Origin: Cylindrobasidium torrendii FP15055 ss-10
Lineage: Eukaryota > Basidiomycota > Agaricomycetes > Agaricales > Physalacriaceae
Length of the DNA stretch: 38,565 nt
Direction: 5' to 3'
Assembly: GCA_000934385.1 (NCBI GenBank)
Contig: KN880507.1
Location: forward strand, 1 to 38,565
This document shows positions 1 through 38,565 of this stretch, one piece after another (the stretch's first letter is position 1; each line of letters opens with the position of its first letter). The translations under genes were made by a program, and so were the position numbers. The notes beneath the pieces were generated by a model. The model searched no databases, had not been told where the DNA came from, and saw only the letters and a program-made list of their open reading frames with translations.

Positions 1-549
1 ATCCTAAATACAAAGGAGACCGGCCCCGGGTAACGAGACAAACCACGTGGCAAGCGGCTGGCAATTCTGTTGAAGGTCCGGCCGTGGATAGCTCAGAGAG
101 TAAGGCGCGACGTCGGGATATGGTCGGAACGGCTGGAGACTGGCAACTGCACACATAAGGTTAAGAAAATCAGCATAACAGAGCAAATCACACAAAACTA
201 GAGATGTGATAGAGACCCATGAAGGCCCAGTACTTACAGTATGTCAGTGATCAGGAAACAATGGATTAATGGAACGGCACGAAGGTTACATAAGGCTTCC
301 ACTGTCTTCCAGAACATTCGAGTATCAACTGGGTTGCCCGAAAGATGTTCTGGAGAAATGAGCAAACACTGTTGCCAAAGAGAATAACAAGGCCAGAAAA
401 GATGAGATATCAGTGGTAATGGAATCTTAGATGATAGAATTGAAGGAGACGGACTGGCCAATGTGGAAACTAAGGAAGCGATAGCTCGAATATTGTGTTC
501 GATATTGTGCACATTGATAAATCAAACAGTCTAACGGCTATTGGCACGC
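1..549 (-). other. Possible 5' part of an unrecognised gene running off the left edge (weak)
   Basis: No protein family is recognisable here. On the minus strand an open frame from about 512 down to 238 can be joined to an open frame from 146 to the left edge. The join is a 91-nt candidate intron (237 to 147) with a GTAAGT donor, a CTTAAC branch-like site and a TGTGCAG acceptor, and it keeps the reading frame. The first frame has no convincing ATG at its start and the predicted protein has no clear composition bias or motif. It may be a real gene fragment or chance. Apart from this I see nothing in the stretch. Confidence 0.2.
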
Positions 550-1118
550 GCCCGAGAGCGTGCGCCGCAGGCGCATGCGGCAGGGCATTAACAAAGACTG
601 ACCAAAAAATATCGTTGACTTCATATATTGGTGTCTGCCAGTACCTTGAAGCGCAGTGCTGCCTTCAACTACTCAGACAGGTCACAGCCCGACACCTAAG
701 AGGCGTTGTGGAGCAAAGTCGGAGCCAAATAATACGCCATCCAAATAATCATACTTCAGTGGTACTTACAGTCGCGGCGGAAACTCGACGCATCACGTGA
801 CGTGACGTAGTTCAATCTCACCGGCGACCGCCGTCCCACAAGGACTTTGAACTATGCGCGCGCCATACCGAACAGAGTGCATAGATGGTACGCGAATTAT
901 AAGATTACCCCTGGATAACCCGCCAGAGCCAACAAAACGATGGTACGTCCGTTTGACCTTGCTGTATTGGGGGCATCACGTCATATCACGTGATGCGTTA
1001 AGTTTCCGCCGCAACTGTATGGCTTAACTTTGGACTTCAGACTTGACCCAGACCCGTTATACGGTTATATCTTACGATTCATACTATCCAGCCCGTATTC
1101 CACGGGCTCTCCCGCTAG
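550..1118 (+). mobile_element. Non-autonomous Helitron-like element, copy A (boundaries approximate)
   Basis: The right end has the classic Helitron 3' architecture: a short hairpin (GCCCGT at 1091-1096, loop ATTCC, ACGGGC at 1102-1107), seven bases, then CTAG (1115-1118) followed by T. A second copy at 29.0-29.2 kb ends the same way with the same 7-base spacing. The left part, 550-587, is a 38-bp GC-rich segment that matches 29043-29080 with only two mismatches and can itself fold as an imperfect palindrome. No Rep/helicase coding sequence is present, so the element would be non-autonomous. The true 5' TC terminus could not be fixed and may lie 15-30 bp left of 550. A smaller TA-flanked element is nested at 769-1017, which partly explains why this copy is longer. 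Confidence 0.5.
769..1017. mobile_element. Tc1/mariner-type MITE with long terminal inverted repeats and TA duplications
   Basis: The stretch starts CAGT and ends ACTG, and is bounded on both sides by TA (767-768 and 1018-1019), as expected for a TA target-site duplication. The terminal inverted repeats extend about 40 bp inward and differ at only about five positions, all of which look like C-to-T or G-to-A changes inside CpG. The 249-bp length leaves no room for a transposase, so this fits a miniature inverted-repeat element of the Tc1/mariner superfamily. It sits inside the Helitron-like element described for 550-1118. Confidence 0.65.
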
Positions 1119-1119
1119 T

Positions 1120-1992
1120 ACATGATTAATCCTTCCTCAATGATTATGCTTGAACGTGAGCACTGGTGACTGTCAACTTACAACTAATACAAGTCCGTTG
1201 AGTGAGTAACCACGTGAGCTGTGATCGGCCATTGTTCAACTGCAGCAGGCAGCGGCGCCGCAGCGCTTCAACCTGTTACCTGAGGTATGTATTGCGAGGC
1301 GCCTGATATTCAAAATCGCCTTGCTTCAATGGACTTTCTACTTTCCATCAAAGACAACAATTGCATTGATCGTGGTAGCTCGTCAAGGAAGAGCGAGTAA
1401 TGTGCAGCGCTCAAGCCGGGACGTCAACGGAATAGGTGGACGAATGTCTGACTTTAGTCCGTGAGGTGAGATAAGACCCTGCACTTACTGCCCACATAGC
1501 ACGTCGACCTTGCAGCCATGAGCGTCTATCTAGTGCACTTCCACTCGCACACATGATGTCAGGCTCCCAAGAAATGCATATGGTGGAATAGAGTACTTCA
1601 TAGAAAAATCGTGTTTCTGTACTGGAAAGGAAGGTGCTTATCGGTAGATCCCAATCCTCTTGCATGTGCCGTCGGTGTCGTGGACGACACAGAGAGTAGA
1701 GAACAGGTAAGGACTCGGAGTGTAGGTCCAGGTTGTGGAACTGCCTCGTGCAGAAAACGTCATTGGTTGCTATGGTTTGAATGCAAAAAAACGCGTCGAG
1801 TGGCGTTCGATCGGGACATTTCCCCACGCGAGCTCCTCCTTCAGAACTTCCAGGCACAAATCCTGATCTCGGTCATTATTCCGTCCACGACGACTTGGAC
1901 GACCTGGACGAAGACGGGCTTAACCCGCGCTCAGTACTGGTCGTGGTCCCCGCCGCTGCGAACGACGACGACGGCGGATCCCTGCTCCGGTT
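1120..1992. other. Non-coding spacer upstream of the Ser/Pro-rich gene
   Basis: Overlapping open frames occur on both strands (for example 1411-1857 minus and 1611-2111 plus), but none has a recognisable family or supporting splice structure. The right part probably contains the promoter and 5' leader of the gene starting at 1993. Nothing else stands out. Confidence 0.5.
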
Positions 1993-4900
1993 ATGTCCAG
2001 CCATTCGAGCAGCCCAACACCCTTCTCCCGGTTTTCGCGTATCGGACTCTTCAAATCTTCCTCTCCGTCACCCAGTCATCGTGCACGCAGTGGGAAAGGT
2101 GGAGAAGATAGCGACAGCTGGTATATTCCCTACAACGGACCTTTCGAGGCTCCTAGGCCGTCGCACGTTCAGCCCAAGGACAGGGACAGTTGGGGCGATT
2201 CGGTATACGGCGGCAACGGTGGCGGCGGAGACGAAAAGCTCATGGCGCATACCTATGCCTCCTCGAGTGCAGGGGCTTGGGATGGGCCAGACACCGACGG
2301 CACGTCAGGCCGCCAACGCTCCAAGACACTATCATCAACCACGTCTGGCGTAATGGACTTTCGGCGAGAAGGCGTTCGCCAGCGTGCACCACTACCATCT
2401 TACATCAACATCGACCCCTCTGGAGGTGTAGGAGACACACCGGCTCCGCGTCCATCGAGCGAAGCGATGCCGCCTAAGCGAAGTGGACTAGCGCAGATAT
2501 TTGGCTTCGGGAAAACGAAACCCCTGCGAGTAGTTCCCAAAACACCGTGCGTGCAATCTGATCCGCTTCATCTTGTTCTTACATCTTCTGTAGGCGAAGT
2601 CCTGCCAAACCAGAACAGGGAGCCTATTCGTATGGCACGCTCGCTAGTTCACCCCACTCCCCCCTGCGCCACGGCTTTCCCCCCGACGATATACCTAGCC
2701 GTGCCACGACCGCGTCCCCGCTTGTGTTGCATCCTTACGCCTATCCTTTCCCTGCGGCAACCGAGGAAGATTTATCCCAATCTGCACCACACACGGCACC
2801 CATTGTTTCGACTAATAGCAACGACTCGGATCCATTTCGCTCTGCTCCCATGCGTCCATCACAGAGTACTGGCACCACGCGACACCAACTGAAAAACTCG
2901 ATATCAAGCCCCGACCTTCACAAGCGTTCCAAGGCGCACCCAAAGACTCGTGAACGATGGCTTTCTCCCGAGACTTGGTGTGACGCCTTGTTCTTGCCCA
3001 AGCCTCGGTTCAAAATGCGACAGGACGGGACAATCAACTACGGCAAGCGCGTCGTGAGCCCGCCAGGAAGTCCTGTTGTCACCAGCTTCCACCAGAACGA
3101 CGCCGTCTCACGTGTTCTGGCCCATTCGCGCTCTATGGTTGAGCTGCAACACCCGCAACCACCCCCGCCTGATCCAGGCCCATCAAACTACTTGAAACCG
3201 CCCCGTCCCAAAAGCTTTGCTCTGGACGACCTGGCGCTCCCCAGTCCCGTACCCTCGTTATCCAAGGTGCTAGAGGAGGGTCAGATTCTCGACCACCAGC
3301 GTCAGAAGTGGCAAACCCAGGCGAAGAAGTCGTTCCAGAACAGCCGAAGTCGTAGCTATTCACGCGCACGAACAAAATCGCTACCCAAAGACAAGAAGCA
3401 CACGAACGTCGACTTCTTGCTTGCCCGCTCGCTAGCCGGTAACCAGGATCAGATTCCGGTTCCCAGGCGCAGCCCGACAAGCTCCCATACCCACTCGAAT
3501 TCCCTCAGCAAGACCATCTCGACCAACAAGACCATTCTGACCAACACGTCTCATTCCCGGACACATTCGAAGAACGACTCCTGGAGCAAGTCTGCGAAGC
3601 GGTTCGCAAATGGTGTCATGTGTGCCGGAGATAGCTTGTCGCCAACGGACGAGAAGCCAGGCTTCGAAGAGGCGCTTCAGGCCGACGGTACACGGGTTAT
3701 ACGGTTTCGCGACCCATCCATGTCCCCTCTGGACCCAGCTCTTCTGGCCCGAAATTCGCCCAGTCAAGCGTCCAATATATCCGATTCGCGCGTTGGAATT
3801 GCTCTCTCGACACCTCCAATGTTACAGTCCAACCGGGAGAGCATACATCTGTCCTCGCATCCGTACGCTCAAGGTGGATCATACTCATACGGGGCATCAG
3901 CACGTCGAGAAACGGAAGCTAGTGCTGGCGAGCGATATGATCATCAAATGGCTTTTCCACATCCCTACGCTATGTATGGCGGCAACAACCGGGATTCTGG
4001 TCATTCAAGCGGGCTGCCAGAAGTACGTGTCGAGGAGGTGCCACACGAGGATTCGATGTGGACACGGTACGACGATGGCCAGGTTCGTGAAGTGTATCCT
4101 CGGGAGCTGCAATACTCGCCGTACATGATGAGTACCCCTGGGGGCCGGGAGTCGGCACACATCTACGATATGGTGGGTGTGGCAGAGGCTCTGGCTAACA
4201 CTATGCGCTCAAGAGATAGTGGGATGGATGCTGGTGGCGGGCATCCCTATAGTGCCGGGGCAACAAGAGAGGATTTCCCTCCGCCTCCACCGCCGCCGCA
4301 ACATCGCCAGCCAGTCGAGTACGATGCAACGCAGCCACTGTACCGGAGGAAGTTTGAGGCCAACCATGAACCGTTGGTTGCTCCAGATATGCGGCTGGGT
4401 GTGTCGAGGGCCAATTCGTCGACGAGCAGCCAGGCGCGTACACCGGATACATCCTCGTCAGCGGAGTCTACCAGAGGGCCATTGGGAAGTGTAGACGACT
4501 TGGACAATTATCGGGATTTGTTCTACCAGCCTGGGCCGGGTGCGCTGAAGCGGACGGCGTCGCAGCGCAGCCAACTCACAACTCTCGCGAGGCAACTCGA
4601 GCAGGAGTATGAGGAGCTGAGTCAGGGTCGGGAGTCTGGAGATATAGACAGGTCCAGCTTGAGAGACAGAAATTCGGCGTTCTCGAGTAACCGGAGCGCG
4701 CCGTTAAGGGGTGATGGCGCGATACAATTCGTTTTCTCTGACGACGCAAGTGTTGTTGGACAAAGGGTTGTATCGCGGAGAGGAAGCATCCTGCCCTTCC
4801 ATCCCAGCGTTTCTATTCCGGAGGATGTTGAGTCTGCAAGTATCGTTGAGCAGAGTCCGACCGAGGAGAGTGCAGGTGCGTACATCCTTTTTGTCCGTTA

Positions 4901-5427
4901 TACTGTCTCTGACAATGTTTGTAGAATTCCGTGTTGGGGAGGTTGAGTATGTTACAACGCCTGAAGCCACGCCCAGCTCGCACAGACACTCGTACGTGGG
5001 CCAATTTGTGTCTGCTTCCGGTAGGGAGAATGTTGCACGATTGGGTGAGATCGCAGGCGAGGAAGAGGACGACACTATCACCATGCCCGTGCAGATGGAG
5101 AACAGAGGAAGTCTGCAACCTCCGAATGACCCCAGCCGGACAAGTTACGCGACGAATTCGTCAGTATACTCAAGGATGTCGGGTCTCTCGGATTTCCCTT
5201 CGCCCCCGTCGACCGACAGGACACCAGCGCACATGCAGGTCCTCTCCAGCTACTTTGATGGCCTCGACGGCGACAGGGACAGCAACGCAGCGGGGATCAC
5301 GATGAGAGGTAGCGTGAGGCCGCCGAGTGAGGCTCCGAGCCGGCCGAGCGTGTCGAGCAATCGCCTGACATTCGGTGGCGACGCAGAGATACAGGAGCTG
5401 CTTGACCACTTGAACCACGGTCGGTGA
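1993..5427 (+). CDS. Large Ser/Pro-rich protein of unknown function, 1112 aa
   Basis: I do not recognise this family. The model has three exons: 1993-2546, 2594-4875 and 4925-5427, with two 47-49-nt introns that both use GTGCGT donors; both junctions restore one continuous frame of 1112 residues. The protein is low in complexity, very rich in Ser, Pro, Arg and His, and lacks a signal peptide or membrane segment. Better-ordered islands include a segment around residues 295-325 (RERWLSPETWCDALFLPKPR) and a C-terminal stretch ending EIQELLDHLNHGR. Arg-Ser-rich patches in the middle suggest phosphorylation and a scaffold or cell-polarity type of role, but that is inference. The ATG at 1993 was chosen because it opens a Ser-rich N-terminus in the frame used downstream; an upstream non-coding exon cannot be excluded. 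Confidence 0.8.
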
Positions 5428-6052
5428 ACTCGGACATGTTTGACTTTTCCTTCTCGCGGACAATGTTGTTCAATCTCTGGACATTTCCACTCATTTAGTG
5501 CGCTATCTTGCTAGGATGTTCGCTCGTTTATCACATTACTATTACTGCTACTACTGACTCGAGTCTCGGAGATCTCCCCCCACACACCAGGTGTATTATT
5601 ATTATTATATGTACTGTATGATCTTTTTCGGGAGGGGGAGAGGATGGTGGGGGCGGGATCTTGGTATTTACAGTACTCTGCGTGTGGAGGATCTTTCAGG
5701 AGTGGCCTATCTTAATTTTGCACGTTACGGCTTGTATATATTTGTGCATCCAAATTTGTGGTTCACTGAGGCCCAAGCGCTTGGACCTGCCCTATTGCCC
5801 ACAACGGCTGTTGTCACAATAGACAATTTTAAACCCTTGCAGGTCTACAATAATGCGCCGGTGTACAGTAAGGGCAATTCATTATGAATTCCGGATGTCA
5901 GTATGACCAGACCTTCAGAAGTCCGGAGGGCGGTAACAATGGACGTGCATGTTCACGTGGCGATCGTTGAGTTAAGGTATATAAAGACCAAGGATAAGCC
6001 CTCAAAACTGTCTTTCCGTGTGAGACTTACGTACGTTTCGACACTTAGGAGA
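5428..6052. other. Intergenic spacer with promoter of the F-box gene
   Basis: Holds the 3' untranslated region of the Ser/Pro-rich gene, a short ATT-rich microsatellite near 5590-5612 and, toward the right, a TATA element. I see no supported gene in it. Confidence 0.6.
5978..5986 (+). promoter_or_regulatory. TATA box (TATATAAAG) of the F-box gene
   Basis: A clean TATATAAAG lies 67-75 bp upstream of the proposed start codon at 6053, placing transcription initiation near 6010. Canonical TATA boxes are not obvious at most other genes of this window. Confidence 0.5.
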
Positions 6053-7921
6053 ATGGTATTCCTCTGACTTGCCACATCCTGTTACAATCCTAACGCTTAT
6101 ATAACAGGACATTGACGAGACTGCGTGCTTGCCTGGCCGTTTGCTCACTACCGGCAGTGCTGACGTGCTAAATCCATCCTCCGTAAATGTTCAAAAGAAA
6201 CACCAAACCATCGAACGGATCGCACCGACGCACACCAATATTTTGGCTGACAGTGCTGCCGTTACTCTCGGCATCGACAACCGAGGTAAGAAAATAATTT
6301 TGTAATCTGGCCGAATCTAATCCTGCTTTTTAGGCGTGTCTAGTGCGTTAGCACGCCTTCCGGTCGAGCTTTGGGATATCATTTTTTTGCTCACTGATGT
6401 TTCGGAAATTGGCTTTGATCCCCCGCAACGCTTTACATGGATCGCACCTTTTGTTCTTCGTTCCGTCTGTCGTCTCTGGAAGCAAATAGTGGACGGCAGA
6501 CCGCATTTCTGGACCTGTATCGACCTGGCCTTTGACGCGACGAGCAATACTCCCAACGGCAGATTGCAGGAAACGTTTGATCTGGTCCTACGAAACTCCG
6601 CGATGCAACCTCTCTCTATTCATGCCAACCTTGAAGAGACGATGTACTATGTCCACGACGCCAATCCAACGTTTCCTCTGATCAAGAAGGCCTCTCATCA
6701 AATTGGCTCCCTCGATATTTGTGGCCCTCATGAGATTTTGAAGACGATTGCTGCTCGATGGAGGGTCTCCCCATCTGATATTAGTATCCCTTTGAGAACT
6801 CTGAAGATCGATTTTCTCATCCTCGAGGAAGACTCTCTTGTCTTGGATCAGGTTATGAGACCTTTCATTGGGGTGTATCCGCAGCCTGTGGAACACCTGA
6901 AGATAACCATCACTTGCACAACCTCTACGTACGCGCCGGTGGAATTCGATGTGTCCTGGCCGACCGCCTCTGAATTCAATTGGTCTGCGCTCACCACTCT
7001 CGAGCTTGTCGCGGAAACAACGTATGTGAAGGAATGTGTAAGAGACGGTGAAATAGAGACGGAACTCGACCTGAAGCCTGGGTTTCTTTTTCTTCCTGAT
7101 CTGTTGCAGCTTGCTCACAGACTTGAGTATTTTTGCATTCAAGGAGATATGATAATCCCAGAGTTTCCCCAGCACGTTATCCTCATGTCTCTGCGCTCGA
7201 TATTCATCCAGGAAGTTACGCATGCGGGGGATATTCTAAAGTTTCTGGTCTGTCCCGCATTGAAGAAGTTGACAATCGAGGAATGCTACTGGGACGCCTC
7301 TATGGTGGATTTTGTGGCGCGGTGCGCTTCTACACTCACTTGTCTTTCCATCGCTCTCCCACTCGAAACGTCGGTTCAGGATCTTCTTCAGCACTACTCT
7401 ATTGGCTCCTTGGCGTACAGAGTGACTTCTCTGACGCTATCAGTGCCGTGGACAGCTCTTGACACAAATATGTCAATATATTTCTTGTCTCTATCTCCAG
7501 CGTCTTTTCCCACTCTTGAACACCTTAATCTGCGTGTCATAATCGACGAGTATTACATCGATCTATTTCCTTGGGGACAGGTGGACATCTGCCTCCCTGA
7601 TACTGTCGCACGGCTGCTGCCTGGGTCGACAGTTCCACTCAAGTCGTTCAAGCTTGTATTCATAATCAACTGGGGTCATTCCTACAGGTGGGATGCTCCT
7701 GTGCCGCTGAAAAAAGAAAGATACTATTGGTGGAAGAGAGGCATGGGGTCTCCGGTGATCCGCAAGCTTCAAGACATAAAGCATAGCGGTCAATTTGAAG
7801 GGAAAGTGTCTGTATTTGCCCCCGGACAATGTAAGTATTATGTCTGAGATGTCCTCGTGGATCGTGACTAACAACATTCTATATAGACTATTTACGGGAA
7901 ACATACTACAAGCTTGTTTGA
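6053..7921 (+). CDS. F-box protein with LRR-like C-terminal region, 570 aa
   Basis: F-box proteins recruit substrates to SCF ubiquitin ligases through Skp1. Exons: 6053-6055, 6108-6285, 6334-7830 and 7887-7921. The F-box lies around residues 65-110 (ALARLPVELWDIIFLL ... VCRLWKQIV), the usual N-terminal LPxELWxxIF arrangement, followed by about 400 residues of irregular hydrophobic repeats of the kind seen in agaricomycete F-box/LRR-like proteins. The last intron (7831-7886) has a GTAAGT donor, a CTAAC branch site and ATAG acceptor and gives a short final exon. The first coding exon is only the ATG, followed by a GTATTC donor. It was chosen because the next exon (6108) is open and in phase but has no ATG of its own, so the start is the least certain part. 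Such F-box genes are hugely expanded in mushrooms; the target is unknown. Confidence 0.75.
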
Positions 7922-8325
7922 CAGAGAGATTGGTAGCAGCCGGACAACTTGGGAAACCAAATGCTGATTTCGAGATAAATGTCATTTTGTTTATCATGGA
8001 ATACTTCAATGTATCAAGTAAATACTCAGACGTAGAAGAAGGAATCTTAAAGGGCGTGAGTCTTGAGAAGTACTAGAGGATAGATCAAATGAAATGAGAC
8101 GATGAAGACTTTCGACTGGTATACTGCGGTAGCCAAAGACCGCTGCTAAGGCCACAGCATCAGGACAACCGCATTGGCCTGTGATAGAACTTGAGGTATC
8201 CATTTGAACATTATTGAACAGTTGCTTTACTCCAATCAGCCCAAGGAAAGTCTGATGATCGCGAAAGTGATTCTAACCACGTGAGCGTATTGGCCCCCTG
8301 ACAAGACCGCTTGTTTTCTACCATC
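7922..8325. other. Intergenic spacer between F-box and PHD-JmjC genes
   Basis: Contains the 3' end of the F-box transcript and the short promoter of the demethylase gene. A short frame at 7795-8076 is mostly an out-of-frame continuation over the last F-box intron. Nothing else supported. Confidence 0.6.
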
Positions 8326-10574
8326 ATGGCTGCTTCCCGCCGGGGCCGGCCACGCAAAGCAGAAGGCTCCAGTGCCGAAATAAAAGACGAAAAATGCCCT
8401 GCATGCCCCGAAACCGCCACCACAGGCGATGGCAAGGACGACTGGATTCGTTGTGACGCGTGCAACGTCTGGTATCATTGGGCATGCGCTGGGAATGCAG
8501 AGGATTATAACATGATTGATAAATGGTGCGTGAATGATTACGGCTTGTGTAATTGCTCTGAATGTCGCTTAGGTTCTGCTCAGGCTGTCTCGCAGAGGAC
8601 ACCAAGCGCGCCATCACTCTAAAACCACCGACGCGCAAGTCAACTCGTGCGCGACCACAACGCGACTATGCTGGCCTACACAATAACGGCGTCGAGGCTG
8701 ACCCGCAGCACTTTATTCGCATGATGGAGGGCAAACCGCTTAAGGAGGACACCTTCCGGAGAATGGACGGCGCGGACGTGGGGGTCGAATGGTTGGAGGA
8801 GGATGAGCTGGCAATGACCGAGCCCGTGATCATCGAGAAGTCTACTGGCCTCGGCCTGACGATGCCAGACAGCGATTTCACCGTTCAGGATGTCGTTGAC
8901 CAAGTGGGCCCGGATACACCGCTCGATGGTAAGCGCAGTACCAATACACCCAAGTCCCCACCAATACTAATGATCTCCAAGTTATGGGTACGTTGTATTT
9001 CGCACATCAATGCGGCCGTCTGACAATATCCCAGACGTGGGAACACAGTCAGCATCACCCGGCTGGACGCTCGGTAAATGGGGAGAATATTTCGCGAAGG
9101 ATTCCGCAGAAAGGGAGAAAATTCTGAATGTCATCTCGCTCGAGATATCAGGGACACCGCTAGGTGACCAGATCCTTCCACCACGTCTCGTCCAGGAAAT
9201 TGACTGGGTGGAGAAATATTGGCCAAGCACACGCAAAGGCAAAGGCCACCTCTATCCGAAGGTCCAGTTATATTGTCTTATGGGTGTTGCCAATGCTTGG
9301 ACGGTAAGCCGACCAACACTTTCTTTCAGCCTGCTGACCCGTACCCAGGATTGGCATGTTGACTTTGCAGGGTCATCCGTCTATTACCACATTGTTTCGG
9401 GCGAAAAGGTTCGCAAGCAACATTGAATCTGAACATTTCTCATCGAGGCTGCAGATTTTCTACTTTATTCGGCCAACCCCAGCGAACCTCGCAGCATACG
9501 AGCGCTGGTCAGGAAGCGAGATTCAAGGCCGGACTTGGCTTGGTGACCTGGTGGACGAGGTCATCAAGGTCAAGCTCACTGCAGGCAACACCATGATTAT
9601 CCCCACCGCTTGGATCCATGCCGTAGTATGTGCTCTCTGCTGCACCCTTCGCTCCAGCTCAATGTTTTTGCAGCAAACACCTGTGGACACACTTGTGTTC
9701 GGAGGTAACTTCCTCCATTCATACGATGTAGCTGGCCGTATGTGCACCACCTCTTCAAATAACTCTCACTAACATCCCACAGAACTGAAGGTCAGAGACA
9801 TCGAAATCGCTACAGCTGTCCCACGCAAGTTTCGGTTCCCGCATTTCACCAAGTAAGTCTCCCTCTGTGTTGGGTCGTTTGTTTATTGAGTGCTTGACTA
9901 GGCTTTGCTGGTACGTTGCGGATAAGTACTTGCGGGACCTGAAGGGACACTCGCCGCACCCCCGGGTATCGAGGTCGATGGCACAATTGGCAGACTTTCT
10001 GGTCAGCCAAGCTCGTGTACTGGAATCTGGGGATGAGGCAGCAAAAAAGGACGTGCGGGAGCAGGTTCCGCACGACCGTGTCAAAGACCCATCGGCTGTT
10101 GCGCGCGAACTTCGATGGCGAGCACGGCTGGCGAGTGGTTTGGGAAGCGATGATGAGGGCGAGAGCGTTGCAAGCGCACCATCGAAAGCGGTAGCACCGC
10201 CAGCTAAGCGTGGGCGCAAAAGGAAAAGACCGGCGAGTGAAGAGACCGAGGGCATTGTTGAGCCAGACGTTGCTGGACCGGTGAGGTTTAGGAACTTTAG
10301 GCCGAGACGATGGGACAAGGTTGATGTCACGAAAGGCGACGTGGAAGAAAAGGGCGTAAAAGCCAAGAGACCGAGGACTGAGGAGGAGGTTCTGGAGTGG
10401 GCAGGACGCGCTGACATCGAGATGGACACGAAGCAAGAAGGCGAAGAAGATGCGTTATGGCAGGAGGGAACGCTGGTGACGACCAAACAGACTGTGACCA
10501 AAATCCGGCGAACAGAAAAGGGGATGGAACGTGAAAGAGTGGAGAGGATCCTTGAGGAATGGCGGTTCGCATGA
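8326..10574 (+). CDS. PHD finger and JmjC domain histone demethylase (JHD1/KDM2 type), 622 aa
   Basis: Predicted nuclear Fe(II)/2-oxoglutarate-dependent lysine demethylase, most like JHD1/KDM2 enzymes that act on H3K36 methylation. Nine exons: 8326-8525, 8573-8928, 8982-8987, 9035-9303, 9349-9408, 9455-9625, 9674-9737, 9783-9852 and 9902-10574. An N-terminal C4HC3 PHD finger uses C24, C27, C43, C46, H51, C54, C69 and C72 and is completed across the first intron. The JmjC core has the iron-binding HxD in DWHVDF (H280, D282) and the distal histidine in FGGNFLHS (H369), followed by the KDM2-like LCWYVADKY helix. The C-terminal third is basic and acidic low complexity with nuclear-localisation-like KRGRKRKRP clusters. 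Exon 3 is only six bases and supplies the Val-Met before Asp-Val-Gly-Thr-Gln. Domain order PHD then JmjC matches fungal JHD1. The substrate is inferred from the family. Confidence 0.9.
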
Positions 10575-10967
10575 GCTCCCTTTGCTACTCGGGTAGCTCA
10601 TTTATTCAGTACATTTTCTGCATCCTGGTTGTAATCTGTAGTTTCGTGATACCATCGTATGGCTGTACCCGTAAATTGTGTACTTCCAACCTCAGAGTTT
10701 TGTCTGACCGAGATATCGCCTGCTCTGTGATTCAGGGTTAACGCAAAGTGATGCAGTTTTAGCCGTCTCCGAGATGCAGTCTACGATGGGTATTGTAGCC
10801 TTTTTTGTGGCTTTGATGTTTGGGATATACTTGGACATAGCTTAGTAATACCAGATGTCTCCATTGTGATCTTGCATGGATGACAAAAGCTTTGTGCCAG
10901 TACTATGCTATCAAGAGTGATTGCCATTATGAGTTCCATGCCTAATATGCACAGGCTGGAGGTAAAT
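10575..10967. other. Convergent 3' intergenic spacer
   Basis: Lies between the stop codons of the + strand demethylase and the - strand Gag-like gene, so it should hold both 3' untranslated regions. No LTR-like direct repeat or coding signal seen. Confidence 0.6.
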
Positions 10968-11746
10968 CTAGAGTAGCTCGTCATCACGCCCCCCACTATC
11001 TGACAACCCATTGTAAAAGTCCTCTCCACTGTACGGACGTCTTACACGCATCAGCTCGTTTTCCACATTCCGTATATCTCTAAACAAGTCCATCACGTCG
11101 TTGTAGTGATACTGTTTCCGCCCCAAATAGGTTGTCCACTCGATAGGCGCCCCGCGCATTATACTGTGAACGTGCATCTGTGTGTCCAACCCGTCTGGAC
11201 GGTCGCGGTAATGACCAGCGCGAAGAAGCAAGGTCTTGCGTAGGAAGTAATCTGTCGGTGTTTCGTTCTCGTGCCCGCGCTCGCGGTAGCGCGCCTGGTC
11301 CCCGCGGTGCATGGTACGATACCGCCACTGGTCGGTCATGAAATGGTCCACGAGTAAAGCACGCATCGAGGGCCAGTCTCGCATCGCTTGACGTCGTGTC
11401 TCCCCCGAGGGAATTGAAAACCAGGCTGAGGCGTGGCCGACCAGCCGAAGTGGGATGAGGCGTCCAAGTCGGACGCTCGACCTGTCGTTGATCATAGCGA
11501 GATCCTCCATGGATTGAATCCATGTGAAGAGCGTGTCGGTGTCGCCGTCCCATGTTGGGATCTCCTTGATCTCGAGAGGTGCGAATACAGGTTCCTCGTC
11601 CCATGACGAGCAATTGCAAGTGCATTTAGAGGATACCTAGTAACGTCATTGAAGCTAGTGGACCTTTGAATCGATGTTTGACTTACCTGCATTGCAGAGC
11701 TCTGCACTGGGCTATGCGCTGGCGGCTGTTGGTGGTATGGGATCAT
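10968..11746 (-). CDS. Stand-alone retrotransposon Gag-like protein, 242 aa
   Basis: The protein resembles the capsid-like Gag core of Ty3/Gypsy elements: an IPTWDGDTDTLFTWIQSME start, then GHASAWF and a W..MRALLVDHF helix pair, the typical W-x-G ... A..W ... F pattern. Two exons, 11746-11687 and 11636-10968, flank a 50-nt intron with a GTAAGT donor and CTAG acceptor that joins in frame. There is no zinc knuckle, protease, reverse transcriptase or integrase nearby, and no LTR was seen on either side. The intron and isolation make either a decayed fragment or a co-opted (domesticated) gag gene possible. Residues 33-40 hold a Cys-rich patch (CTCNC) that is not a CCHC knuckle. Expression is unproven. 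Confidence 0.6.
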
Positions 11747-12184
11747 GGCCAACACGAGGTCAGTGTACGTCGCGATACCGCGACGTACGTACTACCGCTC
11801 TACTTTGCGCCGTTATGCGTGCGCTAAAAGTGAACATTCGAACACTCATTATACCAGTTCCAACAAATTTGCTTTCGCCTTCTCTCCGACGAGAATGTAT
11901 TCCACCATGATCTATATACCACAGGGTGTGAGAGAGAATCCGATAGCAAACAATATACACAAAGCTCGAGCCCGAAACTGCTACAGTAGATAGACGCAAA
12001 CTAGAAAGTCCGCTCGAGGCAAGATAGTAGGTAGAGTAGAGGGTCTGATTAGTCCATATCTCCCAAGATGATAAGTCCATGTCACGGTACCGCAAATAAT
12101 AAGCGAGGATATATATAAACGTTATTGGGTGTAATGAGCGATATTTAGAGCAAAGTCTGACAAAGAACTTGGCTAGAGCAGGGA
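11747..12184. other. Intergenic spacer between Gag-like gene and multicopper oxidase
   Basis: Contains the presumed promoter of the Gag-like gene, including a perfect 10-bp palindrome described separately, and the 3' untranslated region of the multicopper oxidase. No further gene supported. Confidence 0.6.
11765..11788. repeat. Perfect 10-bp inverted repeat (hairpin or dyad site)
   Basis: GTACGTCGCG (11765-11774) and CGCGACGTAC (11779-11788) are exact reverse complements separated by ATAC. It lies 19-42 bp upstream of the Gag-like start codon on the minus strand, so it could be a dyad protein-binding site or a structured leader. Confidence 0.6.
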
Positions 12185-14623
12185 TTATGCGGGAGCGTCG
12201 AACTCGGCGGGGAGCTCAAGCTTTTCCATTGCCTGGAGAATAACTGGAGAATACATCAATCCGCATTCAAAGTGTGGCAAAAAGGGACACGTACCACCAA
12301 CCATCCCACCAGTTGCGTGTTGCGAAATGTGGCAATGCAATACCTGAGGACCAGCTTCCTCAACAACGTCTAGAAAATCAAGCGGTTAGCGGACGCTCGC
12401 GAATGTGAGAAGCAGACGTACAGCGAAGAGCGAGCCAACTTCCACCTTGAGCGGCAATAGCCACAGGCGTGTTGTATCCGTCGCGAAGGGGCGCGGTCTC
12501 AAAGTTGAAGCTCTCAGGGATGGCGGCGGCGGCCTCGGCAACAGTCGTCCAGTTGAAGCTACCAGATCCTTCACCAATAACCCAGAACTTGTTCAGGTGC
12601 TTATGGATGGGGTGTGGAGGGCCGTTCTCCTTGACGGTGAAGATCATGTCCACGACGGTGCCGAGCTCAGGGATGATGAGGACACTGTCTGAAGCCATGG
12701 CGGCCATGTCTTCTTGAGGGACCTCGCCAGCCGCAATGGGTTTCCAGACAGACGACCAGATGATGGGTTTGATATCCTCGTACAGGCTTTGGTGGAGGCC
12801 AGTGTGGTTCATCGCCCACATTGTTGCGTTCGGGCGGGAGAGGTCGAAGAACAGGGTTTCACCAACACTGTCAGTGCTTGGTGGCGGAGTCGACACGAGG
12901 GGTGCAGCAGCAGGGCCGTTCTCGACGAACACTGTCGCATTAGCCTCGAGACCGTCGGCAATGGTCAGGGGAGCACCATCGTATCCCATGTACGGGGTTG
13001 AGGTGGGCAGGGCGGGGAAGCCTTCCTGGGCGACAAGGTCGGCGCTACCTCCGAGGAGAGTAGAGTTGAGAATGGTAGAATACTGAAGAACAGCATAGCC
13101 GCTGATAATCTGGGGAACGACGTTGCTGGCGACACGAATAGTGTAGGCGCTGCCGGGAGCCTTGTCGAGCTTGATGGCCACCTTCATGCGGAAACCGGAG
13201 GCAAGCTGCGAAGTGTAAATACTTGAATGTTTAGCTGGAAGAAAAGAACAAAACATACAGAGATGACCTCCACGGGTTCGGAGACATTGACATACTCGCC
13301 TTCGACGTCGAAAACATACATTGGGTGCTCGTCAATAGAGACACGTTGTTCCCAGAGACCACCGGCGTTTACGAATGCCAAGATAGCCCAGCCGTTAACA
13401 GCATCGACTTCAACTGTGTACAGTGGGGCACCGACGCCTACTTCTGTTTAGCAAACGGTTCATAGACGGACAAGGCAAGCTTACTGTTGTTGTCGCAAGT
13501 CTCGTAAGAGTCAAGAGGGACTGCCGACGCGTTGGATTGGAGGCCAAAGCCGTCGACCTCGGGGTTGAGAATGGGGCTTGAGATGGGGAGGCAGCTAAAA
13601 GCGGATTAGGAACGCAAACAAGGGCACTTTGAATATGCGACGTACCCAAGCGCTGTTAGGTTTCCCTTACCCCGCTTCTCCGCGAAAGCGTCAAGCTGAT
13701 ACTGGGGCACGCACACCCTGGAGCCCTGGCCATTGACAAGTACTGAATGCACACAACTATCAAAAATATCAGTCTCCGGACGAAAATATCTAGGAGGAAA
13801 CACACAGTGGCTCGATGTTGCTAGACTCCCATATTTGCAGAACCTCATCCGAAGAGTAGTGGCGATAGTCGCTGACAAGGATAGGAATCGTGTTTCTCTC
13901 GGTCTCGGCAAGTTGGGCTTGGTCAACTGGGTTTGAAGAGATTTTGTCGAAAGGCTTCTGGCGGGAGGCAGCTGGCCGAACAACAAGACCCATGTAAAGA
14001 CCATCATCCTGGAGACCCTCTGCGCGATGGTTAGAAGTCTGAGCGGAAGCCTAACACGACAAGCTCACTGTAATGCGCGTGAAGGTGGTAGAAACCGTGC
14101 TGGTTGAGTTCATAAACATAGGTGAAGTTCTCGCCAGGTTCGATTGATTTCTGGGTGACACCGGGGACACCGTCCATCCATACCGCCTTATGGTTGATAC
14201 CATGGCCGTGCAGAGTGAAGGGTCGTGAGAGCTGGGAAATAACATTCAACTGTTTCGATCCATAATTAGTGGCAAATACAAAGCAAAGTCTTGGCACGGC
14301 GAACCTCGAGCGTGTCGCCCTCGTCGACGGTGATGACTTCTGAGCCAAATTTGCCGTTCATGAAAATGGTGTAGCTATGGCTTTGTGTTAGTTTGTGAAT
14401 GCGTCGGTTGGCGCACAGGCGCGTACCGTTCTTTGCCGCCGTCGGGGCTATGCATGCCCTCAGAAACGACCAAATCATGCTGGACGTTGTTGCGGGCAAC
14501 GTTGTTGTTGCAATCGCTGACACCTTTCGCCTGCTGTCGGCTGTGCAAAGGTGTTCGTACGTGCGATGCCGCAGCGGACGAGAAGAGTGTGAAGAGAGAG
14601 ACGAGAACGCTGGACGTTCTCAT
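12185..14623 (-). CDS. Secreted multicopper oxidase (laccase / ascorbate-oxidase-like), 663 aa
   Basis: Predicted extracellular blue copper oxidase coupling substrate oxidation to reduction of oxygen to water. Ten exons from 14623: ends at 14427, 14305, 14069, 13806, 13646, 13485, 13259, 12422, 12295 and 12185. A signal peptide (about residues 1-20) is followed by three cupredoxin domains. Copper ligands are all present: L1 HGHG (H105, H107), L2 HAH (H148, H150), L3 HPIHKH (about H556, H559, H561) and L4 HCHISQHATGGM (H631, C632, H633, H637, axial M642). The usual Trp of HWHG and the WY of WYHSH are replaced by Gly and by HL, and L3 lacks the common HGH ending. The Met axial ligand argues for a low-redox-potential type-1 site, more like ascorbate oxidase or ferroxidase than ligninolytic laccase. 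No C-terminal membrane anchor is seen, unlike Fet3. Substrate unknown. Confidence 0.88.
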
Positions 14624-15319
14624 AGTGGAGAGAGAGACTGTTTGTTAACGAATGTCGGGGTGGTCGTAAAAGAAAAAGGCGTAGAAATAGTCGCCGTGGT
14701 TGTGAGATGTGTCAAAAGAAAGGGTGTTGGAGCGAATGAAAGGAATGAAACGGAGCTGGTTAAGTACCCCGACCGGGCGTCGTGCTTGGGCAAATAGACT
14801 CGTTCCAAAGAGATGGCCCGACACGTTCTGGCCTGTCAGCGTCACTGTTTCATCAATTTAGCGGCAGCGTCCAGGTTAGGCCTAGAGGCGCGATCAGCAC
14901 ATCTCTCTATCTCTGCTCTCTTCGTGTTCCCAACTCCTGGAATACATTCATTTTGTGGGCGCGATTCGGTCTAGTGGCGGCCTGTAGCGACGAAATCAAA
15001 CCCAAGGGCAAAGCAGACTGCATGGCCGCGATCTTCGCCGTGTGGCAAGATCATCCTGGTCACAGCATCCGTCCTCCAGCGTCCTCCCCAGGTCCTCCCT
15101 TGGAATATTTTGCTGGATATATTATGTTGCACCAATTCGAGTATTTAGATCTCATGAAAGCACCTTCACCCTGTCACAACCCCAGAACTACACACGAAAC
15201 AATTCCAAGTGTACAGTATCTGCGCCCAGGCGCCATCCAGCTACACCGGCGCCGGGGAGTAGTTCCCATAGCGCACTGCCCTGCAGCTTCCAACTCATAA
15301 CTACGCGGACAGCTCAGCC
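14624..15319. other. Spacer: multicopper oxidase promoter and DHX35 3' region
   Basis: Just upstream of the oxidase start (minus strand) is a pyrimidine-rich leader with CTCTCTCTCC-like runs, typical of fungal promoters without a TATA box. A 172-codon plus-strand frame (14782-15300) has no family resemblance and is treated as chance. Confidence 0.55.
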
Positions 15320-17917
<2,598 letters not shown>

Positions 17918-17999
17918 TGGTCAAGACGCGTTTCGATTGCCTGATGATCGCAGCGCACGGCAGCTGACTCAGCCCCCGCCCTCTTGATACCTTACCACC
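17918..17999. promoter_or_regulatory. 82-bp bidirectional promoter shared by DHX35 and YJU2 homologues
   Basis: Only 82 bases separate the two divergent start codons, so both promoters and leaders must overlap each other or each gene's 5' region. No TATA box is visible; there is a C-rich run (CAGCCCCCGCCCTC) near the YJU2 side. Confidence 0.6.
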
Positions 18000-18991
18000 A
18001 TGGCTGAACGTAAAGGTGCGTTATTTCAGCGCTGTAATCTCGATATTTTCTCACTCGACGGACAGTCCTCAACAAATACTTCCCCCCGGACTTCGACCCC
18101 GACCTCATTCCCCGGAGGAAGGGGCCGAAGAACTCGCAACAGGTAGTTCGTCTCATGGCGCCCTTTTCCATGTATGTCGTTTGTTGACCCTCTCTGTCTC
18201 TTGTAGCTCATCTCAGCGGCTTTGTAGGCGATGCAATACCTGTGGAGAGTACATCTACAAGGGCAAGAAGTTCAATGCGCGCAAGGAGACGGTGGACAAC
18301 GAAGAGTACTATGGGATCAAGATCTTTCGCTTCTACATCAAATGGTGCGTGCCCAGCCTTGTGCTGTGATCCCTGACTAACGTTTTACTTTAGCACGCTA
18401 TGTTCAGCGGAAATCACATTCAAGACAGATCCCAAGAACACGGACTACGCTGCCGAGCATGGTGCTTCACGAAACTTTGAGCCTTGGCGAGAAGAGGCCG
18501 CGGAGGAAGAGGAAGACAAGTTGGCGAAGCTTGAAGCGGAAGAGAACAACCCAATGAAAGCACTGGAGAACCGCACCGTGGAATCGAAGCGAGAGATGGA
18601 CATTCTCGACGCCCTACAGGATATCCGAGCTCGCAATGCCCGCAACGAACGTGTAGGGAACGAGACAGATCTGCTCGCACGGATAGAAATGGAAGAGATT
18701 GAGACGGAGGAGGACAGGGAGCGTCAACGGCTGGAGGAAGAAGATGAGAAGCTCGTGCAGGCTGTGTTCTCCAAAATCCCTGCCGCAGGTTCATCCTCAT
18801 TAGGGGATACTGGGCCTACCATTACTGTCAAACGGAAGGCAGATGACGTCGAGCCCACTGTGGATAGCCTTCTTCCTGAATCCGCAAGGGCTCTTATGGC
18901 AGCCAAGGTCACTCAGGCCAAGAAACCTAAATTGGACAGCAAGAATAAACTGGGCATCAAGATTGGAAAGAAGAAGGCTGTGAAGGCGTAG
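18000..18991 (+). CDS. YJU2: Splicing factor YJU2 / CCDC94 (CWC16) family, 278 aa
   Basis: Yju2 binds the activated spliceosome and promotes the first catalytic step (branching). Exons: 18000-18015, 18066-18171, 18228-18344 and 18394-18991. The N-terminus [20 protein letters not shown] and the two zinc-binding CxxC pairs (C43/C46 in [21 protein letters not shown]80/C83 in [15 protein letters not shown]) are diagnostic. They are followed by the invariant DPKNTDY segment, the [10 protein letters not shown] motif and a charged coiled-coil, ending with a Lys-rich tail. In the last exon the only change of composition is the acidic/basic low-complexity C-terminus typical for the family. Divergent neighbour DHX35 belongs to the same machine, suggesting co-expression. 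Confidence 0.95.
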
Positions 18992-19383
18992 TGTGCGTTC
19001 TACTAGGTTCCCGAGGATATCTTTTGTGTATTTTATTGTCGTCGTAGCATGCAAAATCCGACTTTCACTGCCAAGCGCTGGCACTGCACGCACAGCACGT
19101 GATGACCAAGTCGCTACACAGCCTCGTCCCGAGCTTCCGACAATGAATTGTCTTTGTACGGCCCCTACCCTGGTCCCTGGAAGCTGCCATCAATTCCGAT
19201 ACGGTGACTGTGCCAAGAACTCATTGTGCGGTGGTCCACTCAGGCGGCGGTCAATCAGCAGCACAGCCTGCTGCTATCACCATATAAGTTGGCAGCTGTC
19301 CGTTCTGCTCTTGAATTTTCACCTCCACCTTCCCCACCACTGGCACCCCACCTTTACACTCCTCTTGACCCCGAACGAGAACG
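18992..19383. other. Spacer between YJU2 and small membrane protein gene
   Basis: Holds the YJU2 3' end and the promoter of the next gene; a CACGTG site lies near 19096. Plus-strand open frames here have no family resemblance. Confidence 0.5.
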
Positions 19384-19920
19384 ATGGCGCCGGTCGACTT
19401 GAATGCGAACATGACCGTTCCGTGCACCACATTTGCGCCAGAGGGCCAGATGGACTTGAGCTTGTGTCCTTGCTCGCAATGGGACTACATAAATTGTATG
19501 TACGCCAAGGCCCAGAGGCTACTCCAGCTAAAGCTAACCGTTTGTTAGGTGGTCTTGTCATCCTCTGTATTCTTCTGCTCTTCTATGCCCTCGCATTATG
19601 GGACCGCTACCTCGAGCTCAAGATGCGCGAGCTACGAGCGCTGAGTACGTACACCCAACCACACATCCGAGCACCCGACTAATATCACTTTGTTACTTAG
19701 CCCGAGAGCGCATTGCCATCTACGGGTCCACAGGGTACACGACACCCATACACTACGTCCGCACACCCAAGACTTCTTTCTCGTCGGACACTGCACCTTT
19801 CTCAAAGACGAAGACATTCGTGACCCACAATGGTACGCGTCTGCCCGCTGTCCATTCTCCGACTCGGTCTGATCAGATTCCCCAACAGGCTTGCTTGCAC
19901 CCCCACCTCAGCATCAGTGA
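19384..19920 (+). CDS. Small single-pass membrane protein, unknown function, 127 aa
   Basis: Family not recognised. Four exons (19384-19495, 19549-19644, 19701-19832, 19877-19920) join in frame. The N-terminal 38 residues are Cys-containing (CPCSQWDYINC) and have no signal peptide; one strongly hydrophobic helix follows at about 39-57 (LVILCILLLFYALALW), then a basic juxtamembrane segment and a Ser/Thr/Pro-rich tail. This suggests a type III or tail-type membrane protein. The last acceptor is ambiguous by 12 nt (19876 or 19888), both in frame. It lies tail to tail with the tetraspanin gene. Confidence 0.65.
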
Positions 19921-20050
19921 TTCCAACGGCATAAATGACAGCTAGCATTCCTCTTCTCATTCACACACACCCACATATGCATATGCCCTACACGATACCA
20001 GCTGTATTATAGTAGCTTCCTTGAATCTAATGACCACCGGATTTATACCC

Positions 20051-21395
20051 TCACCGCTTATCCTCGCGAAAAGTCAGGCTCGACGACGCTCTCGAATACT
20101 CTGGCCGTCTCATCTGCATCTCCAGTTGCCTCACATCCGCCTTGGTTAGCCTGTACTGCCTCGGCATGACACCCTTGCCGAACGTCTCCGTGACATGGTT
20201 CGCACACAACAACGAGACCACAATGTTCATCAGATGCACGGCGACGAGCGCAAAGGTTGTTTGCCAGACTGTAGCCAGCTGCGTGCGTTCGAACCGCCAG
20301 AGTTTGCTCTTGCAGCCGGGCAGGCCGGTGCGCGGGAAGCAGCGGCGGCTGGGGACGGCGTCGTGCAGCGGAGAGTAGAAACCACAGCAGTGCAGGCTGT
20401 TTTGGATGAGCAGGCGCCCGAGCGGTGTGAAGTACTGGCTCCAGAAGAAGGAGAGCTTGTGGTCGAGTGCGTACGCGTGTCGTTTGTAACTAGTGTATCC
20501 GATAGCCAGCATAGACATGAGCGCAGGCCAGAGGAGAAGCGCATAGACAGCGAGAATGGGGCGTGAGTTGAGGATGAGGCCGGTGATTCCGATTATGGAG
20601 GTGAACAGAAGGATACAGCCACAGAATGAGATGAGAACGAGGATGTCGTAGTCTACAACGTACATCACGTCTGCGTGCATCCAGGCTGTTATAGCTGTCA
20701 GCATGGGCCCTCCTATTGGGAATCCGGGAGAAGAACATACTTCTGAACCAGGTGGCTAGGCAAACGTATGTCGCGAAACTGCCGTACGTGAGCACTGTCA
20801 GAATTGAAAAGAGCAGGGACCATTTCATTCTTGGCCATTCGCGCACGTCGTTCATTCCTAGGCCGTCGTCTTCGTCTATGCTAAACCGTCGCCTTCGCTT
20901 GTGCTTGCTCATTGTGTTCAGCCCAGGTATCACCCATCGCTGCGTGAAGCGATTCGTCGTCGGGAGAAGCGGTTCACTTTGTGGGTCTACAGAAGCACGA
21001 TTTGTTGGTTTCGCGGAGGATGAGCGCCGAAGAGAATAAGATGACAATTGGCGCAGCATCGAAGGTTGCCTCGTAGGAATGTGTCGATCTTCTGGCGCTG
21101 GATGAAAGGACATGATACTGCCTCTGCGTGTGATATCTTGTTCTCGGGAAGGCTTGACAGCAGTTTCACGTGTTGTAAATGGAACTTGTCTGTGCCCAGG
21201 TCTAGTAGTCGATGCAGCAGAATAGAATGTCGATTGACGGCTGAGAGGGTTGTTGCGTTCTGAGGCAGGTGAGGCGCAGAGCTCTGAGGCGTACTCAGCC
21301 GTGACAGAGGTGTAGTCAGAATCATCGTGGTCAATTTCGTAGGGCGATGGGAGAGCAGGAAGTTCTTTGTCCAATCGACGCCGGCGGGTGGACAT
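20051..21395 (-). CDS. Tetraspanin (basidiomycete Tsp2-like), 432 aa
   Basis: Tetraspanins organise plasma-membrane microdomains; fungal ones act in hyphal polarity and infection structures. Two exons: 21395-20741 and 20694-20051. A long cytosolic N-terminus (about 185 residues, Ser/Arg-rich) is followed by TM1 (about 190-213), TM2 (ILVLISFCGCILLFTSIIGI), TM3 (PILAVYALLLWPALMSMLAI) and TM4 near residue 385. The large extracellular loop between TM3 and TM4 carries the defining CCG motif (about 321-323) and two further Cys (RRCFP and GCKSK). The extended N-terminus is typical of basidiomycete Tsp2-type proteins. The single intron sits just after TM1. Head to head with CCT2 across 264 bp. Confidence 0.88.
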
Positions 21396-21659
21396 GGTGG
21401 CAGCAAGTCAAGCATGAATATAATGATCGGCAGGTCGGCCAGATTTGCGTTCTACTTAGATGGAAAGATTTCAACTCTTCTGCAAACAAATATTCAAGAC
21501 TTTCAAGATGATATTAACTGTGAACAACATAGCTTCCAAGAGCTATCGTGTAAGTAGAACCGGCCGTGAGAATAATATTCCTCATCTGGGCAATTCTCTA
21601 ATGTGGCCATCACCTGGATCAGCTCGATCGCGAATTGTCCTCACTTACGCCCATTAACC

Positions 21660-23572
21660 ATGTCTATGCAAATCTTTGCCGACCAGGTTAGCCCAATAGC
21701 TTCGAATTTCCAACCGTGCTCATTTGACACAAATAGGCGTCCGAGGAGAAGGCGGAGAACGCGCGTCTTTCGTCGTTTGTCGGCGCGCTCGCGGTCGGCG
21801 ATCTGGTGAAATCCACACTGGGCCCCAAGGGCATGAACAAAATCTTGCAGTCCGGATCGACAGGAGACATTAACGTGACAAACGACGGTGCAACTATTCT
21901 GAAAGCCATCCAGCTCGACAACGCGGCCGCGAAAATCCTGGTGAACATCTCCAAGGTGCAGGACGATGAAGTCGGCGATGGCACAACCAGTGTCTGCGTG
22001 TTGGCGTCTGAGCTGTTGCGCGAGGCGGAGAAGCTTATTGGTCAAAAAATACATCCTCAGACGATTGTGGAGGGATACCGTATTGCGAGCATTGCCGCGC
22101 TCAAGGCGCTGGAGGGGGCCGCGGTCGACAATTTGTGCGCAATCAGAGTTTTGTCTTTCGTGCTTTACTCATCCTTGTAGCTCGGACCCCACTGTCTTCC
22201 GCCGTGATCTGTTCAACATCGCGCGCACCACACTTTCGTCCAAGGTTCTATCGCAGGACAAGGACTACTTTGCCAACCTTGCAGTCGATGCAGTCCTCCG
22301 GCTCAAGGTGCGTGTCTATATCCTCTGGTCTGGCGAGTTCTCATAGCTATCAGGGATCTATAGACCTCGAGCACATCCAAATTATCAAGAAGGTTGGCGG
22401 CAAGTTGACAGACTCTTACCTCGACGAAGGTGCGCTTCATCAAAGTGCTTGGATCTTGGCTAAAGTTATCTCAAGGCTACATCCTGGATAAGACTATCGC
22501 CGTAAACTCCCCAAAACGTCTCGAAAATGCCAAGATCCTCATCGCCAACACCTGTACGCGCTTCACACCGTCCTACACGCGTCTTTTTGCTGACAGTCCC
22601 TAGCGATGGACACTGACAAGATCAAAATCTTTGGCGCACGCGTCAAGGTAGATGGTACAGGGAAACTTGCTGAGCTCGAGCGCGCGGAAAAGGTTGATTG
22701 ACCTCCCTTTCGATACCTTGCGCGGACTGACCCATTTTTCGCAGGAAAAAATGAAGGAGAAGGTGGAGGCCATTGCTGCCCACGGCATCAACTGCTTCGT
22801 CAACCGCCAGCTCATCTACAACTACCCCGAGGCGCTTCTTGCAGAGAAGGGCATCATGGTTATTGAGCATGCCGACTTTGAGGGCGTCGAGCGTCTGGCA
22901 TTGGTCACTGGCGGTGAAATTGCGAGCACTTTCGAGCGGCCTGACCTGGTCAACCTTGGTCAATGTGATTTGATTGAGGAGGTTATCATTGGCGAGGACA
23001 AGGTGTGTATGCACTGTGCGGTTCTTCTTCAGAAGCTGACTGGTTCCCAGCTTATCAAGTTCTCTGGTGTTGCTGCCGGCGAAGCATGCACAGTTGTCCT
23101 CCGTGGTTCGACAAACCAGATGGTGGACGAGGCTGAGCGGTCATTGCACGACGCGCTGTCTGTGCTTTCCCAAACCGTCAAGGAGACACGGACAGTTCTT
23201 GGTGGTGGATGCTCGGAGATGCTCATGAGCTGTGCAATTGAAGAAGAGGCGCGGAAAGTCAAGGGCAAGAAGGCAATTGCGGTCGAGTCGTTCAGTAAGG
23301 CACTGCGACAGATGCCTACAATTCTGGCCGACAACGCTGGTCTTGATTCGTCGGATTTGGTGTCGAGGTTGAGGGCGGCGCATTACGACGGCCAGGGTGA
23401 TGCTGGGCTGGATTTGAATTCGGGCGTGATTGAGTCGATGCGTACGTTGGGAGTAACTGAGAGCTACAAGCTCAAGAGGCAGGTGGTTCTCAGCGCTAGC
23501 GAGGCAGCAGAGATGATTATTCGTGTGGATGATATCCTGCGTGCCGCGCCTAGGAAGCGTGAAGCTGTATAG
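21660..23572 (+). CDS. CCT2: T-complex protein 1 subunit beta (CCT2), 524 aa
   Basis: Subunit of the cytosolic TRiC/CCT chaperonin that folds actin, tubulin and other proteins using ATP. Eight exons: 21660-21686, 21737-22134, 22181-22307, 22354-22429, 22476-22553, 22604-22692, 22745-23002 and 23051-23572. Group II chaperonin motifs are intact: [31 protein letters not shown] (ATPase) and GGGCSEM, with [17 protein letters not shown] and the C-terminal RAAPRKR specific for the beta subunit. Length matches the family (about 525-535). The N-terminus before the second exon is only nine residues. All splice junctions follow the human protein alignment closely. Confidence 0.96.
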
Positions 23573-23834
23573 AGGAATGTACATTAGAAACTATTAGAAA
23601 CTCCAAATTACTTGTATTGGGGCTGTCCCAATGTCCCTCAACTACTCGACAAGAAGAATGACGAGATTCAAGCTTAACTTTGAGGCGTTCACTGGAGACT
23701 TCATGGCGTGTAGTGGCGCAGCGATCGGGGCTGCGGACTTGCCGCTCTCGGCGACACGTCCGTCTATACTTGATCACTTTCCACCAGCTAATTTCCTCTT
23801 TTCCAATCTTTGGCCGCCTGTTCTACAAGAGGCG

Positions 23835-26800
23835 ATGTCATTTCGAGCACGACGGCCTGCGTCGCCGCCGCCCGGCGCGTCGCTCACTTCCCAACGCTTT
23901 CCGCACCCTCGGCAGGACCACCTGGACGCGGACGCACGGCGCGAGGCTGCTTCCAAGGGATTCGTGCCAGGCAAAAGCAAGAGCCATCCATCGGGAGGAT
24001 TGAACTTGTCAAGTGGAGAATGGAAGTTGCTTGTGATCATAACAGTGCTGGCCTCATTCGTGAGGTTATACCGCATATCAGCACCGAGCAGCGTTGTGTA
24101 AGCGCTTGCTCTGCTGAACTGTTTCTCTGTTCTAACGATGCTAGGTTTGACGAAGTACACTTTGGAAAGTTTGCCAGTCGGTACATCAAGACACAATATT
24201 TCATGGACGTGCATCCTCCGTTGGCCAAGCTCCTCCTCACCCTCGCTGCGTTTATATTTGGATATGATGGACATTTTGATTTCAAGGACATCGGAAAGTG
24301 CGTGCTCTTTTGAACTTCCTCTGGGTTAGGAATCTAACTTCCTCCAAGAGAGTATGAATCCAGCGTACCCTACGTCGCAATGCGTATGGTTCCAGCTGTC
24401 CTTGGAGTCGCCACCATCCCTCTGTCGTATCTTACTTTGCGTGCACTCGACTGCCGCGCAACAACGTCGCTCCTTGCTTCTATATTCATCCTTTTCGAAA
24501 ACGCGTTGACTACACAGTCTCGCTATATCCTCCTCGACTCACCACTCATCTTCTTCACCGCGCTTACCGTATTCGTATGGGTGTGCTTCTGCAACGAAAA
24601 CAAACACAAAGCGTTCACGGACGAGTGGTGGGGCTGGCTCACATTGTCTGGCCTGGGTCTTGGTGCGGTGGTCAGCTGTAAATGGGTTGGACTCTTCACC
24701 ATAGCCACCATCGGTCTCAGCACAATCCACCAACTTTGGGTTCTGCTTGGGGACAGCCGCATCAGCCCTCGACTATGGATACGCCACTTCTTCGCGCGCG
24801 CCCTCTGCCTCATCGTCCTTCCCATCCTCTTCTACATGTTTATGTTCTCCATTCACTTTGCCATCCTGCAGAGCTCTGGAGAGGGCGATGGCTTCATGAG
24901 CTCGGAGTTCCAGCATACTCTCAGTGGACGCGGCATGGCTGATACCTTCGCCGACGTCGCGCTGGGTTCCTCAGTCTCCATCCGACACGTCAACACGCAG
25001 GGCGGTTACCTTCACTCACACCCCCATAACTACCCTACAGGCAGCATGCGTACGTCAAATCTTCCAAAATTATATGTTGTACTCATGACTTCTTAAGAGC
25101 AACAAATCACGTTGTACCCTCACCGAGATTCGAACAATGAGTGGCTTTTGCTCAACACATCCGACCACGGTCCATCCATCGACTGGGCCGATGAAGAAAT
25201 CAAGTACATCAAGCATGGCGACAAGATTCGTCTGCGCCATCCCTCGACCTTCAAGGCTCTTCACTCCCACGACCACCGCCCGCCGATTTCGGACGTTGAC
25301 TTCCAGAACGAAGTCTCCGCCTACGGCAATGGCATGCCAGACTTTGCTGGAGACGCGAACGACGACTGGATCGTGGAAATTGAGCACGGCACGAGCGGGG
25401 ATCGCGAATCCAGCAAGCGGTTGAGGACATTGCGGACGACATTCAGGCTGCGACATGTACTTTCAGGATGCTACCTCTTCTCACACAAGGTCAAGCTTCC
25501 GGAGTGGGGCTTTGGCCAGCAGGAAGTTACGTGCAACAAGAATGCCGTTCGTGCCAACTCGCTGTGGTTTGTGGAGACTGCCAAGCACCCGGGAAGTGAG
25601 TAGCCACCCTTTTGTAGAACGCAGGCGGATGCTTATAATTCTGTAGTGCCGGATGATGCGCCCAAGGTCAACTACAAGCTGCCCGGTTTCTTTGCGAAGT
25701 TTTGGGAGCTGCAGCAAGTGATGTGGACTACCAACGCTGGACTAACGGACCGCCATACATACGATTCGCGCCCCGAACACTGGCCAAGACTTCGTCGTGG
25801 AATTGTGCGCTTGTTTCTGTTTTGATGTAGGATGTCACTGACGGCCTTCTCTTCGCAGAACTTCTGGGTCAAGGATCACCGCCAGGTCTACCTGATCGGA
25901 AATCCGTTCGTGTGGTGGCTGAGCACACTCGCCGTCGTTTCCTACGTGAGCGTTCGGGCATTCCTTATTCTTCGTGCGAAGCGTGGGTATCGCGACTTCG
26001 ACAGCAGTGCGTGAATTTCAAGTTTTCGTCTGTAGTGTCTGGCTGAATGTTCCTCTAGCCAAGGTCGTCAAGTACGATGGCCTATGTGGGTTCCTCTTCA
26101 CGGGCTGGGCACTTCACTATTTCCCATTCTTCCTCATGGGCCGTCAGTTGTTCCTGCACCACTACCTCCCTGCGTTGTACTTCAGCATCCTGCTGTGCGC
26201 GTCGGTGTTTGATTTGATGACATCGACTTTGCGCCCGAAGATACGGCTGCAGATTGCGGCAGTGTTTGCCATTGTTGCCGTATGGAATTTCTACCACTTT
26301 AGCCCGCTTGTGTATGGGACGGAGTGGACGAGAGCGGAGTGTCAGAGGGGCAAGTGGATGAGGACGTGGGATTTCTCGTGTAACGATTTCTTGGCCAACG
26401 TGAGTCGATTCCTTCCTACCGTTCGATGAAAAAGCTAACCCTCAAGGATTGCAGTACGACCAATATTCGCCGACGACGGCTGCGAAAATTGCGGGCGAGC
26501 CTGTGGCGTCGAAGGTCGCGACTATTGGGGGAGAGCCTGGGGGCCGTGGGGCGATGGTCATTGAGGATATCATTAAGCCAGCGGAGGACGCTGAAGCGGA
26601 GACATCCAAGGCGCTTGGGGCGCAGCCTGAACCTGGCAATGACATCTTCGAGGGCAAGAACAAACACGAGCCAAGTCAACCTGCTGCGAACGAAGTAAAA
26701 AAGCAAGTCGTTCCAGAGGATGAGGAGAAGATAGTGAGCGTGGTTGATTTAGGGGAGGAGCCTGTCGCAGATGAGGTGGAGACGAAGGCTGCGGAGGAGG

Positions 26801-27018
26801 ATAAGCCTTTCCAAGGGAAGGCGCCTGCTGTGCAGGATGAGGACCCTCTAGGCTCGGCTGACGAGGCAGACACTAACGCTGGCGCTGTGGGTGAAGACCC
26901 TGTTCCAGCGCAGGCGGCAGGCAAGGAGGAGAGCAAGAAGGAATCAGGACCACTCGGGGAGGCAGAGGCGGTCGCTGACAAAATTGCGCACGAGTTGTAT
27001 CCGGAGGATGTCGACTAG
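23835..27018 (+). CDS. Dolichyl-phosphate-mannose protein O-mannosyltransferase (PMT1/PMT2 group), 941 aa
   Basis: ER-membrane enzyme transferring mannose from dolichyl-phosphate mannose to Ser/Thr of secretory proteins. Eight exons: 23835-24097, 24145-24297, 24349-25049, 25098-25595, 25647-25804, 25859-26006, 26059-26399 and 26455-27018. The catalytic Asp-Glu of the first luminal loop is present (FDEVHFG, D90/E91), followed by DVHPPLAK and multiple membrane helices. Central MIR domains show QQQITLYPHRDSNNEW, LHSHDHRPP and LRHVLSGCYLFSHKV, and the C-terminal membrane bundle has LHYFPFFLMGRQLFLHHYLP. EWGFGQQEVTC and the long tail resemble yeast Pmt1 more than Pmt4; I favour PMT1 but cannot separate PMT1 from PMT2 by eye. 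Unusual is a very acidic, Ala/Glu-rich tail of about 185 residues after the last membrane segment. Confidence 0.92.
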
Positions 27019-27227
27019 TGGATGGACGAGATCGGACTTGATGTGGCTAGTGTCGTGTACATCCGAGGATATGAAGATACTCTATGTTCTCTAGCAATAG
27101 TGGGTCATCTGCGTAATTTATTTGTGTATAATGGAGGCTCACTGAGGTTTTACCACTCCGAGGTTCGAACTCGGGACCCGGGCTGCATTAGTCCTTGTCA
27201 TTTGACCTCGTCGGAGAGTCAAATCGC

Positions 27228-27322
27228 GATCGGTGGGCATTTAAAAGTTGAGCGTGGGAAATCGAAGAACCTTACGTACTCTGCTCTTGACCACCACGAA
27301 CCAAACTGTGACGGAAAGCAGA
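27228..27322 (+). promoter_or_regulatory. Promoter-proximal module of ISG12-like gene 1, shared with gene 3
   Basis: The 95 bp before the start codon match the region before the third paralogue (38009-38111). Common blocks in the same order are GATCGGT, GAGCGTGGGAA, CGTACTCTGCT, CCACCACGA, TGTGACGG and AAGCAGAATGCGC, separated by small indels. A TTTAAAAG TATA-like element lies at about 27240. The first part of the spacer (27019-27227) is the PMT 3' region; it holds a tRNA T-arm-like hairpin that I do not accept as a tRNA gene. Confidence 0.6.
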
Positions 27323-28234
27323 ATGCGCGTCTTAGCCCTTTGTTATTTTGTCTTTTCGTTTTCTCTCGCCGTCAACGCGTTTGATCTGGGTGCATGGTGT
27401 ACGGAAGCAGAACGTTCTTGTTTATACTTTTTTGTCCTAACACGTGCATACAGTCGACACCGCGATCAAGGACATTGGTAATGCCTTCAAGAACGCTGGG
27501 TTCGAGATAGCAAAGTTCTCCGAGGGCGTAGGAAGCGAAGTATCGAATGCTGCGCAGACGGTGGGCGCGTTCATCGACGAACAAGTGCAAATCATCGTAA
27601 AAGAAGCTGGCTTTGAAGATCTTGAGGCCATCAAGGGAGACATGGCGCGGGTCGTTAACATGGCCGACGAATTCAAGCGTCACTTGGACGAGCACGATAT
27701 TTCCATCGAGGACTTCAGTCAACGCTTGTCGGACGCGCTGGCGCCGCATTACGAGGCTCTTTCCGAGGAAGTGGACGGGGAGGGGTTGACTTCGCGCGAA
27801 GAGAAGATAGCGCTTGCTCTCGATCACACTGGCCAAGCGCTTCTCTTTGTGAGCGATACGTATGACCTCCCTCAAGACAAGACGCGCAGCTTGTGGGATG
27901 AACTGGCAACCGAGCTCTTACGCCTGCTCGAGATCATCGGGCAGGTTATCATCGACCATCCACTTGTGATTTTCAGCATCCTGTTCTACATCACCTTCCT
28001 GGGAGCCGCCGTCCCTCTCTTTCTACGTCTCCTCCTCAGTTTCTTTGGGTTCGGTGTGCGAGGACCTATCGCAGGTGAGTTCATGGTCCTCAGTCCTTTG
28101 AATGAATACTAAACTATATACCAGGGAGTGCCGCAGCGTGGGCCCAGCGTTACTTTTGGGGAGCAGCAGTGGAATCTGGGAGTTGGTTTGCGTGGATGCA
28201 ACGGGCTGGTATGGCGGCGGCAAAGGCGGGTTAG
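27323..28234 (+). CDS. ISG12/IFI6-like secreted or membrane protein, paralogue 1, 268 aa
   Basis: Exons: 27323-27398, 27454-28074 and 28125-28234. A signal peptide (about 1-19) is followed by a long amphipathic, Lys/Glu-rich helical region (about 27-185), a strongly hydrophobic stretch (VIFSILFYITFLGAAVPLFL) and FGFGVRGPIAG. A C-terminal Gly/Ala segment GSAAAWAQRYFWGAAVESG continues SWFAWMQRAGM and resembles the interferon-inducible Ifi-6-16 domain (ISG12/IFI27, IFI6: GSxxAxxQ...GG.V..GSxxAxLQ..G). Animal members act in mitochondria or ER and modulate apoptosis and antiviral responses; the fungal role is unknown. Compared with paralogue 2 it stops early and lacks the last Gly-rich helix. The first exon, 76 nt, and phase-1 intron are identical in size and phase in all three copies. 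Confidence 0.75.
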
Positions 28235-29042
28235 CATGGGCTCGGGACGCTCCTCGCTGTTGCTGTGTTTTGTTCGTGTTCAACGCCATTGAAAGGACTT
28301 CTGAGAATTGTAGTAAACCCTAACGGTCTGAATGTTGTTTTTGTTTGTCTTATACTTATGACATATTAAGTACCACAGTATATACATATGTACTGTTGTA
28401 AATACTAAATACGGCTTCTAGTATCTCACTTCGACGCTTGCGGATTGAATATTGAGTTTAGGCCCGCGACTGCGTTTTCGATTTGTGCATCTTTATAATA
28501 AAGAAAAATGATTAGTCAGCCAACTCGTGTGGCTTATGTAGCCAATCAGCGCTTCAGCTGAGGCCAGCGACCATGGCCAAGAAAACAAGTCTCGACGGCC
28601 CAGTGGTGGTCGAGGCGCGATCGAGACAGAGTGATGCGCCGCCAACCTACGGCCGCTTTACCAGAAACAACGTCCCATACAGCTCCATTTATAAGAGGAA
28701 GCCGACAATAACAAATATGTTAAGCTTCCATACCGTAGTCGAAGTGGCCCTCGAGCCGTGCATTGCCCGGTGAACAATGAAGAAAGTGCGCACTGCGCAC
28801 ACAAGTAGTAGAGACTCGAAAGCCTGGAAAGAATGACACCTTCAATGTAAAACATAGGGAACTGTACGCACAGGAAGGCTGAAAGCTGAATACTAGGGAG
28901 CACTCAAGGCAAAAGATTCAGAACCACCGCACGGTCAGGGAGATGGCATGGGAAATTCAGAGCGCGCGAACTGAGACTGTGGCCGCCAAAAGCACGAAGG
29001 AAGGGAGAATGCCGTTCAAATCGTGAATTTCAATACTTACGG
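28235..29042. other. Gene-free spacer after ISG12-like gene 1
   Basis: AT-rich 3' region of paralogue 1 followed by unassigned sequence. A 66-codon frame at 28573 begins ATGGCCAAG but shows no family or splice support. No terminal repeats were found before the Helitron-like remnant. Confidence 0.5.
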
Positions 29043-29185
29043 GCCCGAGAGCGTGCACCGAAGGCGCATGCGGCAGGGCAACACCAGACTCACACATCCA
29101 CTGCAGACTTCAAAGTATGTAAGGATGAATAGTAGAGTCTTTCTTCAACATGCAGACCCGTGCTTGCCACGGGCTAACTTGCTAG
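29043..29185 (+). mobile_element. Short Helitron-like remnant, copy B
   Basis: The first 38 bp match 550-587 with two mismatches. The right end has a perfect hairpin CCCGTG (29157-29162) / CACGGG (29168-29173), then C plus seven bases and CTAG (29182-29185) followed by T: the Helitron 3' end structure and the same spacing as copy A. The true 5' end may lie a little left of 29043. At about 145-170 bp it has no coding capacity. It lies directly 3' of the MYND pseudogene. Confidence 0.5.
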
Positions 29186-29326
29186 TCAGACATAAAACCA
29201 CTGTGTAGACCAACTCCTCCTGCAAGGGCGGTCAACACATGCGCATGTGAAGGGCAAAGTTGCTACGTCAATTGTGTGCAGAAAGATACGGTATGCTATA
29301 GCTACAGACTACCTGAGTGCATGCGA

Positions 29327-30439
29327 TCAGGAAAGCCCAAGTTCCGGCAACTTCATCGAGTCCTTGATCTTACTATGCGCTAACAATTTGTTGTGCCCGG
29401 ATATCCAGTCTTGTCTCTGACACGCAGCGCTGCAGTAGTACGCGCACTTGCATGAGCATGGCTCCGAGGCATGTGCCTCCTCGCCACAGCTAGCACAGGC
29501 GCGCCGTTGCAATCTATCGGCGCGTGCGGATTCTTCTTCAGCCGTGACAGTAGATGAGTCAGTCCGAAAAGGCTGGCGAAGGCACTCGATACATACACCA
29601 ACGCAATTGAAGTTGCGCAGCCTTGAGGGAGTGCTCTGATATACAAACAATCAGTGAGGAGACTTGAGGAAAGCGAATAAACCGCACCAGCTGATTTCAA
29701 TCCTGCATCTCGAAGCCAATCCAACGGCCAGAGGGTCGCGGCCAAGCGACCTAAAGAAGACATCGCGTACCAGCCGTCCTCAACACTTTCCTGAGCTGTT
29801 ATGAAGATGTAAGTGCCCAGGTTCCCGGTCTAACAGAAAAGACTACACTCACCGATTTCAAGGTCACTCTGATACGAACCAAACCACCCTGGACTGGTAT
29901 ACTCACTCCTGAAAAATGCTGCCATCATGGCACTGGCGCCTGCCTCTGCAGGGACGTCCTTCCAGTGGAAGGATGGTTTCCAGAAGAGGGACCGGTCCAC
30001 TGGCGGATTATAGCGTATCATGCTCAAATTCTCGTCGCTGATACTATGGTCATCCTGAGCGAAAGCCACCACGACGTCGCCCCGCCACATTGGCCGCGCG
30101 CTTGGGACGTCGGGGTCAACGCCCAACATTCGACACAGAGTCCTATTCTTCGGGTATGCAGTGTCTCTTGTCCAGAAGACGGCTCATTGATTGTCAAGGT
30201 GAGGATGTTGAGCGTCTCGGCCGCCTCTCAACATGCGTAGTTGGATATGGTCTTTGGTAGACGGACCGTACGTCGCACGCAGGTCTGGCGCAATCTCCCT
30301 GACCAAGGAAGCCGCCTCGTTGGAGTCGGTTCCCTCAATGTTGAAGACCATGGGCACCACCAGCGGTCCATCAGCGCTGCCATCCGAGACAGTTGCGGGT
30401 GATGGGCGGCGAGGTGGGCCATATAAACCTGTTCGGCAT
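29327..30439 (-). pseudogene. MYND zinc-finger protein pseudogene, inverted copy of the 35.2-kb gene
   Basis: Aligns along its whole length with the intact MYND gene at 35152-36269, on the opposite strand. The start (30439) encodes MPNRFIWPTSPPI, like the intact MPNIFVWPDSPPI. Lesions: a net loss of 32 bases near codons 18-40 shifts the frame; an in-frame TGA at 30186-30184 replaces a Tyr codon; and about eight bases are missing just before the AEEES segment that precedes the zinc finger. The MYND motif itself (CASCGEE ... CKCAYYCSAACQRQDW) is still readable near the end, and the splice sites of the second and third exons remain recognisable. I read it as a decaying duplicate rather than a working gene. 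Confidence 0.75.
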
Positions 30440-30947
30440 GGTGGTCAGGAAGGAAGCGGGAGACTACGGCACTGTCCAATGGACGGATCCCAACGGAAAT
30501 TAATGCGTGCCACAAACTGTTAGAATAAGGTAAGTGATAGCTATGCATTGTGTCAGTGATCCGTGGGACTGCTGCAGGGATGTTTGTATCTTTGAGCCAT
30601 ACCACTGTTTTCTGTGAAGCAGCACAAGAGCTCATATACATAGTTGAATAGCTCAAAAGATCCTTGCTCTGACAGGTTGTAGTGAGGAATCTCTTCCTCC
30701 TTGCTCATTCGCCTATAGTCTTTCAAATATATTCTTAACCGACCCACCGTCTGCGAATGGCAGGGCAGTGTTGGATTCATAATTCCGCCATTCAATGAAT
30801 TCGCAGGCATTTTCGTTACTGTGCTGAGTGGGGGAGACCAATGGGTCGACAATCGAGACTGTCAATATCGCAAGCTGTTACAAAATATCTGTTGCGAATT
30901 GGAGAATACAAAGCCCAGCGACCACGGAAAGAATACAGTGTACACTC
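30440..30947. other. Spacer between MYND pseudogene and RNPS1 gene
   Basis: A minus-strand open frame (30553-30852) lacks an early ATG and has no family resemblance. The right part is the 3' region of the RNPS1 homologue. Nothing else supported. Confidence 0.5.
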
Positions 30948-31787
30948 TCAATCTCGCATCGGCGACCTAGACCTGGACCTACTCCTGCTGTCCCGAATGT
31001 CATCTCTGCTCTTACTCCGTCTTCTCGGTGTGTACGAACGACTCCTGCTGCTGTATGACGAATAGCTCCTCGACCGTGACCGTGAGCGGGACCGGGAGTA
31101 CGTTCTGCTCCGACTACGCGAACGCGAATAAGGTGACCTGGACCGCGAGCGAGACGAGTATCGACCATAGCTTGGGGAGCGGCGCCGCAGTGGGAGTCGT
31201 CCTGGTGGGCCCCGACGCGGTGGGGAGCGGGAACGAGAGTCACGGCGTCCACGGTAAGAGTCTCTTGGCCCTGGTCTGGATTGGTAGCCTCCACCAAAGC
31301 GGCCTGGTCCACCTGCTCCGCCACGTCCACCGCCGCGACGGAAGCGGGGTGGAGAGCGAGAGCGACGGCGTGGAGGAAGACGGGGAGATCTGGAACGTGG
31401 AGAGGGAGAGCGAATGGGGTCGCTAGAGAGGATGACGGTGACAATGTTTCCGTCTAGCTGGCCGCCATCCATATGTGATTGCGCTTTTGCGGCTGCGGAC
31501 GAATCGGCAAATTCGAGCGCTGCTTTGCCTCTGTTTTGTTGTGCTACAAATTGCCAGGTTAATTTTTTGCTCTTTTTCAAGAGGGAGGAAAATGTGGGCA
31601 TACATTTGGCGTACAGAGGGATGTCGATTTTGTTTATACGGCCGTAGACGGAAAAGACGGCTTGGAGATGTGGTTGGACGATGTTTCGTGTCAAATTGGA
31701 TATAACGACCACGCGTGGCTCTCTTGGAGACGGTGAGCGACCCCGGGAGTGCGAACGGCCGCGGGACAGCGAACGCGACCGTGACAT
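30948..31787 (-). CDS. RNPS1: RNPS1-like RRM protein with C-terminal RS domain, 259 aa
   Basis: RNPS1 is a nuclear RNA-binding protein of the ASAP/exon-junction complex that links splicing to mRNA export and decay. Exons: 31787-31604 and 31543-30948. A short Arg-Ser N-terminus precedes a single RRM (about 26-100) with RNP2-like VVVISNLTRNI, then YGRINKIDIPL, and the RNP1 region GKAALEFADS. HMDGGQLDG matches the family's HMDGGQIDG. The rest is Arg/Ser/Pro and Gly-rich (RS) low complexity. The 60-nt intron is a multiple of three and has no stop, so retention would add 20 residues inside the RRM; splicing gives the better RRM alignment. Divergent with RRP42 across 94 bp. Confidence 0.87.
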   Translation of the reverse strand: MSRSRSLSRGRSHSRGRSPSPREPRVVVISNLTRNIVQPHLQAVFSVYGRINKIDIPLYAKCMPTFSSLLKKSKKLTWQFVAQQNRGKAALEFADSSAAAKAQSHMDGGQLDGNIVTVILSSDPIRSPSPRSRSPRLPPRRRSRSPPRFRRGGGRGGAGGPGRFGGGYQSRPGPRDSYRGRRDSRSRSPPRRGPPGRLPLRRRSPSYGRYSSRSRSRSPYSRSRSRSRTYSRSRSRSRSRSYSSYSSRSRSYTPRRRSKSRDDIRDSRSRSRSRSPMRD

Positions 31788-31881
31788 GGTGGGAGGAGAA
31801 CAAGCAAAGTGCTAGGGTTAGGTCTTATTCTAGTTTGCCAGGCAATGTTACATTAGGTTAGATTCTATCTTTTCGACCACC
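31788..31881. promoter_or_regulatory. 94-bp bidirectional promoter of RNPS1 and RRP42 homologues
   Basis: The two start codons face away from each other across only 94 bases. No TATA box is visible; AGGTTAGATTC and GGGTTAGGTC repeats occur near the middle. Confidence 0.5.
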
Positions 31882-33018
31882 ATGATATCCAAAGCAGAAA
31901 AGTCGTACATCCAAGCTGGACTTCTTGCGACGCCGCCGCGCCGACACGATGGCCGTGCACCCACAGAATATCGTAATATTGCGCTGGAAACTGGCGTCGC
32001 CCCGCTTGCAAACGGCAGTGTGCGCCTTCATATTGGACGTGCTGAAGACGGCAGCGGCGGAACCCAAATTCTTGCGGCTTCCAAACTCGAAGTAGAAAAC
32101 GCCGAGCCTGGTGGGCCAGACGCTGGAAGGATATCCGCCGCCGTGTCTTGGTACGTCTATTCCACCTTTTCGCCGCATTTTGTTCATCGACGGACTGTGA
32201 AGACAGCTCTCCGACTGCATACCCCAATTTGTCTTCCAATGCACTTGATGACCTTCAGCACGACTTGACAACCGTCCTGCACGAAACACTTTCCCACCCA
32301 TCGTTGCACCCAGCCAATCTCTCGATCATCACAGGCAAAAAGTACTGGGTCCTCCACCTGGACGTTGTCGTACTATCCGACGCAGGCAACATATACGACG
32401 CCATTTTCATGGCCGCTTATGCCGCCCTATGGGATACCAAAGTGCCCAGGACGCGTAATATCGAATACAAGACGCGTCGGACACAGCGTGACGGCGATAT
32501 GGATGTCGACGAGGACACTGCCAGTGGGTTCGACACCCGCAACATTTCCAAGGCCGCGGACTTTGAACTACAGGACTACTGGGACGAGGGAGAGGTGCTG
32601 TCCGGCAGAGATGCATGGCCCATTGCGGTCACCTTGAATATTGTATGTTCCCCCTTACATGCGTTTTCATCGTCACTGACGTTTTCGTAGGAGTCTACAA
32701 CCCATTTTCTCGACGCAGAGCCGCAAGAAGAGCAAGCGTCTCCGCTACGCTTACTCACGCTCTACTCGTTTGTGTCACCCAAACCTTCGCTGCAAGCTAT
32801 CCGCACGCTGGGACCAGGCGAACTCAAACTGCCTCAAATCAATACATTGTTACAAGTGCGCACTATGTTGTTCCACCCGACCTGAGTTTACATTTGCACA
32901 GCACAGCGAAGAGTACGCCTCTGAGCTATCGAAATCATTACGGGCAAGACTTGTTGAAGAGGATATCCGCAGAAATCAAAAGGCACACGAAAGGTTTTCT
33001 GACCGGTTTAGTTCGTAG
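31882..33018 (+). CDS. RRP42: Exosome complex subunit RRP42 (EXOSC7-like, RNase PH fold), 328 aa
   Basis: Non-catalytic ring subunit of the RNA exosome, which threads RNA to Rrp44/Rrp6 in rRNA, mRNA and snRNA processing. Exons: 31882-32150, 32207-32642, 32691-32855 and 32902-33018. It begins ISKAEKSYIQAGLLATPPRR, like EXOSC7 LSEAEKVYIVHG, with the DGR motif (RRHDGRAPTEYR). It continues with a CSPTAYPN segment, the LHLDVVVLSDAGNIYDAIFM strand-helix typical of RRP42, and AALWDTKVPR. A species-specific acidic insert (about residues 165-195) carries DGDMDVDEDT. The catalytic residues of bacterial RNase PH are not retained, as expected. Length is slightly above human EXOSC7 (291). Confidence 0.9.
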
Positions 33019-33457
33019 TTATCTGACTGTTTATCGAAACCGCGCATTTGAGAAGCACGTTTGAGCTGGAACCCACGCGTGTAACACCTCCCGGGGTTTC
33101 GTCACATTTCACTTCGTCAAGGTCAATTAAGAGGGTCCCATTCCCTTGGGTGAAGGTGATATATGGCAAGAAGCAAGCATTTCTTGTGCTATTCCAGCCA
33201 ACCTGCAGCCAACTATCCGTACAACCTGGTTGAACAAGCGAAACGATAGGCAAGACGGCAAGGTCACAACGGCGTTGATGAGGACTTGTTGCGCGCGCTA
33301 CCGCCGCCCCACACTAACGTGCAACAGAACCCGAATCAAACAAATACCTCGGCTTTCGTGGAGCGCTAAGATTTGCGATTTTTTGCTCTCTCACCCTCAC
33401 CTACATACCCGGCGTCTCCGCCCCAGCTCACCCCACACTCATTTTCTTTTTTTCGCA
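33019..33457. other. Spacer with promoter of the lipase-like gene
   Basis: Holds the RRP42 3' end and the leader of the next gene, which ends in a T-rich tract (CTTTTTTTCGCA) immediately before the ATG. No other gene is supported. Confidence 0.5.
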
Positions 33458-34889
33458 ATGCGCTTCTCTTTCGTATTCTGCTCTCTGCTTCCTTGTGCCA
33501 TCATGGCTGCAACGGTTCCCCCTCCGGCCAAACGTGCGCAGAGCAACCCGAACCCCACTGCGCCTGGCAACGCAGACTCGGGCTGGCAAGAGATGCCCGA
33601 CGTTATCGACGCAGAGAAATTCCCAGCGTGGGTTATCGATGAAGGACTTGGCGCGAAGATGGTGCGTATCCCGACGCCGCGTGTCATGACCATCCCAACT
33701 TACTACCCCATCATCAGCCGGTGTACCAATCTGCCGGCGTCGTCGCTGCGGATGTGAAGCGTGCTATCATCGTTGGCCCGGGAAAGGTGCGCCCACCCTC
33801 CGACCCGCGTTGAGCCCACATGTAATTCTAATCTAAATTATACTAGCTCCGCGACTGTTGGTACTACTGGAACTCGATGAACAATGCGCTGTATATTGCT
33901 GCTGAATCCGACTCGACTATCCAGCGCTCGGAGGTGTCTATTATGGCCCCGTGTTTCTTCACGCCGAAGGACCAGGAGGCGGGTGCTGCGACTGACGGTG
34001 TCCTCACCTGGGGGGACACTACCTGGGCCAGCGGGCACTATAACAAAGGCCCCGATAGTATCGAGAAGTACTCGTCATTCACAGTGATGGATAAGCTGGT
34101 CGAGTATTACATGAACCGCGACATTTTCCCGAACTTGAATGTGCGTCCTCCCCCTCGTTCCTCGAATCCCTCTTTCCTGGCCCCTGGAATTGTTGTGCCA
34201 AGTCCATGGGTCCATGACTGCAAGTACTGGGAGCTCATGCGGTTCACAGACTGTCGTCATTGCTGGCCACTCCCTCGGCGCACAGCTCTCACAACATTAC
34301 GCTGCACTGCGCTCGACGACCGACAACGACGACCGCCTCCACTTTTGGATTGCCAACCCCGGCTCTCTTCTCTGGCTCAGCAAGGACAGACCAGCACCCA
34401 ATGACGCGTGTGACGGTGTCGATGTATACAAGTACGGACTCTCTAGCGGTTTCCCTGGCTATGCAAAGGGCGCGGCGCGTACACTCGGGCGCGAGGGAAT
34501 CGTCAGCCAGTACAACAGCCGTAACATTCACTATGCGTGGGGTATGGACGATGATGGCAAGGGCGATACGCGCTGCCAGGCTGTTGTACGTTTCCTTTAT
34601 CTCGATCCCATATCCTAAGGAAAGAACGCTGACGCTTGGAATGTAGACGCAAGGTAGCACGCATCTCGAGCGAGGGCAGAACTTTGTTGCCATGCTCAAG
34701 GATATCAATGGCGGAGACCTGCCTGCGTCTGCAACTGTTGACTACGTCGAGGGCGTGTCGCATTACAACGAGGGTATGATGAACAGTGACCAAGGGATTG
34801 ACAAGGTATGCAATTTATGTCAAGCCTGAGCATTTGATTGAAAAGTGGTTTTGTAGCTCTTCAAATTGAACTATAACGGCCCCTCATAA
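33458..34889 (+). CDS. Secreted lipase-like alpha/beta hydrolase, 364 aa
   Basis: Predicted secreted serine hydrolase. Exons: 33458-33661, 33718-33786, 33847-34140, 34250-34585, 34647-34805 and 34857-34889. A signal peptide (about 1-18, SFVFCSLLPCAIMAA) is followed by a Pro/Asn-rich linker. The nucleophile elbow is AGHSLGAQ (S197), and the probable catalytic His is in VEGVSHYNEGM (about H340); the acid is not assigned. The region before the elbow (RDCWYYWNSMNNALY, then MAPCFF) is shared by an agaricomycete hydrolase family I know only as uncharacterised. The third intron is unusually long here (109 nt) but joins NLN to TVVIAGHSLG smoothly. Substrate is unknown; lipase, cutinase or acyl esterase would all fit. 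Confidence 0.8.
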
Positions 34890-35151
34890 ATGGCATGAAT
34901 GCCATCCTAGATACCCATGTGTAGATCCCGGTGAATACCTCAGATAGACGCTGTTGCTTGCGATGGTCTATAAGTAATCCGTGCCCTATTTATCACAACC
35001 TTGCAATCGTAACTTTTGACTTTGACTGCAGAGCCTACAGCTAGCTACATTGAATGTATAGGCGCGCGCGCCGAGTCCCGCCTTGTGACCGCTGAATTGT
35101 GACTTATCTCACGCTTTAGCCGAATAGATTCCCTCTTCTTTCTTGACCACC

Positions 35152-36269
35152 ATGCCTAACATTTTCGTGTGGCCAGACTCCCCGCCCATTGTCCGCAAAT
35201 GCCTCGTCTACAAAGCCGATGCCAGCGCCATTGACCCACTGGTGGTAGACCCAGGCCCGTCGGTGATACCCATGCTCTTCAACATCGAGGGCACCGACTC
35301 CAACTTCATGGCCTCGACTATTAGCGAACTTGCGCCGGACCTGCGCGCGACGTACGGTCCAGCTACCAAAGACCATATCCAGCTGCGCATGACTGAGTAC
35401 GGACGAGATCCTCTACGTCCCCATCTTCAAAATTATTACACCATCTACTGGACAAGAGATATCGCACATCCGAAGAACGAGACGCTATGTCGAATGTTGG
35501 GCGTCGACCCCGATGTCCCGAGCACGCGGCCAATGTGGCGGGGCGACGTCGTGGTGGCTTTTGCGCAGGAAGATCAGCGTATTATCCACGAGAATATGAT
35601 GATGGTGCACCAGCGAAGAGCGAACCCTGCCTTCTTTTGGAAGGATGTCCCCGCAGAGGCGAGTTGTGTGATGACAGGATTCTTTCGTGAAGAGTATGCC
35701 AGTCCTCAGTGGCTTAAATCCTATTACGACGACCTCGAATGGGGTGAGTATGGATTCTGTCCTCCTTGAGGGTTTGCTCGCTTATCACACGTTCATACCA
35801 GCTCAATTCAATCTTGAGAGTCAAATATGCAAGATGTCTCCTCTGAATCGCTCCGCAACGACCATCTTGCCATGGGATCGGCTTCGTGACGAAAAATTAA
35901 AATCATCTGGTGCATTGTATTTTCTCTCCCGGCCCTTGAATTTTCTCGCTGATTATGTGCATATCAGAGCACGACCTCGAGGTCGCAGAACTCCATATGC
36001 GTTGGGGCATGTATCCAGCGCTATTCTCACAACAAGCAGCTGACCAACCTATCCCATTAGCTGAGGAAGAATCTGAACGCGCCGAGAGATTCAAACGACG
36101 AGCCTGCGCTAGCTGTGGCGAAGACAGACCCATGAAAGTCTGCCCATGCAAGTACGCGTACTACTGCAGCGTATCGTGTCAAAAGCAAGACTGGAAGTCC
36201 GGGCACAAGGCATTACTGGCGCATAGGAAGGACGGTAAGCAGTGGACGGTTGATCACGAAGTTTACTGA
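35152..36269 (+). CDS. MYND zinc-finger protein, 333 aa
   Basis: Exons: 35152-35743, 35802-35909 and 35968-36269. The N-terminal ~200 residues form an uncharacterised globular domain (MPNIFVWPDSPP ... MWRGDVVVAF ... FFWKDVPAEA). The C-terminus carries a MYND-type zinc finger: C280/C283 (CASC), C292, C294, C300 and C304 (CPCKYAYYCSVSC), H313 and a final H319 in place of the usual Cys. MYND domains mediate protein-protein contacts. The N-terminal domain is conserved with the inverted pseudogene at 29.3-30.4 kb, so the whole gene was duplicated. Splice phases 1 and 1 agree in both copies. It neighbours two ISG12-like genes on the same strand. Partners unknown. Confidence 0.8.
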
Positions 36270-36908
36270 GCACCGAGTGTCAACCTGGACGCAAGTTTCC
36301 GTCACTAGTAGCAAGTGTATCGTTAATTCCACGGCCCTTGAATTGGGTATATATACCGTTTAGATTAGTTTCTTGAAGTGTTTGGTAGACCGCATGCACA
36401 CATACTACTTGGCACAGGTGTTATCGTTCCCGCTTTCAGCTAAGTTGTTTATGGAGGCAAGCGGAATGGACTGGTCGTGATGTGATGAGCCCGACACTCT
36501 GCATGATATCCATTCGCTCTGTCGTAACTGAGCTATCATGTAGGTGAAGCTCATCCAAAAACGGAATTAGCTCCCTTCCGTGGCTCTGCTACACCACCAA
36601 GGACATCTCCCAAGTGAGAAGAATGGATGCTCGTTGCTCACGGGACTCCTTCAAGCTCATGTCTGGCCGTAAGGTCCCGCCGTATTAGGAACAAGTGAAT
36701 TGGCTTGATCAGTCCTATGTTTCTGTATAGATTTTCGATTTTTCCCATCAGGCGCAACTGGATTCCCAATTAGGTTTCGGCAGACTCGGCAGCGCTGATG
36801 TGACTGATCGGAGCTTATGTATTAAAAGCGTGAGAAAGTAGACAAAGCGCCTAAGTATTTATTAGCGCTTTGCGTAGCACGAGGAGTTTGACTTCTTTGC
36901 GAACCGCC
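36270..36908. other. Spacer upstream of ISG12-like gene 2
   Basis: No open frame of interest on either strand. The last 100 bp contain a TATTAAAAG element near 36822 that could act as a TATA box. The promoter does not resemble those of paralogues 1 and 3. Confidence 0.5.
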
Positions 36909-37852
36909 ATGAGGGTATTTTTCCTGTTTGCCACTATACTCTCGCTGGCCACGGTCGGCCAAGCTCTGAGCATTGCCGAATGGTGTTCGTACCACGCGTG
37001 CTGCCTTTCTGATATGACATACTAATTTATTTTACAGTTTCTGGTTCGGATAACTTCTGGGAGCGGATGGTGAAAATCCAGCGCAACGTCGAGGGCTACG
37101 TCGATGGCCAGATCAAGAATATCAGCACAATCACTGGAGCCAAGCATCTTGGTATGATCAAGGACGGCATGTCCGAGGTCGTCTCCCGTGCATCGAATCT
37201 TAGAGATATTCTGGAGAGCCATGGAGCGTCGACGGACGATATTTCCGACCACTTTACCGAAGCCCTTGGCAGCCTTTTTGCGGACATGGAGGTCGAAGCC
37301 GAGGTGGACTTCACCAGGGAAACCGAGACGACTGAAGAAATGCGCCATGCACGTGTGGAACATGCTTTGGACCGCATCGGAGAGGTTATTGTGCGCTCGT
37401 GTGTCCAGATGAACGTTCCCGAGACGGAGGGGCGCGCACATTGGGAAGCACTTCGCGTCAAGCTGCAGCACGTCCTCCTTGTCACGCTTAAATTCACCGA
37501 AGAGCATCCTACCTTCATTGCTAATGTGTGCTTCGTCATTGCCGGTCTCCTGCTCAGCGAAGTTCTCATTCTACGCCCTATCCTTGCCTTGTTTGGGTTT
37601 GGCCCTTACGGTCCTATCAAAGGCGCGTCAAACAAGATCTCTTCAGCGTATTTCACTTATAATTCTTTAGGAACCGCTGCCGCTTGGGCTCAGCGCTATT
37701 TCTGGGGTGCCGCGGTCGAAGCTGGAAGCTGGTTTGCACGTCTTCAGGCTGCGGGGATGGCTACACCACGCGTAATTGCGCCCATTGTTGGAGGTGTCAT
37801 TGGTGGCATCGGCGCTGGTTTTGCCTTGTGTGGTCGAAACTCTCGCGGATAG
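36909..37852 (+). CDS. ISG12/IFI6-like secreted or membrane protein, paralogue 2, 296 aa (280 if spliced)
   Basis: Exon 1 is 36909-36984 (76 nt) and exon 2 starts at 37038. The rest is either one exon to 37852 or is split by a GC-AG intron at 37623-37670. Signal peptide about 1-20; helical charged domain about 30-175; hydrophobic segment FIANVCFVIAGLLLSEVLIL; then FGFGPYGPIKG. The ISG12-like motif is AAAWAQRYFWGAAVEAGSWF followed by ARLQAAGM, and a last Gly-rich helix APIVGGVIGGIGAGFALCG follows, the full Ifi-6-16 layout (two hydrophobic helices). The position homologous to paralogue 1's second intron has GC instead of GT and is an uninterrupted 48-nt in-frame insert. Role unknown; membrane insertion or pore-like activity is inference from animal ISG12 proteins. 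Confidence 0.78.
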
Positions 37853-38008
37853 CTGCTCGAACAAGTCATTCTGTACAGTGATGTATATTCCTTACGATGT
37901 ATTCCTTTGTCTAGTTACTCCTTTTCATTTGTGAACCATTTTATTTCCCTGTAATTCAATTACGGAACTTGGATTTGCTCGGACTTGTGCATACCGGAGA
38001 ATGGATTT

Positions 38009-38111
38009 GATCGGTTGGCCATGCACTCACGCAAGGTCGAGCGTGGGAACACTAGCACACGTTGCCGTACTCTGCTTCTCACCACCACGACCACTTGTGA
38101 CGGCAAGCAGA
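38009..38111 (+). promoter_or_regulatory. Promoter-proximal module of ISG12-like gene 3, shared with gene 1
   Basis: Same ordered blocks as before paralogue 1 (27228-27322), including GAGCGTGGGAA and GCAGAATGCGC across the start codon. The TTTAAAAG of gene 1 is not conserved here. Points to a recent duplication that included the promoter. Confidence 0.55.
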
Positions 38112-38565
38112 ATGCGCCTGGAATCCCTCTTCTACTTCCTATTTTCACTTGTCGTTGCTGTCAATGCGTTAGACGCAGGCGCAAGGTGTACGGCACTGGA
38201 ATGTTTGTACTTTGACCTTTGAAGCCTGACACGTATACATAGCTAACGGCGCAGGAGTCGCTGTCAAGGATGCTGAGTCCCAGGTGTCCAAGATTGCCAA
38301 GGATGTCAGGGATGAAGCAGCAAAAGCCGCGCAGAGTGTTGGCGCGTTCATCGACGAGCAAATCCAGGCCGGCTTCGCGGGCGAAATCAAAAACAAAATC
38401 AAGAAGACCATCAGCACTGCGAACGACTTCAAGAAATACCTCGATGAGCACGATATTGGTGTTGACGAGTTGCATCGCACAGCCGGAGGCTGGTTGGCTT
38501 GGGGAGGCTGCGCAGCATTTCACGCCATGCCTCTGAGATCGGATCGAGCACGTGAGACGTGCCGT
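38112..38565 (+). CDS. ISG12/IFI6-like protein, paralogue 3 (5' part, runs off the window; frame possibly broken)
   Basis: Exon 1 is 38112-38187 (76 nt, signal peptide SLFYFLFSLVVAVNA); exon 2 starts at 38243 after a 55-nt intron whose ends match paralogue 1's (GTACGG donor, ACACGT before the acceptor). The helical domain is clearly homologous to paralogue 1: SVGAFIDEQIQ and DFKKYLDEHDIGVDEL. After DEL the annotated frame stops resembling the paralogues, while fragments of the expected sequence (LGEAAQHFT, SEIGSST) appear in the two other frames, so one or more small indels are likely. The ISG12-like part lies beyond the right edge and cannot be judged. Confidence 0.6.

What the first reader, a model, noticed from the sequence alone, without database searches (positions are those of the whole stretch)
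27323..38565. Cluster of three secreted ISG12/IFI6-like genes in a fungus
Seen: three paralogues with signal peptide, charged helical domain, hydrophobic segment, FGFGxxGPI and (in the two complete copies) a conserved AAAWAQRYFWGAAVE motif followed by GSWFA..Q.AGM. Known: this resembles the Ifi-6-16 domain of interferon-inducible ISG12/IFI27 and IFI6, small hydrophobic proteins acting on mitochondrial or ER membranes in cell death and antiviral response. Inference: the fungal forms join an exported helical domain to the hydrophobic domain, and local copy-number change suggests a defence, allorecognition or cell-death role. No function is shown by sequence alone.
Basis: partly seen in the sequence, partly recalled or inferred. 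Interest (0 to 1): 0.75.

Follow-up and report, generated by a model that had tools for sequence, protein, structure and literature searches.

The report
Mushroom membrane proteins with ISG12-like tail
A mushroom carries two intact genes, and part of a third, for proteins that join a fast-changing helical part to a highly conserved membrane tail related to the animal antiviral and cell-death proteins ISG12 and IFI6; the kinship is well supported, but the function is unknown.

Summary
The window is a scaffold of Cylindrobasidium torrendii (Agaricales). Two complete genes (A, 27323-28234; B, 36909-37852) encode a signal-like N-terminus, a predicted five-helix bundle, a hydrophobic segment and an Ifi-6-16-type tail. 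A third (C, from 38112) shows only the signal and the start of the bundle before a 2,293-base run of N, so 'three ISG12/IFI6-like genes' is two plus a tail-less fragment. The kinship holds: PF06140 is the top Pfam hit (E 6.9e-6 and 7.3e-5), though below Pfam's own cut-off; 0 of 10 tail-shuffled controls hit; 37 of 38 aligned relatives match; profile-profile comparison with classical-type proteins gives 97%; and an intron sits in the same codon and phase in A, B and a classical Ifi-6-16 gene of the same genome. Named relatives come from 12 genera; five genome records hold two to four copies. The 40-residue tail is more conserved than the bundle in 496 of 496 pairs (medians 75% and 27%), as a constant effector with a variable sensor would show. 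I read these as membrane-anchored proteins, bundle outside, whose tail acts on membranes. A defence or cell-death role is plausible but unproven.

The parts
27323..28234 (+). Gene A, 268 aa, three exons (27323-27398, 27454-28074, 28125-28234): signal-like segment about 1-19, helical domain about 26-185, hydrophobic segment about 186-214, Ifi-6-16-type tail 223-262
   Evidence: Spliced model; PF06140 E 6.9e-6, 26.3 bits, cut-off 29.1; hydropathy
28075..28124 (+). Intron 2 of gene A, phase 1, inside the Gly codon of GPIA-G (residue 233)
   Evidence: same codon and phase as in B and in the classical gene on C317, by the alignment
28125..28231 (+). Gene A exon 3, coding part: holds the conserved tail AAAWAQRYFWGAAVESGSWFAWMQRAGM
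   Evidence: 32 of 40 residues identical to B over FGFG to GM
36909..37852 (+). Gene B, 280 aa, three exons (36909-36984, 37038-37622, 37671-37852): signal-like segment about 1-20, five-helix bundle about 32-181, helix 183-209 holding the hydrophobic segment 186-204, Ifi-6-16-type tail 211-250, C-terminal hydrophobic segment 255-273
   Evidence: Equals CYLTODRAFT_395722; PF06140 E 7.3e-5, 23.0 bits; AlphaFold2 pLDDT 79, pTM 0.75; hydropathy
37623..37670 (+). Intron 2 of gene B, phase 1, inside the Gly codon of GPIK-G (residue 221)
37040..37507 (+). DNA for the helical domain of gene B, residues 27-182, modelled alone
   Evidence: AlphaFold2 pLDDT 88.7, pTM 0.78, five helices
38112..38565 (+). 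Gene C, 5' part only (exons 38112-38187 and 38243 to window end): signal-like segment and start of the helical domain; the contig then reads N; the last ~87 bases before the Ns lie outside the match to A

Best explanation
Genes A and B, and probably C, belong to a mushroom branch of the Ifi-6-16 domain superfamily. Shown by sequence: an N-terminal hydrophobic signal-like segment, a helical domain of about 150 residues, a strong hydrophobic segment, then a highly conserved tail homologous to the ISG12/IFI6-type domain; a partial duplicate next door. Inferred: the signal segment sends the protein into the secretory pathway, the helical bundle faces the ER lumen or cell exterior, the hydrophobic segment spans the membrane, and the Gly/Ala-rich tail lies in or against the cytosolic side. 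The proposed working is that the variable helical domain senses or binds something (ligand, partner protein, lipid or the same protein on another membrane) and that clustering lets the constant tail disturb or reshape the membrane, giving ER or plasma-membrane stress, permeability change or cell death. I hold homology and topology together at about 0.85, a membrane-acting tail at about 0.5, and a defence or cell-death outcome at about 0.25.
For: PF06140 is the top Pfam hit of A and B; it is matched by 30 of 32 members at E 0.1 or better and by 37 of 38 at E 10 or better; 0 of 10 tail-shuffled controls matched it. Profile-profile comparison of the 38 with 15 classical-type proteins (10 of them from named fungi): probability 97.3, E 2.1e-11, over FGFG...LQ. 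The intron is in the same Gly codon and phase in A, B and the classical gene CYLTODRAFT_494402. In 38 of 38 FGFG-bearing proteins the net charge just after the hydrophobic segment is more positive than just before it, as for N-out/C-in topology (stretches chosen by me). 23 of 33 that start with Met have a signal-like hydrophobic N-terminus by a cut-off of mine. Tail identity exceeds helical-domain identity in 496 of 496 pairs of 32 proteins. Animal precedents with signal peptide plus Ifi-6-16 domain: human IFI6 at the ER acting with BiP, and shrimp LvIFI6-16 (passages read).
Confidence: 0.4

Rival explanations
1. Housekeeping role in the secretory pathway: the proteins are ER or wall-associated membrane proteins that shape membranes or stabilise lumenal clients, with no immune role; local duplication is neutral.
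For: Human IFI6 itself is reported to act at the ER with BiP (passage read). The tail is highly conserved over the aligned family. Among ten neighbouring ORFs scanned, the five with hits are ordinary (MYND finger, RNase PH type, protein mannosyltransferase, TCP-1 chaperonin, multicopper oxidase).
Against: Copy number differs between genome records and the helical domain diverges fast (median 27% identity), unusual for a core housekeeping factor.
Confidence: 0.35
2. Exported effector or antimicrobial: the proteins leave the cell and the hydrophobic tail attacks membranes of competing microbes.
For: Signal-like N-terminus and hydrophobic tail; local duplication.
Against: A strong hydrophobic segment before the tail and a uniform charge bias (38 of 38) suggest membrane anchoring with the tail inside; there are almost no cysteines in the helical domain (0 in A, 1 in B), unlike many secreted fungal toxins (recalled).
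Confidence: 0.1
3. The Ifi-6-16 resemblance is compositional convergence of a Gly/Ala-rich hydrophobic segment.
For: Scores of A and B are below the Pfam cut-off.
Against: 0 of 10 shuffles hit; 37 of 38 relatives hit; profile-profile 97.3%; shared intron codon and phase.
Confidence: 0.03

Closest known systems
Ifi-6-16 family, PF06140 (vertebrate ISG12/IFI27, IFI6; shrimp LvIFI6-16)
   Same: Match to the family profile in a hydrophobic Gly/Ala-rich stretch near the C-terminus; IFI6 and LvIFI6-16 are reported to have a signal peptide and transmembrane parts (passages).
   Different: Human IFI6 is 130 aa (passage); 37 of the 38 aligned relatives are 247-387 aa, with a helical domain of about 150 residues, a tail with SWF, AAW and FWG, and Pfam scores under the cut-off for A and B. 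No animal sequence was aligned here.
Classical fungal Ifi-6-16 proteins, e.g. CYLTODRAFT_494402 in the same genome (contig C317)
   Same: Aligned tail (41% identity with A, 45% with B), same intron codon and phase.
   Different: 179 aa, no signal-like N-terminus by eye, passes the Pfam cut-off (33.8 bits), tail of the GSLAALWQASMGNVAAGSLFAGLQ type, two residues shorter in the middle.
Fungal HeLo / Goodbye / MLKL-like helical-bundle domains of NLR proteins
   Same: A helical bundle in a possible cell-death protein; one relative (P0024, Cerrena zonata) bears a UniRef name beginning 'Fungal STAND N-terminal Goodbye domai' (cut in the listing).
   Different: None among the families matched by 32 members at E 0.1 or better, nor among those of P0024 at E 10 or better; here the bundle is predicted to lie outside and is fused to an Ifi-6-16 tail, without an NLR part.

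Membership tests
Ifi-6-16 (PF06140) | Significant profile match to PF06140 | tested here: met
   A E 6.9e-6, B E 7.3e-5; 37 of 38 aligned proteins match at E 10 or better, best 1.7e-8; 0 of 10 shuffles
Ifi-6-16 (PF06140) | Score at or above Pfam's curated gathering cut-off (29.1 bits) | tested here: not met
   A 26.3, B 23.0 bits. 20 of 33 rows carry a precomputed PF06140.19 label (B's row does not), so that release admits much of the branch. I call A and B divergent homologues, not formal members
Ifi-6-16 (PF06140) | Homologous alignment with classical members | tested here: met
   hhalign 97.3%, E 2.1e-11 with 15 classical-type proteins, all of which match PF06140; no animal sequence was aligned here
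ISG12/IFI6 in the narrow sense | Small protein made mostly of the hydrophobic domain | tested here: not met
   268 and 280 aa with a large helical domain
ISG12/IFI6 in the narrow sense | Induced by interferon or infection; acts at mitochondria or ER on cell death or virus replication | not testable with these tools
   No expression or localisation data at hand for this fungus
HeLo / Goodbye / MLKL-like domains | Sequence-profile match of the helical domain | tested here: not met
   None among the 17 families matched at E 0.1 or better by 32 members; (38 members, E 10 or better) only 25 of 60 families are displayed, so weaker hits there are unseen
HeLo / Goodbye / MLKL-like domains | Same fold | tested here: inconclusive

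The most novel reading that the evidence does not exclude
Mushrooms use the ISG12/IFI6-type tail as the constant effector of a family of cell-surface or ER receptors: a fast-diverging helical outer domain senses self, non-self or infection, and the highly conserved cytosolic-side tail carries out membrane damage or cell death in the same polypeptide. This would put the ISG12-type membrane effector before, and outside, the interferon system.
Probability: 0.15. Interest if true: 0.85.

Novelty: new variant of a known kind. Interest (0 to 1): 0.5.

Why it matters
How ISG12/IFI6 proteins work, and what they did before interferon existed, is unsettled (recalled). A fungal branch that joins the same kind of tail to an outer helical domain, with copy-number change and no interferon, gives a genetically tractable place to ask what the tail does to a membrane. 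In the papers I could search (open-licence PMC only) I found no account of this family in mushrooms: searches returned 1, 0, 1 and 0 papers, the same one twice, a secretome survey of another fungus with one table row naming PF06140 (passage); two searches were broad and I saw only 20 of 72 and 10 of 12,411 listed.

Tried and rejected
Considered and rejected: three intact paralogues (C runs into Ns); pure convergence (shuffle control, profile-profile comparison, shared intron); a HeLo/Goodbye identity for the helical domain (no profile match at E 0.1 or better; the 'Goodbye' name of P0024 not backed by Pfam at E 10 or better). A profile search of PDB sequences listed 59 sequences at E 1 or better, the best a designed repeat protein (k-cTRP5, E 5.7e-6) and apolipoprotein A-IV (E 2.3e-4), nearly all in the helical part; I read these as compositional similarity of charged helices, untested.

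A mistake that I mended on checking: hits P0040-P0051 (E 1.9e-33 to 9.1e-8, unnamed sources) were left out of all alignments because I first took them for chance similarity. On reading seven of these twelve, they are helical-domain pieces of this same family without the tail, four of the seven ending at the same VLLVGE, close in sequence to P0019; they look like gene models cut at an intron. Ten of the twelve were scanned and gave no PF06140 match at E 0.1, as expected without a tail. They were not counted in any figure of this report.

Full report
What was checked. The window is positions 1-38565 of a 108,085-base contig in a 29.3-Mb genome. Gene B is identical to CYLTODRAFT_395722 of Cylindrobasidium torrendii FP15055 ss-10, whose longest contig has the same length; the species is an agaric of the Physalacriaceae.

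Gene models. I joined exons by hand with GT-AG borders. A has 268 residues and B 280, both with three exons. Intron 1 is phase 1 just behind the signal-like segment in A, B and C. Intron 2 is phase 1 inside the glycine codon of GPIAG (A, residue 233) and GPIKG (B, residue 221). B's intron 2 begins GC rather than GT in the model that keeps the frame and equals the public protein; the GT site four bases on broke the frame. Gene C has only exon 1 and the start of exon 2: the window stops at the edge of a 2,293-base run of N; whether that is an assembly gap or a masked stretch I cannot tell, and I take it for a gap. The match of C to A ends at 38478; the last ~87 bases before the Ns do not align and may be diverged or poorly assembled. 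In the 642 bases shown beyond the Ns I see no tail motif (by eye), and neither genome search listed a match there.

Is the Ifi-6-16 kinship real? PF06140 is the best Pfam hit for A and B, at E 6.9e-6 and 7.3e-5, but at 26.3 and 23.0 bits it falls under the curated 29.1. With the last 63 (A) or 75 (B) residues shuffled, five times each, 0 of 10 controls hit it. A search of public proteins with B gave 33 hits at E 1 or better, B itself included, and the profile search gave 36, many the same. Of 32 aligned members 30 match PF06140 at E 0.1 or better, and of 38 aligned members 37 do at E 10 or better. Fifteen classical-type proteins, 14 found with the genome's other Ifi-6-16 gene (itself included) plus P0033, all match it; ten of the fifteen bear names of fungi. 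hhalign joins the two groups at 97.3%, E 2.1e-11. That other gene, CYLTODRAFT_494402 on C317, has its intron in the corresponding glycine codon and phase. Three database proteins (P0015, P0026, P0029) carry 17-19 extra residues near that spot, which I read as unspliced introns.

Genome inventory. By protein and family search the genome shows A, B, part of C, the classical gene on C317, and a short match on C62 with FGFGPWGPVKG and, in another frame stretch, RYLFGDTILAGSWYSRLQSAG. I found no full reading for the C62 locus and describe it as a fragment. Introns split these genes, so the counts are lower bounds.

Relatives and copy number. Records list 4 copies in Imleria badia, 3 in Boletus edulis BED1, and 2 each in another B. 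edulis record set, Gautieria morchelliformis and Infundibulicybe gibba. Four pairs sit on contigs of equal length, one only 26,597 bases long (P0026 and P0032), which suggests neighbours; exact positions were not available. P0013 and P0020, on such a pair, are 89% identical in the helical domain, a recent duplication. Twelve more hits, from unnamed sources, were left out; the seven that I read are tail-less pieces of the helical domain. In this window A and C share 152 of 197 aligned bases around the start and are 45% identical in protein, whereas A and B share 35% overall.

Anatomy. AlphaFold2 with 38 sequences gives pLDDT 79 and pTM 0.75: a confident bundle of five helices, a helix at 183-209, then shorter helices at lower confidence through the tail (block means falling from 84 to 47). 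The bundle alone gives pLDDT 88.7. It has no clear solved relative. In 38 of 38 FGFG-bearing proteins the net charge rises across the hydrophobic segment, which by the positive-inside rule puts the bundle outside and the tail inside. The helical domain has a net charge of -23 in A and -13 in B; B has one N-glycosylation sequon, A none.

Constant tail, variable outer part. Between A and B the 40 residues from FGFG to GM are 80% identical (32 of 40) and the helical domain 25% (37 of 150 aligned). In 32 proteins, 496 pairs, the tail is always more alike than the domain (medians 75% and 27%). This is what a constant effector with a changing sensor would show, but a plain structural constraint would show it too. 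I had no DNA of relatives for a test of selection.

What it most likely does. Shown: homology, domain order, duplication and contrast of conservation. Inferred: secretory targeting, topology, membrane action of the tail. Reported for animals: human IFI6 has a signal peptide and two transmembrane regions and acts at the ER with BiP, and shrimp LvIFI6-16 has a signal peptide plus the domain (passages of PMC10687481 and PMC9144789). In fungi, HeLo- and Goodbye-like domains are reported as the most abundant superfamily of NLR effectors (passages of PMC9815663), but I found no sequence link to them. I therefore favour membrane-anchored proteins with a regulated membrane-acting tail, and leave defence, allorecognition or ER housekeeping open.

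Literature. Searches in open-licence PMC text returned 1, 0, 1 and 0 papers; the one paper, PMC10051545, lists one protein with Ferritin_2 and Ifi-6-16 in a table (passage). Searches were broad, and only 20 of 72 and 10 of 12,411 papers were listed; none of those titles concerns this family in mushrooms. Pfam-based labels in the database (20 of 33 rows) show that the domain itself is already recognised in these fungi. The novelty is the architecture, topology and conservation contrast, hence 'new variant of a known kind'. On checking, I lowered homology-plus-topology from 0.9 to 0.85 because the signal was judged by hydropathy alone.

Noticed in passing
29369-30466 (- strand) and 35125-36230 (+ strand): An inverted pair of MYND zinc-finger-type genes, arms 74-85% complementary (zf-MYND hit for the - strand copy), lies between genes A and B, another sign of local duplication.
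   Followed up: partly
37623-37670: Intron 2 of gene B appears to use a GC donor instead of GT; this model keeps the frame and equals the public protein.
   Followed up: no
L012 4368-4960 (- strand), contig C317: A classical Ifi-6-16 gene (CYLTODRAFT_494402, 179 aa, no signal-like N-terminus) shares the intron site with A and B.
   Followed up: yes
L011 about 3780-4115 (- strand), contig C62: Fragment with FGFGPWGPVKG and, further on, RYLFGDTILAGSWYSRLQSAG; probably a remnant of another family member.
   Followed up: partly
P0040-P0051 (unnamed sources): Close variants of the helical domain, like P0019, without a tail (seven of twelve read; four of the seven end at VLLVGE): probably gene models cut at an intron, and a hint of expansion in an unnamed fungus.
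   Followed up: partly
10971-11636 (- strand): ORF that looks like a retrotransposon Gag by eye; no Pfam hit at E 0.01.
   Followed up: no
P0033 (Geoglossum simile record): A protein with the Ifi-6-16 domain at its C-terminus behind a weak protein-kinase-like match (E 0.14): a hint that fungi put this tail on other front ends too.
   Followed up: no
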